This document shows, in pieces, positions 1-59,307 of a stretch of 59,307 nucleotides of DNA. The position numbers were made by a program, and so were the translations under genes. The notes beneath the pieces were generated by a model, which made no database searches, was not told the DNA's origin, and was given only the letters and a program-made list of their open reading frames with translations. Position 1 is the first letter of the stretch; every line of letters starts with the position of its first letter. Origin of the DNA: an uncultured Massilimicrobiota sp. (GTDB lineage Bacteria > Bacillota_I > Bacilli_A > Erysipelotrichales > Coprobacillaceae); NCBI GenBank assembly GCA_944325245.1, contig CALUZM010000008.1, positions 1-59,307 of the forward strand, given 5' to 3'.

Positions 1-69
1 TTGGGCACTACGCCGCAAGCAGCGGGGAAATGCCCAAGAGTAAAAAGTATTCACTGGATACTTTTTACT
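1..69. repeat. Two adjacent hairpins, possible mobile-element end
   Basis: The first hairpin has outer arms TTGGGCA (1-7) and TGCCCAA (31-37) around an inner CCGC/GCGG stem (13-16 with 22-25). Directly after it is a perfect 12-bp inverted repeat (39-50 with 58-69) with a 7-nt loop. The GC-rich first hairpin is unlike the AT-rich surroundings. The pair sits where the N-terminus of the downstream flavodoxin-fold gene should be. It resembles a REP or IS200/IS605-type element end, but no transposase is present, so this is inference. Confidence 0.5.
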
Positions 70-426
70 TATTATAAGGTTTCACAATATGGTCAAGTCT
101 TTGAAGATGATCAGATTAAAGATATTTTTAATGAAATCAAAAAAGCTGATACAATTGTGATAGGATCTCCTGTCTATTGGTACACAGTCAGCGGCTTATT
201 AAAAACATTTATTGATCGTACATACATGTTACCCCAAGCGCAGGAACTTCAAGTAAAAAAACTTTATGTCTTTGCGCAAGGTTCTATGCCAAGTCAGGAA
301 TGTCATAATCATATCACTTATCTTTTTACAAGATTTGCTCATCTCATGAACATGGAATTAAAAGGACTTGTGATTGGTCCTGCTAGTCAAAAAAATAAAA
401 TCATTCAAGATCTTCACTTTTTATAA
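1..426 (+). CDS. Flavodoxin-fold NAD(P)H oxidoreductase, N-terminally truncated fragment
   Basis: From about residue 24 the frame reads as the second half of a small flavodoxin-like FMN reductase. It has an AD-TIVIGSPVYWY segment, the FMN-contacting loop of the family, followed by SGLLKTFIDRTY. The expected N-terminal beta strand with its phosphate-binding loop (xxNGSPRxxGNT type) is absent. The first 23 codons instead come from two hairpins (1-69) and do not look like protein. The gene is therefore cut by the window edge or disrupted by an inserted element; I favour disruption. The usual length is about 175-190 residues against 141 here. It converges on atpC with a shared terminator. The substrate is unknown. 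Confidence 0.6.
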   Translation: MGTTPQAAGKCPRVKSIHWILFTYYKVSQYGQVFEDDQIKDIFNEIKKADTIVIGSPVYWYTVSGLLKTFIDRTYMLPQAQELQVKKLYVFAQGSMPSQECHNHITYLFTRFAHLMNMELKGLVIGPASQKNKIIQDLHFL

Positions 427-429
427 TGA

Positions 430-460
430 GAAAACCGCACTACTAAGTGCGGTCATTATT
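430..460. terminator. Bidirectional terminator between the flavodoxin fragment and atpC
   Basis: ACCGCAC (434-440) pairs with GTGCGGT (447-453). A TTATTTT run follows on plus and a TTTTCT run follows on minus, so the hairpin can end both the ATP synthase operon and the converging gene. Confidence 0.8.
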
Positions 461-3125
<2,665 letters not shown>

Positions 3126-4649
3126 CTAACCTTCCTTATGAATCCTTAAGAAAACAGCAACATAATCTTTCATAACATCTTTCATTTTTTGTGCTAATTC
3201 ATCACTAATACTCTTTTGTGTATGAATGCCTTCAATGATTTCTGGATGTTTAGCTTCCATCTCACGATACAATTCATCAACAAATTGTTTCACCTTGGAA
3301 ACTGGAATAGTTTTTGTGAATCCATATTTCAAGGCAAATAATGAAATAACCTGTTCTTCTACACTGCGTGGTGAATATTGAGGCTGTTTGAGAATTTCAC
3401 GTACTTTTTCACCATGATCTAAAGTTGCCTGCGTTGTTGCATCAAGGTCACTACCAAATTGAGCAAAAGCCTGCATTTCACTATATTGTGCTAATTCCAG
3501 TTTTAATGAACTTGAAACTTGTTTCATAGCCTTTAATTGTGCTGATGAACCTACACGACTGACTGATAATCCAGTATCAATAGCAGGTCTAAATCCTGAG
3601 TTAAATAAATCCTGCTGTAAGAAAATCTGTCCATCTGTAATAGAAATCACATTTGTTGGAATATATGCTGAAATATCTCCAGCTTGTGTTTCAATAATTG
3701 GTAATGCTGTAATAGAGCCCCCACCATGTTCTTCGTTTAAACGACAAGCTCTTTCCAATAATCTTGAATGTAAGTAGAAAACATCTCCAGGATAAGCTTC
3801 TCTTCCTGGTGGTCTTTTAAGTAATAATGATAATGTACGATAAGCCACGGCATGCTTAGATAAATCATCATAAACAATCAAAACATCTTTTCCTTCATCC
3901 AACCATTCTTCAGCCATAGCACATCCTGCATATGGTGCAATATATTGAACTGGTGCCAATTCACTGGCTCCAGCATCCACAACAGTTGTATATTCCATAG
4001 CGCCACCTTGACGCAATTTTTCTACAATTTGGGCAACAGTTGAATTCTTTTGTCCAATCGCTACATAGATACAATAAATATTTTGTCCTTTTTGATTTAA
4101 AATTGTATCAATCGCAATCGCTGTCTTTCCTGTCTGACGATCACCAATAATCAATTCACGTTGTCCTCTACCAATTGGAATAATCGCATCAATACATGTA
4201 ATTCCTGTCTGTAGTGGCTGATCTACAGATTTTCTCGTCATAACTCCAGGTGCAATCTTTTCAATAGGACGTGTATGCTGATAAACAATTTCCCCTTGTC
4301 CATCAATAGGTTGTCCTAATGGATTGACAACACGTCCTAATAAACCATCACCAACCGGAACTTCAATAATTCTTCCTGTCTTTTTGACTTCGTCTCCTTC
4401 TTTAATTGTTCCCTCATCACCAAGCAAAACAGCTCCTACAGCATCTTCTTCAAGGTTCATAACCATTCCATAGACATCACCTGGGAACAATAACAATTCA
4501 CCTAACATTGCATTATCGAGTCCATGAATAAGTGTAACACCATCTCCAACTGTCATGACTGTTCCTACATCTTTAGATTCAATTTGATCTGCAAAATGCT
4601 TGATTTGTTCTTTAATTAATGCACTAATCTCATCTGGTCTTAAATCCAC
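3126..4649 (-). CDS. atpA: ATP synthase F1 subunit alpha
   Basis: Non-catalytic nucleotide-binding subunit, 507 aa, standard length. The P-loop is GDRQTGKT near 169-176. The family signature [17 protein letters not shown] is present, as is the alpha-type N-terminus ([13 protein letters not shown]). It alternates with beta in the F1 head, and its N-terminus contacts delta and the peripheral stalk. It lies between atpH (8 bp upstream) and atpG in the conserved order. No truncation or odd residue was seen. Confidence 0.98.
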
Positions 4650-4657
4650 ATTTTCAC

Positions 4658-5188
4658 CTACTTTCTCAATAATTCCTGTTTCAATAATCCCATTTTATAA
4701 GAAAGAGAATTATCATAAATATGGTTATCAATCTCAACTTTAATTCCACCAATTAAAGTTGTATCTATCATTTGTTTTAATAAGACTTTCTTCTTTGTTT
4801 TAGTAGATATAGCTTCCTCAATTTTCTTAAGTTCATCTTGAGAAAGTTCAAAAGCCGTCCATACTTTTCCTATTTGTATACCTAAATATTCATAACATAA
4901 ATGTTGAAATTGATGACAAATCAAAAGAATACATCTGATTCTTCTTTTTTTAATCAATAACAAAAGAAACTGATAGACATAAGTTTCAATCTGTCCTTTC
5001 AAACACTGATCTAATACCTGATATTTATCTTCATCATGAATGGCAACATGACTAAAAAATTGAAGGATTGTAGAATCTTGAAAAATTTCCTCAACCTTTT
5101 CCATATCTTTTTGATATTGCTTGACAGCATTTTCTTCTTTAGCCAAAGCAAATAAAGCTTCAGCATATCTTTTGGCAATTGTATCCAT
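4658..5188 (-). CDS. atpH: ATP synthase F1 subunit delta
   Basis: 176 aa, the normal size for delta (OSCP). The start [16 protein letters not shown] is the typical first helix. The C-terminal segment with [24 protein letters not shown] matches the family signature (LIGG-x-x-x-x-x-D-x-x-x-D-x-S). Delta caps the F1 head and ties it to the b-subunit stalk. Its first codon overlaps the last base of atpF, so the two are probably translationally coupled. The middle of the protein diverges freely, as is usual for delta. Confidence 0.95.
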
Positions 5189-5691
5189 TAATGAACAACC
5201 TGATCAACAAATTCTTCAACCATCTGTTGATTTTCCTTAGAATCCATTTCTTTACTCATGACTTTTGTTGCTGCCTCAATAGCAATATTAACCATTTCTT
5301 TCTTCATATCTTCTCTAGCCTGTTGTTTTTCCACTTCAATTTCTCTTTCTGCCTGTTCTAATTTACGAACAGCTTCTTCTTTGGCTTTCGCAATCATGTC
5401 ATCATGCAGTTTCAAAGCATCACTCTTAGCTTTTTCTATGATATCATGATATTCCTTTGCTGATTGCCTAGCCTGTTCTTCACTTTCCAGCATCAACTGC
5501 TTTGCTTTTTCTTGAGATGTTTTTGCATCCTGAATCTGTGACTCAATAAAATCTGCACGTTTTTGAAAATACTTTTGAACTGGAATCCAAAAGAACTTTT
5601 TAAAAATAATCAATAATACACCTGTAGATAACAATTGAATCACTATGGTCGCAAGATTAGGAAACAATTTTCCTGCAACATCAATACTCAT
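5188..5691 (-). CDS. atpF: ATP synthase Fo subunit b
   Basis: Peripheral stalk subunit, 167 aa. One membrane helix near the N-terminus (about 13-35: LATIVIQLLSTGVLLIIFKK) is followed by a long charged helix rich in K, E, Q and A (about 45-150), the right-handed coiled coil of the b dimer. It anchors alpha/beta/delta to subunit a so the head does not turn with the rotor. It sits 35 bp after atpE and overlaps atpH by one base. Length and layout are ordinary. Confidence 0.95.
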   Translation of the reverse strand: MSIDVAGKLFPNLATIVIQLLSTGVLLIIFKKFFWIPVQKYFQKRADFIESQIQDAKTSQEKAKQLMLESEEQARQSAKEYHDIIEKAKSDALKLHDDMIAKAKEEAVRKLEQAEREIEVEKQQAREDMKKEMVNIAIEAATKVMSKEMDSKENQQMVEEFVDQVVH

Positions 5692-5726
5692 TGTATGCCT
5701 CCCTTCTTATAAAAAGTTCATCCTTT

Positions 5727-5969
5727 TTATAAATACATAGTTGGGAATACGAAAATTAAAATAATTGCAATTAATAATCCATAAATAGCGACTGTTTCTG
5801 TTAAAGCGATACCTAAAATCATCATTGTTCTTATTTTTCCTTCGGCTTCAGGATTTCTACCTACAGCTTCAACTGCTTTACTTGCAGCAATTCCTTCTCC
5901 AATACCTGTACCTAAACCTGCACATACTGCAATTCCAGCAGCAATTGCAACTAAACCTAAATCTGTCAT
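5727..5969 (-). CDS. atpE: ATP synthase Fo subunit c, two-carboxylate (Na+-type) ion site
   Basis: Hairpin proteolipid of the rotor ring, 80 aa, two membrane helices around the polar loop GRNPEAEGK (37-45). The ion-binding carboxylate is E58 in ALTETVAIYG. Helix 1 has GIGEG with E25, exactly 33 residues before E58. This is the spacing of E32/E65 in the Fusobacterium nucleatum c ring, a Na+ rotor with two carboxylates. T59 and Y63 stand where Na+ rings have Ser/Thr and Tyr. Helix 1 lacks the Pro usual in Ilyobacter-type rings, and the Val before the carboxylate is Leu. Na+ coupling is therefore likely but not proven. A strong AATGGAGG site precedes the start. Confidence 0.96.
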   Translation of the reverse strand: MTDLGLVAIAAGIAVCAGLGTGIGEGIAASKAVEAVGRNPEAEGKIRTMMILGIALTETVAIYGLLIAIILIFVFPTMYL

Positions 5970-6022
5970 ATTTTATTTACCTCCATTATTTTTATTTATC
6001 AAAACTATACTTATAGTTAAGA

Positions 6023-6688
6023 TCAATCTTCATTTTCCATCATAATCAATATAGATGAAATTGTTACAAACACTAATGTCTGGATAACCCCAGCAAATAA
6101 ATCAAAATAAATATGGAACACTGGTGCAATCACTGGTCCTAAAAAGTTGATTGTTGTTGGAATAATCAAACCTGATAACCAAGCTGTAAATTGATAAAGC
6201 AACGACATTAAAATGCTACCACTTAAAATATTACCAAAAATACGGAAAGATAACGAAATTAAGGGAGCTATTGTTCCAAAAATATTCGTTGGTGGCCAAA
6301 CATTACCTTTAATATATTCTTTAATTCCTTTTTTTCTAATCGCATTAAACTGAATCAAAACAAACGTAATGATTGTCATTGATAAAGTAATTGAATAATT
6401 GGACGTTGGTGCATCAAAACCAATGAGACCACTAATATTGGCTACAACCAAATAGCAAAATAACATTGCAAAATAAGGATAGTAATTCTTTTCAAAATGA
6501 CTTGGCATAATAGATTTCAAATAGTTATAAATCATTTCTACACCAGTTTCAACGACCAAAACCAATCCTTTAGGTCTTTTGGTCGCATCTGCAACAGCAA
6601 TCTTTCTTCCTGCATAAATAAAAAAGACTGCTAACATGGCCATAATGATTAAAGAAAATATTAATTCTGTTTGAATCACTATATGCAT
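6023..6688 (-). CDS. atpB: ATP synthase Fo subunit a
   Basis: Membrane stator subunit, 221 aa, five to six hydrophobic helices. The essential arginine is in SLSFRIFGNILSG (about 150-162), and the C-terminal helices contain the HIYFDLFAGVIQTLVF motif where Q and D/E line the access channels. It forms the two half-channels through which the driving ion reaches the c ring. It follows atpI with no gap and precedes atpE. The slightly short N-terminus is common in Firmicutes. Confidence 0.95.
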   Translation of the reverse strand: MHIVIQTELIFSLIIMAMLAVFFIYAGRKIAVADATKRPKGLVLVVETGVEMIYNYLKSIMPSHFEKNYYPYFAMLFCYLVVANISGLIGFDAPTSNYSITLSMTIITFVLIQFNAIRKKGIKEYIKGNVWPPTNIFGTIAPLISLSFRIFGNILSGSILMSLLYQFTAWLSGLIIPTTINFLGPVIAPVFHIYFDLFAGVIQTLVFVTISSILIMMENED

Positions 6689-7063
6689 CTATCTCATCTC
6701 CTTTCTCTTTTTTATATTTAACCAATAAATCGTTATAGGAGTTATCAGATATCCAAGAAATACACCCAAAAGATGTACATATTCTTTCCATATTACAGCC
6801 ACCATAAAGCCTATGATCATCAAAATGAGTTTAAGCATAAACATAAGAATAATGAGTATAACTTGATGTCCTTCCTGTAAAATTGTATGACTAAATTTTA
6901 TTGTTAACATAAAATTTATATAGCAGACAATATATCCTATTATCACTCCCAAGGGATATGCTATTGTTTTAAAAAATAAGCCTAAAAGACAAAAAAGGAG
7001 CAAGATGAAGACAAAGATTTTTCTTGATTCCAGTTGAACATCTCTTTCATTCACATAGCTCAC
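6689..7063 (-). CDS. atpI: AtpI-like small membrane protein of the ATP synthase operon
   Basis: 124 aa with four predicted membrane helices (about 15-33, 36-55, 67-88, 95-113) and a basic C-terminus (KKRKEMR). Sequence similarity to known AtpI is weak by eye; the assignment rests on size, topology and its place as first gene directly before atpB. AtpI proteins help assemble the c ring and have been linked to Mg2+ or ion uptake. The start is preceded by AAGGAGTGAG. A good promoter lies about 25 bp upstream. Confidence 0.8.
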   Translation of the reverse strand: MSYVNERDVQLESRKIFVFILLLFCLLGLFFKTIAYPLGVIIGYIVCYINFMLTIKFSHTILQEGHQVILIILMFMLKLILMIIGFMVAVIWKEYVHLLGVFLGYLITPITIYWLNIKKRKEMR

Positions 7064-7086
7064 TCCTTATTTTTCATACTGTCTTG

Positions 7087-7115
7087 ATTATATCGTGGAT
7101 ATTCAAAAATAACAA
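7087..7115 (-). promoter_or_regulatory. Sigma-A promoter of the atp operon
   Basis: Read on the minus strand: TTGTTA (-35), a 17-bp spacer, TATAAT (-10). It lies just upstream of atpI. Confidence 0.7.
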
Positions 7116-7204
7116 TCAATTTGATTATAAGATACAGTGAAATAAACCTTTATTCTTCTATTATTGTCAAAGACATAAAATCCATAACATATAATTTTAA
7201 AGTG

Positions 7205-7828
7205 CTATTCTGTTCCAAATAAACGATCTCCCGCATCTCCTAATCCTGGAACAATATATCCTTTATCATTGAGTTTTTCATCTACTGCAGCAATAATTAA
7301 ATCCACATCTGGATGTTCTCTTTCAAGCATCTGAATTCCTTCTGGTGCTGCTACCAGACAGGCTAATTTGATATTTCTAGCTCCACGTTTTTTAATATTG
7401 GTAATAGCAGCACAGGCACTTCCTCCTGTCGCAAGCATTGGATCAAGAACAAAGACATCAGATTCTTTTAAACATGAAGGAAATTTAGCATAATACTCTT
7501 CTGGCTCTAAAGTTTCTTCATTTCTTGACATACCAATATGACCAACTTTTGCTGTTGGTATAATTGTTTTAAAACCATCAACCAAACCTAATCCAGCTCT
7601 TAAAATAGGAACCAATACAATTGGACGTACTAATTTTTTACCAGTCATGGCACATATAGGTGTTTCAATTTCAATATTTTGTAAAGGTAAATTCTTTGTC
7701 ACCTCATATGCCATTAACATAGCAATTTCATCTAAATTCTGTCTAAATTCTTTTGTTCCTGTTTCTTTATTTCTCATAATAGTCAACTTATGATCAATAA
7801 GTGGATGATTTAAAATAATGATAGCCAT
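7205..7828 (-). CDS. upp: Uracil phosphoribosyltransferase
   Basis: Converts uracil and PRPP to UMP in pyrimidine salvage; cytosolic. It has 207 aa, the family norm. The PRPP-binding motif is [14 protein letters not shown] (about 127-140), and the C-terminal uracil-binding region ends in [17 protein letters not shown], the usual Upp ending. The order glyA-upp-atp is the same as in Bacillus subtilis. The start is preceded by AGAAGGGAT at a good distance. It is separated from atpI by 141 bp that carry the atp promoter. Confidence 0.97.
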
Positions 7829-7916
7829 TGATAATCCCTTCTTTCATTGATTTCTAATATTATTATACCAAATTCTTGATATAAAGCCCATCATTATTCA
7901 TTTTCGTTTTCATAAT

Positions 7917-7940
7917 CAAAAAAAGAGAAGTTTCCTTCCC
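7917..7940 (-). terminator. Probable terminator of glyA
   Basis: On minus, a short GGAAG stem with a GAAA loop and CTTC partner is followed by CTCTTTTTTT, directly after the glyA stop. The stem is short, so efficiency is uncertain. Confidence 0.5.
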
Positions 7941-9190
7941 TATTTCATATATGATATATCATGATACATTGTCACTTTATCAGTTAATGCTTTAACTCTT
8001 TTTAAACATGCTTCTTTGACTTCATCTGTTTCATCATTTTTTAAACGATAAGCTATAATCTTACCAACTTCTCTAAAATCATTTTCATCAAATCCTTTTG
8101 TTGTCATTGCTGGTGTTCCTACACGAATACCACTAGCTTTGAAAGGTTTTTCTGTATCAAATGGGATAGCATTTTTATTAGCCGTAATATTGATTTCATC
8201 AAGTAATCTTTCTGCTTTTTTTCCACTCATACCACAGCTTGCTTTCACATCAATTAAAAGCAAATGATTATCTGTTCCATCCGCAACCAATCTAAATCCT
8301 TCTTCTTTTAAAGATTGTTCTAATGCTTTTGCATTTTTGATAATCTGTTTTGCATAATCTTTAAATTCTGGTTGCAAAGCTTCATAGAAACAAGCTGCTT
8401 TCGCTGCAATAATATGCATTAATGGTCCACCTTGCATACCAGGAAAAACAGCTCTATCAATATCTTTTCCTAATTCTTCTTTGCACATAATAACACCACC
8501 ACGTGGTCCTCTTAATGTTTTATGTGTTGTTGTTGTGACAACATCAGCATAAGGGACAGGTGAAGGATGTAATCCAGCAGCCACCAATCCGGCAATATGA
8601 GCCATATCTACCATAAATAAAGCACCATTATCATGTGCAATCTTCGCCATATATTTAAAATCAATAACTCGTGAATAAGCACTTGCGCCAGCAACAACCA
8701 ATTTAGGTTTAATTTCTTCTACTTTTCTCTTATATTCATCATAATCAATTGTTTCTGTATCACGAGAAACACCATAACTATAAAATTCATAGTTGATTCC
8801 TGAATAATTAAGTGGATGTCCATGTGTTAAATGTCCTCCATCAGCAAGTGACATTCCTAAAACTTTATCACCATGATTTAATAAAGCCAAATAAACTGCT
8901 GTATTCGCTTGTGCCCCACTATGAGGCTGAACATTGGCATATTCACAACCAAATAATTCTTTTAAACGATTAATTGCTAGAGTTTCTACTTCATCGACAA
9001 ACTGACATCCTCCATAATATCTTTTTCCTGGATATCCTTCAGCATACTTATTTGTCAAAACACTTCCAGCTAATTCTAAGATTTCTTCAGATACAAAGTT
9101 TTCTGAAGCAATCAACTCAATATTATTTCTTTGTCTATTTAACTCTCTTTCTACACTTTCAAAAACTTGTTGATCTCTCATATTACTCAC
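7940..9190 (-). CDS. glyA: Serine hydroxymethyltransferase
   Basis: PLP enzyme interconverting serine and glycine with tetrahydrofolate, the main source of one-carbon units. 416 aa. The PLP lysine lies in [16 protein letters not shown] (about 220-235), and the N-terminal part shows [15 protein letters not shown] and [15 protein letters not shown], both diagnostic. The start overlaps the last 8 bases of rpiB, so the tsaC-rpiB-glyA run is one transcription unit. In Bacillus the same genes lie upstream of upp and atp, which supports the call. Confidence 0.98.
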
Positions 9191-9623
9191 TCTCCAAAGC
9201 CATTAATTTTTGAATTCTCTGATCATGTCTTCCACCTTCATAATCAGTATGTAACCATGCATTTAAAATTTCTAAAGCCAATCCTTCACCAATGACTCTT
9301 TGACCCATTGCTATCATATTTGTATCATTGTGAGCTCTTGTCGCTTTGGCACTAAATACATCATGAACCAACGCACAACGAATACCATTAATTTTATTAC
9401 ATGTAATAGAAACACCAATACCCGTTCCACAAACAACAACACCTTTTTCACATTCCCCACTTGCGACAGCTCTGGCAGCTTTTGCAGCATAATCAGGATA
9501 ATCACAGCTTTCCTCATTATATGTTCCAAAGTCTACAACTTCATATCCTTGTTTTTTCAAATCTTTCATTAAAACATTTTTTAAACGAAAACCACCATGA
9601 TCACATGCAACTGCTATTTTCAT
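9183..9623 (-). CDS. rpiB: Ribose-5-phosphate isomerase B
   Basis: Isomerises ribose 5-phosphate and ribulose 5-phosphate in the pentose phosphate pathway. 146 aa. The N-terminal DHGG with VACDH, the catalytic Cys in [11 protein letters not shown] (about 64-74), and the C-terminal [12 protein letters not shown] fit RpiB rather than the shorter LacA/LacB sugar isomerases, although those are the same fold. It overlaps tsaC by 4 bp (ATGA) upstream and glyA by 8 bp downstream, so translation is coupled. Confidence 0.95.
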
Positions 9624-10222
9624 TTGATTACCTCCTCTATATCTTCTTTTGTTATTTTTCCTGCTCTTAATATTTTGATTTCATCCTGACTCACATCAAC
9701 AACTGTACTGGCAATGTTGTCAGATGTCCTTCCATCAACAACCAAATCAATTCTCCCATCTAACTGCTCTAAAACTTCCGCTGTTGATGTTGTATTGGGA
9801 TGATTTGACAAATTTGCACTTGTCACCAACATTGGACCTACTTTTTCTAATAATGATAAAACAAATGAACTATCTGGTATTCTTATACCAATGGTTGGCT
9901 TTCCATTTGTCATAGCTTCACTTACAGTTTCTTTTTTCTTAAAAATCAGTGTTATCATTCCTGGCATAAAATGCTCTATTAATTTTTGAGCTTTTTCACT
10001 CACATAGGCATATTGAGAAATATCTGCTTTATTTGCAACCATCAATGTAATAGCTTTTGAATAATCTCTATTCTTTGCTTCCATTAAATGATCTAATGCT
10101 TTTTCATCTTGAAAACGAACGCCTACACCATAAACTGTTTCTGTTGGAAAAGCAACAATACCACCCTTTTGAATTACATCACAAATCTCATTCATTTGAT
10201 TTTCTAATACAACTTTTGTCAT
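9620..10222 (-). CDS. tsaC: L-threonylcarbamoyladenylate synthase (Sua5/YrdC/YwlC)
   Basis: Makes threonylcarbamoyl-AMP from threonine, bicarbonate and ATP, the first step of t6A37 modification on ANN-decoding tRNAs. 200 aa, so only the YrdC-like catalytic domain, without the extra Sua5 C-terminal domain. Motifs are KGGIVAFPTETVYGVG (about 18-33), KNRDYSKAITLM and LVTSANLS. I choose the ATG at 10222 because AAGGTG lies 6 bp upstream; the in-frame GTG and ATG at 10231 and 10228 overlap that site. Same gene order as ywlC-rpiB-glyA in Bacillus. Confidence 0.93.
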   Translation of the reverse strand: MTKVVLENQMNEICDVIQKGGIVAFPTETVYGVGVRFQDEKALDHLMEAKNRDYSKAITLMVANKADISQYAYVSEKAQKLIEHFMPGMITLIFKKKETVSEAMTNGKPTIGIRIPDSSFVLSLLEKVGPMLVTSANLSNHPNTTSTAEVLEQLDGRIDLVVDGRTSDNIASTVVDVSQDEIKILRAGKITKEDIEEVIK

Positions 10223-10299
10223 CTTCATCACCTTATAGCTGATATTCTAACACAAATGCTGCTAAAATTATACTAATATCACTTGAAAATAAAAAAATA

Positions 10300-10330
10300 G
10301 GCGATAGATTCTTTATTTTTCTATCGCCTC
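10300..10330 (-). terminator. Terminator after the small membrane protein gene
   Basis: GGCGATAGA pairs with TCTATCGCC across an A/T-rich loop. On minus the hairpin is followed by a run of seven T. Confidence 0.8.
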
Positions 10331-10334
10331 ACTA

Positions 10335-10541
10335 TTATTCTGTTTGACTATCAATAGATTTTTTAAACCAGTTGATACACTTTTGAATGATTCTCCAAAT
10401 AAATAAGACTTCTCCCCAAATCATGACTGCAATACCACTATAAACCATCATGAGTGAAAATGTAGAAAGATAGTAATCAGTCATAGAACCACCTAAAATC
10501 ATTAAGACTCCCAATCCAAAAATTTCTATTAATTTCTTCAT
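10335..10541 (-). CDS. Small two-helix membrane protein, function unknown
   Basis: 68 aa with two hydrophobic segments (about 8-22 and 28-50) joined by a short SMTDYY loop and a basic, amphipathic tail (KCINWFKKSIDSQTE). I do not recognise a family. A GAGGAG-type site precedes the ATG, and a strong hairpin terminator follows a few bases after the stop, so it looks like a real single-gene unit. It lies 100 bp upstream of tsaC on the same strand. No catalytic motif is visible. Confidence 0.6.
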   Translation of the reverse strand: MKKLIEIFGLGVLMILGGSMTDYYLSTFSLMMVYSGIAVMIWGEVLFIWRIIQKCINWFKKSIDSQTE

Positions 10542-10593
10542 AAAAATCTTCTCCTCTTATATATCATAACAAAAAGATATGGAAACATTATGA

Positions 10594-10770
10594 CTAAATC
10601 TGTAATTTGATAACTTTCCATTCATCTTCTAGCATTGACATCAAAATATCATCTACATACTGATTGTCAACTTTAATAGCATCTCTTAATACACCCTCAT
10701 GTTTAAAGCCTACTTTTTCATAAGTATGAATAGCTCTTTGGTTGAAGACAAAGACATCTAAAGAAACATG
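10594..10770 (-). pseudogene. Remnant of a GNAT acetyltransferase (C-terminal part)
   Basis: Read on minus, the frame gives VSLDVFVFNQRAIHTYEKVG, then FKHEGVLRDAIKVDN and a C-terminal DDILMSMLEDEW before a stop at 10594. This is the end of a RimJ/RimL-like N-acetyltransferase; the motif N-x-R-A-I-x-x-Y-E-K-x-G-F closes the acetyl-CoA fold. There is an in-frame stop just upstream of VSLDV and no N-terminal half, so the gene is dead. An intact relative of the same broad family lies at 51809-52312. Confidence 0.7.
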
Positions 10771-10779
10771 ATGTCATTT

Positions 10780-11075
10780 TAAAATAATACTTTTTCAATA
10801 ATATGCCCCCTTTAATCAAAGAAAATAAAATCATAATGATCTTTTGCTTCTACAAAGCGAATAACTTCATCACGCTTATAAGATGATGGGCTCTCAATAA
10901 ATTTTATGATTTATAAACCCCATATTTTTTATAAAGTCTTGCTCTTTTCAGTTTATTCAATATTCATTTTTTATTGTACAATGACTCTTTGTAAATGAGG
11001 AATTATGAGCATGCTTTTTTATTTGAAATATTTTCTTCATTTTCAATATGATATTCTATATATGAAGTTGTAAAA
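10780..11075 (-). pseudogene. Decayed coding sequence of unknown family
   Basis: Two short coding-like stretches can be read on minus in different frames. One is about 30 codons (stop at 10812) with SPSSYKRDEVIRFVEAKDHY. Just upstream is another with LNKLKRARLYKKYGVYKS. They end in stops, and no start or ribosome site is seen. They may belong to the same ruined gene as the neighbouring acetyltransferase remnant or to a different one; I cannot name the family. Confidence 0.35.
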
Positions 11076-11079
11076 GAAA

Positions 11080-11108
11080 ACCCATATGATATTTTCACAT
11101 GGGTCAAA
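11080..11108 (-). terminator. Terminator of the Zn-dehydrogenase gene
   Basis: ACCCAT and ATGGGT pair across a short A/T loop. On minus the hairpin is followed by TTTTCTTTT. Confidence 0.7.
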
Positions 11109-11135
11109 ATTATTATTTATTTGTATAAGATTATT

Positions 11136-12161
11136 TTATAGTTCGTAATCAATAATAACTTTAATTCCTTGTCCTGAAGCCGCAAATTCTAATGCTTTAC
11201 TGATATCTTCATGTTTAAATTTATGTGTCACCATAATAGAAGCAATTGGCGTTTTTTTATTTAATATATGATCAATAACTTCAACAATTGTCTCATGCGT
11301 ATAACCTTGAGAACCATAAATAATTGGTTGGGCTGCAATAAAAGGTCTTCCTTCTAATTCAACCTTTTGGAATACTGAGATTATTGCATATTTTGTATGA
11401 TTTCTCGCATAATTAAATACTTCTGATAATAATGGTGGAGCTCCTGCTGCGTCTACATACATATCCACATCAGGAATTGGATCATAACTTGGATAAGTAC
11501 CAAAAATCTCTATTAATTTATCCTTCAAATTTTCAGTAGAGGTATTAATTGTTTTTACTCCTAATAATGCTGCTTTGGATAATCTCAATTCATTTCTATC
11601 TACGACAACAACATTTTTTATACCTCTTCCAAGCAATCCCGCAGTAGCCCCTAATCCAATAGGACCTGCACCTAACACAACAATCTTGTCGTCAAGTTTA
11701 GGATTAAATGCTAATGCTCCTTGGGCTCCAACAGACATTGGTTCAATAATAACCGCTTGATCTAAATCGACATCATCATCAAGTGGGTATAGATTCACAC
11801 CAATTTTTGCATTTTGTACCAAAGCATATTCAGAAAATGCCCCTGCCATAGTTGAACCAGCAACTCCATACGGTTGACTCATAACAGGATCAACAAATAC
11901 TTTTTCTTCTAATTTAATATCATCAGATACATTTTTTCCTTTTTCGACAACAATACCTACAAACTCATGCCCAAATTGTGATCCGGGAAATACACCATAG
12001 TTTTCACCACCATGATAATAGATACCAACATCAGAACCACATATTCCAGCTCTTAACACTTTCACAAGAACATCATTTTCTTTGACTTCTGGAATAGGTC
12101 TCTCTTCAACAGTCACATTTTGAACAGAATTATAAATTGCACATTTCATCATTTTTGTCAT
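11136..12161 (-). CDS. Zinc-binding alcohol/polyol dehydrogenase (MDR superfamily)
   Basis: 341 aa medium-chain dehydrogenase, NAD(P)-dependent oxidation of an alcohol or polyol. Catalytic zinc ligands are C41 in AGICGSD and H65-E66 in GHEF. The Rossmann motif is VVLGAGPIGLG (about 160-170), followed by an acidic residue in VVVDRNE that suggests NAD. The structural-zinc lobe normally has four Cys around residues 90-110; here that stretch (KVFVDPVMSQPYGVAG) has none, so only the catalytic zinc is expected. AAGGAGG precedes the start. A TetR-type regulator gene lies directly upstream on the same strand. The substrate cannot be told from sequence. Confidence 0.85.
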   Translation of the reverse strand: MTKMMKCAIYNSVQNVTVEERPIPEVKENDVLVKVLRAGICGSDVGIYYHGGENYGVFPGSQFGHEFVGIVVEKGKNVSDDIKLEEKVFVDPVMSQPYGVAGSTMAGAFSEYALVQNAKIGVNLYPLDDDVDLDQAVIIEPMSVGAQGALAFNPKLDDKIVVLGAGPIGLGATAGLLGRGIKNVVVVDRNELRLSKAALLGVKTINTSTENLKDKLIEIFGTYPSYDPIPDVDMYVDAAGAPPLLSEVFNYARNHTKYAIISVFQKVELEGRPFIAAQPIIYGSQGYTHETIVEVIDHILNKKTPIASIMVTHKFKHEDISKALEFAASGQGIKVIIDYEL

Positions 12162-12182
12162 AAAAACATCCTCCTTAAAAAT

Positions 12183-12231
12183 ATTTTAACAAAATAGATT
12201 AAGTGTTCAATTTACATTTTCTATAAAATGT
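12183..12231 (-). promoter_or_regulatory. Promoter and possible TetR operator of the dehydrogenase gene
   Basis: On minus, a TTGAAC -35 element (12205-12210) and an AT-rich TAAAAT -10 16 bp further fit a promoter. Just upstream is the palindrome ACATTTT-CTAT-AAAATGT (12214-12231), a plausible operator for the adjacent TetR-type protein. The pairing of regulator and site is inference. Confidence 0.45.
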
Positions 12232-12243
12232 GTAATATCAAGA

Positions 12244-12795
12244 CTACCAGTTTGTTTTTTTATTAATGATAGACTCATGCATATTTTCGTAATTTTTATG
12301 TGAATCAAGATAGACTTCAGTCATAAATTCAGGTGATTCTACCATCCCATTATTTAGCCATTTCTTGAGAAGCATCACTTGAGTAGAAGCATATTTATAT
12401 GATAAATAATCTAATTTGATTTGATCTTGAATAATATCTTTATATAAATAAGAAAATACTATTTGATTTCTTTCAATAATTGTATCAAATAAAGAATTTT
12501 GTTCATCATCTTTTATAGCAACGATGAAAAAGTTTTTGTTTTTAAAAAAAGCTTTATAAATCTCTGTAATAAACATTTCTGTAGTCATTTTTTTATCAAA
12601 ACATTCTTTAATCGTACTTTCTATAGTCTCAATATATATATCTTCTGTTATAGATTGTCGATCTGCATAATAATTATAGAAAGAACGTCTTGATATTTTG
12701 GCTCTTTTTACAATATCTTTGACAGAGATTTTAACTGTTTGTTTTTCAATGACCAATGCAATAAAAGCATCTTTAATTTTTTCTTTTGTTGTCAT
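12244..12795 (-). CDS. TetR/AcrR-family transcriptional regulator
   Basis: 183 aa. The N-terminal helix-turn-helix is clear: KISVKDIVKRAKISRRSFYN then YYADRQSI (about 22-50), the standard TetR pattern of S-x-x-x-I-x-x-x-A-x-[IV]-S-x-x-[ST]-F-Y-x-[YH]-[FY]. The C-terminal two thirds is a helical ligand domain with no recognisable signature; TetR sensing domains diverge freely. It probably represses the dehydrogenase gene 82 bp downstream, where a palindrome overlaps the promoter region. The ligand is unknown. Confidence 0.88.
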   Translation of the reverse strand: MTTKEKIKDAFIALVIEKQTVKISVKDIVKRAKISRRSFYNYYADRQSITEDIYIETIESTIKECFDKKMTTEMFITEIYKAFFKNKNFFIVAIKDDEQNSLFDTIIERNQIVFSYLYKDIIQDQIKLDYLSYKYASTQVMLLKKWLNNGMVESPEFMTEVYLDSHKNYENMHESIINKKTNW

Positions 12796-13449
12796 ATATA
12801 ATCATCCTGTATTTCATTATTACTATTTTTCTATTTTCATCATATAAATTATTTTAAAAGAATATTTTGGATAAATTCCAGTTAAAGAACTTTTTCATCT
12901 CATCTTACTAAAACTATATTCCTTAAGACAAAACTATCTAAAGTTTTAAGATATTTTTTAGTTAAGTCAACAGCAATTCATAAAACATCATTGATTAATT
13001 GTTTTTCTATCTCATCAATCATGAAACTTCTCTTTTTAAAAATTCAATTTCATTATATGATTATATTATTTTTTAAAGAGAAAAATAATATAAATTGATA
13101 AAAAATAGAAATCAAATGAAAAGATAGTTAGAAATACCTATTGTATTGTCGCTAATTATACATAGTATTTATATATTTATCTTTCTATATAACTACTATT
13201 TTAACACTATTCTCAAATTCCATAAATATAAAAAGCATTTTTATTCATTGTTTATATATTCTTACTTTATACTAAAATGTAAATTTCAATCATCTTTATA
13301 AGATTCATCAGTATCTTCATTTTTTAATATTCTTAAAATATATCCATCTTTTTGATACATTATATTTTCACTACCTATAATTAATTATAGTTGAAAAAGA
13401 GTATTATTTTTCAATAAATTTATGTTATGATATTATCATTAAGAAAGGA
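12796..13449. other. AT-rich 650-bp gap without a recognisable gene
   Basis: Stops are frequent in all frames. The only structure seen is an 11-bp inverted repeat of A/T (13063-13073 with 13081-13091) and two coding-like crumbs on minus (about 13286-13360, 24 codons; and near 12975-13022). An extended -10 box (TG-t-TATGAT, 13423-13431) for the following gene lies at the right edge. The stretch looks like decayed sequence. Confidence 0.5.
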
Positions 13450-14376
13450 ATGATGATATTGAAAAAGAAAACTCTTGCTTATGGTGCCTTAATATCTGGA
13501 GCTATTATTGGTTTTGTTGGAGTCACTGCAATTGATTTCGCATGTCGTAAAGATACACCTTTAAATAAACAAAAACCTAAAGTAGATCCTCGTATTGAAA
13601 AATATATTCCTTGGTTAAAACAACAACATTTTGAAACATGGGAAATGACTTCACATGATGGATTAAAACTGAAAGCTAAATTTTTAAAAGCAGATAGGGA
13701 TACTAATAAGGTATTGATTGCAGTGCATGGTTATCGTTCATATAATTTGAAAGAATATGCTTATTATATTAAATTTTATCATGATTTAGGATTCCATATT
13801 TTATTACCCGATAATCGTGCCCATGGTGAAAGTGAAGGAACATATATTGGATTTGGGTGGTTAGATAGATTAGATTGTATTCAATGGATTGATCAAGTGA
13901 AAGAATATTTTCATAAAGATTTACAGATTGTTTTACATGGTATATCAATGGGAAGTGCTACTGTTTTAATGGCAAGTGGTGAAAAACTACCTGATGATGT
14001 CAAATGTATTATTTCAGATTGTGGTTTTACAAGTGTTCTTGATGAATTCAAACATGAATTAAATCAAAGACATATCCCTGCGCCACTTATTTTACCAACA
14101 GCAACACTATTAAGTAAAAAAAGAGTAGGATATAGTTTCAAAGAAGCATCAACAATTAATCAAGTTAAAAAATCTAAAACACCAACTTTATTTATACATG
14201 GAGATCAAGATAATTTTGTGCCTACATATATGGTCTATGATCTCTATAATGCATGTAGTGCTGAAAAAGATTTATTGATTGTTGAAGGTGCTGGACATGC
14301 CCAAAGTTATCTTGTTAATCCAAAGCTATGCGAAAGTACAATTATTGAATTCATGAATAAATACATTAAAGAGTAA
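13450..14376 (+). CDS. Alpha/beta hydrolase, membrane-anchored
   Basis: 308 aa. The N-terminus has one hydrophobic segment (about 8-28), probably an anchor. The hydrolase domain follows: AVHGYRSYN oxyanion loop, LLPDNRAHGESEG, nucleophile Ser in HGISMGSAT (about 165), acid Asp in HGDQDNFVP (about 258) and His in EGAGHAQS (about 286). It belongs to the BEM46/serine aminopeptidase-like group seen in Firmicutes; the substrate is unknown. The ribosome site GAAAGGA fits the TTG at 13459 (9 bp away) better than the ATGs at 13450 and 13453, so the protein may begin MKKKTLAYG. It opposes the main replication direction of this arm. Confidence 0.88.
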   Translation: MMILKKKTLAYGALISGAIIGFVGVTAIDFACRKDTPLNKQKPKVDPRIEKYIPWLKQQHFETWEMTSHDGLKLKAKFLKADRDTNKVLIAVHGYRSYNLKEYAYYIKFYHDLGFHILLPDNRAHGESEGTYIGFGWLDRLDCIQWIDQVKEYFHKDLQIVLHGISMGSATVLMASGEKLPDDVKCIISDCGFTSVLDEFKHELNQRHIPAPLILPTATLLSKKRVGYSFKEASTINQVKKSKTPTLFIHGDQDNFVPTYMVYDLYNACSAEKDLLIVEGAGHAQSYLVNPKLCESTIIEFMNKYIKE

Positions 14377-14405
14377 ATGACTGATTTGCATCAGTCATTT
14401 TTATT
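14374..14405. terminator. Terminator shared by the converging hydrolase and DUF5714 genes
   Basis: AATGACTGA (14376-14384) pairs with TCAGTCATT (14391-14399), followed by T5 on plus. On minus it lies just past the neighbouring stop but with a weaker U-run. Confidence 0.8.
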
Positions 14406-14952
14406 GCTTATAAAACGGACAACGCTCTTTTAGACATTGTTGATTTGACTTAGAAAACTCACATTTTTCATCACTATCATCTAATACAATATTATAATGT
14501 TCTTTCACAAACTGAATAGCTGTTTTCAAAGAAATATAAGCATTTCTTTTACAACATCTTGGTCCACCAATTTCAGCTATGTTTCCAAGTGCTAAAGAAG
14601 TGAGTCTTAAGTTATCTTTATAATATTCATTATTTGATAGTGGTGTTGTTTGATGAATAATCGCTAAAGCAGCTCCGACAGAAGCACTTGAACCACAAAT
14701 TCCCCATTGCCCACAAGTCGCTCCTGGCATTTTCTTTCCTCTGACTTCTAGTTCATCTAATGCTTTTGAAAAATCAAATGTAACTCCAGCATTATGCATA
14801 GCTGTTAAAAAAGCATATCCATCAATAATATGATGAACAGGTCCGTGAATAGGAACATCTTGACATTTCATTAATTTTTTAACTATTTCAATTGGACTGA
14901 CACTCTTTTCATTCATGCATATTTCTTTGATAATCTTCATTTGTTCATCCAT
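14401..14952 (-). CDS. DUF5714-type cysteine-rich protein
   Basis: 183 aa. From memory of the family I assign it to DUF5714: a VPIHGPVHHIIDG segment with two adjacent His (about 33-45), a GATCGQWGICGSSASVGAAL segment with two Cys (about 77-96), and GGPRCCKRNAY with paired Cys (about 130-140). Four more Cys lie in the C-terminal tail (CEFSKSNQQCLKERCPFYKQ). The conserved His and Cys suggest a metal or Fe-S site, but no activity is known to me. AAAGGAGATG precedes the start. It converges on the hydrolase gene. Confidence 0.7.
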   Translation of the reverse strand: MDEQMKIIKEICMNEKSVSPIEIVKKLMKCQDVPIHGPVHHIIDGYAFLTAMHNAGVTFDFSKALDELEVRGKKMPGATCGQWGICGSSASVGAALAIIHQTTPLSNNEYYKDNLRLTSLALGNIAEIGGPRCCKRNAYISLKTAIQFVKEHYNIVLDDSDEKCEFSKSNQQCLKERCPFYKQ

Positions 14953-15069
14953 GATTTCATCTCCTTTATTTCATTGTATAAAAATATACACATATAATCA
15001 AACTTTAAATAATAGCATCTTTTAAAAATAAAGTTACTCTTTATTTATCAATACTTTTTATCTACATAA

Positions 15070-15099
15070 CAAAAAATAACCATTCAATTATGAATGGTC
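15070..15099 (-). terminator. Terminator of the flavodoxin-family gene
   Basis: ACCATTC (15079-15085) pairs with GAATGGT (15092-15098). On minus it is followed by TATTTTTTG. Confidence 0.8.
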
Positions 15100-15102
15100 T
15101 TA

Positions 15103-15723
15103 TCATCGAATAAAATTCGTTCTATGGAATTCTTCTTTTTCTGGTAATCCATATTTTTCTTTTCCATCATGAATACTCTTTAACAAGAATGCCATATTTC
15201 TTGCAAGAACACGCATTGTTTGCAATCCCTCTTCATCTTGTAAAGCTTCCCCGGGCTCTCTTCCATGAATTGCATTCCAATATTGTGTAGAAGCAATAGG
15301 CATTCCTGAAATAGCAAAGAATTTATTGATTTCATCATAAGTTGATGAAATACCACCACGTCTAGCAACAACTACACTTGCTCCAACTTTCATTGTTTTA
15401 TCAAAAGATGTACTATAAAACAATCTTGTTAAAAAAGATATTAATGTTGAATTAGCAGAACCGTAATAAACAGGGGCTCCAACAACTAATCCATCACATT
15501 GTTCAAACTTTTGAGCTACTTCATTAACAATATCATCAAAAACACATTGATTTGCTCCTTTTTTACACGTCATACATGCAATGCAACCTCTTATATCCTT
15601 TTGACCAACCTGAATGATTTCTGTTTCAATACCTTCCTGATCAAATATTTTAATCATTTCATCAAGAGCAATTCTTGTATTACCTTTCGCATGTGGACTT
15701 CCATTAATCATTAATACTTTCAT
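15103..15723 (-). CDS. Flavodoxin-family NAD(P)H-dependent FMN oxidoreductase (iron-sulfur flavoprotein-like)
   Basis: 206 aa. The start MKVLMINGSPHAKGNT is the FMN phosphate loop, and LVVGAPVYYGSANSTL is the second flavin contact. Between them lies GCIACMTCKKGANQCVF with four Cys at about 47, 50, 53 and 60, the compact Cys motif of iron-sulfur flavoproteins. Such proteins pass electrons from ferredoxin or NAD(P)H to quinones or other acceptors in anaerobes. AAAGGAG precedes the ATG at 15723; an upstream in-frame ATG at 15741 overlaps nothing useful. The partner is unknown. Terminator downstream. Confidence 0.85.
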   Translation of the reverse strand: MKVLMINGSPHAKGNTRIALDEMIKIFDQEGIETEIIQVGQKDIRGCIACMTCKKGANQCVFDDIVNEVAQKFEQCDGLVVGAPVYYGSANSTLISFLTRLFYSTSFDKTMKVGASVVVARRGGISSTYDEINKFFAISGMPIASTQYWNAIHGREPGEALQDEEGLQTMRVLARNMAFLLKSIHDGKEKYGLPEKEEFHRTNFIR

Positions 15724-15800
15724 TTTTAAATCTCCTTTCATTTGTTTACTGGTTCTGGGATAAATAATTTCAATAAACTTTTATACACTATTTTCATATT

Positions 15801-16210
15801 TTAATATACAACTATTCTTAAAACCTTTTTTCTTATATCTTGATATTTATCTTCTGAAACAATATTCCATAAAAAATGACAACAATCTCCTACCTGAGAT
15901 ACAATTAAAATATTTTGATTATCTTCTTTTACAATATCTTGACATGTTTCCAACATTCTTTTTCGTACTTGTCCCCTTGTTTCTCCAGCAAAATTTCGAA
16001 AATAATAATCATACATATCCCTAGTCGGATTAAGATATTCACAACTATATGCGTGGTCAAGTATAATATGGTGATCAGCAAAATATTTTTTAGCTCCTAA
16101 TACTTGTTTGATTCCATATTCAGTTAATGGAGAATCACACCATCCTTAAATTTTTCCTAATTGATTAAATAAAATTTCTCCATATCTCATCATATAAATT
16201 GTTTTTTCAT
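15801..16210 (-). pseudogene. Decayed histidine phosphatase (phosphoglycerate mutase family)
   Basis: Read on minus from an ATG at 16210 with an AGAGGTG site. A missing A in the run after the start shifts the frame, then MMRYGEILFNQLG continues where the family has RHGET. The frame meets a TAA at 16146-16148, then gives GWCDSPLTEYGIKQ, and later FAGETRGQVRKRM and ILIVSQVGD. The phosphorylated His of RHG is Tyr and the second catalytic His (VSHG) is Gln. The middle is shortened. Three independent lesions make this a dead gene; only the last 71 codons remain open. Confidence 0.8.
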
Positions 16211-16300
16211 ATTCACTTTTCACCTCTGTTATTATTTTATATAACTGAAATGAAAAAGTACAATACCAAATATCGAATGACACTATAATTAAATAGAATA

Positions 16301-16342
16301 GTAAAAAAGCCTTAATGTTCATTATTAAAGCTTTTTTTATCT
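16301..16342 (-). terminator. Terminator of the M17 aminopeptidase gene
   Basis: On minus, AAAAAAGCTTTAAT pairs with ATTAAGGCTTTTTT across a short loop, with T6 at the end. It is close behind the stop codon. Confidence 0.75.
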
Positions 16343-16345
16343 TAT

Positions 16346-17731
16346 TTATTTCATCATTTCAACAACACTACGAATCATAGCCCCGGTTGCTCCAGTACCA
16401 TCCTGGTCAGCAGTTCCTGCAATATCCAAATGAATCCATTGCGTATCTTTTTCAACAAATGATTCTAAGAAATTTGCTGCAATGCTTGCCCCAGCACCAG
16501 GTTTTCCAGCTGAATTTTTAAGATCTGCACTATTTGATTTCAATTTATCGAGATATGCCTGATCCAATGGTAAACGCCATCCCTTTTCATCAGCTGCTTT
16601 CATAGCTTGTTCAAATTCATGATAATATTCATCATCATTGGCAAAAACACCTGTATAAACATCACCTAAGGCATTTACACAAGCCCCTGTTAAAGTAGCT
16701 AAATCAATTAAACGAGTTGCTCCCAGCTTCTGGGCATAAGTGATTGCATCACATAGAATTAATCGTCCTTCTGCATCAGTGCTGACAACTTCTACTGTCT
16801 TCCCTGACATTGTTGTGATAACATCCTGTGGCTTATAGGCTTTTCCATTCACCAGATTCTCTGTCACTGGAATGATTCCATAAACATTCGTTTTGGCTTG
16901 GATTCCTGCGAGAATCCTCATGATTCCTAAAACATCTGCACCTCCACACATGTCATATTTCATTCCATAGCTATTTCCTTTAAGGTTATATCCACCTGAA
17001 TCAAATGTGATTCCTTTTCCTATCACTGCCTGATGTTCTGCATTTCCATTATGGGTATATTTCAATACTATCATGTAGGCTGGAATCTGGCTTCCTTGAT
17101 TAACTGCCAGGATTCCTCCTGCCTTCATCTCTTCTAATGATGCCTTAGACAATACCATATATTCTATATCATATTCCTTAGCTAGCTTAGCAGCTTCTTC
17201 TGCCATTATGGCTGGTGTCATCAGATTTGATGGCATATCTGATAATCTTCTGGCATAGTTGATACCTTCACCATAGACTGTTCCAAATTTGATGGCACGA
17301 TCCAGATAGACAGATGAGATAATGTCCAAATCTGTAATGGGTTTTGGATCATGACCAATCTTTTGTTCTTGATATTGTGAAGTGATATGAGATTCCACCC
17401 ATACTCTAACGAATGTCGATCTGCTGATGACATCGTCTCCCAGATGATCAATGACAAGATTCATATGTTCCTGAACATGACAGGAAATCTTGGCAACCAG
17501 CTTTCTTAATTTAGCTGTTGAAAACGCCTCTTTTTTTCCAAGCCCAATAAATAGAATAAAGGTAAAAGGATATTTGCCAAGAGTGTAAACTTTGGTAACT
17601 TCACCAAAGTTTCTATTGATAGTATCATTGATATCAAATTGAAGTGTATCAATGATCTTGGAATCAATCTTTTGCTCTTCAAAGATAGGATAGATGATAT
17701 TTTTATTGTCTGCTTTATTTAATTGTTTCAT
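16346..17731 (-). CDS. pepA: Leucyl aminopeptidase family M17
   Basis: Cytosolic metallo-aminopeptidase releasing N-terminal residues from peptides. 461 aa. The C-terminal catalytic domain has the metal/active-site motifs GKGITFDSGGYNLK (about 238-251), MKYDMCGGADV and STDAEGRLILCDA (M17 signature NTDAEGRL, here with Ser first). The N-terminal alpha/beta domain is divergent, as usual. The catalytic Lys and the bicarbonate-site Arg (EGRL) are intact, so it should be active. It is a single-gene unit with its own terminator. The choice between PepA and PepB names is uncertain. Confidence 0.93.
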   Translation of the reverse strand: MKQLNKADNKNIIYPIFEEQKIDSKIIDTLQFDINDTINRNFGEVTKVYTLGKYPFTFILFIGLGKKEAFSTAKLRKLVAKISCHVQEHMNLVIDHLGDDVISRSTFVRVWVESHITSQYQEQKIGHDPKPITDLDIISSVYLDRAIKFGTVYGEGINYARRLSDMPSNLMTPAIMAEEAAKLAKEYDIEYMVLSKASLEEMKAGGILAVNQGSQIPAYMIVLKYTHNGNAEHQAVIGKGITFDSGGYNLKGNSYGMKYDMCGGADVLGIMRILAGIQAKTNVYGIIPVTENLVNGKAYKPQDVITTMSGKTVEVVSTDAEGRLILCDAITYAQKLGATRLIDLATLTGACVNALGDVYTGVFANDDEYYHEFEQAMKAADEKGWRLPLDQAYLDKLKSNSADLKNSAGKPGAGASIAANFLESFVEKDTQWIHLDIAGTADQDGTGATGAMIRSVVEMMK

Positions 17732-17821
17732 TATTGTTCCTCCTTATCACATATAATATCATTTTTCTTTTATAAATTGAAATCAAAATATGATAATTCA
17801 CTCATCCATTCCATAAAATAT

Positions 17822-17873
17822 CAAAAAAGGGACAATATCACCTGTTATCAAACAGTTTATTATCCCTTACCAT
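17822..17873 (-). terminator. Terminator of the exported-protein gene
   Basis: On minus, AGGGATAATAAACTGTT pairs with AACAG..TATTGTCCCT with small internal loops, followed by T6. Confidence 0.75.
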
Positions 17874-17876
17874 TAT

Positions 17877-18248
17877 TTAAAATAACCAATCCCATATCAA
17901 TGATTTGGTTTCAATATCTTGTGTTGATTCACAATAATTGACTTTAAGATCTCCTGTTAATGTTTTTCCTTCACCATTCCCTAGTGTAATCGTATAAACA
18001 CCTTGTCGAAATGTTGCCTGATAATCTTCTTGATGATCTGCAAGAACCTGATCAGGATTATCAACACCTTTTACCCATTCTTTATAATCTTTTAATAATT
18101 GATTTTTAACCTCATACATTTCATCTATATCTTTTTGTTGATAGCTATTTCCAATAATTTTATATTTAGGCATTTCACTTTTGGCTTCGACTCCGACACA
18201 TAACATCATAACCATGAAAATAAAAATCACTTTTTTTAGATTCTTCAT
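17877..18248 (-). CDS. Small exported protein, function unknown
   Basis: 123 aa. A signal peptide is clear: MKNLKKV, a hydrophobic core IFIFMVMMLCVG, and VEA-K as a likely signal peptidase I site (about 20-22); a Cys in the core is not in a lipobox context. The mature part (about 100 aa) is charged and has no motif I recognise; SQDIETKSLIWDWLF-like ending (actual end ETKSLIWDWLF) is hydrophobic. It lies between pepA and a YczE-type gene on the same strand, with its own terminator. It acts outside the membrane; nothing more can be said. Confidence 0.65.
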   Translation of the reverse strand: MKNLKKVIFIFMVMMLCVGVEAKSEMPKYKIIGNSYQQKDIDEMYEVKNQLLKDYKEWVKGVDNPDQVLADHQEDYQATFRQGVYTITLGNGEGKTLTGDLKVNYCESTQDIETKSLIWDWLF

Positions 18249-18301
18249 AATTTCACCTCATAGTGGAATTATGAACAAAACCTTTGACTTTATACATATT
18301 T

Positions 18302-18913
18302 CTATGAAAATAATCTTTTTTGAAGACTATTTGTCCATATTTTAATCAATCTTCCTATCATAAACGCAGAAATAATTGTTCCTATACCAATACCCATGAA
18401 TGGATTTTGAGTGACTAAACTGAGCGTCATTGAACATACAATCATAGATATATCAAAAATATTTTTAACATTATAAAAAGGTTGATGAAAAACAGTACTT
18501 ATTGTTTTCACAATACCATCCCCTGGATTTAAAATAAGATTTGTTTCACTTGTCAAATAAACACCTAATGATATAAACAATAAAGCTAAACATAATAAAA
18601 GAAATGATTCAACATACGAAGAAGAATGAATATTGATGATATAATCATAAAAATCATTTAAATAACCAAATACAAAAGAAAGAGGTATTTCTAAGATATA
18701 TTCCTTTGTTATTTTGTTTGATAAACAACACTGAATGACTACAAACAACAAATACCAAATAATAGATGCAGTTCCTAATGACAAATGAAAAATTTGACTT
18801 GTTGCGTAAATAGAACTTGATAATGCTGCAACACCTAGTCCTGTAGATATATTTAAGACAATACCTAAAGCCATAAAATTCAAACCCACTATATATATTA
18901 TTATCTTTTTCAT
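18302..18913 (-). CDS. YczE/YitT-like integral membrane protein
   Basis: 203 aa, five or six membrane helices. It starts with a helix containing LNFMALGIVLNISTGLGVA, and a conserved loop NLILNPGDGIVKTIS is typical of the YczE/YyaS group, where P-G-[DE]-G is kept. A paralogue with the same P-G-E-G loop lies at 53868-54524. Family members are poorly characterised; some sit beside regulators and are linked to transport or lipopeptide production. GAGGAG lies 7 bp before the ATG at 18913. It is divergent from the LysR gene, a common sign of regulation by that protein. Confidence 0.8.
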   Translation of the reverse strand: MKKIIIYIVGLNFMALGIVLNISTGLGVAALSSSIYATSQIFHLSLGTASIIWYLLFVVIQCCLSNKITKEYILEIPLSFVFGYLNDFYDYIINIHSSSYVESFLLLCLALLFISLGVYLTSETNLILNPGDGIVKTISTVFHQPFYNVKNIFDISMIVCSMTLSLVTQNPFMGIGIGTIISAFMIGRLIKIWTNSLQKRLFS

Positions 18914-19021
18914 AATCAAACTCCTCTTATTTTCTTATATTATGTTGTATTTATCAATAATTGTCTAATATCAATATATCATGTTATAATAATCAAAAGT
19001 TATTAATAGTAAGGAGATTGT

Positions 19022-19870
19022 ATGAATATTCAACAATTAAAATGTTTTGTAGAAGTATCTCGAACACTCAATTTTACCAAAGCTGGACAAAATCTTTTTA
19101 TATCTCAGACTGCTGTCACAAATCATATTAAAAACTTAGAAGAAATTCTAGGATTTGCTTTGTTTGAACGAACAAAGAAAAATGTGACATTAACCCAAAA
19201 AGGACATATCTTTTTAAAAAGTGCTTTAAAACTATTAGAAGCAGGTCAGGAATGTTATCAAACTATTCAATATTTAAATCATGAAAATGTTGGGCGTTTA
19301 AAAATTGGATATTTAAAAGGTATTGAACATTGTTTAATGATTGATATCATTCAGAATTTTTATCAAAGCTATCCTCAAATCGATATTCAGTTATATCGTG
19401 AATCTAGAAATCAACTTGAAGACATGTTAAGAAATCATGAGGTTGATTGTATTTTTACTGCCAGTATTGGACAATATAATCAACACTTTTCAGAAGAAAT
19501 GTCTTCATGCTTTATCCATTCTTATCCTTTTGTCGTCGTATTAAATAAAAATCATCCTCTTGCGTACAAAGAGAAAGTTGATTATTTTGAAATCAAAAAT
19601 CAAACACATGTCATTATGGATTCTAGTGATCCCCACTTTATCAGTCATGACTTAGATGAAATTTTAATGAACATTGCTATACATGATGATACTGCTATTT
19701 TAGCTGATTTTATTAAAGACTATTATGCTTATCAAAAATATCTTTGTTTTTTACCTATGAAAGATTTCCATCAATCTTTTGATATCCATATTGTCTGGCA
19801 TCAAGATCATAAAAATAAAGCATTATATAGCTTTTTAGAAAATATCGAACAAAAAAAGAATGAACTATAA
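19022..19870 (+). CDS. LysR-family transcriptional regulator
   Basis: 282 aa. The winged helix-turn-helix is at the N-terminus: MNIQQLKCFVEVSRTLNFTK, AGQNLFISQTAVTNHIKNLE and GFALFERTKKNVTLT (about 1-60), a textbook LysR start. The rest is the two-lobed periplasmic-binding-like sensor domain. It is transcribed away from the YczE-like membrane gene, sharing about 100 bp of intergenic DNA, so that gene is the likely target. It converges on lysA with a shared terminator; a role in lysine synthesis is possible but not supported by layout. The inducer is unknown. Confidence 0.88.
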   Translation: MNIQQLKCFVEVSRTLNFTKAGQNLFISQTAVTNHIKNLEEILGFALFERTKKNVTLTQKGHIFLKSALKLLEAGQECYQTIQYLNHENVGRLKIGYLKGIEHCLMIDIIQNFYQSYPQIDIQLYRESRNQLEDMLRNHEVDCIFTASIGQYNQHFSEEMSSCFIHSYPFVVVLNKNHPLAYKEKVDYFEIKNQTHVIMDSSDPHFISHDLDEILMNIAIHDDTAILADFIKDYYAYQKYLCFLPMKDFHQSFDIHIVWHQDHKNKALYSFLENIEQKKNEL

Positions 19871-19886
19871 AAGTCATTCTTTATTG
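19848..19886. terminator. Bidirectional terminator between LysR gene and lysA
   Basis: AAAGAATGAACT pairs imperfectly with AGTCATTCTTT. T/A runs flank both sides. The hairpin overlaps the LysR stop. Confidence 0.7.
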
Positions 19887-21191
19887 ATAGTCCTCTTGTA
19901 CATCATAAGCAACCAAATCTTCAAATGTCTGTCTTCTAATAACTAATTTTGATTTCCCTTGATATGTAAACACCACAGCAGGTTTAGGAATTTGATTATA
20001 ATTGGATGACATTGAATAATGATAAGCTCCTGTAGAAAATTGAGCAAATATATCACCAGGTTCTGGATAAGGCAACATGATTTCCTTGACTACAATATCT
20101 GCTGATTCACAAATTTTTCCAGCAACTGTAACTTTTGTATCACGGCGTTCATAAGCTTTATTAACAATGACACCATCATATTGTGCATCATATAATGCTG
20201 TTCTGATATTATCAGTCATTCCTCCATCTACACTCATATATGTACGAACTTCTGGTATATCTTTCACTGCTCCCACAGTATAAAGTGTAATACCAGCATT
20301 TCCAACAACATAACGTCCTGGTTCAACCAAAACCATTGGCATTTCCCAACCACGACGATCATACCCATCTTTAATAATATTCATGATTTCTGATGTAATT
20401 GTTTCAAATTCTAGTGGCTCATCTTTTTTTGTATACGCAATACCATATCCTCCACCAGCATTAATTTTCTTGACCATAACACCTAATTCATCATATATTT
20501 CATAGGCAAAATGAACAAATCGATGCATAGCACTTATATATGCATATAAATCAAAAACCTGTGAACCAATATGACAATGAATTCCTTCAAATTCAATATG
20601 TGAAGAATCTACAATCTGTTGAATGGCTTTTAGATAAATACCATTTCTGGCACTAAATCCAAATTTTGTATCTTTATGTCCTGTTTGAATATAGCCATGA
20701 CTTCCAGCTTTAATTTCTGGTACAACACGGACTGTAGCATAAATAGTCTTATCATACTGTGTTGCTATTTTTTCAACCAGTTCAATTTCATAAAAATTAT
20801 CAATGACAAAGTGATCAACATCATGTGCAATAGCATAATCTATTTCAGAAGGAAGCTTGTTATTTCCATGGAAATAAATTTTATGCGGATCAAAGCCAGC
20901 TTTTAAAGCAATAGAGATTTCTCCAGCACTGACACAATCAATACCCACTCCATATTCACTAGCAATTCGATAGATTTCTAAACAGCTAAATGATTTTGAA
21001 GCGAATAAAGGTAAAACATTATCATATTTATCTAAAAATTTTGTTTTTAATTCTTCAAACTGATGTCTAATATGTCCCTCACTCATAATATAAAGTGGTG
21101 TTCCATATTTTTTGACAAGATCCATTGCATTCACATCATCTATATATAAACTACGATCTCTAATTTGTGCAAATTGTGTTTGTAATACCAT
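19881..21191 (-). CDS. lysA: Diaminopimelate decarboxylase
   Basis: PLP enzyme making lysine from meso-diaminopimelate, the last step of lysine synthesis. 436 aa. Visible are the PLP lysine in FASKSFSCLEI (about 64), GIHCHIGSQ, the GGGYG glycine loop (NAGGGYGIAY), and the substrate-binding YVSVDGGMTDN-like segment (here YMSVDGGMTDN) and CESADI with the catalytic Cys. It is the last gene of the riboswitch-led operon, 15 bp after dapB. The lysine riboswitch upstream should lower its expression when lysine is plentiful. Confidence 0.97.
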   Translation of the reverse strand: MVLQTQFAQIRDRSLYIDDVNAMDLVKKYGTPLYIMSEGHIRHQFEELKTKFLDKYDNVLPLFASKSFSCLEIYRIASEYGVGIDCVSAGEISIALKAGFDPHKIYFHGNNKLPSEIDYAIAHDVDHFVIDNFYEIELVEKIATQYDKTIYATVRVVPEIKAGSHGYIQTGHKDTKFGFSARNGIYLKAIQQIVDSSHIEFEGIHCHIGSQVFDLYAYISAMHRFVHFAYEIYDELGVMVKKINAGGGYGIAYTKKDEPLEFETITSEIMNIIKDGYDRRGWEMPMVLVEPGRYVVGNAGITLYTVGAVKDIPEVRTYMSVDGGMTDNIRTALYDAQYDGVIVNKAYERRDTKVTVAGKICESADIVVKEIMLPYPEPGDIFAQFSTGAYHYSMSSNYNQIPKPAVVFTYQGKSKLVIRRQTFEDLVAYDVQEDYQ

Positions 21192-21206
21192 TATATTCCC
21201 CTCTTG

Positions 21207-21950
21207 TTAATATAAATTCTTTAAGCTAAATAAACCATTTTCCTTATCAGCAATTTTCAAGCACGCTGAAATAGCTCCTTGAACAAAGACTTCTTTAGAT
21301 AAAGCTGTATGTTTCACTTCAATAATTTCATCATGTCCCGCAAATAAAACAGTATGTTCCCCAAAAATTGTTCCAGCACGGACAGATTGAATACCAACTT
21401 CATTTCTTTCACGTTTATGATGGACTTTAGAACGATCATAAACTTCTTTAGTTTCCTCAATATCTTCATGAATCACATCATATAAAAGTTTAGCTGTTCC
21501 ACTAGGTGCATCTATTTTTTGATTATGATGTTTTTCAATAATTTCAATATCATATCCATTTTGATAAAATTCTTTCGCAACTTCTTTGACAATCTTTGTC
21601 AGCATAGAGACACCAAAAGATGTATTATATGATTGAAAAATAGGAATTTGAGATGAAGCTTCTTCAATATGTAAGATTTGTTGTTCATTGTATCCTGTTG
21701 TCGCTAGAACCAAGGCACAATGATTTTTCACACCAAATTTTAAAATATCACTTAATAAATCAGGATGTGAAAAATCAATAATAGCATCTATTTTTTCTTT
21801 CACTTCATTGATTGAAGTGTACATTTTTTCGTCAATTTTCGCATCAAAAACAGGCGAAACAACGCCTATTAAATTCATTTGTTCGTTGTCTCTAACGGCT
21901 TGAGCAACCTTCTTACCCATTAAGCCGTAACCACATACCAATACATTCAT
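21207..21950 (-). CDS. dapB: 4-hydroxy-tetrahydrodipicolinate reductase
   Basis: Reduces hydroxy-tetrahydrodipicolinate with NAD(P)H in the diaminopimelate pathway. 247 aa. The N-terminal Rossmann motif is VCGYGLMGKKV (about 4-14). The catalytic segment EIIEKHHNQKIDAPSGTA (about 140-157) matches the DapB signature E-x-H-H-x-x-K-x-D-A-P-S-G-T-A. Two bases separate it from dapA. It is slightly shorter than the E. coli enzyme but complete. Function and pathway are secure. Confidence 0.96.
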   Translation of the reverse strand: MNVLVCGYGLMGKKVAQAVRDNEQMNLIGVVSPVFDAKIDEKMYTSINEVKEKIDAIIDFSHPDLLSDILKFGVKNHCALVLATTGYNEQQILHIEEASSQIPIFQSYNTSFGVSMLTKIVKEVAKEFYQNGYDIEIIEKHHNQKIDAPSGTAKLLYDVIHEDIEETKEVYDRSKVHHKRERNEVGIQSVRAGTIFGEHTVLFAGHDEIIEVKHTALSKEVFVQGAISACLKIADKENGLFSLKNLY

Positions 21951-21952
21951 TT

Positions 21953-22849
21953 TTAATAACCCTTCTTTTCAAATTTTTCCATTGCTTCAAATAATAATTT
22001 CTTATTTGCTTCAGTTGTTGGAATCAATGGTCTTCTCACCATTTCTCCACAGACACCCATATGATGAAGTGCAGCTTTTGGCATAATTGGATTGACATCT
22101 ATAAATAAATATTTACTGATATCATTGAAATCATATGCCATTTCTTTAGCTAGTTCCATATCACCATGTAAAACAGCCTGAGCAAATTTTTCAGTTTCTC
22201 TTGGATAAAGATTAGATAAAACAGAAATAACACCTTTTCCTCCAGCTGCAATAAAAGGTAAAATATTATCATCGCAACCACTATACATATCAAAATCTAA
22301 ATCTCTTGTTTGTGTTAAAACATCCATAGCATAAGCAATATTATCTGTAGCATCTTTCATAGCTTTAATATTTTTATGCTTAGCCAGTTCAACAACTGTA
22401 TCTACAGTAATATTCATTCCTGTACGACCTGGTACATTATAAAGAATCATAGGAATATCTACACGATCAGCAATATAAGTATAATGTTCAATTAAACCTC
22501 TTTGACTTGTTTTATTATAATATGGTGTGACAACCAAAATAGCATCAGCACCAACTTCTTTAGCAAACTTGGCTTTCTTTAATGCTGTTTCGGTATCATT
22601 TGATCCCGCTCCAGCAATGACTTTGACTCCTGTTCCTTTTGTCATTTCCATGACAATCTTTGTCAATTCAAATTCTTCATCAATATGAATTGTTGGTGTT
22701 TCTCCAGTTGTTCCATTGACTAAAAGAGCTTGAACACCTCCATCAATCATTCTTTGAACCTGTCTTTTAAAACCTTCATAATCAATACTTCCATCATCTA
22801 ACATTGGTAATACAAGTGCCACTGCACTTCCTTCAAAAATTGGTTCCAT
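21953..22849 (-). CDS. dapA: 4-hydroxy-tetrahydrodipicolinate synthase
   Basis: Condenses pyruvate with aspartate semialdehyde, the first committed step to diaminopimelate and lysine. 298 aa TIM barrel. The pyruvate-binding GTTGETPT (about 46-53), the catalytic Tyr in YNVPGRTGMN (about 137-146) and the Schiff-base lysine in IKAMKDATDN (about 165) are all present. It stands second in the operon, 10 bp after the ACT-domain gene. Feedback by lysine is possible, but transcription is clearly set by the lysine riboswitch. Confidence 0.97.
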   Translation of the reverse strand: MEPIFEGSAVALVLPMLDDGSIDYEGFKRQVQRMIDGGVQALLVNGTTGETPTIHIDEEFELTKIVMEMTKGTGVKVIAGAGSNDTETALKKAKFAKEVGADAILVVTPYYNKTSQRGLIEHYTYIADRVDIPMILYNVPGRTGMNITVDTVVELAKHKNIKAMKDATDNIAYAMDVLTQTRDLDFDMYSGCDDNILPFIAAGGKGVISVLSNLYPRETEKFAQAVLHGDMELAKEMAYDFNDISKYLFIDVNPIMPKAALHHMGVCGEMVRRPLIPTTEANKKLLFEAMEKFEKKGY

Positions 22850-22859
22850 TTTCTTCCTC

Positions 22860-23315
22860 CTATTTATATTCTTTTTGAATTTCTGTTAAAGCAAGACTTT
22901 CATATTCTAAAGGTATAACACATGAAATTGAAACTTCAGAAGTTGTAACCTGTAATAAAGGAATTTGATTTTTTCCTAATACCGTAAAAAAATGTGCCGC
23001 AACACCAACTTCTTCTTTCATTTCATCACTTTCTACCTTAATTTTTACAACTTGTCGATTTTGATAAATCTGAATTCTTGGATGTTTTTCTTTAACCAAA
23101 GATAATGCCTGATCTAGATTTTGTTGATCATCTTGACTACATGTAAAATCAATGCGCATTTCATCTTCTAACATCACTTCTGAAATCATATCAATATTGA
23201 CATTCATTGAAGAAATCGTTTGAAAGATATCTCCTACAAATAATGAATTTTTTTCTACATTCATTAATTTCACTTGAATAATATGATGATCTGATTCAAT
23301 TAAATTTGTTTTCAT
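22860..23315 (-). CDS. Stand-alone tandem ACT-domain protein, aspartokinase regulatory-subunit-like
   Basis: 151 aa. It looks like the C-terminal regulatory part of aspartokinase without the kinase domain. The first ACT repeat is about 14-75 (NVNIDMISEV). The second (about 85-150) contains GVAAHFFTVLGKNQIPLLQV and TTSEVSISCVI, which matches the 'STSEIKISCVI' lysine-binding stretch of aspartokinases. First gene of the operon behind the lysine riboswitch. I choose the ATG at 23315, with AAGAAGGTG six bases upstream; an in-frame GTG at 23324 is part of that site. It may bind lysine and act on an aspartokinase encoded elsewhere; this is inference. Confidence 0.75.
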   Translation of the reverse strand: MKTNLIESDHHIIQVKLMNVEKNSLFVGDIFQTISSMNVNIDMISEVMLEDEMRIDFTCSQDDQQNLDQALSLVKEKHPRIQIYQNRQVVKIKVESDEMKEEVGVAAHFFTVLGKNQIPLLQVTTSEVSISCVIPLEYESLALTEIQKEYK

Positions 23316-23327
23316 TTCTTTCACCTT

Positions 23328-23364
23328 CTTTAAAAAATAAAAAATTGCAATGGTACCATTGCAA
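23328..23364 (-). terminator. Riboswitch expression-platform terminator
   Basis: A perfect TTGCAATGGTACCATTGCAA palindrome (23345-23364) followed on minus by T6-A-T6 lies between the lysine aptamer and the first gene. With lysine bound this hairpin should form and stop transcription. Confidence 0.85.
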
Positions 23365-23385
23365 TAATAAATATTTTTTTATTAA

Positions 23386-23545
23386 GGCAATAGCACACCA
23401 CTTTATCTTAAAGTGACAGTGATATAGATATTCTCTATACCCCCAGGCAATAATTACATGCAAATAATTATCCCTTCGGCAATCGCTCCCCCTTCTTTTT
23501 AGTTGCATCTATTATAAAAGAATTCTTAACTCTTGCACCTCTATC
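23386..23545 (-). promoter_or_regulatory. Lysine riboswitch (L-box)
   Basis: Read on minus the leader shows the conserved L-box blocks in order: GATAGAGGTGCAAGA (start), AAGGGGGAGCGATTGCCGAAG, a long A/T stem closed by TTATTTGC and GTAATTA..GCCTGGGGGTA, then CACTGTCA, and a closing TGCTATT that pairs with the opening GATAG. The layout matches Bacillus lysC leaders. An intrinsic terminator follows. It controls the ACT-dapA-dapB-lysA operon. Confidence 0.93.
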
Positions 23546-23553
23546 TTTTTTTA

Positions 23554-23582
23554 ATACTACCATATGCGTTGTTTGAAAGCAA
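23554..23582 (-). promoter_or_regulatory. Promoter of the lysine operon
   Basis: On minus: TTGCTT (-35), 17-bp spacer, TAGTAT (-10), ending a few bases before the start of the lysine aptamer. Confidence 0.6.
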
Positions 23583-23639
23583 CCTTTATTTTTACTCCAT
23601 TTATGTTATACTTGTAAAAAAAGAAAAGAGGTTTTTATA

Positions 23640-24704
23640 ATGGCTATATTTTATATCATACTCTCTCTATTTCTTATTATAACACCTTCCCTTTATTTTC
23701 TTTATATATTTAAAAATATGAAAAAAACTTGGCGTTATTCACTTTTGACTTGTACATGTTTGTCAGTCTTGACAATCTTAATCAAAGTTCTCATAAAACC
23801 AACAGCTTTGATTTGGCAGTACTGGTTTCCCATTGTTTCTTTTTATATTATTACTTGCTTAATAATATTTATAATGATAGCTATATATCGTTTGTTTTGT
23901 CATGTTTTTCATAAAAAAGATTCTTCTCATATCATAATGATAATTGGCATACTTGCCCTCATAATCAGTAGCTTTGGAACATTTGAGCATTTTCATAAAC
24001 AAAAAACTAATTATGAAGTCTCTATCAACAAAGACACTTCTTTATCTTCATTAAAAATAGCTTTTATAAGCGATATTCATTTAGGCAATGGAACTTATCC
24101 ATCACATATTGATCAGCTGGTTTCTACTTTAAATCAAGGACATTATGATCTCATTTGTTTAGGTGGTGATTTATTTGATGAAACAACACCTGAATCTGAT
24201 ATTCATCAGTCCTTCGATGCTTTATCTCATATCAAGTCTACTTATGGCATTTTTGCGGTTAGTGGAAATCATGAAAGATATACATCTTTTTCAAATAAGG
24301 AACTTTATCAAAAATATCATATCACTTATTTAAATAATGATTTTGTATGTATTGATCATCTTTTTAATATAATAGGACGTGAGGATGTGAGTTCTCCTCA
24401 TCAAACATCATTATCTCAGATCTGCCAGGGAATGGATTTATCATTACCAACAATCATTCTAGATCATAATCCTGCCAGATATCAGGAAAATCAAGAATTT
24501 GCTGATTTACAATTATCAGGTCATACTCATGCTGGACAAATCTTTCCAGGAAATATCATAACTAATATGATATATCATCATGATTATGGACTATTTCAAC
24601 AAAATCATTTTTCTTTGATTGTATCAAGTGGATATGGATCTTGGGGATTTCCTTTCAGAATAATGACACAATGTGAGTATCTTGAAATACATGTTTTATT
24701 TTAA
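23640..24704 (+). CDS. Membrane-anchored metallophosphoesterase (YkuE-like)
   Basis: 354 aa. The first 120 residues hold about four membrane helices. The catalytic domain then shows the calcineurin-like metal motifs in order: IAFISDIHLGNG (about 142), LGGDLFDE (about 176), VSGNHERY (about 207) and SGHTHAGQIFPG (about 293-305). Members of this group act on phospholipid or lipid-linked phosphates at the membrane; the substrate here is unknown. It is divergent from the lysine operon. It begins a plus-strand run that opposes replication on this arm. All metal ligands are intact. Confidence 0.9.
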   Translation: MAIFYIILSLFLIITPSLYFLYIFKNMKKTWRYSLLTCTCLSVLTILIKVLIKPTALIWQYWFPIVSFYIITCLIIFIMIAIYRLFCHVFHKKDSSHIIMIIGILALIISSFGTFEHFHKQKTNYEVSINKDTSLSSLKIAFISDIHLGNGTYPSHIDQLVSTLNQGHYDLICLGGDLFDETTPESDIHQSFDALSHIKSTYGIFAVSGNHERYTSFSNKELYQKYHITYLNNDFVCIDHLFNIIGREDVSSPHQTSLSQICQGMDLSLPTIILDHNPARYQENQEFADLQLSGHTHAGQIFPGNIITNMIYHHDYGLFQQNHFSLIVSSGYGSWGFPFRIMTQCEYLEIHVLF

Positions 24705-24773
24705 GAAAAAAATTTTTTATGGTAGACTTTTAATTTCAAATAATATATCATATGAAAAGCGAGGTAAGGTTAT

Positions 24774-25442
24774 ATGGTTATAGAATTAGATAGTCAATAT
24801 GAAAATAGAAAACAAATGATTGAAAATATTGTAAAAAAAATTATTGAGGATAATCACATTCAAATTACAGAAGTGAACTTTGATAATTTAATTATTCATC
24901 TTTCTTTATGTATTTCTAGAGAAATGAATGGAACTTATATTCCAACAAGTGAAAGTCAGATTAATCAATTAAAAGAACATGAATATTATCCAATTTCTAA
25001 AGAAATTATTCAAAAATTAGAAGAACAGTTCCATGTAGAAATTGATGAAAATCAAGTTCATTATGTTACTATGTATTTAGCAAACATCAATCTTTTAGAT
25101 ATTGATTTTCACTATGAATTTGATTTATGTGATGATGAAACAGAGGATATTATCAATGAAACTATTGAACGTATTCACACAGAATTAAATTTAGATTTAA
25201 GAAAGAATAAAGAATTTTATACAGGTATGACACTTCATTTTTACCCTGCATTAGATCGTTTACAAAACAATCAACAGTTAACTGATAATCCACTGAAAGA
25301 TAAAATTCAGGCTCAATTCCAACTTGAATATCAGTGTGCAGAAATATTTAATGATATTGTTAATGAACATTATCATAAGACATTTAATGAACATGAATTG
25401 GCTTATATTGCTCTTCATTTTGGAACTGCACTTAAAAGTTAA
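24774..25442 (+). CDS. Orphan tandem PRD-domain protein
   Basis: 222 aa made of two PTS regulation domains: PRD1 about 8-110 (LIIHLSLCISREMNG) and PRD2 about 118-222 (GMTLHFYPALDRLQNN and LAYIALHFGTALK). It has neither the N-terminal RNA-binding (CAT) domain of LicT/BglG antiterminators nor a DNA-binding or EIIB domain. PRDs are phosphorylated on His by HPr and EIIB. The second PRD1 position is YVTMYLANI, lacking the usual His, while both PRD2 His are present. No PTS genes are near. It may be a decoy or a subunit of a split regulator. A hairpin terminator follows. Confidence 0.8.
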   Translation: MVIELDSQYENRKQMIENIVKKIIEDNHIQITEVNFDNLIIHLSLCISREMNGTYIPTSESQINQLKEHEYYPISKEIIQKLEEQFHVEIDENQVHYVTMYLANINLLDIDFHYEFDLCDDETEDIINETIERIHTELNLDLRKNKEFYTGMTLHFYPALDRLQNNQQLTDNPLKDKIQAQFQLEYQCAEIFNDIVNEHYHKTFNEHELAYIALHFGTALKS

Positions 25443-25446
25443 TCAA

Positions 25447-25490
25447 ATATAAAAACAATGATATCATTTTGATACATTGTTTTTTTTGTA
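25447..25490 (+). terminator. Terminator of the PRD-protein gene
   Basis: AACAATG-a-TATCA pairs with TGATA-CATTGTT around a short loop, followed by T8 on plus. Confidence 0.85.
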
Positions 25491-25572
25491 GATATAATGT
25501 ATAAGCTTGCACTCTATTGAATTGAAAGTATAATGAATATCATAGCTGAATAAATAATGTGAGGTGAAGAAA

Positions 25573-26265
25573 ATGACTAAAGAATGGACAATTCATAACA
25601 AAATAATTCAAATTCATTATCAGCAATCTCATGACAAAAATCTTCCTGTTGTTATATTAAATACATATGGAAATGAAGGACAGGATGTTTTTCATCAATG
25701 TTGCTTACTTCATAGTCAACCATTTATCTTGGTTTCTATTTCTCATTTAGATTGGAATAATGATTTAACACCCTGGTATGCAGAAGGATTAAATCATCAA
25801 GACAATCATTTTTTAGGACACGCTAATGATTACATCGAAGAATTAACTCATATAATCATTCCTCAAGCTTGTGACTATATCAAAAATGAGCTTCACCATA
25901 ATATCCTGGATTATACTATTGCCGGTTATTCTCTAGCAGGAGTATTTGCTATTTATACAGCCTATAAAACAGATATATTTTCAAAAGTTGTCTCAGCTTC
26001 TGGATCTGTGTGGTTTCCTCAATTTATTGATTTTGTTAAGCAAAATACAATCTCCTCACATATTCAAAAAATGTATTTTTCATTAGGAAATAAAGAAAAT
26101 AAAACAAGAAATCCCCTATTAGCTTCAGTCAAAGATAAAACTATAGAGTTAGAACATATCTATCATCAACAAGGTATACAAACTGTATATCATGAAAATG
26201 ATGGTAATCATTTTCATGATGCGACTTTAAGAATGGCTCAGGGCATTTATTGGATTTTAAAATAA
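25573..26265 (+). CDS. Alpha/beta-hydrolase-fold esterase (esterase D/IroE-like group)
   Basis: 230 aa. The nucleophile elbow is IAGYSLAGVFA (Ser about 120), SASGSVWFPQF follows as in the putative-esterase family, and the catalytic His is in NDGNHFHDA (about 215). The acid is probably an Asp or Glu between them and is not obvious. It may cleave siderophore-type or short acyl esters; the substrate cannot be told. I choose the ATG at 25573, with GAGGTG six bases upstream; an in-frame GTG at 25564 is part of that site. No partner genes are adjacent. Confidence 0.8.
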   Translation: MTKEWTIHNKIIQIHYQQSHDKNLPVVILNTYGNEGQDVFHQCCLLHSQPFILVSISHLDWNNDLTPWYAEGLNHQDNHFLGHANDYIEELTHIIIPQACDYIKNELHHNILDYTIAGYSLAGVFAIYTAYKTDIFSKVVSASGSVWFPQFIDFVKQNTISSHIQKMYFSLGNKENKTRNPLLASVKDKTIELEHIYHQQGIQTVYHENDGNHFHDATLRMAQGIYWILK

Positions 26266-26340
26266 AAAGTCTATTCAATTTTAGTATGCCATATTTGAAA
26301 TGATATGAATATCATAAAATAAATGAAAGAAGAGATAAAA

Positions 26341-27663
26341 ATGGAAACAACAAATTTATTTGAAGAACAACTAGATTTACAGCAAATTCCTCTTGCCAGT
26401 CGTATGCGACCAGAAACATTAGATGAAATAGTTGGACAGCAGCATATTATTGGAAAAAATAAATTACTCTATCGTGCTATTAAAGCTGATCGACTAGGTT
26501 CTATTATCTTATATGGACCACCTGGTACTGGAAAAACGACCATAGCAAGAGTGATTGCTAATTCGACACATGCCTACTTTCATAAACTCAATGCAACGAA
26601 TGCAGGTATCAAAGATATTGAAAAGATCATTAAAGATGCTCAGTATCATTATGGAGCCTATCAAAAAAAGACTATCCTTTTTATTGATGAGATTCATCGA
26701 TTCAATAAAAATCAACAGGATTATCTTCTTCCCTATGTTGAAGATGGAGTTGTAACTCTCATTGGAGCAACAACAGAAAATCCTTATTTTGAAATCAACA
26801 ATGCCTTACTTTCAAGATGTCGTATCTTTGAATTAAAACCACTCAATAAAAAAGACCTCATAGAAATCATGAACAGAACATTATCCAATAAGGAAAAAGG
26901 TTTAGGAAATGCTAATATGATTATGGATGATGAAGCAAAGAAATTTTTAGCTGACATGGCTAATGGAGATGCAAGAAGTGTTTTGAATGCTTTAGAATTG
27001 GCTTATCTGACAACACCGACACAAGAAGATGGCTTTTTACATATAACCCTAGAAATTGTTGAAGAATGTATCCAAAAGAAAGCCATTCGCTATGATGCAA
27101 ATGGTGATAACCATTATGATGCTATTTCTGCCTTTATAGAATCCATGAAACATACAGATCCTGATGCTACACTGTACTATCTGGCAAGAATGCTGGTAGC
27201 TGGCGAAGATATCAAATACATTGCGAGAAGAATCTGTGTTTGTGCATCTGAAGATGTTGGTCTGGCCAATTCACAAGCTATTGTTGTTGCTACAAATGCT
27301 ATGTTAGCAGCTGAAAGAATTGGTATGCCTGAAGCTGCAAAAATATTAGCTCATGCTGCATTATATGTCTGCTGTTCACCAAAATCAGATACAGTCTATG
27401 GCATTCTTTATGCAATGAATGACGTGAAAAAGAGTGGTTATATTCCTATTCCATCATTTTTACAGGATGCTAGCTATAAAAGTGCCAAAAAATTGGGTAG
27501 GGGCATTGGCCTTGATAATATCCATGCTTTTCCAAACCATTATTCTGGTAAAAAATGTATGCCTAAGGAACTAGAAGATATACATTATTTTCATTTATCA
27601 GGAAATGGGAATGAAAAACGTATTCAAAAATTCTTAGATTATCTTCATGAACATATAAAGTAA
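26341..27663 (+). CDS. rarA: Replication-associated recombination AAA+ ATPase RarA/MgsA
   Basis: 440 aa. Acts at stalled replication forks with SSB. The N-terminus has PLASRMRPETLDEIVGQQHI, Walker A is GPPGTGKTTIA (about 61-71), Walker B is FIDEIHRFNK, sensor 1 is GATTENPYFEIN, and the C-terminal tetramer domain contains ARRICVCASEDVGLAN and PSFLQDASYKSAKKLGRG. These fix the family. I prefer the ATG at 26341, with AGAAGAGA five bases upstream, over the ATG at 26323, which has no ribosome site. It converges on the MATE gene with a shared terminator. Confidence 0.95.
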   Translation: METTNLFEEQLDLQQIPLASRMRPETLDEIVGQQHIIGKNKLLYRAIKADRLGSIILYGPPGTGKTTIARVIANSTHAYFHKLNATNAGIKDIEKIIKDAQYHYGAYQKKTILFIDEIHRFNKNQQDYLLPYVEDGVVTLIGATTENPYFEINNALLSRCRIFELKPLNKKDLIEIMNRTLSNKEKGLGNANMIMDDEAKKFLADMANGDARSVLNALELAYLTTPTQEDGFLHITLEIVEECIQKKAIRYDANGDNHYDAISAFIESMKHTDPDATLYYLARMLVAGEDIKYIARRICVCASEDVGLANSQAIVVATNAMLAAERIGMPEAAKILAHAALYVCCSPKSDTVYGILYAMNDVKKSGYIPIPSFLQDASYKSAKKLGRGIGLDNIHAFPNHYSGKKCMPKELEDIHYFHLSGNGNEKRIQKFLDYLHEHIK

Positions 27664-27697
27664 AAGAAGGATTTAATTAAAAAATCCTTCTTTTACT
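27662..27697. terminator. Bidirectional terminator between rarA and MATE gene
   Basis: AAAAGAAGGATTT and AAATCCTTCTTTT pair across a short loop, with A/T runs on both sides. Confidence 0.85.
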
Positions 27698-29038
27698 TTA
27701 TACAAAAGCATATTTACGTACTTTTAAATAACAAATCAGATGAACACTTAATGTCAATATCCATGAAATTGGATAAGATATATAAAGTGTAAATAAAGTA
27801 TGATTCATCTCAAAAATAGTAAATATCCAAATGACTCTAAACAAGCAGGCTCCTGTTAAAGAAACAATCATTGGCATAACAGAATAACCCATACCTCTTA
27901 AACTGCCAACAATAACATCCATGATTCCACACAAGAAATAAGAGGCACTAACAATACTTAGACGGATCATTCCTGCTTCAATAACTTGCGCATCAGTTGA
28001 ATAAATTGTCAATAAGATATTTCCTAACAAATACGCTCCAAAACCTAAAACAAAGCCTATAAGACTGACAACTGCTAGACATCTTATTAAAATTTTATCT
28101 ACTCTTTGGTAATTCTTAGCACCCATATTTTGGCTCGTAAAACTTAATGATGTCTGATAAATAGAATTCATAGCCGTATAAACAAAGCCTTCAATATTAC
28201 TTGCTGATGTATTTCCAGCAACAATAATAGATCCAAATGAATTTACAGATGATTGAATTAAAACATTGGATATATTAAAAACCATTCCCTGTAAACCAGC
28301 AGGTAAACCAATCTTTAACATCTTGATTAATTTATCTTTATGAAAATGTAATTTTTTTCTAGATAATTTTAAAACACCATCAGCTTTGATTAAACATCTT
28401 AAAACCAAAATAGCAGAAATACACTCAGACATTGCTGTTGATATGGCAACACCTGCAACGCCTAAATGAAAGACAATTACAAAAATCAAATTAAAAATAA
28501 CATTAATAATTCCTGCTAAAGTTAAATAATATAGTGGTCTTTTTGTATCACCAACAGTTCTTAATAAAGCAGCACCAAAATTATAAATCATAAAACCTGG
28601 CATACCAACAAAATAAATTCTCATATAGATTGTTGATAAATCAATAACATCAAGTGGAGTACCCATTAATTCCAATAATGGTCTTGCTAATAAATTACCT
28701 ACGAAAATCATTACAATTCCACCATAGATAGCTGTACAAATAGCAGTATGTACTGTCTCAGAAGCGTTTTTTTCATCGTGAGCACCACAAAAACGTCCAA
28801 AGAGTACATTGGCTCCTACAGAAATACCAATAAATAAATTGACTAATAGATTAATTAATGAACTTGTAGAGCCTACAGCAGCTAAAGCCTCACTTCCTGT
28901 AAATCTTCCAACAACAATAATATCAGCCGCATTAAATAATAATTGCAATATTCCAGAAAGCATTAATGGAATTGAAAAAATAATAATTTGTTTTAATAAT
29001 GGTCCATGACACATATCAATTTCATAACTTTTCGACAT
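27698..29038 (-). CDS. MATE-family multidrug/sodium antiporter
   Basis: 446 aa, about 12 membrane helices in two bundles. The start MSKSYEIDMCHGPLLKQII and the following SIPLMLSGILQLLF and VGRFTGSEALAAVGST are typical of Firmicute MATE (NorM/DinF-like) exporters, which use Na+ or H+ to expel cationic drugs. I prefer the ATG at 29038 with AGGGGG seven bases upstream; an in-frame GTG at 29059 lies before that site. The substrate is unknown. It is a single-gene unit next to mnmE and co-oriented with it. Confidence 0.9.
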   Translation of the reverse strand: MSKSYEIDMCHGPLLKQIIIFSIPLMLSGILQLLFNAADIIVVGRFTGSEALAAVGSTSSLINLLVNLFIGISVGANVLFGRFCGAHDEKNASETVHTAICTAIYGGIVMIFVGNLLARPLLELMGTPLDVIDLSTIYMRIYFVGMPGFMIYNFGAALLRTVGDTKRPLYYLTLAGIINVIFNLIFVIVFHLGVAGVAISTAMSECISAILVLRCLIKADGVLKLSRKKLHFHKDKLIKMLKIGLPAGLQGMVFNISNVLIQSSVNSFGSIIVAGNTSASNIEGFVYTAMNSIYQTSLSFTSQNMGAKNYQRVDKILIRCLAVVSLIGFVLGFGAYLLGNILLTIYSTDAQVIEAGMIRLSIVSASYFLCGIMDVIVGSLRGMGYSVMPMIVSLTGACLFRVIWIFTIFEMNHTLFTLYISYPISWILTLSVHLICYLKVRKYAFV

Positions 29039-29107
29039 CATCTTTCCCCCTATTCCCACGATTGCCTATTATAGCACTCTTTTTACTTTTTAAAAGATGA
29101 AGTTGAC

Positions 29108-29139
29108 ATAAAAAGAAAAAAGATGAAAAATTCATCTTC
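29108..29139 (-). terminator. Terminator after the small membrane protein downstream of mnmE
   Basis: AAGATGAA (29120-29127) pairs with TTCATCTT (29131-29138). On minus T6 and further T runs follow. Confidence 0.75.
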
Positions 29140-29361
29140 TCACTTGTTTCTAAAAATCAAATATAAAATATAAAGAATGACACATTCTAAAAGACATGAC
29201 AATGTCACTAATATAGCAAAATAATTAATAAGTGTTAAAATCTCTTGCCCTCTATTGAAAGCTGAAACAATCAAAAATATAACAAAACTCACGATAGCTA
29301 TAGTTCTTAAATATTTAAAGAATTTATAATATCTTAATGCTAATGAATTGTACTTTTTCAT
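29140..29361 (-). CDS. Small two-helix membrane protein behind mnmE
   Basis: 73 aa with a basic N-terminus (MKKYNSLALRYYKFFKYLR) and two membrane helices (about 21-36 and 44-69). I do not recognise a family. It begins one base after the mnmE stop and is followed by a good terminator, so it is probably the last gene of the mnmE unit. Both ends lie inside by charge, with KK at the start and RNK at the end. No catalytic residue stands out. Confidence 0.6.
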   Translation of the reverse strand: MKKYNSLALRYYKFFKYLRTIAIVSFVIFLIVSAFNRGQEILTLINYFAILVTLSCLLECVILYILYLIFRNK

Positions 29362-29362
29362 C

Positions 29363-30697
29363 TTATTTACCTATACAAAAGCGTTTAAATAATTCATCTA
29401 ATAAATCTTCTTTTGCTCTTTCCCCTAAAATTTCTTTAAGACTTTCCCAACTTTCATATAAATCTGTGACGATCAAATCGGTAGGAATCTGTTGTTTCAT
29501 AGCTTCAATAGCTGATTTTAATGATTGATTGGCTTTTTCTAGTAATTGAATTTGTCTAGCATTAGCTAAAATATCATCTTGTGATGATGTAATCTCTCCT
29601 AATTCAAACATTGATTTAATCTTTTGAATCAAAGGATCAATATCATGATCTTTAGCACTAATTGATATACCTTGAATATCATTCAACACACCCTGATCTT
29701 TTTTATTTATAACAATGATTCTATTTGTGTCTTCAGATAATTCTAATAAATCTTTATCTTCCTGTGTTAATGGTTGTGATCCATCTAAAACCAAAAGAAC
29801 CAAATCTGCTTTATGAATCAAAGCTTTAGATTTATGGACACCAATATTTTCAACAACATCATCTGTATCTCTAATACCAGCAGTATCTATCATATTTAAA
29901 ACAATCTGATCCAAACGAATTGTTCCTTCTACAATATCTCTCGTTGTTCCAGCAATATCTGTCACAATAGCTTTATCTTCATCCAATAAAGCATTTAATA
30001 AACTTGATTTTCCAACATTTGGCTTTCCAATAATGACTGTTGAAATACCATCTTTCAATAAATGAACATTTTTAGAAGATTCTATAATATGATCCATTTT
30101 TTCTTGTAGCTTAACACTTTTTGGCAATAATGAATCTGCTGTTAATTCTTCAACATCTTCATATTCAGGATAATCAATATTGACTTCTATCTGTGTAATA
30201 ATTTGAATTAAGTCTTCTTTTAAATCCTCAATAAAATGACTGATATTACCTTGAATTCCTTTCAATGCTAATTGTGAAGCATAATCATTTTTAGCACTGA
30301 TCAAATCACTGATAGCTTCAGCCTGTGATAAGTCAATTCTACCATTGAGAAAAGCTCTTTTTGAGAACTCTCCATGTTCTGCCATACGTGCACCCTTCTT
30401 TAAACATAAGTTTAAAACTTTCTGTGTAATAAAGACTCCACCATGACAATTGATTTCAACCATTTCTTCTCCTGTAAATGTACGATGACCACGATATATA
30501 TTGACAAGGACTTCATCTACTTTTTCATCCTGATCTTTAATAAAACCATATGTAATAGTATGACTTGCTTTATCTATAATTTTTCCAGTAAAAAATTGTT
30601 GAACAAAGGCAATACAATCTTTACCACTTAAACGAATAATTGATATAGCTGCTTCTAAACGTGAAGTCGCTATAGCAACAATAATATCATCATTCAT
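29363..30697 (-). CDS. mnmE: tRNA uridine-5-carboxymethylaminomethyl modification GTPase MnmE
   Basis: With MnmG, modifies U34 of tRNAs that read two-codon sets. 444 aa. The N-terminal folate-binding domain starts IVAIATSRLEAAISIIRLSG. The G domain carries GKPNVGKSSLLNALL (G1, about 222), DIAGTTRDIVEG (G2), DTAGIRDTDD (G3) and NKKDQG (G4). The protein ends in CIGK, the invariant Cys motif. I place the start at the ATG at 30697; AAAGGA lies 10 bp upstream. Upstream in-frame ATGs (30706 and beyond) are too close to or before that site. Confidence 0.96.
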   Translation of the reverse strand: MNDDIIVAIATSRLEAAISIIRLSGKDCIAFVQQFFTGKIIDKASHTITYGFIKDQDEKVDEVLVNIYRGHRTFTGEEMVEINCHGGVFITQKVLNLCLKKGARMAEHGEFSKRAFLNGRIDLSQAEAISDLISAKNDYASQLALKGIQGNISHFIEDLKEDLIQIITQIEVNIDYPEYEDVEELTADSLLPKSVKLQEKMDHIIESSKNVHLLKDGISTVIIGKPNVGKSSLLNALLDEDKAIVTDIAGTTRDIVEGTIRLDQIVLNMIDTAGIRDTDDVVENIGVHKSKALIHKADLVLLVLDGSQPLTQEDKDLLELSEDTNRIIVINKKDQGVLNDIQGISISAKDHDIDPLIQKIKSMFELGEITSSQDDILANARQIQLLEKANQSLKSAIEAMKQQIPTDLIVTDLYESWESLKEILGERAKEDLLDELFKRFCIGK

Positions 30698-30732
30698 TTG
30701 AACCATTTCCTTTCTATCTACTTTCATATAGT

Positions 30733-30767
30733 ATAACAACATCTTTTTAAAATATCTATGTTGTTAT
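30733..30767. repeat. 10-bp inverted repeat upstream of mnmE
   Basis: ATAACAACAT (30733-30742) and ATGTTGTTAT (30758-30767) are perfect arms with a 15-nt A/T loop. No U-run follows in the mnmE direction, so it is not a normal terminator. It may be an operator or leader hairpin. Confidence 0.5.
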
Positions 30768-30795
30768 GAAAAAAAGTAACACGACTGTGTTACTA
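30768..30795 (-). terminator. Terminator of the ABC exporter/small gene unit
   Basis: GTAACAC pairs with GTGTTAC around GACT, and T7 follows on minus. Confidence 0.8.
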
Positions 30796-31029
30796 ACAAT
30801 GACTTTCCAAATACATGGCAGGGTTATCCTGATATTTTTTAGCTTCCTGTTCATCTAAAAAGATAGAGTAATGAATCTGTCTTGATGAAATCTCATGATG
30901 ACCACTACAATTGGCATAACCTTCAATTTGAAATGTATATTCCTGACCCTTAACTTGAATATGAAAAACTTTTCCACTCATAATATACCCTTGAACAAGA
31001 AAATATACAATTTGTCCATTTTTAAGCAT
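30793..31029 (-). CDS. Small soluble protein coupled to the ABC exporter, function unknown
   Basis: 78 aa, no membrane helix. The sequence starts MLKNGQIVYFLVQGYIMSGK and reads like a small beta-rich domain with alternating hydrophobic residues (VFHIQVKGQEYTFQI), then LDEQEAKKYQDNPAMYLE helix. The start overlaps the exporter stop by 8 bp, so translation is coupled. I prefer the ATG at 31029 to upstream in-frame starts that lie deep in the exporter gene. A terminator overlaps the stop. I do not know the family. Confidence 0.55.
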   Translation of the reverse strand: MLKNGQIVYFLVQGYIMSGKVFHIQVKGQEYTFQIEGYANCSGHHEISSRQIHYSIFLDEQEAKKYQDNPAMYLESHC

Positions 31030-32767
31030 TCTCTTCTTCCAATCCTTCAAATTGTAAACGATAGTATTTCGCATAAACATTATTTTTATTTAATAAGAAC
31101 TGATGTGTTCCTCTTTCAACAATACCATTATTACCAATGACAATAATTTCATCAGCATTTCTAATTGTTGATAATCGATGGGCAATCGTAATACATGTAC
31201 GATTTTTTGATAATACTTCTAGACTTTTTTGAATATGACGTTCACTTTCATTATCCAAAGCACTTGTAGCTTCATCCAAAATTAAAATTTTTGGATCTTT
31301 TAAGAAAATTCTGGCAATCGAAATACGTTGTTTTTGACCACCACTTAAACGTGTTCCTCTCTCACCTACATATGTATCATAACCATCAGGTAAACTCATA
31401 ATAAATTCATGAATATTTGCTTTTTTTGCTGCTTCTATTATTTCTTCATCACTGGCATCTGGTTTACCATAAGCAATATTGTCTCTAATAGAACCTGTAA
31501 ACAAATAAACATCCTGTTGCACAATACCAATAGATTGTCTTAATGATTTTAAAGTCAATTTTCTAATATCTTGACCATCAATTTCAATTTGTCCACTTGT
31601 TACATCATAGAAACGTAACAATAATGAACAGATTGTTGTTTTTCCACCACCAGACGGTCCTACCAAGGCAACTGATTTTCCAGCATCAATATGAATATTT
31701 AAGTTTTCTAAAACTTTTTCATCATCATATCCAAAATTGACATTTTTATAATCAATAACACCCTTGACATTCTCTAAATCATGACTATCTGGGGCATCTT
31801 CAATTTCCACTTGTGTTTCCATAACTTCATTAAATCTTTTAAATCCAGAATAACCTTTTTGAAGCATTTCTGTAAATTCAACAAGAACTTCAATAGGAGT
31901 AATAAAAATATTAATATATAAAGCATATGTAGCAAGGGCTATGGGTTGTAATGATCCATCAGCAATAAAAAATCCCCCAGCAACTAAAATTGTGACATAA
32001 AGTAATCCCTGAAAGAAATTATTACCACCTTGGAATTTTCCCATACAATGATAATTATTTTTCTTACTTGTTAAAAATCTTTCATTACTAATCGCAAATT
32101 TATGTCTTTCAATATCTTCATTTGCAAAAGATTTGACAACTCTGATACCAGCTAAAGTATCTTGTAAAGAAGCATTAACCCCAGCAATCTGACGACGATT
32201 ATCCATAAATGTCTGTTGCATAGATTTATTTTGTTTTAATGAAAATAATAACATACATAATGTCACAATCATTAATAAGATTGTGAGTGGTACATGAATA
32301 TACATCAATAAAACAAATGAACCAATAATTTTAAGCAATGATATAAATATATTTTCTGGTCCATGATGTGCAAATTCACATATATCAAATAAATCACTCA
32401 CTAATTTACTCATCATTTCTCCAGTATTATTTTTATCATAATAAGAAAAAGATAATTGTTCAAATTTATCAAACAAATCCTTTCTCATATCTCTTTCCAT
32501 TTGTGCTCCCATAATATGTCCTTGTGCAGAAACATAATATTTGCATAATGCACGAACAGCATACATCACCAACAAAAAGACAGCCAACCATAATAAACAA
32601 CGCATAATGGTCTGATGATCAGAAACAAAAAGCGTTGCATTCAAATAATTCAGAATCTGAGGAAAGGCTAAATCAATCAGACTAATGATCATAGCACAAA
32701 TCATATCCAAAAAGAAAACTGTTTTATATGGTTTATAATATTCTATAAATTTTCTCATTATCTTCAT
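31022..32767 (-). CDS. ABC exporter, fused membrane and ATPase domains
   Basis: 581 aa half-transporter that dimerises. Six membrane helices (about 15-320) are followed by the nucleotide-binding domain: Walker A GPSGGGKTT (about 371), Q-loop IVQQDVYLFTGS, signature LSGGQKQR, Walker B ILILDEATSALD and H-loop IAHRLSTI. It fits the MsbA/LmrA/YwjA-like multidrug or lipid exporters; the substrate is unknown. GGAGG lies 8 bp before the ATG at 32767; a TTG at 32782 overlaps that site. Its stop overlaps a 78-aa gene, possibly an accessory subunit. Confidence 0.93.
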   Translation of the reverse strand: MKIMRKFIEYYKPYKTVFFLDMICAMIISLIDLAFPQILNYLNATLFVSDHQTIMRCLLWLAVFLLVMYAVRALCKYYVSAQGHIMGAQMERDMRKDLFDKFEQLSFSYYDKNNTGEMMSKLVSDLFDICEFAHHGPENIFISLLKIIGSFVLLMYIHVPLTILLMIVTLCMLLFSLKQNKSMQQTFMDNRRQIAGVNASLQDTLAGIRVVKSFANEDIERHKFAISNERFLTSKKNNYHCMGKFQGGNNFFQGLLYVTILVAGGFFIADGSLQPIALATYALYINIFITPIEVLVEFTEMLQKGYSGFKRFNEVMETQVEIEDAPDSHDLENVKGVIDYKNVNFGYDDEKVLENLNIHIDAGKSVALVGPSGGGKTTICSLLLRFYDVTSGQIEIDGQDIRKLTLKSLRQSIGIVQQDVYLFTGSIRDNIAYGKPDASDEEIIEAAKKANIHEFIMSLPDGYDTYVGERGTRLSGGQKQRISIARIFLKDPKILILDEATSALDNESERHIQKSLEVLSKNRTCITIAHRLSTIRNADEIIVIGNNGIVERGTHQFLLNKNNVYAKYYRLQFEGLEEENA

Positions 32768-32887
32768 TTCTTTTCCCTCCAATCTAAGACTTTTCCCATT
32801 ATAACATATCTTAAAAAAAAGAAAACATTTCTGCTTTCTGTCTTACCAATATCTTTTATTTTTATATAAAATCTTATGTATAATATA

Positions 32888-32911
32888 AAAACTCTATCAA
32901 TGATAGAGTTT
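32888..32911 (-). terminator. Terminator of the rpmH-rnpA-yidC-jag unit
   Basis: AAACTCTATCA pairs with TGATAGAGTTT, followed on minus by TTTATATT, at the jag stop. Confidence 0.75.
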
Positions 32912-33512
32912 ACTCAACATATGAAATTGTAATAAATCTTCCTTTTCCTTCACCTTGGCTTTCAGTCTTCAAGTGTGAACTCATTTCTGCAATTGTCTGA
33001 TGAATCACTTTTCTTTCATCAGCAGGTAAAGGATCTAACTTTACATCAATCTTTGTATGTAGAACTTGTTTTCCAAGTCTTTTTGCCATAGCAGAAACTT
33101 TTTTATATCTATTTTCTTTATATCCATTAATATCTAAGCTTATTTCAAATCTCTTTTTAAATTCATTTTGAACAGCATGTCTTGCGATGAAATTAAATGC
33201 TCTTAAGATAACACCATTTTTTCCGATAAGAATAGAATTATGATCTGTATTGATATTACAATAAATACGTCCATCTTGAATATAAGAAACAGTTTCTACC
33301 TGAAAATCCATATTTGTTAATGTTTTTCTCACAAAATTTTCTAAGTATTCCTGAACCATACTTTCACAATAACATTCAATGACAACTTTTTTAGAAAATA
33401 ATCCTTTTTTTTCTTCAATGATTTCATATGTCAATTCATCAGGAGTAATTCCTAAATCCTGGCAAGCATGTTGAATCACATCATCTAATGTTTTTCCTTC
33501 ATATGTTTTCAT
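32910..33512 (-). CDS. jag: RNA-binding protein Jag/KhpB (SpoIIIJ-associated)
   Basis: 200 aa with the three Jag parts: Jag-N domain (about 1-50, MKTYEGKTLDDVIQHA and KKGLFSKK), KH-type domain with the GXXG loop in ILIGKNGVIL (about 92-101), and an R3H domain with PADERKVIHQTI (about 163-174). KhpB pairs with KhpA to bind mRNAs and affects cell elongation in streptococci. It lies 15 bp behind yidC in the usual order rpmH-rnpA-yidC-jag. Confidence 0.94.
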   Translation of the reverse strand: MKTYEGKTLDDVIQHACQDLGITPDELTYEIIEEKKGLFSKKVVIECYCESMVQEYLENFVRKTLTNMDFQVETVSYIQDGRIYCNINTDHNSILIGKNGVILRAFNFIARHAVQNEFKKRFEISLDINGYKENRYKKVSAMAKRLGKQVLHTKIDVKLDPLPADERKVIHQTIAEMSSHLKTESQGEGKGRFITISYVE

Positions 33513-33527
33513 AGTTTTGCCCAGTCC

Positions 33528-34391
33528 TTATTTATCTTTTTTCTTTTCAATGTGATATAACTGAATATATACTGTTCTTGTAACAGTAATTAAACTTGTT
33601 GTAATCCAATATAGTGACATTGCTGTTGGCATTGATAATGCAAACCAAACAATCATAACAGTCATAACAATATTCATTGTTCTCATTGATTGTTGTTGTT
33701 TTGAAACCTTATAACGTGGATTTCTCTTTAACATAATATTATTAATTTCAATAGCTAAATATTGTGTTAAACCAACCAATGCCACAATAATAACATATTG
33801 CCAAGCTCCTTTTGTAATAGCTGACATTGGCGTAATTCCTAATTCTAATCCAAATAATGTTGAATCATATAAAATTTCAACTCTTTGCACAGCCTGCCAA
33901 ACTGCAAGCATAATTGGTAATGTTAAGAATGTTGAAAAAGAACTTAACATGCTGATATTGTTCTTTTTATATAAAGCCTGAATCTCAGCTGATTGTCTCA
34001 TTTGAGATGCTTGATCTTTTCTACCAGCATATTTTCTTTGAATTTTTTCTAATTGTGGTTGAAGTAACTGCATCTTTTGAGTTGATTCTGTTGATTTTAT
34101 CATGATTGGTAAAATCAAGATATTAATAAAGATAGTCATTCCAACGACACCCCAAGCCACATTTCCCAGCATATTACTAATGAATAAAATACCTCTGGCA
34201 ATAGGATATGTTAAAATAAAATCAAAAAATCCTAATTGACTTAAACTCCATGGAGTTGATTCATTAATAGCACGTGATGCAATCAGGTGGCCAGTTTCAT
34301 CTAGATTTCTTTCACAGCCAGCTAATAGAAACACAACAGCTATTAAAGCAAATACCTTTAAAAACTTTTTTGTACGTTGATCTAAATACAT
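33528..34391 (-). CDS. yidC: Membrane protein insertase YidC (lipoprotein type)
   Basis: Inserts proteins into the membrane alone or with SecYEG. 287 aa. The N-terminus is a lipoprotein signal: basic DQRTKKFLK, hydrophobic core and lipobox FLLAGC with C26. The Oxa1 core (about 75-275) has five helices, with the hydrophilic-groove Arg region IKSTESTQKMQLLQPQLEKI and the conserved coiled cytoplasmic loop. Sporulation function (SpoIIIJ) cannot be assumed. It lies two bases after rnpA. The order matches Bacillus. Confidence 0.95.
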   Translation of the reverse strand: MYLDQRTKKFLKVFALIAVVFLLAGCERNLDETGHLIASRAINESTPWSLSQLGFFDFILTYPIARGILFISNMLGNVAWGVVGMTIFINILILPIMIKSTESTQKMQLLQPQLEKIQRKYAGRKDQASQMRQSAEIQALYKKNNISMLSSFSTFLTLPIMLAVWQAVQRVEILYDSTLFGLELGITPMSAITKGAWQYVIIVALVGLTQYLAIEINNIMLKRNPRYKVSKQQQSMRTMNIVMTVMIVWFALSMPTAMSLYWITTSLITVTRTVYIQLYHIEKKKDK

Positions 34392-34393
34392 TT

Positions 34394-34729
34394 CTATTTT
34401 TCCATCCTTCTATTTATTTTATTATATAAAGACATGAGACTTTTCAAATTATCCTGATAACTTTGATTTAAATACTGATGTCTTATAATAATAATAAAAT
34501 TCATTTTCTGATTTTTATCAAAAACTTGATGAACCATCATTCTTACTTGTCTTTTTATCTTATTTCGAACAACAGCATGACCTAATTTCTTACTAACAGA
34601 GATTCCCACTTTCAAATGTTCATGATTATCATCAAAGTATATCACAAATTGCCTATTTGCAATTGATTTCTTCTTTTTAATAATAGTCTGGAAATCTTCA
34701 TTCTTCTTAATTCGATATTCTTTTTTCAT
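34394..34729 (-). CDS. rnpA: Ribonuclease P protein component
   Basis: Protein subunit that helps the RNase P RNA cut 5' leaders from tRNA precursors. 111 aa. The start MKKEYRIKKNEDFQ and the RNR signature AVVRNKIKRQVRMM (about 52-65) are diagnostic. It is highly basic. It stands 40 bp behind rpmH, but a strong hairpin with an 8-U run lies in that gap, so only part of rpmH transcription may reach it. It runs into yidC with almost no spacing. Confidence 0.95.
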   Translation of the reverse strand: MKKEYRIKKNEDFQTIIKKKKSIANRQFVIYFDDNHEHLKVGISVSKKLGHAVVRNKIKRQVRMMVHQVFDKNQKMNFIIIIRHQYLNQSYQDNLKSLMSLYNKINRRMEK

Positions 34730-34738
34730 ATTTTTTTA

Positions 34739-34768
34739 GAAAAAAAACCACATTAAAGTGGAATTTTT
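34739..34768 (-). terminator. Hairpin with U8 between rpmH and rnpA
   Basis: CCACTTTAATGTGG read on minus (stem CCAC/GTGG plus A/T pairs), flanked by A8 before and T8 after. It looks like an intrinsic terminator or attenuator placed inside the rpmH-rnpA unit. Confidence 0.7.
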
Positions 34769-34769
34769 T

Positions 34770-34904
34770 TTAGGCAGATAAAACTTTTCTTCCTCTCTTA
34801 CGGCGACGAGCAAGTACTTTTCTTCCGCCTACTGTTGCCATTCTAGCTCTAAAACCATGAGTTTTTGATCTTTTTCTCTTATTTGGTTGATATGTTCTTT
34901 TCAT
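34770..34904 (-). CDS. rpmH: 50S ribosomal protein L34
   Basis: 44 aa, so short that length filters miss it. The sequence starts [20 protein letters not shown] and has the L34 pattern [20 protein letters not shown], ending LSA. It is a small, very basic protein of the large ribosomal subunit. TTGGAGGTG precedes the ATG. Lies between rnpA and the origin, transcribed away from dnaA, as in nearly all Firmicutes. It has its own strong promoter. Confidence 0.97.
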
Positions 34905-34958
34905 TAATTACACCTCCAAATGATTAAATTTTTTATACACAATAACATATGCCCCATT

Positions 34959-34987
34959 ATTATATGGTTTTTGCTTTTATAAGTCAA
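34959..34987 (-). promoter_or_regulatory. Promoter of rpmH
   Basis: On minus: TTGACT (-35), 17-bp spacer, TATAAT (-10), a near-consensus sigma-A promoter about 55 bp upstream of the rpmH start. Confidence 0.8.
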
Positions 34988-35039
34988 TGAAAATATGGAA
35001 TTTTCTTTGCAGAATCGAGCATTTTGATTAAATTTAATG

Positions 35040-35400
35040 TTCTTAACTCAAATTTATTTGCATATGCTTTATAAAGAGAAAATGACTCTTTTCACAAGTT
35101 ATGCACAAAAGAATAAAAGTTATGCACAATTGTGAATAACTCTACATTTATTCACATATATCGACATTTTTTCTGTGTATATCTTGTTCTCTTTATTGTG
35201 AATAAAAATAGGCATAAAAAGTTATTCACAATTATTCACATTGCATAACTTCTTATGCACAATCCACACATCATGAAATTTGTGCAAAACAAAAAAAAGA
35301 CCGTTATATCAATATAATTTAATGTGCATAACTATGTGAATAAGTTGTGCGCAATTTTTTTCGACTTCATTTTATTCACTTTTTCCTTTATAATATGCCT
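35040..35400. other. oriC, upstream DnaA-box cluster (rpmH-dnaA intergenic)
   Basis: Ten perfect 9-mers of the type TTAT(G/T)CACA: plus-strand at 35099, 35120, 35148, 35222, 35232 and 35253; minus-strand at 35131, 35197, 35323 and 35335. A near match TTATTCACT lies at 35372, next to the dnaA -10 box (TATAAT, 35389-35394), consistent with DnaA self-regulation. No perfect TTATCCACA is present. Strand switch of genes, dnaA-dnaN and box density all mark the replication origin. Confidence 0.92.
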
Positions 35401-35414
35401 TGGAGATGGTGAAA

Positions 35415-36758
35415 ATGAATAATTTAGATATGAATTGGCAAAAAACTTTGAGCTTATTTCAAAGTAAACTTGATGATTATGGATTAGATAAAATTACTTT
35501 TGATTCTTTTTTCACAACTCTACAAATTCAAGATATTGTAGGGAGTGTTGTCACAATCACCATTGATACAAATTGGAGTTTAGAAGTTGTTGAACCTTAT
35601 TTATCACAATTACAGGAAATATATAATACTGTCACAAATGGACATTATCAGCTTCAATTAATAACTGAAGAAGATTATAAGAAAAGTCATGCACAAAAAG
35701 AACATCTATTACAATTTGAAGATCATTTGAATCCTGACTTAACTTTTGATAATTTCGTTATTGGTAACAGTAATAGAATCGCTCAAAATGCATCACTGGC
35801 AGTTGCTATGAAACCAGGTATTTCTTATAGCCCATTATTTATTCATAGTAATTCTGGATTAGGGAAAACCCATTTGCTAAATGCAATTGGGAATTATGCA
35901 AAAAGGCGTGATCCTTCGATTAATGTTTTATTTACAACAAGTGAAAACTTTGTAAATGAATATATACAATCTCTGGCCAATCATTCAATGGACGAATTTA
36001 ATTATAAATATCGCCAAATGGATATTCTTCTTATAGATGATATTCAGTTTATGGCAACCAAAGAATCATCAAGTGAAATCTTTTTTAATATTTTTAATAC
36101 ATTAATTAGTAATAAGAAACAAATCGTTATTACATCAGATAAGCCTCCGCGAGATCTCAAAGGAATGGAAAGTCGTTTAGTCAGTCGTTTTTCTTCTGGG
36201 TTAACAGTGAGTATTGATACACCTGAATTTGAAACTGCAAAAGCGATTTTAAGAAAGAAAATTGAAATTGAAAATGTTGATTACCCTATTTCTGAAGAAG
36301 TTTTGGATTTTATTGCGACACATTTCAATACTGATGTCAGAGAACTTGAAGGAAGTTTAAAAAGATTATTATTCTATAAATTAATATGTGGTAAGAAGTT
36401 AGATGTTATTGATTTAAACTTTGCTTTAGAAGCTTTCAGTGATTCTTATAGCCAACCAACACAAAAGAAGGAATTGACTGTATCAAATATAAAAAAATGT
36501 GTTGCAGATTACTATAATTTAACTGTTGCTCAAATCAATTCAAAATCAAGAACATCAAGTATTATTGTTGCAAGACATATTGCTATGTATTTAGTTAGAG
36601 AATTAATCGATGATATTTCATTTATTCAAATTGGACATGAATTTGGAGGAAGAGATCATTCAACTGTTATGAAAGCTTGCCATAAAGTTCAACAGAAATT
36701 AGAAAAAGATATGAATTATCGTCAGGCTATTAATGACATTAAAAAGAAGCTTGTGTAA
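35415..36758 (+). CDS. dnaA: Chromosomal replication initiator DnaA
   Basis: 447 aa. Domain I about 1-80 (helicase-loading/self-interaction), a short linker, AAA+ domain III with Walker A NSGLGKTHLLNAIG (about 145-158), Walker B ILLIDDIQF and the ISM region, and the C-terminal DNA-binding domain with GHEFGGRDHSTVMKA, the DnaA signature. I place the start at the ATG at 35415, with GGAG about 9 bases upstream; in-frame TTG at 35400 and ATG at 35406 precede or overlap it. Box clusters flank the gene on both sides. The -10 box implies a very short leader. Confidence 0.98.
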   Translation: MNNLDMNWQKTLSLFQSKLDDYGLDKITFDSFFTTLQIQDIVGSVVTITIDTNWSLEVVEPYLSQLQEIYNTVTNGHYQLQLITEEDYKKSHAQKEHLLQFEDHLNPDLTFDNFVIGNSNRIAQNASLAVAMKPGISYSPLFIHSNSGLGKTHLLNAIGNYAKRRDPSINVLFTTSENFVNEYIQSLANHSMDEFNYKYRQMDILLIDDIQFMATKESSSEIFFNIFNTLISNKKQIVITSDKPPRDLKGMESRLVSRFSSGLTVSIDTPEFETAKAILRKKIEIENVDYPISEEVLDFIATHFNTDVRELEGSLKRLLFYKLICGKKLDVIDLNFALEAFSDSYSQPTQKKELTVSNIKKCVADYYNLTVAQINSKSRTSSIIVARHIAMYLVRELIDDISFIQIGHEFGGRDHSTVMKACHKVQQKLEKDMNYRQAINDIKKKLV

Positions 36759-36900
36759 AAGTTATGCACAGTTATGCACAATTTATGCACATGAAAAATA
36801 TCGAAAAACAATGAATAAAACATTACTTTTTTTAAGTTATTCATATTGTGCACAATATTATTATTATGATATTATTTAAATAATAAATATATAAAAAGGA
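36759..36900. other. oriC, downstream DnaA boxes and AT-rich unwinding region (dnaA-dnaN intergenic)
   Basis: Three same-strand TTATGCACA boxes start at 36762, 36772 and 36783, spaced 10-11 bp, so they lie on one face of the helix. About 50 bp later is a perfect 16-bp palindrome (36843-36858, core TTGTGCACAA) directly followed by ATT/TAT trinucleotides and a nearly pure A/T stretch up to the dnaN ribosome site. This fits a DnaA-loading site plus duplex-unwinding element as in Bacillus; the exact unwinding point is inference. Confidence 0.8.
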
Positions 36901-36908
36901 GAAAAGTT

Positions 36909-38012
36909 ATGAATTTTAAGATTAAAAGATTAGAATTACTCAATGCTCTCTCTAAAGTTTCTAGAGCTGTTTCTATAAAAAGTCCATTACCTGTTTTAAC
37001 TGGTATTAAATTTGAGTTGAAAGAAGATGAATTAGTTTTAACTGGTAGTGATAGTGATATTACAATTCAAACAAGTATCAAAGATAATATTGAAATTCAA
37101 GAACCTGGTAGTGTTGTTTTATCTTCTAAATATATATTAGAAATTATTAAAAAGATTGATTCTGAAGATGTACATATATTTATTGTTGATGGAACACTGA
37201 CAAGAATTGAGGGAGCAAATTCTCGTTTTGATTTGAATGGAACATCTTATATTGATTATCCTCGTATTGATTTAAATAAAACTGGTGTTAATTTACAGAT
37301 GAAATCTACTGATTTAAAAGAAGCTATTGAACAGACTTCTTTTGCAACAAGTGAAAAAGAAACAAGACCAGTTTTAACAGGTGTTAATTTTAAAGCTAAA
37401 GATCATGTTTTAGAATGTATTGCTACAGATAGTTATCGTTTAGCAAAACGTATTTTAAATATTGATTCTGATATTTCATTTAATATTATTATTCCTAAAA
37501 AGAGTTTAATTGAAATTAGTCGTATTATTGAAAAAGATGAATTGATTGATTTATATGTATCTGATCGTAAAGTTTTATTTGTTTTTGATCATGTTTTAAT
37601 TCAAACAAGATTAATTGATGGAACTTTCCCTGATACAAGTCGTTTGATTCCTGATACTTTTGATTATTCAATGAGTATTGATAGTACAAGTTTATTAAAT
37701 TCTATTGATAGAGCATCATTACTGACAAATGAACAAACAAACATTGTCAAATTAACAATGAATCAGGATACAGTTATCTTATCTTCATTCTCTCAAGAAA
37801 TTGGATCTGTTGAAGAAAACTTATCTAAAGCATTTTATAAAGGTGAACCATTAAAGATTTCATTTAGTGCCAGATATCTAACTGATGCGATTAAGAGTAT
37901 TAATGGACAAAAAGTCAGAGTCTTATTTACAGGTGAAATGAAACCATTTATTATCAAAGATTTTGAAAGAGAAGATATTATTCAATTGGTTTTACCAGTG
38001 AGAACTTATTAA
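36909..38012 (+). CDS. dnaN: DNA polymerase III beta subunit (sliding clamp)
   Basis: Ring clamp that keeps replicative polymerase on DNA. 367 aa, three similar beta-clamp domains. The N-terminus FKIKRLELLNALSKVSRAVS, SPLPVLTGIKFEL and the ending IIQLVLPVRTY (the LxLPxR terminal pattern, with M/V-P-V/M-R preceding the end) are typical. AAAAGGAG precedes the start. It follows dnaA after 150 bp of origin DNA. A terminator separates it from the transporter cassette, which is unusual at this position, since yaaA/recF normally come next. Confidence 0.97.
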   Translation: MNFKIKRLELLNALSKVSRAVSIKSPLPVLTGIKFELKEDELVLTGSDSDITIQTSIKDNIEIQEPGSVVLSSKYILEIIKKIDSEDVHIFIVDGTLTRIEGANSRFDLNGTSYIDYPRIDLNKTGVNLQMKSTDLKEAIEQTSFATSEKETRPVLTGVNFKAKDHVLECIATDSYRLAKRILNIDSDISFNIIIPKKSLIEISRIIEKDELIDLYVSDRKVLFVFDHVLIQTRLIDGTFPDTSRLIPDTFDYSMSIDSTSLLNSIDRASLLTNEQTNIVKLTMNQDTVILSSFSQEIGSVEENLSKAFYKGEPLKISFSARYLTDAIKSINGQKVRVLFTGEMKPFIIKDFEREDIIQLVLPVRTY

Positions 38013-38041
38013 GCTAATCTATTCATGGTTAGCTTTTTTTG
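38012..38041 (+). terminator. Terminator of dnaN
   Basis: GCTAATC pairs with GGTTAGC (allowing one wobble) across TATTCAT, followed by T7. Confidence 0.85.
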
Positions 38042-38063
38042 TTATAATTTGAATGGTGGTGTT

Positions 38064-38735
38064 ATGGAAAAGATTTTACTGGTTGAAGATGATTTACAAA
38101 TTGTTAAACATTTAAATTCTTATTTAAAAGACAATGATTATCATTTAATATCTGTTGATGGTCAAAAAAAGGCTATGCAAATACTTCAACAACAATTTAT
38201 AGATTTAATCTTATTAGATATTTCATTAAAAGAAGGCAATGGTTTTTCTTTATATAATGAAATCAAAACTTATTATGATATTCCTATTATCTTTTTAACT
38301 GCTCAAAGTGATGAATTCAGCATTATTACAGGTCTTGACTTAGGAGCAGATGATTATATATCTAAACCATTTCAACCTCGTATACTCTTATCACGTATTC
38401 AAAATATTTTAAGAAGATATAAAAAGAAAGATCAAATCTTTCAATATCAGAATCTCAAAGTTTATATTTCACAGGCAAAAGTCTATAAGAATCAACAGGA
38501 AATCTTTTTATCAGCTTTAGAATATAAATTATTATTAATTTTTGTTCAACATGCTCATCATTTACTAACAAGAGAATTTTTATTAGAAGAACTTTATCAG
38601 GTCACAGGTGAAGATATCAATGATAATACTCTAACAGTTTATATTAAAAGATTAAGAAATAAGATAGAAGATCAACCCCAACATCCTCAAATCATACAGA
38701 CCAAAAGAGGCTTGGGTTATCAATTGGGAGATTAA
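38064..38735 (+). CDS. OmpR-family response regulator
   Basis: 223 aa. The receiver domain starts MEKILLVEDD (acidic pocket), the phosphorylated Asp is in LILLDISLKEG (about 50-53), the conserved Thr is in IIFLTAQSD, and Lys in DDYISKPFQP. The C-terminal winged helix (about 130-220) ends TKRGLGYQL. It binds DNA when phosphorylated by the adjacent kinase. I place the start at the ATG at 38064 (GGTGGTG upstream). Four-gene cassette with kinase, ABC ATPase and permease, like BceRSAB-type peptide-stress systems. A likely operator lies at 39646-39681. Confidence 0.93.
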   Translation: MEKILLVEDDLQIVKHLNSYLKDNDYHLISVDGQKKAMQILQQQFIDLILLDISLKEGNGFSLYNEIKTYYDIPIIFLTAQSDEFSIITGLDLGADDYISKPFQPRILLSRIQNILRRYKKKDQIFQYQNLKVYISQAKVYKNQQEIFLSALEYKLLLIFVQHAHHLLTREFLLEELYQVTGEDINDNTLTVYIKRLRNKIEDQPQHPQIIQTKRGLGYQLGD

Positions 38736-39634
38736 ATGATGTATATCATTGTATTTTTATTATGTTGTGTTATTGGTGGTTTATGTTATTACATCCACCA
38801 GCAAAATAAAAAATTATTTCTATTTCTAAACAAATTAATGATATCTTATTTCAACATAATGATTTTTATATTCAAAAGTATAAAGAGGGGAATCTTTCTA
38901 TTTTAGAGAGTGATATATGTAAATTAGTTAATAAGATTTATGAACAAAATCGTTTGTTAGAAAATGAAAAACTTATTTTAAAAGAATATCTGGAAGATAT
39001 ATCACATCAAATGAAAACACCTTTAACTTCTTTAAATTTAATTCATGAAAGATTACAAAAAGCTGAAGGTCATGAAAAAAGACAGTTATTAAAAGAAGAA
39101 AAGAAATTATTAGATAAAATTGAATGGCTAGTCATGAGTCTATTGAAAATGGCACAATTAGATGCCCAAACAGTTACTTTCCATCAGGAAAGCATTAAAC
39201 AAAAAGATTTTGTTTTGCAATTATTGAATCCATTTGAAATACAAATAGATATGAAAGATATTCAATTACAAATCAATATCCAAGAATCAGAGATATTCAA
39301 ATGTGATATTTTATGGACTTTGGAAGCTTTATCTAATATTTTAAAAAATTGTATAGAACATGTTGAACAAAATGGAATCATTCATATAGAAATGAATCAA
39401 AATCCTTTATATAATGAAATCATTATTCAAGATAATGGTTGTGGTATTGATCAGGAAGATTTAATTCATCTATTTGAAAGATTTTATAAAGGAAAAAATG
39501 CAAAGCAGGATAGTGTAGGTATAGGTTTAGCTTTGAGTTCTATGATTATTGAAAAACAAAATGGAACAATTCAAGTAGAAAATACATATCCTGGCACAAA
39601 ATTTACAATTCATTTTTATAAAGAAAATGTATAA
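38736..39634 (+). pseudogene. Sensor histidine kinase, frameshifted in an A-run near the N-terminus
   Basis: The gene begins at the ATG one base after the regulator stop. The first frame gives a membrane helix (IIVFLLCCVIGGLCYYI) and HQQNKK. After the A6 run at 38808-38813 the sequence continues in the next frame: ISISKQINDILFQHNDFYIQ, a coiled coil, the phospho-His box DISHQMKTPLTSL, and ATPase motifs N-box ILKNCIEH, G1 DNGCGIDQED and G2 GIGLALSSM. Restoring one A joins the two frames. As it stands only 38954-39634 (226 aa, soluble) is open from a good start. It may be a real loss, phase variation or a sequencing slip. Confidence 0.82.
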
Positions 39635-39645
39635 ATATTTCATTA

Positions 39646-39681
39646 TGACAAATCTGTCACTTTATTGTCACGGGTTTGTCA
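39646..39681 (+). promoter_or_regulatory. Likely response-regulator operator upstream of the ABC genes
   Basis: TGACAAA (39646-39652) and TTTGTCA (39675-39681) form an inverted repeat, with two inner TGTCAC direct copies. The right arm contains TTGTCA, a usable -35, with TATAGA 16 bp further as -10, and AGGAGGGGG before the ATPase gene. Such sites are typical of Bce-type regulators acting on their transporter. Confidence 0.6.
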
Positions 39682-39719
39682 TTTTCATTTGATACTATAT
39701 AGATGAGGAGGGGGAACAT

Positions 39720-40403
39720 ATGGCAATATTAGAAGTAAAAAATTTGACCAAGATTTATGGACATGATGAAAATCAGGTTGTAGCCTTAGATCATGTTTCT
39801 TTCACTGTTGAAAAAGGTGAATTTATCGCTATTGTAGGTTCATCTGGATCAGGAAAGAGTACACTATTGCATTTGATTGGTGGTGTTGATAAACCAACAA
39901 GTGGTGAAGTCATTGTGAATGGACAGAATGTCTATAAAAAGAATGAAAATGAATTAGCTATATTTAGACGTAGAGAAGTAGGATTAATTTATCAATTCTA
40001 TAATCTCATACCTATATTAACTGTTGAAGAAAATATGACATTACCAGTGTTACTGGATAATAAAAAAGTGAATCAGGAACGACTTGATGAATTACTACGT
40101 ATATTGGATTTAAAATCAAGAGAAAAGCATCTACCAAGAGAACTTTCAGGAGGACAGCAGCAACGTGTATCAATAGGAAGAGCATTGATGAATGCACCAT
40201 CTTTAGTCTTGGCAGATGAACCAACAGGAAACCTTGACTCAAAAAACAGTAAAGAAATCATAGATTTATTAAAACTGACACAAAAAAGATATAAACAAAC
40301 TTTAATTATGATTACTCATGACGAAAGTATAGCGATGCAGGCAGATAGAATCATCGTGATAGAAGATGGAAAAATAAAAAAAGATGAGGTTATCAGAAAA
40401 TGA
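39720..40403 (+). CDS. ABC transporter ATP-binding protein (MacB/BceA type)
   Basis: 227 aa. Walker [10 protein letters not shown] (about 38-46), Q-loop [18 protein letters not shown], signature [15 protein letters not shown], Walker [14 protein letters not shown] and H-loop ITHDESIA. The [15 protein letters not shown] and DEPTGNLD wording is that of the MacB/LolD/BceA group, which drive mechanotransmission or peptide removal rather than classic export. It overlaps the permease gene by 4 bp. Together they probably form a stress or antimicrobial-peptide resistance transporter. Confidence 0.94.
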
Positions 40404-42799
40404 AAATCATGAATACATTGACCTTAAGGTATCTGAAAGCCAATAAAAAAAGAAGTTTATTAACATTTCTATGCATTATGGTATCAGTTATCATGATGAG
40501 TTGTGTTGGCATGGCTTTTTCATCAGGAAAAGCCTTCTATAAAAGTTATATAGAAAAGACGGTTGGAGATTATCATTATTATTTATTTGGAGCAGAAAAA
40601 GAAGTTGGTGAACTTATATATAATGATCCATTAGTTGATGAATATTATAAATCTGATATTTTTAATTTATCTTATCAAGATGCCAATATAAATGTTCTAT
40701 CTGGTGACTATGCTTATTTTCAAAAAAGAAATCTACAAGATTATGTATTAAAAGGCAGGTTGCCAGTCAATAAATATGAGATTTTAGTAACAGAAGGATT
40801 TTTAAAACAAAATCAAATTGAGAAAAATATTGGTGATCAAATAGAATTTGATAACGGAAATATATATACTATTGTAGGTTTGATGTCTATTTATAAAACA
40901 CAAGATTATTTTTTTAATACTTATCAGGCCCTCACATATATAGATGAAAATCAACCAATTATTCTTTATGTTAAAGATAAAGATGTTTCTAATCGTATTT
41001 TTGATCATACTGAGCAATTAGAAAATCAAATCAAGAAAATAAGAAATACTGATGCAGATGGCGTTGGTCTTGTTTATAATTCATCTTATTTAGCTATTCA
41101 AGATATTTTTGAAGAAAATTCAAAATCTTCGTTCTTAAATGTTTATAAAATGATTTATATATTAATAGGTGTTATTGGTATTATTTCTATTTTCATTATT
41201 TATCAGGCTTTTCATCTTTCAACAAGTAATCGTATACAATATCTTGGTATGTTATCAAGTGTAGGAGCAACACCTAAACAAAAGCAACGTTCGGTTTACT
41301 TTGAAGGATTTATTTTAACAATGATTGCTATACCATTAGGTTTAATCATCAGTTACTTAGGATTATCTATGACTTTTCTCATAGCCAATCAGATGGATCT
41401 ATTAAAAAATACAGGTGTTGAAATTCATATACAAATATCAATAGTTTATATGATTGCTGTGATTGTGTTAAGTTTTTTAACAGTTGCAGTTGCATTGTAC
41501 ATACCAGCAAGAAGAATATCTCGCATTTCTATTATGGATGCCCTTCATAAAAATGATGAAGTCAAAGTCAAAAAATCTAAGCTTCAATTAAATTCTTTTT
41601 TGAAAAAACATTTACATATATCTTGGCAAATGGCATTAAAAAATTATAAAAGGCAAGGTAGAAAATCAAAAATTATTATTTTTTCTCTTGTGCTATCTAT
41701 GTGTTTATTTATAACTGTATTTAGCTTCAGTAAAATGTTTTTAAGAACTGTGAATGATAATAGTGGGATCAGTGATTATAATATTTTGGCTTATGTTCCA
41801 TTAGATAATGTAGATCAAATCAATCAAATATTAGATAGTCAAGATCATCAGAGTTATCACTTTATAAGTCATAATTCCGTTAAGGTTCACATTAATCAAG
41901 ATTATCTTAACTATCAGGATGAAATGACAGACATGAGTATAGCTGTGATTGATCAAAAAAATTATGAGAAGATTTGTCAAGATAATGATATTATTCCTAC
42001 AAAGAATCAAGCACTTATCTATGATACGCCAATATCTATTATGGATGATAATGGAGAAGAAGAAACATATTCAAATCTATATAAAAAGATGGATAAGAAT
42101 TTTATAGAGGAAATTTATTTTGAAGAATATGATGGTGAAAATATATATCAAAGACAATTAGAAAATTTTGATTCTATTGAACTTCTTCATACAGAAGATG
42201 AATGGGGAATATCATATTCATATGAAATAACATTGCTTGTTCCTATTGAGTATTATAAGAATAACATTAGAGAGGACGCAGCCATTACTTATTATATTCA
42301 ATCAGATGATGCTGATTCATTATGTGATGAATTAGAATCTGTAGGTATTGAAACAGTCAATATTGAAGAAAATTCTCAATATGCAAGACAATTAGTACAA
42401 CTTGTTCAAATATTTGTTTATGGATTTGTTAGTATTATGGTTTTCTTTACATTACTCAATATTTTAAATATGATGAGTGCAAGTATTGAAAAAAGAAGAA
42501 AAGAATTTGCAATGATTTTAAGTGTAGGAATGAGTTATAAGGATATGACAAAGATGATATTCATAGAATCATTCATTTATGGTATTAAAACAGTTATATA
42601 TGGTTTTCCTTTATGTTTATTGATTGAATATATTATGTATCAAGTATCACCATATGGTCATATTGATTTTTCTCCATCATGGATAGCTTATATTATTTCT
42701 TTTCTGATTATTTTCTTAGTTATGATATTGACATTTAAAGTAGGGTTAAACCGATTTAAAAAACAGAATATTATAGAGACACTTAAAGATGATATGTAG
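40400..42799 (+). CDS. FtsX-like ABC permease, eight membrane helices in two halves
   Basis: 799 aa. One helix near the N-terminus (about 19-41), an outer domain of about 200 residues, three helices (about 248-272, 300-330, 347-370), then the same plan again: helix about 425-447, outer domain to about 685, and helices about 686-710, 730-755 and 768-790. This is a tandem MacB/FtsX layout, not the 10-helix BceB plan. SSVGATPKQKQR and SVGMSYKDMTKM are the conserved coupling segments after helices 2 and 6. It works with the ATPase encoded just upstream. The ligand is unknown. Confidence 0.9.
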   Translation: MKIMNTLTLRYLKANKKRSLLTFLCIMVSVIMMSCVGMAFSSGKAFYKSYIEKTVGDYHYYLFGAEKEVGELIYNDPLVDEYYKSDIFNLSYQDANINVLSGDYAYFQKRNLQDYVLKGRLPVNKYEILVTEGFLKQNQIEKNIGDQIEFDNGNIYTIVGLMSIYKTQDYFFNTYQALTYIDENQPIILYVKDKDVSNRIFDHTEQLENQIKKIRNTDADGVGLVYNSSYLAIQDIFEENSKSSFLNVYKMIYILIGVIGIISIFIIYQAFHLSTSNRIQYLGMLSSVGATPKQKQRSVYFEGFILTMIAIPLGLIISYLGLSMTFLIANQMDLLKNTGVEIHIQISIVYMIAVIVLSFLTVAVALYIPARRISRISIMDALHKNDEVKVKKSKLQLNSFLKKHLHISWQMALKNYKRQGRKSKIIIFSLVLSMCLFITVFSFSKMFLRTVNDNSGISDYNILAYVPLDNVDQINQILDSQDHQSYHFISHNSVKVHINQDYLNYQDEMTDMSIAVIDQKNYEKICQDNDIIPTKNQALIYDTPISIMDDNGEEETYSNLYKKMDKNFIEEIYFEEYDGENIYQRQLENFDSIELLHTEDEWGISYSYEITLLVPIEYYKNNIREDAAITYYIQSDDADSLCDELESVGIETVNIEENSQYARQLVQLVQIFVYGFVSIMVFFTLLNILNMMSASIEKRRKEFAMILSVGMSYKDMTKMIFIESFIYGIKTVIYGFPLCLLIEYIMYQVSPYGHIDFSPSWIAYIISFLIIFLVMILTFKVGLNRFKKQNIIETLKDDM

Positions 42800-42826
42800 T
42801 GAAAAAGACTACATATCTTTTTTTGG
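42792..42826 (+). terminator. Terminator of the transporter cassette
   Basis: ATGTAG pairs with CTACAT across TGAAAAAGA, followed by ATC and T7. Confidence 0.8.
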
Positions 42827-42930
42827 CTTAAATTTAGCATTTAAGAGGTTTTTCTACAAAAAGGAGATTTATGTCTTTTTTCATAAATAGCGAATATAAG
42901 CCATAAAAACTATCATTTTTAGTGGTTTTG

Positions 42931-42939
42931 TGATATAAT
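42931..42939 (+). promoter_or_regulatory. Extended -10 promoter of the yaaA-recF-gyrB unit
   Basis: TG-a-TATAAT, an extended -10 element, lies 34 bp before the yaaA start; no good -35 is seen 17 bp upstream. Confidence 0.6.
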
Positions 42940-42972
42940 AGTTCAGGTTATGAAAGTATGGGTGATATAAAT

Positions 42973-43177
42973 ATGATTGAAATCAAGATTCATGGTGAGT
43001 TTATTACTTTGGGACAGTTATTAAAATTAGCAAATGCTGTGAGTAGTGGAGCTGAAGCAAAATTGGTTATTGCGGATGGATTGGTTCTTGTGAATGGTGA
43101 AGTTGAAACAAGACGTGGTAAAAAGCTCCATCATCAGGATATTGTTTCTTTTGATGGTCAGGATTATCTTATAAAGA

Positions 43178-43191
<14 letters not shown>
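42973..43191 (+). CDS. yaaA: S4-domain RNA-binding protein YaaA
   Basis: 72 aa. An S4-like fold: FITLGQLLKLANAVSSGAEA, then LVLVNGEVETRRGKKLHHQD, the standard YaaA pattern with the V-N-G-E-x-E-x-R-R-G-K motif. It is thought to bind ribosomal or other RNA during assembly. It lies between dnaN and recF in most Firmicutes, but here 4.9 kb of transporter genes split it from dnaN. The ATG at 42973 has GGGTGAT upstream and is preferred over the ATG at 42958. The stop lies inside recF (14-bp overlap). Confidence 0.92.
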
Positions 43192-46199
<3,008 letters not shown>

Positions 46200-46214
46200 T
46201 AAAGGAGAGAAAGA

Positions 46215-48674
46215 ATGGAAGAACGTGGAATCAAGAAAAGATCATTAACAAAAGAAATGAAACAATCCTTTATCAATTATGCCATGTCAGTTATTGTTCA
46301 AAGAGCTTTACCAGATGTTAGAGATGGATTAAAGCCTGTTCAAAGAAGAATTGTGCATGGAATGAATGAACTGGGATGTTATAGTGATAAACCATATAAG
46401 AAATCAGCGCGTATTGTTGGGGAAGTTATGGGGAAATACCATCCTCATGGTGACTCTTCAATTTATGAAGCTTTAGTCCGTATGGCTCAAGATTTCAGTT
46501 ATCGTTATATGTTAGTCGATGGTCATGGGAACTTTGGATCTATTGATGGTGATGGAGCTGCGGCACAGCGTTATACTGAAGCCAGAATGTCTAAGATTTC
46601 TATGGAAATGGTGAGAGATATTAATAAAGATACAGTTAATTTTATTCCTAACTATGATGGTGAAGAATCAGAACCAGAAGTTATGCCATCACGTTTCCCT
46701 AATCTATTAGTCAATGGAACAACCGGAATTGCAGTTGGTATGGCAACAAATATTCCACCTCATAATTTAGGTGAAGTCATTGATGCGATTTTGGCTGTTT
46801 CTCATAATCCTGATATTACGATTTTAGAATTAATGGAAAATTATATTCAGGGACCTGATTTTCCTACAGGTGCTTACATCTTAGGAAAATCAGCAATTAA
46901 AAAAGCTTATGAAACAGGAAATGGCCTAATTGTGATGAGAGCTAAAACGGATATTATTGATATTCATGGTGGCAAGAAAGCCATTGTTGTCACTGAAATA
47001 CCATATATGGTCAATAAGGCTCGTTTAATTGAAAAAATGGCTGAACATGTTAAAGAAAAACGTATTGAAGGGATTACAGAAATACGTGATGAATCTAACC
47101 GTGAAGGTATTCGTATTATGATTGAACTTCGTAAAGATGTTCAACCAGAAGTGATTTTAAATCAATTATTTAAATTAACTTCATTGCAGACAACATTTGG
47201 AGTGAATTCAATAGCTTTAGTTAATAATCAACCTCAAACTTTAAATTTAAAACAAATGATTACTTATTATCTTGATCATCAAGAAGAAGTTATCAGAAGA
47301 AGAACAGCTTATGATTTAAAGAAAGCTGAAGATCGTGCTCATATTTTAGATGGGTTAAAAAGAGCATTGGATCAAATTGATGCAATTATTGAACTCATTC
47401 GTTCATCAAGAACAACAGAAATTATTCAACAAAGATTGATGGATGAATTTAATATGTCTGATCGACAAGCAAAAGCAATCAGAGAAATGCAGCTTCAAAG
47501 ATTAGCCGGTTTGGAAAGAGAAAAGATTGAAAATGAATTGAAACAGTTATTAGAATTTATTGCTGATTTAAAAGATATCTTAGCTAATAGAGAAAGAATA
47601 TTAGAAATTATTGAAAAAGAATTATTAGAAATTAAAGCTAAGTTTGCTGATAAGAGAAGAACAGAAATTATTCAAGGAACATTTGATTTAGAAGATGAAG
47701 ATTTAATTCCAGTTGAAGATGTTATTATTTCTTTAACTTCTAATGGATATGTCAAACGTATGCCTGTTGATACTTATAAAACACAAAATAGAGGTGGTAG
47801 AGGTATCAAAGGTATGGGAACAAATGAGGATGATATTGTTGATGCTCTTATCCATATGAGTACACATGATGATTTATTATTCTTTACAAACTTTGGTAAA
47901 GTTTATCGTTTAAAAGGATATAATATTCCTGAATTTGGTAGAACTGCTAAAGGATTACCTGTTGTCAATTTATTAAATCTAGATAAAGATGAAAGTGTCA
48001 AATCTATGATTTCTATTCATAAAGAAGATATTGATGAAGATAAGAATTTATATCTATTCTTTGTGACATTGAATGGTTTGGTTAAGAAAACATCTATTGA
48101 AGAATTTAAAAATATTAGACAATCTGGTAAGATTGCAATTAATTTAAAAGATGAAGATCAGTTGGTTGCTGTAAAATTAACACAAGAAAATGAAGAAATC
48201 TTAGTAGCTGCATCTAATGGAAAATTAATTAGATTTAATGAAAATGATGTCAGACCAATGGGAAGAACAGCATCTGGTGTTAAAGGTATTAATGTAGATG
48301 GTAGTCATGTTGTTGGTATGACAACAAATGGAGAAGGACAATATATTATGGCTATTAGTGAAAATGGTTATGGTAAGATGTCTCCAATTGAAGATTATCG
48401 TGAATCACATCGTGGTGGTAAAGGTGTGAAAACAATTAATACAACTGAAAAGACTGGACAATTAGTGGCTTTAAGAGCTGTTAATGGTGATGAAGATTTA
48501 TTAATTATGACAAGTGAAGGTATTATGATTAGACTTCCAATGGAACAAGTCAAACTAGCTGGAAGAAATACTCAAGGTGTCAGATTAATTAAAGTTGCTG
48601 AAGGATCAACTGTTTCTAGTGTGGAAGTTGTTGATAAATCAGAAGAAGAAACTGAAGAAAGTAAAGAAGAATAG
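46215..48674 (+). CDS. gyrA: DNA gyrase subunit A
   Basis: DNA-cleaving subunit of gyrase. 819 aa. The winged-helix region has [20 protein letters not shown] with a quinolone-resistance region reading [15 protein letters not shown], and the catalytic Tyr is in [11 protein letters not shown] (about 120). The C-terminal beta-pinwheel carries the GyrA box [10 protein letters not shown] (about 530), the hallmark separating gyrase from topoisomerase IV. The first quinolone-sensitive position is Ser (GDSSIYE), so no obvious resistance change. An acidic tail ends the protein. Terminator follows. Confidence 0.98.
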
Positions 48675-48702
48675 TATGTCGTAATTGACATACTATTTTT
48701 TA
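48664..48702 (+). terminator. Terminator of gyrA
   Basis: ATAGTATGTC pairs with GACATACTAT across GTAATT, followed by T5. Confidence 0.9.
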
Positions 48703-48716
48703 ATAACTTTACCCAT

Positions 48717-48750
48717 ATAAAAAGATTTCTACTCTTGAGAAATCTTTTTA
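48717..48750 (-). terminator. Terminator overlapping the DUF6054 stop codon
   Basis: AAAAAGATTTCT and AGAAATCTTTTT are perfect arms with a 7-nt loop; the stop codon lies in the stem. T5 and A/T follow on minus. Confidence 0.8.
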
Positions 48751-49079
48751 TATTGATGAATAGCATCTTTGAATTTATCTAAAAAAGCATCTTCACCTAA
48801 AGTATTGATTTTAAAAAATAAAGCTTGGCTTCCACCTGAAGTTATGGCAGTGACTTGCATTTGATTTTGATATTCTGTTATCGTTATAGATAAGCTTAAT
48901 CGATTGCTTCCTGAATAACTATATCTTTCTAAAATTAAAATACCAACATGAACATCATGAATATCATAATAATGCTCATCTTCAATAGAAGCAGAAAAAC
49001 TTGATTTTATCAATTCATCTTTTAAAAATTGACAGAAAGGTTTAAAAGAACCATGAAGTTCACAAGAATATTTAGACAT
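48729..49079 (-). CDS. DUF6054-family protein
   Basis: 116 aa, no membrane helix. The middle SIEDEHYYDIHDVHVGILIL, then ERYSYSGSNRLSLSITI and ITSGGSQALFFKINTLGE match what I recall of DUF6054, small proteins common in Erysipelotrichia and Clostridia. No function is known to me. The fold is likely alpha/beta with long beta strands. AAGGAGGG precedes the ATG. It is convergent with gyrA, with back-to-back terminators between them. The family call is from memory. Confidence 0.7.
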   Translation of the reverse strand: MSKYSCELHGSFKPFCQFLKDELIKSSFSASIEDEHYYDIHDVHVGILILERYSYSGSNRLSLSITITEYQNQMQVTAITSGGSQALFFKINTLGEDAFLDKFKDAIHQYKKISQE

Positions 49080-49226
49080 GATAATCCCTCCTTATATATA
49101 GATTATCATGAATTTTTGAAAAAACTGTGTATTTTATAGAATAAAATTTTATGATTCTATTATTTCAACAATATTTGACAAATATCTTGAACTTTTCTAC
49201 AATATCTATAAAAGTAGGTGAAATTT

Positions 49227-49838
49227 ATGAAAAAAATACAAATCAGTCAAACTTTAAAGAATATAATAATTATTATTGTTATTGCAGTTATTTTCTTTTT
49301 TATTGGGAAGGTGTGGCCTAGTGGTGAGGAACCAACAGAAATAACAAGTGATTTATTATCACAGCAAATTCAAAGTATCAGTGAATTAGCAAGTGTAGAA
49401 TATAATTATACAAATATGGGAAAATATGAAAATCAGGCAACTTTTTATGGATGGAAAGTGCCTTTTACAACAAAAAGCTTTATTTTATCATATGATGGTA
49501 AAATAAAAGCTGGAATTGATATGAGTTTAGTAGAAGTGAATGTTCATGGTCAAAATATTGACATTACAATTCCACAAGCTAAGATTTTATCTCATGAAAT
49601 TGATCAGGAAAGTATTGAAGTTTTTGATGAAACAAAAAATATATTTAATCAGATAAGTATTACGGATTATAATCAGTTTGCAATTGATCAAAAAGAGAGT
49701 ATGGAAAGCAAAGCGAAGGAAAAAGGCTTGTTAGAAGAAGCTCAAAACAAAGCTCAAGAAACAATACAGACATTTGTAGAGTCATTGTATGATTCTTCAG
49801 ATGATTATAAAATTCAAATAAATGTGGCAGAATCTTAA
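49227..49838 (+). CDS. DUF4230 membrane-anchored extracytoplasmic protein
   Basis: 203 aa. One N-terminal membrane helix (about 10-30, IIIIIVIAVIFFFIGKVW) without a cleavage site. The rest faces outside. Its core has LASVEYNYTNMGKY, ILSYDGKIKAGIDMS and VEVNVHGQNIDITIPQAKIL, the DUF4230 pattern, and a C-terminal coiled stretch (KESMESKAKEKGLLEEAQNK). No activity is known. The ATG at 49227 has TAGGTG upstream; the in-frame GTG at 49218 is part of that site. Its own terminator follows. Confidence 0.8.
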   Translation: MKKIQISQTLKNIIIIIVIAVIFFFIGKVWPSGEEPTEITSDLLSQQIQSISELASVEYNYTNMGKYENQATFYGWKVPFTTKSFILSYDGKIKAGIDMSLVEVNVHGQNIDITIPQAKILSHEIDQESIEVFDETKNIFNQISITDYNQFAIDQKESMESKAKEKGLLEEAQNKAQETIQTFVESLYDSSDDYKIQINVAES

Positions 49839-49857
49839 GGTTCTGTCATTTTTTGTT
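49822..49857 (+). terminator. Terminator of the DUF4230 gene
   Basis: ATGGCAGAA pairs with TTCTGTCAT (one wobble), overlapping the stop, followed by T6. Confidence 0.85.
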
Positions 49858-49918
49858 GAAATATGAAGATATTATAGTATAATGTTAGAAGTTTGGGTAT
49901 AGAAATGGGAGGTTATAT

Positions 49919-51262
49919 ATGAATTCAAGTCAAAGTGGTAAGAAATTAGCAAAGAAAATGATTATTGCTTTAATTTGTGGTTTAATTGCTGGATTTGGAT
50001 GTATTTTATTGAGAGAAAATTTATTAGCTAGTGGACAGGAATCATTATGGAATACCATTAACAATGTATTATTTCAAGATATTACTGCAGAAGGAGCTAA
50101 TAGTGCAATTGGTTTATTTTATATTGTAGGGCAATTGTTTGTGAATGCATTACAATTAATTATTATTCCAATGGTGTTTGTATCTATCATTTTAGCTATT
50201 TGTGTTATCACAGATACAAAGAAGTTAGGACGAATTTCTTCTAAAACAATAGGAACATTCCTTATTACAACGGTTTGTGCTCTTATATGGGCAGGTATTA
50301 TTGGTTCTATTGTTTATAAACTGGGAGCATTTAATGCTGTACATGCAGATAACTTAGTCATTCAGGAAGGAACTGTAGGTTCTAATCCATTAAATATTAT
50401 TGTTTCAGTTATTCCCAATAACTTAATTAATGCATTTATGGATAATGGTAATGTTTTAGCTGTTGTTTTCTTAGCAGTAGCGATTGGGCTTGCAATGAAT
50501 CAATTAAAAGATAAAACAAAGACATTAAAGAAATTATTAATTGAGTGCAGCGATATTATTTCTGTGTGTTTATCATTTGTTATTACAAAATGTGCGCCAT
50601 ATGCTATATTTTGCTTATTAACAAGAACATTTGCTATATATGGTATTGATTATTTATTACCAGCATTAGCTTATGTTGTAACAGTTCTTTTGGCTTTAAT
50701 TATATATCTATTTATTGCTTATCCAATTTATCTTATGGTGATGGGAAAAATTAATCCAAAACCATTTATGCATAAAATTCCCAAAGTTGCTTTATTTGGT
50801 TTTTCAACATCATCAAGTGCAGCAACATTACCAATTAATAAAGAAACAACTGTGAATGAATTAGGTGTAAGTGAGGAAATAGCTTCATTTGTTTTACCAT
50901 TAGGAATGACAATAAATATGGATGGTACAGCTATTATGCAAGTCATTGCAGCTATCTTTATTGCGGCAAGTTCTGGTTATGATGTGACTTTGACGTCTAT
51001 GGCTATTATTGCATTTCTTGCTTTAATTGCATCAGTGGGTACACCCGCAGCACCAGGTGCTGGAGCTGTCATCTTATTTACGATTTTAACAGGTATGGGG
51101 TATACAAATGATGGTGCATTGTTGGCTTATTCATTAATCTTGGCAATCAATAGACCAATTGAGATGCTTGTAACATCATTGAATGTTGTTGGAGATTCAG
51201 CAACTTCTGTTATTGTTGCTAAAAAAGAAAATATGTTAGATGAAGATATTTATAACAGTTAA
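49919..51262 (+). CDS. Dicarboxylate/amino acid:cation symporter (DAACS family)
   Basis: 447 aa, eight helices plus two re-entrant hairpins. Signature parts: serine-rich hairpin FSTSSSAATLPINKET (about 298), the NMDGT motif in GMTINMDGTAIMQ (about 340) that binds Na+ and substrate, and hairpin 2 SVGTPAAPGAGAV (about 378). The NMDGT and P-x-A-P-G motifs fix the GltP/SdcS group. It takes up glutamate, aspartate or C4 dicarboxylates with Na+ or H+. GGAGG precedes the start. A hairpin terminator follows. Na+ use would fit a Na+-coupled ATP synthase, but that link is speculative. Confidence 0.93.
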   Translation: MNSSQSGKKLAKKMIIALICGLIAGFGCILLRENLLASGQESLWNTINNVLFQDITAEGANSAIGLFYIVGQLFVNALQLIIIPMVFVSIILAICVITDTKKLGRISSKTIGTFLITTVCALIWAGIIGSIVYKLGAFNAVHADNLVIQEGTVGSNPLNIIVSVIPNNLINAFMDNGNVLAVVFLAVAIGLAMNQLKDKTKTLKKLLIECSDIISVCLSFVITKCAPYAIFCLLTRTFAIYGIDYLLPALAYVVTVLLALIIYLFIAYPIYLMVMGKINPKPFMHKIPKVALFGFSTSSSAATLPINKETTVNELGVSEEIASFVLPLGMTINMDGTAIMQVIAAIFIAASSGYDVTLTSMAIIAFLALIASVGTPAAPGAGAVILFTILTGMGYTNDGALLAYSLILAINRPIEMLVTSLNVVGDSATSVIVAKKENMLDEDIYNS

Positions 51263-51265
51263 GTA

Positions 51266-51293
51266 AGCTCATTATAGAGCTTATTTTTAATTT
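51266..51293 (+). terminator. Terminator of the symporter gene
   Basis: AAGCTC pairs with GAGCTT across ATTATA, followed by ATTTTT. Confidence 0.8.
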
Positions 51294-51379
51294 TATGATA
51301 TTTGCTAAAAGCAATTTATAAAATAAAATCATTATTACTAAACTTTATACAATTGTCTATTTATGAATGATATAGTGTG

Positions 51380-51496
51380 CATGAATAGCAATAACGGTAG
51401 GTGGTTATGCCTTGGTCGTGGGACGAAGGCACGTTATCCTTCGTTGACATAGATATCCATCAAGAGATGGAAATATGAAAGACGGAGGTGATAGAC
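51380..51496 (+). promoter_or_regulatory. Structured 5' leader of the toxin mRNA
   Basis: Competing stems can be drawn. AATAACG (51389-) pairs with CGTTATC. GCCTTGGTC pairs with GACGAAGGC (51409-51430). Alternatively ACGAAGG (51423-51429) pairs with CCTTCGT (51438-51444). A CCATC/GATGG hairpin (51457-51470) lies nearer the ribosome site. Mutually exclusive stems are typical of type I toxin mRNAs. A TATAGT -10 (51371-51376) may start it; the -35 is poor. Confidence 0.55.
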
Positions 51497-51643
51497 ATGA
51501 CATCTTATGAGATGGTCATGATGGTGTTAAGAATACTGACATTTATCATGACTTTAATAAGTTTGATTGTGAAATTGCTTCTTATCATTATCGATAAGGA
51601 TAAAAAAGCAAAAAATAACTACCTCTTGCTCGGACAAAGTTGA
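51497..51643 (+). CDS. Holin-like type I toxin peptide (TxpA/Hol-Tox-like)
   Basis: 48 aa, below common length limits. It starts MTSYEMVMMVLRILTFIMTL, has one strong membrane helix (about 8-33), then a charged tail DKDKKAKNN. The M-x-x-Y-E-x-x-x-x-x-[LI] start is shared with putative holin-like toxins such as Bacillus TxpA. A perfect GGAGGTG lies 6 bp before the ATG. The last codons run into a strong hairpin used by a converging antisense RNA. Direct repeats in the two RNAs resemble Fst/par loci. It should damage the membrane if made without the antitoxin RNA; activity is inferred. Confidence 0.8.
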   Translation: MTSYEMVMMVLRILTFIMTLISLIVKLLLIIIDKDKKAKNNYLLLGQS

Positions 51644-51703
51644 GGTAGTTATTTTTCCTTAATTTAATCTAAGGCATAACCGTTTATCGGCTGTTCCTTT
51701 TTC
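51608..51703 (-). ncRNA. Antisense antitoxin RNA of the type I toxin locus
   Basis: A perfect consensus promoter (TTGACA, 17 bp, TATAAT) on minus places its start at about 51703, and the hairpin at 51612-51657 ends it after about 95 nt. No open frame is present. The RNA overlaps the toxin 3' end completely. Its 5' part is complementary to the direct-repeat blocks AAGGCA and CGTT(T)ATC, which also occur in the toxin leader (51426-51438), so it can pair with both ends of the toxin mRNA. Confidence 0.75.
51610..51658. terminator. Bidirectional terminator shared by toxin mRNA and antisense RNA
   Basis: AAATAACTACCTC pairs with GAGGTAGTTATTT across a 16-nt loop, with T5 on plus and T6 on minus. 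Such shared terminators mark Fst/par- and TxpA/RatA-type loci. Confidence 0.9.
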
Positions 51704-51709
51704 AATTAC

Positions 51710-51738
51710 ATTATAGTTTATGTCATTTTGATTGTCAA
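51710..51738 (-). promoter_or_regulatory. Perfect consensus sigma-A promoter for the antisense RNA
   Basis: On minus: TTGACA (51733-51738), exactly 17 bp, TATAAT (51710-51715). Only a short non-coding RNA lies between it and the terminator. Confidence 0.9.
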
Positions 51739-51750
51739 TATACAGATCAA

Positions 51751-51779
51751 TTGGCTTAACATCATAAAAATGATATAAT
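51751..51779 (+). promoter_or_regulatory. Promoter of the acetyltransferase gene
   Basis: TTGGCT (-35), 17-bp spacer, TATAAT (-10) on plus, 30 bp before the start codon. Confidence 0.7.
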
Positions 51780-51808
51780 TTTTTACAAGAAATAGAGGTG
51801 TTATAAAG

Positions 51809-52312
51809 ATGAGTTGTTTGATTAGAAAATGGAAAAGAGAAGATGCACAAGATTTACAAAAATCTATTAATGATACAAGAGTTTTAAATAATTTAACAGA
51901 TCGTATACCCTATCCATATCATTTACAGGATGCCTATGATTATATAGATGCTATGTTAGCTGTTGATGAAAATGAAATATTTGCTTTTGCGATTGAATAT
52001 GAAGGACATGTTGTAGGAAGTATTTCTGTTTTAAGGCAGGAAGATATTTATCGAAGAAGTGGAGAAATAGGATATTATCTAGGATATGATTACTGGGGAC
52101 AAGGCATTATGAGTGAAGCTGTGAAACAGGCATGTCTATTGATTTTTGAGCATAGTGATATAGAGAGAATTTTTGCAGCACCTTTTGATTATAATCATGC
52201 TTCACAAAGAGTTTTAGAAAAATGTGGTTTTAAACGTGAAGGTATTTTACGTAAGAATGGCTTTAAAAATGGGGAGTTTCATGACATGATAATGTATTCT
52301 TTAATTAAATAA
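51809..52312 (+). CDS. GNAT-family N-acetyltransferase (RimJ/RimL type)
   Basis: 167 aa. Acetyl-CoA-dependent transfer to an amino group of a protein or small molecule. Typical segments: LIRKWKREDAQDLQKSIND at the start, GEIGYYLGYDYWGQGIMSEA (motif A, with the pyrophosphate loop Q-G-x-M/G-S/T-E-A), and NHASQRVLEKCGFKREGILR (motif B). GAGGTG precedes the ATG. It stands alone between the toxin locus and serS. A ruined relative lies at 10594-10770. The acceptor is unknown. Confidence 0.9.
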   Translation: MSCLIRKWKREDAQDLQKSINDTRVLNNLTDRIPYPYHLQDAYDYIDAMLAVDENEIFAFAIEYEGHVVGSISVLRQEDIYRRSGEIGYYLGYDYWGQGIMSEAVKQACLLIFEHSDIERIFAAPFDYNHASQRVLEKCGFKREGILRKNGFKNGEFHDMIMYSLIK

Positions 52313-52315
52313 TTA

Positions 52316-52343
52316 TTGAAATTATCAAGTCTTATGCTATAAT
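52316..52343 (+). promoter_or_regulatory. Promoter of the serS T-box leader
   Basis: TTGAAA (-35), 16-bp spacer, TATAAT (-10); transcription would start about 52350. Confidence 0.7.
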
Positions 52344-52349
52344 CAGTAT

Positions 52350-52558
52350 ATCAAATCGTTGCATTGGATAAGTAAATGTGAAATCATGATAGAGAGCTGA
52401 TGGTTGGTGTAAATCAGTATGAGGAAACATTGAAATCTACCAATAAGAGAAGCTAATCACTTCCGGTTGAACCGTTATCTCATTAAAGTTATCAGTTTGA
52501 TAAGAAATAGGGTGGCACCACGATGAATTCGTCCCTTGTGAAAGGTGCTTTTTATTTT
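52350..52558 (+). promoter_or_regulatory. T-box riboswitch for serS, UCU (Ser) specifier
   Basis: Stem I has AGAGAGCTGATGG, the AG-bulge-like parts and GAGGAAACATTGAAA, with the specifier TCT at 52436-52438 followed by ACC, which is a serine codon. The T-box AGGGTGGCACCACG (52509-52522) has A where the usual consensus has G (ACCGCG). A competing terminator hairpin with GGTGC and T5 ends the leader. Uncharged tRNA-Ser should allow serS transcription. Confidence 0.92.
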
Positions 52559-52579
52559 ATTGAAAAGGAGACATGAAAA

Positions 52580-53857
52580 ATGATTGATATTGCTATACTT
52601 AGAGAAAATCCAGAATCTGTAAAAGAAAACATGAGAAAAAAATTTCAACATGATCGTTTACATTTAGTTGATGAAGCTTATGAATTAGATAAAGAATATC
52701 GTGAAGCTCTTACGAAGGCAAGCGAACTTCGTGCTATGCGTAATACATTATCTAAAGAAATTGGACAATTTATGCGTGAAGGAAAAAAAGATTTAGCTGA
52801 AGAGAATAAGAGAAAAGTTACTGAAATGGCTGATACTTTAAAAGAATTGGAAGCCAAGGAAGCTGAATTAGGCCCAAAATTAAAAGAAGTTATGATGAAA
52901 ATTCCTAACTTTATTGATGATAGTGTACCTATTGGTAAAGATGATAGTGAAAATGTAGAAATTCAAAAATATGGGGATCCTTTTGTTCCTGATTATGAGA
53001 TTCCATATCATGCTGATATCATTACTAAGCTAGGTGGATTAGATAAAGAAGCAAGTGGAAGAACAAGTGGTAATGGTTTCTATTATTTGATGGGAGATAT
53101 TGCCAGACTTTCTTCAGCAATGTTATCTTATGCGAGAGATTTTATGATTGATAAAGGATTTACTTATTGTATTCCTCCATTTATGATCAGAAGCGATGTT
53201 GTGACTGGTGTTATGTCATTTGAAGAAATGGATGCGATGATGTATAAAATCGAAGGTGAAGATTTATATCTGATTGGTACAAGTGAGCATAGTATGATTG
53301 GTAAATTCAAAGATCAGATTGTGAAAGAAGAAGATTTACCAATTACATTAACTTCATATTCACCATGTTTTAGAAAAGAAGTAGGGGCTCATGGTATTGA
53401 AGAACGTGGTATTTATCGTGTTCATCAATTTGAAAAACAGGAAATGGTTGTTTTATGTAAACCTGAAGATGCTATGAAATGGTATGATAAAATGTGGTCA
53501 TATACTGTTGAGTTATTTAGAAGTTTAGATATTCCTGTGAGAACACTAGAATGTTGTAGTGGTGATTTAGCTGACTTAAAAGTCAAATCTTGTGATGTAG
53601 AAGCATGGTCACCTAGACAGAAAAAATATTTTGAAGTTGGATCTTGTTCTACATTAGGAGATGCGCAAGCTAGACGTTTAGGTATTCGTACAAAAGGTGA
53701 AAGAGGAACATATTATGTCGCAACTCTTAACAATACAGTTCTAGCAAGTACACGTGCACTTATTGCATTTATTGAAAATAATTATAATGAGGATGGAAGT
53801 ATTTCTATTCCTGAAGTATTAAGACCATATATGGGTGGAAAAGAAAAAATCGGTTAA
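52580..53857 (+). CDS. serS: Seryl-tRNA synthetase
   Basis: Charges tRNA-Ser (and tRNA-Sec) with serine. 425 aa. The N-terminal arm (about 1-110) is a long antiparallel coiled coil rich in K/E/R that holds the tRNA long variable arm. The class II catalytic core shows motif 2 CFRKEVGAHGIEERGIYRVH and FEKQEMVVL, and motif 3 in NNTVLASTRALIAFIENN. It stands alone behind a serine T-box with a TCT specifier, which agrees with the call. A strong terminator follows. Confidence 0.98.
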   Translation: MIDIAILRENPESVKENMRKKFQHDRLHLVDEAYELDKEYREALTKASELRAMRNTLSKEIGQFMREGKKDLAEENKRKVTEMADTLKELEAKEAELGPKLKEVMMKIPNFIDDSVPIGKDDSENVEIQKYGDPFVPDYEIPYHADIITKLGGLDKEASGRTSGNGFYYLMGDIARLSSAMLSYARDFMIDKGFTYCIPPFMIRSDVVTGVMSFEEMDAMMYKIEGEDLYLIGTSEHSMIGKFKDQIVKEEDLPITLTSYSPCFRKEVGAHGIEERGIYRVHQFEKQEMVVLCKPEDAMKWYDKMWSYTVELFRSLDIPVRTLECCSGDLADLKVKSCDVEAWSPRQKKYFEVGSCSTLGDAQARRLGIRTKGERGTYYVATLNNTVLASTRALIAFIENNYNEDGSISIPEVLRPYMGGKEKIG

Positions 53858-53884
53858 GATCAAAATCTTAACCTTTTTTTATAC
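53852..53884. terminator. Terminator of serS
   Basis: GGTTAAGAT pairs with ATCTTAACC around CAAA, followed by T7. It also lies at the end of the converging YczE-type gene. Confidence 0.9.
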
Positions 53885-54524
53885 TTAATTGACGAATATG
53901 CTGAATAAGTGGAAAATGACGATTAATCATTGAAACAAATTTACCTACTGTTATAGCAGAAATAATTGTACCTAAACCAACACCCTGTAAAGAATGAAAA
54001 AACACAAAAGAACAAAGACTTGCAATCACAATAAGTGTCACATCAAAATAAACTTTAATAAGCCCAAATTCTTTGTGAGTTACGTCACTGATTGCTTTGA
54101 CAATACCTTCACCTGGAACCATAATAACGTCAGGAGCAACTTCGATACTGATACCTAAAGCTAAAATGATACAACCAATAATAAGACTCATAAAACGGAT
54201 AATGAATGTTTCTGGTTGAAACCAGTTCATCATAAACATACCTAAATCAACAAACATACTAAAAATAATATTAGCAATGATTTGTAAAAATTGAAAAGGA
54301 CGGAAATTTTTTCTAAGTATCATAATTTGTAATAGAATATAAATCATATTAAATATAAATGTTGTTGTTCCAAAACTTAAATTTGTAAAATACAAGCTAA
54401 ATACGTAGGGGATACTTGAAATTTGTGATGTCCCTAAAGCACTCTTTGTAATAAATGCTATTCCAAATGAATTAATAAAAAGTCCTAATAAAAAATAAAA
54501 ATATCTTAAAATCGTCTTATTCAT
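53868..54524 (-). CDS. YczE/YitT-like integral membrane protein (paralogue)
   Basis: 218 aa, five or six membrane helices. FLLGLFINSFGIAFITKSAL then GTSQISSIPYVFSL, and the conserved loop PDVIMVPGEGIVKAIS with P-G-E-G, show the same family as the protein at 18302-18913. It is the second gene behind a MarR-type regulator and overlaps it by 8 bp, so both are made from one operator-controlled transcript. The transported or sensed compound is unknown. It opposes the direction of neighbouring core genes. Confidence 0.82.
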   Translation of the reverse strand: MNKTILRYFYFLLGLFINSFGIAFITKSALGTSQISSIPYVFSLYFTNLSFGTTTFIFNMIYILLQIMILRKNFRPFQFLQIIANIIFSMFVDLGMFMMNWFQPETFIIRFMSLIIGCIILALGISIEVAPDVIMVPGEGIVKAISDVTHKEFGLIKVYFDVTLIVIASLCSFVFFHSLQGVGLGTIISAITVGKFVSMINRHFPLIQHIRQLSIKKG

Positions 54525-54939
54525 GATATGCCTCCTGAAAATTTTGAATGATTTGATTCAATAAGTCATTAACTTCTTCTTTTTTTAAAGATTGATAAGC
54601 AATAGAATCTGCTTCATAGCATATTTGTTTGACTTTTAATGCAAGCTTATGACCAGAATCTGTTAAAAAAATTTGAATTGAACGTTTATCATGATGATGT
54701 GATTTTCGATAAATCAATCCCTGTTTTTCCATTTTTTGTAGTAAGATTGTCATTGTTGATTTATCTAAGACACATGTCTTTCCAATTTCTTTTGGGGTTT
54801 GCCCATCTTTTTCTAAAAGACATTCCAATATTTTAGGTTGACCTGGATAAAGACCAAGTTCAGATGTTTTTTGAACAATCATCTTGTTACTGTAATGAAA
54901 GCATTTCAATAATAAAAAATGTATTTCCTGATTTAACAT
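54517..54939 (-). CDS. MarR-family transcriptional regulator
   Basis: 140 aa winged-helix dimer. The DNA-binding part is about 30-95: GLYPGQPKILECLLEKDG, TPKEIGKTCVLDKSTMTILL and GLIYRKSHHHDKRSIQIFLT, the last being the wing with the D-x-R motif. It probably represses its own unit by binding the 24-bp palindrome just upstream. The downstream YczE-like membrane gene overlaps it and is its likely target. AGGAGTG precedes the start. The inducer is unknown. Confidence 0.93.
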   Translation of the reverse strand: MLNQEIHFLLLKCFHYSNKMIVQKTSELGLYPGQPKILECLLEKDGQTPKEIGKTCVLDKSTMTILLQKMEKQGLIYRKSHHHDKRSIQIFLTDSGHKLALKVKQICYEADSIAYQSLKKEEVNDLLNQIIQNFQEAYHE

Positions 54940-54951
54940 AGATACACTCCT

Positions 54952-54975
54952 ATATAGTTTGAATTCAAACTATAT
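54952..54975. promoter_or_regulatory. Perfect 24-bp palindromic MarR operator
   Basis: Arms ATATAGTTTGAA and TTCAAACTATAT are exact complements centred between 54963 and 54964. It lies 13 bp upstream of the MarR start codon, where it would cover the transcription or translation start. Confidence 0.8.
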
Positions 54976-55104
54976 TGTAATATTATCATGTTTTTATGTC
55001 AAGTATGAGATAATCTTTAAAATCACTTGAAAATAGTCATAATCTTATGATGAGTAAACATTTTATGACGGGAAAAAGGATTTATTGGTAAATAGAAATT
55101 TTTA

Positions 55105-55132
55105 TTGATTTGTAGAGGAAATATGCTATAAT
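55105..55132 (+). promoter_or_regulatory. Promoter of the SRP RNA gene
   Basis: TTGATT (-35), 16-bp spacer, TATAAT (-10); the RNA starts 7-8 bases later. Confidence 0.75.
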
Positions 55133-55139
55133 AGATTTT

Positions 55140-55224
55140 GCCATTACAATAGGCGGCTTCGAACCATGTCAGGACCGGAAGGTAGCAGCATTAAGAATGT
55201 CCGTTTATGTGTAGTGGCTTTTTT
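55140..55224 (+). ncRNA. ffs: Signal recognition particle RNA, small (4.5S) type
   Basis: The apical-loop signature GTCAGGACCGGAAGGTAGCA is intact, with the GGAA tetraloop and the symmetric loop that binds Ffh. GCCATTACA (55140-55148) pairs with TGTAGTGGC (55210-55218) to close the hairpin, and T6 follows. No Alu domain, so it is the short type. It lies upstream of tadA and dnaX as in other Firmicutes. Confidence 0.93.
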
Positions 55225-55239
55225 CTGAGGAGTGAGATT

Positions 55240-55683
55240 ATGAGTGATGAGGAATACATGCAATTAGCTTATCAGCAGGCCTGCCAGGCAAGAGATATAG
55301 ATGAAGTTCCAATTGGTGCTATCATTGTGAAAGATGGACAAATTATTGCTCAGGCTTTTAATCAAAAAGAATCAACACATGATGTCACAGCACATGCTGA
55401 GATGATTGCTATAAGAAAAGCATGTCAAAAGTTAGGGACTTGGCATTTGGATGGTTGTGTCTTATATTCAACATTGGAACCATGTTTAATGTGTAGTGGT
55501 GCTATTATTCAAAGTCGTATAGAAAAAGTTGTATTTGCAGCAAAAGGACAAAGATGGCATGGATTATCTAATTATTTAGAAAGTCATGAATTTAATCATT
55601 ATCCTCAAATCATTTCAGGTGTCTTAGAAAAACAATGTTGTTTATTATTATCTCAATATTTTAAGAGTAAAAGAAATCATTAA
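55240..55683 (+). CDS. tadA: tRNA adenosine(34) deaminase
   Basis: Converts A34 to inosine in tRNA-Arg(ACG). 147 aa. Zinc and catalytic residues: HAEMIAIR (His and Glu, about 57-60) and EPCLMCSGAI (two Cys, about 87-90). The N-terminus EEYMQLAYQQACQARDIDEV and VPIGAIIVKDG are typical of TadA. I choose the ATG at 55240 (GAGGAG upstream); an ATG further up lies inside the SRP RNA. The order SRP RNA, tadA, dnaX, ybaB, recR is widely kept in this phylum. Confidence 0.96.
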   Translation: MSDEEYMQLAYQQACQARDIDEVPIGAIIVKDGQIIAQAFNQKESTHDVTAHAEMIAIRKACQKLGTWHLDGCVLYSTLEPCLMCSGAIIQSRIEKVVFAAKGQRWHGLSNYLESHEFNHYPQIISGVLEKQCCLLLSQYFKSKRNH

Positions 55684-55737
55684 AGAGTTTATTCTTATAT
55701 CTAAGAATTCTCTTTTTTATTTGTGATTTTTCATTAT

Positions 55738-55746
55738 TTATCCACA
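55738..55746 (+). promoter_or_regulatory. Single consensus DnaA box in the promoter of the Bax-inhibitor-like gene
   Basis: TTATCCACA lies 9 bp before a TATACT -10 (55756-55761), thus in the -35/-10 spacer. It may be chance, or DnaA may control this gene. Confidence 0.4.
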
Positions 55747-55780
55747 TAAATATGATATACTTTTTTTAGAGGTGATATAT

Positions 55781-56473
55781 ATGGATCAAAGAATGTTAAC
55801 TGAACAGATGGATTATCAAAAATTTCTAGGAAAAGTTGTGAAATGGGTTTTCTTTGGAGTCAGTACAACAGCTATTACATCTGTGATTATTATTCTTTCT
55901 GGTATTATCAATGTAGTGATAAATTATTATTTTCCTATTTTAATTTCATCAACGATTTTAGAAATTGTTTTTGTTTTGATTCTATATAAAAAATTAAAAG
56001 GACATGAAGATCAAATTTCTATATCTTCGGCTAAAAGATATTTCCTTATATATTCTATTATTAATGGAATTGTGTTTTCTTTCATTTTATCTGCTGTATC
56101 TTTCTATATTTCAGCACTTGCATTTGCATTAACAGCAGCATATTTTGGATTATTATATACGATTACGCAATATACGGATTCAAGCTTTTCTCATATTGGA
56201 AAAATATGTTTATCTGCATTACCTATATTAATCATTGGTTATCTTATTTTATTATTTATTAATGCGCCACTTCTTTATTATGGTATTATTTTCTTGGACT
56301 TGGCAATATTTACTGGAATTACTCTTTATGATATGAAGAATATTTCAACTATGTATCAGATGTCATCTCCTGAATCATTAGAAGGTATAGCAATGATTTG
56401 TGCAGTGGAATTGTATTTGGATTTTGTCAATATCTTTATTGATATTTTAATGCTTATTATGGATAATAATTAG
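55781..56473 (+). CDS. Bax inhibitor-1/YccA-like membrane protein
   Basis: 230 aa, seven predicted membrane helices (first about 22-45, last about 205-226). The C-terminal ALELYLDFVN-like segment here reads AVELYLDFVNIFIDILMLI, and YFGLLYTITQYTDSSF and FTGITLYDMKNI fit the BI-1/YccA/YbhL family; the Asp residues of LYD and YLD are the conserved pH-sensing pair of the BsYetJ type, which leaks calcium. The function here is unknown. The ATG at 55781 has AGAGGTG upstream. It splits tadA from dnaX. Confidence 0.8.
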   Translation: MDQRMLTEQMDYQKFLGKVVKWVFFGVSTTAITSVIIILSGIINVVINYYFPILISSTILEIVFVLILYKKLKGHEDQISISSAKRYFLIYSIINGIVFSFILSAVSFYISALAFALTAAYFGLLYTITQYTDSSFSHIGKICLSALPILIIGYLILLFINAPLLYYGIIFLDLAIFTGITLYDMKNISTMYQMSSPESLEGIAMICAVELYLDFVNIFIDILMLIMDNN

Positions 56474-56497
56474 ATATCGAAAGATATCTTTTTTTAT
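56471..56497 (+). terminator. Terminator of the Bax-inhibitor-like gene
   Basis: AGATATC-GAAA-GATATCT with a GAAA tetraloop, followed by T6. Its 3' side runs straight into the dnaX promoter. Confidence 0.9.
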
Positions 56498-56505
56498 GTT
56501 ATAAT
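56497..56505 (+). promoter_or_regulatory. Extended -10 promoter of dnaX, abutting the upstream terminator
   Basis: TG-t-TATAAT. The -35 position would fall inside the preceding hairpin and has no consensus, so the TG extension probably compensates. Confidence 0.6.
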
Positions 56506-56530
56506 GTGACAAGGCAAGGAGTTGATGACA

Positions 56531-58303
56531 ATGGCATATAAGACATTATATCGTGTATATCGTCCACAAAAATTTGATGATGTGGCTGGACAGGAACATA
56601 TTATTACAACTTTACAACATGCAGTTGAGGAAAATAAGATTTCTCATGCATATTTATTTTGTGGTCCACGAGGAACTGGAAAGACAACAATAGCAAAACT
56701 ATTAGCAAAAGCTGTCAACTGTACAGGTTCTCCTAAACCATGTGATCAATGTGAAAATTGCCAACAAATTGCTTTGGGGACACACCCTGATGTTATTGAA
56801 ATTGATGCTGCAAGTAATAATGGTGTTGATGAAGTAAGAAATCTTATTGAGAAAGTTAAATATGCACCAACACAAGGAAGATATAAAGTTTATATTATTG
56901 ATGAATTTCATATGATGTCACCAGGAGCATCTAATGCTTTATTAAAAACTCTAGAAGAACCCCCAGAACATGTCATTTTTATTTTTGCTACAACAGAACC
57001 ACATAAAATCTTACCGACGATTATTTCAAGATGTCAAAGATTTGATTTTACAAAATTAAGTGTTAATGACATCGTGAATCGTATGAAAGATATTTTAAAA
57101 GAAGAGCATTATCAATGTGATGATGATGCTTTAGAGCTGATTGCAAAATTGGCTGATGGTGGTATGCGTGATGCCTTATCCATTTTAGAACAATGTTTAG
57201 CTTATAATGATCAACATTTAACTGTACAGGATGTCAATCAGATCTATGGTATTGTTTCTTTAGAAAATAAGATTGATTTTATTAAAATTATATTATCTAA
57301 AGATATGAAAAAAGCATTATCTTTATTAGAAGATATGAAAATGAATGGAATAGATATTAAAAGACTGACTTTGGATCTTGTAGATATTTTGAAGGATGTT
57401 GTGATTTATCGTAATACTCAGGATGAATCTATTTTATTTGTTTTATCTAAATATTATTTGGATATGATAGTTCCCTTTATTGGGTGTGATGAAGCTTTGC
57501 ATTTTATTGATATATTAATGGATGCAAGTGAAAAATATGCTAAAGTTATTAATCCATCTATTTATTTTGAATTGGCTATTTTAAAGATGTGTAATCAGAT
57601 TCAAAATGAAAAAGTGATTGCTGTAGAAACTGTTAAAGTGCCTTCGCAGCCAGTAATGAAAGTTGTCGAAGAAGAACCGGTTATTGAAGAAGAAATAGTC
57701 AATGATGTTATAGAAGATGAACCAATTAAAGAACCTATAATAGAAGAAGAAACTCAAGACAATGTTCCAACTTTTGAATTTGAACGAGTACAAGAGATAG
57801 AACCAGAAGTTGATAATGATGTCAAAGTAGATGAAGCTGATATTATGAACATATTGGTACAGGCCAAAAGAGATATTTTACAGAGTATCCAGGAAAGATG
57901 GCCAATTATTAAAAGATATCTTGCTAATTTGAATATGGCAAAAAGTGCTGCTATGTTATGTGATGGTACAGCTGTTGCGGCTTGTCCAGGTGGATTGATT
58001 ATTTCTTTTGAATATCAACCAGCAGTGAATGCTGTTAACTATTATAAAAATTACAAACAGTTAAGTACTTTTTTAAATGAAGTTCTTGGTAGTGAATATC
58101 GCTTTATTGCGATTCAACAAGATGAATGGATCAAAATGAGAAGTCATTTCATTGAATTAAAAAGAAAAAATCAATTACCCCAACCTCACGAATTAACACT
58201 TAAGCATATTGATAGCCATGATTTGGATCATGTTGATATGACTGAAGCACAAGAATATGCAGTGAAATTATTTGGAGATATCGTTGAATTTAAGGAGGAT
58301 TAA
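56531..58303 (+). CDS. dnaX: DNA polymerase III subunits gamma/tau
   Basis: Clamp-loader ATPase. 590 aa. MAYKTLYRVYRPQKFDDVAG, Walker A GPRGTGKTTIAK (about 42-53), zinc site C-x8-C-x2-C-x2-C in CTGSPKPCDQCENC, Walker B IIDEFHMMS and sensor 1 IFIFATTEPHKILPT. After the collar a Glu/Val/Ile-rich linker (about 370-435) leads to the tau-specific C-terminus. The ATG at 56531 has AAGGAG 9 bases upstream; TTG 56522 and ATG 56525 are too close. It precedes ybaB by 2 bp. Confidence 0.97.
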   Translation: MAYKTLYRVYRPQKFDDVAGQEHIITTLQHAVEENKISHAYLFCGPRGTGKTTIAKLLAKAVNCTGSPKPCDQCENCQQIALGTHPDVIEIDAASNNGVDEVRNLIEKVKYAPTQGRYKVYIIDEFHMMSPGASNALLKTLEEPPEHVIFIFATTEPHKILPTIISRCQRFDFTKLSVNDIVNRMKDILKEEHYQCDDDALELIAKLADGGMRDALSILEQCLAYNDQHLTVQDVNQIYGIVSLENKIDFIKIILSKDMKKALSLLEDMKMNGIDIKRLTLDLVDILKDVVIYRNTQDESILFVLSKYYLDMIVPFIGCDEALHFIDILMDASEKYAKVINPSIYFELAILKMCNQIQNEKVIAVETVKVPSQPVMKVVEEEPVIEEEIVNDVIEDEPIKEPIIEEETQDNVPTFEFERVQEIEPEVDNDVKVDEADIMNILVQAKRDILQSIQERWPIIKRYLANLNMAKSAAMLCDGTAVAACPGGLIISFEYQPAVNAVNYYKNYKQLSTFLNEVLGSEYRFIAIQQDEWIKMRSHFIELKRKNQLPQPHELTLKHIDSHDLDHVDMTEAQEYAVKLFGDIVEFKED

Positions 58304-58305
58304 AG

Positions 58306-58611
58306 ATGAATTTTGGAAATTTATTACAACAGGCACAACAAATGCAACGTAAAGTTAATAAAGCAAAAAAAGAATTTGGAGAAAAAGAGTTTGATTTTGA
58401 AAGTCAAAATCAGCTGATTACAGGAAAAATGAAAGGTAATCTTTCAATTACAGAATTACATATTTCTGCTTCATTAATTCAAGAAGATCAAGAAGATATG
58501 GAAGCATTATTAATTGCAACAATTAATCAGGCAATTGAAAAAGTATCTCAAGAAAGGGAAGATACATTAAACAAAGTTACAAATGGTGTTGATGTATCAG
58601 CATTCTTATAA
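58306..58611 (+). CDS. ybaB: Nucleoid-associated protein YbaB/EbfC
   Basis: 101 aa DNA-binding dimer. NFGNLLQQAQQMQRKVNKAK at the start, a central beta sheet (ITGKMKGNLSITELHIS), and the last helix ATINQAIEKVSQEREDTLNK are as in the family. The usual G-N-G-V motif in the sheet is altered to MKGN. It lies between dnaX and recR, the near-universal order; its stop overlaps the recR start by one base (TAATG). GGAGG precedes the ATG. Confidence 0.94.
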   Translation: MNFGNLLQQAQQMQRKVNKAKKEFGEKEFDFESQNQLITGKMKGNLSITELHISASLIQEDQEDMEALLIATINQAIEKVSQEREDTLNKVTNGVDVSAFL

Positions 58612-59204
58612 TGGAATATCCTCATAGTTTTGAAGAACTGGTTGAATGTTTTAAAATGTTACCAGGAATTGGAACAAAAGGTGCAGAGAGACTGGTTTAT
58701 CATGTTTTATCAATGGACCAGGATCAGGTTCAAAGATTTTCTGATGCTTTATTAAACTTAAAACGTAATATCCATTATTGCAAGAAATGTGGCCATATCT
58801 GTGAAGGTGAATTATGTGATATATGTCAGGATCCAACCAGAGATCAAACGACGATTTGTGTTGTTGAATCACCTAAAGATGTTTTTGCTATGGAAAAATT
58901 AAAAGAATATCATGGGTTATATCACGTTTTACATGGAACGATGTCTATCATGGATGGAAAAACAATTGATGATTTAAATATTCAGTCCTTATTTGAACGT
59001 TTAAATGATCAAATTAAAGAAGTTATTATAGCAACAAATCCAACGAGAGAAGGAGAAACAACAGCATTATTTCTTGCAAAGCTTTTAGCAAAAGAAAACA
59101 TTCCTGCATCAAGGATTGCTAATGGATTACCTATTGGAAGTAATTTGGATTATGCTGATGAATTGACTTTATTAAAATCTTTAGAAGGAAGAAAGAAAAT
59201 ATAA
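58611..59204 (+). CDS. recR: Recombination protein RecR
   Basis: Ring-forming partner of RecO/RecF in gap repair. 197 aa. Helix-hairpin-helix KMLPGIGTKGAERLVYHVL (about 15-33), zinc site Cys-x2-Cys ... Cys-x2-Cys (CKKCGHICEGELCDIC, about 57-72), and the Toprim domain with VVESPKDVFAME and IIATNPTREGETTA. All parts are present. It is the last gene of the dnaX-ybaB-recR unit, with a hairpin terminator right after the stop. recF is also in this window. Confidence 0.97.
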   Translation: MEYPHSFEELVECFKMLPGIGTKGAERLVYHVLSMDQDQVQRFSDALLNLKRNIHYCKKCGHICEGELCDICQDPTRDQTTICVVESPKDVFAMEKLKEYHGLYHVLHGTMSIMDGKTIDDLNIQSLFERLNDQIKEVIIATNPTREGETTALFLAKLLAKENIPASRIANGLPIGSNLDYADELTLLKSLEGRKKI

Positions 59205-59237
59205 TCACCTCATATATTATTGTGAGGTGATTTTTGT
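59203..59237 (+). terminator. Terminator of the dnaX-ybaB-recR unit
   Basis: AATCACCTCA pairs with TGAGGTGATT across ATATTATTG, followed by T5. Confidence 0.9.
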
Positions 59238-59239
59238 AT

Positions 59240-59270
59240 ACAATAAAACCCACAGATAGTCTGTGGGTCA
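59240..59270 (-). terminator. Terminator of a gene entering from beyond the window end
   Basis: ACCCACAGA pairs with TCTGTGGGT around TAG. Read on minus it is followed by TTTTATTG, so it serves a minus-strand gene to the right. Confidence 0.7.
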
Positions 59271-59280
59271 AGAAAAAGCT

Positions 59281-59307
59281 TTAGCGTAGTGATAATGTTA
59301 AAAACCT
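59281..59307 (-). CDS. Possible 3' end of a minus-strand gene, cut by the window edge
   Basis: On minus, eight codons FLTLSLR and a TAA stop at 59281-59283 lie 11 bases before the hairpin terminator. The terminator is the main reason to think a gene ends here. Nothing can be said about its product. Confidence 0.3.
   Translation of the reverse strand, partial: RFLTLSLR

What the first reader, a model, noticed from the sequence alone, without database searches (positions are those of the whole stretch)
22860..23545. Lysine riboswitch controls a free-standing aspartokinase-type ACT protein
The first gene behind the L-box is a 151-aa tandem-ACT protein that matches the aspartokinase regulatory end but lacks a kinase domain; dapA, dapB and lysA follow. 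In Bacillus the beta subunit comes from an internal start in lysC. A separate gene would allow feedback sensing to be set apart from catalysis.
Basis: partly seen in the sequence, partly recalled or inferred. Interest (0 to 1): 0.5.

Follow-up and report, generated by a model that had tools for sequence, protein, structure and literature searches.

The report
Aspartokinase sensor without its kinase
In a family of gut bacteria the lysine-controlled gene for the enzyme aspartokinase appears to have lost its catalytic half, and the leftover half, the part that senses amino acids, has been kept as a protein of its own, probably to regulate another enzyme.

Summary
Observation confirmed. A lysine riboswitch (23551-23383, minus strand) with terminator/antiterminator leads an operon whose first gene (23315-22860, 151 aa) is an aspartokinase (AK) regulatory ACT pair without kinase domain; dapA, dapB, lysA follow. 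The predicted fold matches AK regulatory parts over its whole length (Z 19.6). It is no local accident: 37 of 43 same-family genomes hold it intact, each behind a riboswitch and before dapA, with group-mean dN/dS 0.04-0.16. One relative (G013) has a full-length riboswitch-controlled lysC in the same place, with an internal ribosome site near where the stand-alone protein begins. Best reading: a lysC beta subunit that outlived its alpha subunit. Stand-alone ACT genes also sit in riboswitch operons of Eubacterium aggregans, G454, G833 and three loci read from seven further genomes. In Eubacteriaceae, lysC followed by a separate ACT gene keeps the internal start in 4 of 15, lysC alone in 17 of 17 (one gain, so not independent cases). 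Most likely the protein acts in trans on a remaining AK. That binding, and lysine as ligand, are inferred; effector-pocket residues have drifted.

The parts
23383..23551 (-). lysine riboswitch (L-box) aptamer, RF00168
   Evidence: cmscan 91.7 bits, E 6.6e-23
23344..23365 (-). intrinsic terminator hairpin ATTGCAATGGTACCATTGCAAT followed by a T run; its 5' arm can instead pair with the 3' end of the aptamer (antiterminator), i.e. a transcription OFF switch
   Evidence: terminator scan; RNA fold of 23395-23330 gives the alternative stem, -14.4 kcal/mol, z -3.2; the switching itself is inferred
23322..23331 (-). ribosome-binding site AAAGAAGGTG of the ACT gene
   Evidence: read from the sequence
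22860..23315 (-). free-standing aspartokinase-type ACT pair, 151 aa (LysC beta-like subunit), no kinase domain
21953..22849 (-). dapA, 4-hydroxy-tetrahydrodipicolinate synthase
   Evidence: TIGR00674 279 bits, over cut-off
21207..21950 (-). dapB, 4-hydroxy-tetrahydrodipicolinate reductase
   Evidence: TIGR00036 181 bits, over cut-off
19881..21191 (-). lysA, diaminopimelate decarboxylase
   Evidence: TIGR01048 443 bits, over cut-off

Best explanation
The gene is the beta half of an ancestral, lysine-riboswitch-controlled lysC. That lysC made a full alpha chain and, from an internal start, a beta chain consisting only of the ACT pair. In the ancestor of most of this family (Massilimicrobiota, Thomasclavelia, Sharpea, Kandleria, Faecalibacillus and relatives) the kinase part was lost, and the beta reading frame came to lie directly behind the riboswitch. 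The protein has been kept by purifying selection. Inferred: it works in trans as a regulatory subunit that joins another aspartokinase through ACT-ACT contacts, most likely the YclM-type AK found in all carriers, possibly also the hom-adjacent AK where present, and ties that enzyme's activity to lysine or a related end product. If the riboswitch is an OFF switch, as its layout suggests, the sensor subunit is made when lysine is scarce, together with dapA-dapB-lysA. Shown: riboswitch, operon, domain content, predicted fold, descent from LysC-type AKs, conservation, full-length counterpart in G013. Not shown: partner, ligand, effect on activity.
For: 37 of 43 same-family genomes (16 genera) carry it intact, dapA behind it in 37 of 37, riboswitch before it in 37 of 37. 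Group-mean dN/dS 0.04-0.16, highest single pair 0.19. Tree: 24 family stand-alone rows form one clade (100/96) within full-length LysC-type AKs (99/90 with Staphylococcaceae, Peptostreptococcus and G013 LysC; midpoint root). G013, same family: riboswitch - full-length lysC (397 aa) - dapA - dapB - lysA; its dapA joins the family's dapA (SH-aLRT 91, not starred, long branch); its lysC has an internal ATG 161 codons from the end with a ribosome site (-6.3 kcal). AF2 model from 28 of the 37 sequences, pLDDT 94.3, Z 19.6 over 150 residues to 3ab2_K and the AK-beta chain 3s1t_A. A ribosome site plus ATG/GTG in the linker occurs in 32 of 40 full-length LysC-like AKs; seven shifted windows give 0-11 of 40. 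Eubacteriaceae: lysC followed by a separate ACT gene keeps that start in 4 of 15, lysC alone in 17 of 17. Stand-alone ACT genes lie in L-box operons of E. aggregans (L094), G454 (L115), G833 (L309) and 3 of 3 loci read out of seven genomes. G659 has one aspartokinase, its other three AA_kinases being ProB, ArgB and UMP kinase; the six like it and G833 look the same by frame sizes.
Against: No binding data and no complex prediction. Both AKs of this genome have their own ACT domains, and the ACT parts of the family's YclM-type AKs look intact in the 30 read, so nothing requires an extra subunit; in G004 the YclM-type AK is in two frames (assembly error not excluded). The hom-adjacent AK type has its own linker start (6 of 7). 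Effector-pocket positions fixed in 25 of 25 full-length LysC have drifted: the CgAK Q298 position is S or E in 11 of 15 group A stand-alone proteins (this one E), and the E382 position is K in 12 of 13 of group B; the ligand may have changed or one pocket been lost. The Eubacteriaceae pattern rests on one gain of the separate gene (one independent pair), and four genomes with it keep the internal start. G013's place beside the stand-alone clade in the ACT tree is weak (91/26). Distance correlations are significant with all three tested proteins and strongest with dapA.
Confidence: 0.5

Rival explanations
1. The protein is a homodimeric amino-acid sensor that acts on another lysine-pathway enzyme, DapA first of all, not on an aspartokinase.
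For: Next to dapA in 37 of 37 family genomes and in dapA-dapB operons in the other cases read. It persists in genomes with different AK types. Partial distance correlation of the ACT protein is highest with dapA (r 0.55-0.67, against 0.36-0.55 and 0.36-0.39 for the two AKs; 21 genomes). The window's DapA lacks residues known for lysine inhibition: by motif position, H56 and E84 (named in PMC10464499, passage read) read E and T here (numbering recalled), so outside regulation of DapA would make sense.
Against: Position beside dapA is also the inherited position of lysC (G013; lysC-asd-dapA operons listed in PMC5584792, passages read), and genes of one operon share history, which by itself raises the correlation. 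AK beta chains are known to bind AK; none is known to me to bind DapA (recalled).
Confidence: 0.25
2. Two-flavour isozymes by subunit exchange: the lysine-type beta-like chain competes with a kinase's own beta chain (or ACT partner), so one kinase gene yields a threonine-type and a lysine-type enzyme according to riboswitch state.
For: Seven genomes plus G833 have one AK-sized AA_kinase gene with its own strong internal start (-12 to -13.5 kcal, 8 of 8) besides a stand-alone ACT gene; the riboswitch was seen in the four loci read.
Against: ACT pairs of AKs like those (L225, L226, L227) fall outside the group that holds LysC and the stand-alone proteins; cross-binding is untested. In the window's family the AK found in all carriers is the YclM type, which has no clear linker start (1 of 30, weak).
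Confidence: 0.15
3. Functionless remnant of lysC that has not yet decayed.
For: One genome of 43 (G042) has a frame-shifted copy, though that assembly has 7% contamination.
Against: Intact in 37 genomes of 16 genera with dN/dS far below 1; 15 invariant positions among 28 aligned sequences.
Confidence: 0.05
4. The reading frame serves only to couple translation of dapA to the riboswitch; its protein is irrelevant.
For: First gene, 10 bp before dapA.
Against: Selection acts on the amino acids; in other lineages the gene comes after dapB.
Confidence: 0.02

Closest known systems
Beta subunit of alpha2beta2 aspartokinase (C. glutamicum LysC-beta, 2dtj/3aaw; M. tuberculosis AK-beta, 3s1t)
   Same: Same tandem-ACT fold over the whole length (Z 19.6 to 3s1t_A, 19.0 to 2dtj_B) and about the same extent as the chain made from the internal start of lysC.
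   Different: There the beta chain is encoded inside the kinase gene (PMC8690038, passage read); here there is no kinase part, the gene is free and the cognate alpha chain is gone.
IlvH/IlvN, small ACT subunit of acetohydroxyacid synthase
   Same: Free-standing ACT regulatory subunit apart from its catalytic subunit; distant fold match (2f1f, Z 11.3).
   Different: Different enzyme and sequence family; IlvH is encoded beside its catalytic gene (recalled), this one is not.
Synechocystis aspartokinase with a doubled ACT pair (3l76)
   Same: Best PDB sequence match (E 1.4e-15), both of its ACT pairs matched; an extra ACT pair added to an AK, there in one chain.
   Different: Fused, not free; its gene control was not looked at here.
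Lysine-riboswitch operons as surveyed by Mukherjee et al. 2017 (PMC5584792; passages read)
   Same: Same riboswitch class and dapA-dapB-type operons, several with lysC in them.
   Different: In the passages read no stand-alone ACT gene is listed, e.g. asd-dapA-dapB alone for Caldicellulosiruptor; 'aspartokinase', 'aspartate kinase', 'regulatory domain' and 'Erysipel' have no occurrence in its main text.

Membership tests
Lysine riboswitch (RF00168) | score over the curated threshold, full model length | tested here: met
   91.7 bits against 30, model 1-182 of 182
Lysine riboswitch (RF00168) | lysine-dependent switching | not testable with these tools
   terminator and antiterminator alternatives are present; switching not measured
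Aspartate kinase (NCBIfam/TIGR00656 etc.) | whole-protein score over cut-off, kinase domain present | tested here: not met
   best 90.5 bits against a cut-off of 586; only positions 259-399 matched
AK beta subunit (LysC-beta) | tandem ACT fold of AK type | tested here: met
   predicted model: Z 19.6, rmsd 1.8, 150 aligned residues to 3ab2_K and 3s1t_A
AK beta subunit (LysC-beta) | descent from LysC regulatory part | tested here: met
   nested within LysC-type AKs, 99/90 and 95/87, root at the midpoint
AK beta subunit (LysC-beta) | encoded in frame inside a kinase gene | tested here: not met
   no kinase sequence upstream
AK beta subunit (LysC-beta) | forms a complex with an AK alpha chain | not testable with these tools
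   only single chains can be modelled here
AK beta subunit (LysC-beta) | effector-binding residues kept | tested here: inconclusive
   S381 position kept in 28 of 28; Q298 position drifted in group A, E382 position changed in group B

The most novel reading that the evidence does not exclude
Aspartokinase regulation in these bacteria is modular: a free, pathway-specific ACT subunit, made only when its operon's riboswitch is on, docks onto whichever aspartokinase the cell has and sets which amino acid that enzyme obeys. The same solution arose more than once, from lysine-type ACT pairs in lysine-riboswitch operons.
Probability: 0.35. Interest if true: 0.75.

Novelty: new variant of a known kind. 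Interest (0 to 1): 0.55.

Why it matters
Aspartokinase is the entry point of the aspartate family of amino acids and a main target of industrial strain design. A natural, free regulatory subunit under riboswitch control would show how catalysis and feedback sensing can be separated and exchanged. It would also give a direct way to ask what the internally started beta chain of lysC is good for, since here it has outlived its kinase. No such gene was seen in the passages read of a large riboswitch-operon survey (PMC5584792), and none of the nine paper searches made surfaced a title or abstract describing it; most subscription papers are not held.

Tried and rejected
ACT-less kinase elsewhere in this genome: PF00696 found five proteins. 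Two are aspartokinases with ACT domains (L003, L005), L004 is UMP kinase, L001 and L002 are NAG kinase and glutamate 5-kinase by reading and neighbours. The short AKs (350-368 aa frames) of Thomasclavelia, G013 and G005 looked like ACT-less candidates. The only one read (G005, L194) sits between a dpaB-like gene (named from recall) and dapA, probably a dipicolinate operon, and was set aside.

Hom-adjacent AK type as the sole partner: rejected as a family-wide answer because 12 of 38 carriers lack it; two of those 12 genomes are under 85% complete, ten at least 96%.

One common origin of all stand-alone genes: rejected at p-AU 0.022, but the family clade plus L115/L122 as one clade is not rejected (p 0.279). 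So probably at least two origins, not a firm number.

Loss of own ACT function in the YclM-type AKs: not seen by eye in 30 family sequences against 8 others; this was not a formal test.

Partner by correlated distances (21 genomes): the ACT protein correlates with dapA (partial r 0.55-0.67), the YclM-type AK (0.36-0.55) and the hom-adjacent AK (0.36-0.39); it does not single out an AK, and leans to dapA, its operon neighbour.

Internal-start scan: threshold and window were chosen after seeing the first results. One shifted control window (+40 codons) reached 11 of 40 and, for the hom-adjacent type, one (-70) reached 5 of 7. The 40 include six AKs of another clade (L158, L225-L227, L312, L319) and leave out L313-L318, similar to L312. 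With TTG allowed, one further Eubacteriaceae gene with a separate ACT gene (L279) reaches -6.2.

Rows left out: alignment A1 holds 28 of the 37 intact sequences; the tree uses 24 of those 28 and 44 of 48 AK rows (two of the 44 are the same gene). The dapA tree (quick method, long-branch warnings) lacks L026, L131 and L134.

Fold search: only the second-look library pdb_via was run; no viral or plain Foldseek search.

Full report
Observation. On the minus strand of the window a lysine riboswitch (RF00168, 23551-23383, 91.7 bits) is followed by a terminator hairpin with a T run (23365-23344), whose 5' arm can instead pair with the end of the aptamer (-14.4 kcal/mol, z -3.2). This is the usual layout of a transcription OFF switch; the switching is inferred. 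The first gene starts at the ATG at 23315 behind AAAGAAGGTG and ends at 22860, 151 codons. dapA, dapB and lysA follow with gaps of 10, 2 and 15 bp; all score over the NCBIfam cut-offs.

The protein. It matches only the regulatory end of aspartokinase (AK) models and ACT families of Pfam. Its AlphaFold2 model from 28 family sequences has mean pLDDT 94.3 and aligns over 150 residues with AK regulatory parts, Z 19.6, rmsd 1.8 (3ab2_K; the AK-beta chain 3s1t_A). By sequence the best solved relative is the Synechocystis AK, which carries a doubled ACT pair (E 1.4e-15).

The genome's own aspartokinases. Five AA_kinase proteins were found. Two are aspartokinases: a 409-aa enzyme beside hom (L003, over the NF005154 cut-off) and a 449-aa YclM-type enzyme (L005, over the NF006540 cut-off). 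Both carry ACT domains over the Pfam cut-off behind the kinase. The others are UMP kinase and, by reading, NAG kinase and glutamate 5-kinase. The idea that an ACT-less aspartokinase here depends on this protein is ruled out.

The family. Nearest named relatives are Massilimicrobiota strains (86% identity; the window's own record may be left out of that list). Of 43 same-family genomes, 37 hold an intact stand-alone gene, one (G042) a frame-shifted copy, one (G013) a full-length AK in the same place, and four (G005, G014, G016, G034) lack this dapA as well, so the operon is missing or unassembled. The 37 intact copies all have the riboswitch and dapA behind them. Mean dN/dS is 0.04-0.16 in the six genus groups with usable pairs, one to about two and a half times that of dapA in the five groups where both were computed. 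The protein is under selection.

Origin. In a tree of 71 ACT pairs the 24 family stand-alone proteins form one clade (100/96) inside full-length LysC-type AKs; the enclosing group (99/90) holds Staphylococcaceae, Peptostreptococcus and G013 LysC (midpoint root). G013 has riboswitch - lysC (397 aa) - dapA - dapB - lysA, and its dapA joins the family's dapA (SH-aLRT 91, long branch). Loss of the kinase part after G013 branched off is the simplest reading. G013's place beside the stand-alone clade in the ACT tree itself is weakly supported (91/26).

The internal start. Some AKs are alpha2beta2 with in-frame overlapping genes (PMC8690038, passages read). A ribosome site plus ATG/GTG 150-175 codons from the end was found in 32 of 40 LysC-like AKs; seven shifted windows gave 0 to 11 of 40. 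In G013 it lies 161 codons from the end. The stand-alone proteins of the family, as taken, have 149-159 residues (some starts are my choice). The stand-alone gene thus corresponds to the beta chain.

Parallels. In the family of Eubacterium aggregans (40 genomes) 16 have a separate ACT gene directly behind lysC. Fifteen of these lysC genes could be read: the internal start is kept in 4 (near-identical species) and gone in 11. In 17 of 17 lysC genes without the separate gene it is present, always 156 codons from the end. In the other 7 genomes no separate gene was seen and no complete lysC of this type was read. The separate gene was gained once on the tree and the internal start changed at least three times, so this is suggestive rather than statistically independent evidence. 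Elsewhere, L-box - (asd) - dapA - dapB - ACT operons occur in G454 (L115), G833 (L309) and three of three loci read out of seven genomes that hold a related gene (asd named by reading). G659, one of the seven, has exactly one aspartokinase, its other AA_kinases being ProB, ArgB and UMP kinase; the other six and G833 show the same frame sizes, and in G833 ArgB and ProB were confirmed. All eight AKs have a strong internal start. One survey gives asd-dapA-dapB as the riboswitch operon of Caldicellulosiruptor (PMC5584792, passages read); the seven genomes may belong there, but they are unnamed here.

Which partner. The hom-adjacent AK type is missing from 12 of the 38 carriers (10 of the 12 genomes at least 96% complete). 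The YclM-type AK was found in all 38, though in G004 it lies in two overlapping frames. If the partner is an AK, it must be able to be the YclM type, a different AK clade from the one the ACT pair came from. This is the weakest link. DapA as partner is the main rival: distance correlation is strongest with dapA, though operon neighbours share history. DapA's lysine-site positions, by motif and recalled numbering, read E56 and T84 in the window instead of H and E, so it is probably not lysine-sensitive by itself.

Effector pocket. Mapped on C. glutamicum AK through the alignments, the S381 position is kept in 28 of 28 family stand-alone proteins. The Q298 position, Q in 25 of 25 full-length LysC, is S or E in 11 of 15 group A proteins including this one (E). 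The E382 position, E in 25 of 25, is K in 12 of 13 group B proteins. A table in PMC10464499 (passage read) lists Q298 and E382 among positions whose mutation alters feedback. Lysine binding is thus plausible, not secure.

Verdict. Trans regulation of another AK is the most likely mechanism (about 0.5), unproven. None of nine full-text searches surfaced a description of such a gene in the titles and abstracts listed, a weak negative.

Noticed in passing
L310:3238-3792 (G488:C49): A stand-alone threonine-type AK ACT pair directly behind thrC-thrB-like genes (named from recall), no lysine riboswitch found in the locus; the two other genomes of its order that were searched have full-length AK frames at their best match.
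   Followed up: partly
L094/L272-L285 (family of Eubacterium aggregans): lysC followed within 18 bp by a second, separate ACT-pair gene of about 160 aa; 11 of 15 of these lysC genes have lost the internal start.
   Followed up: yes
L194:473-1525 (G005) and frames of 350-368 aa in Thomasclavelia and G013: Short aspartokinases matching only the kinase part of the query; the one read lies between a dpaB-like gene and dapA, probably for dipicolinate.
   Followed up: partly
L347:593-1926 (G004): YclM-type AK in two overlapping frames, a 300-aa kinase part and a 144-aa ACT part; assembly error or a real split.
   Followed up: partly
L119:3707-3870 and 3970-4133: Two lysine riboswitches in tandem before lysC of Clostridium mobile.
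   Followed up: no
L261:1254-2602 (G454): YclM-type AK split into two adjacent frames upstream of the L-box-dapA-dapB-ACT operon; assembly error or a broken gene.
   Followed up: no
window 52350-52539: T-box leader before a seryl-tRNA-synthetase-like gene (named by reading); ordinary.
   Followed up: no
window 55137-55224: Bacterial small SRP RNA, ordinary.
   Followed up: no
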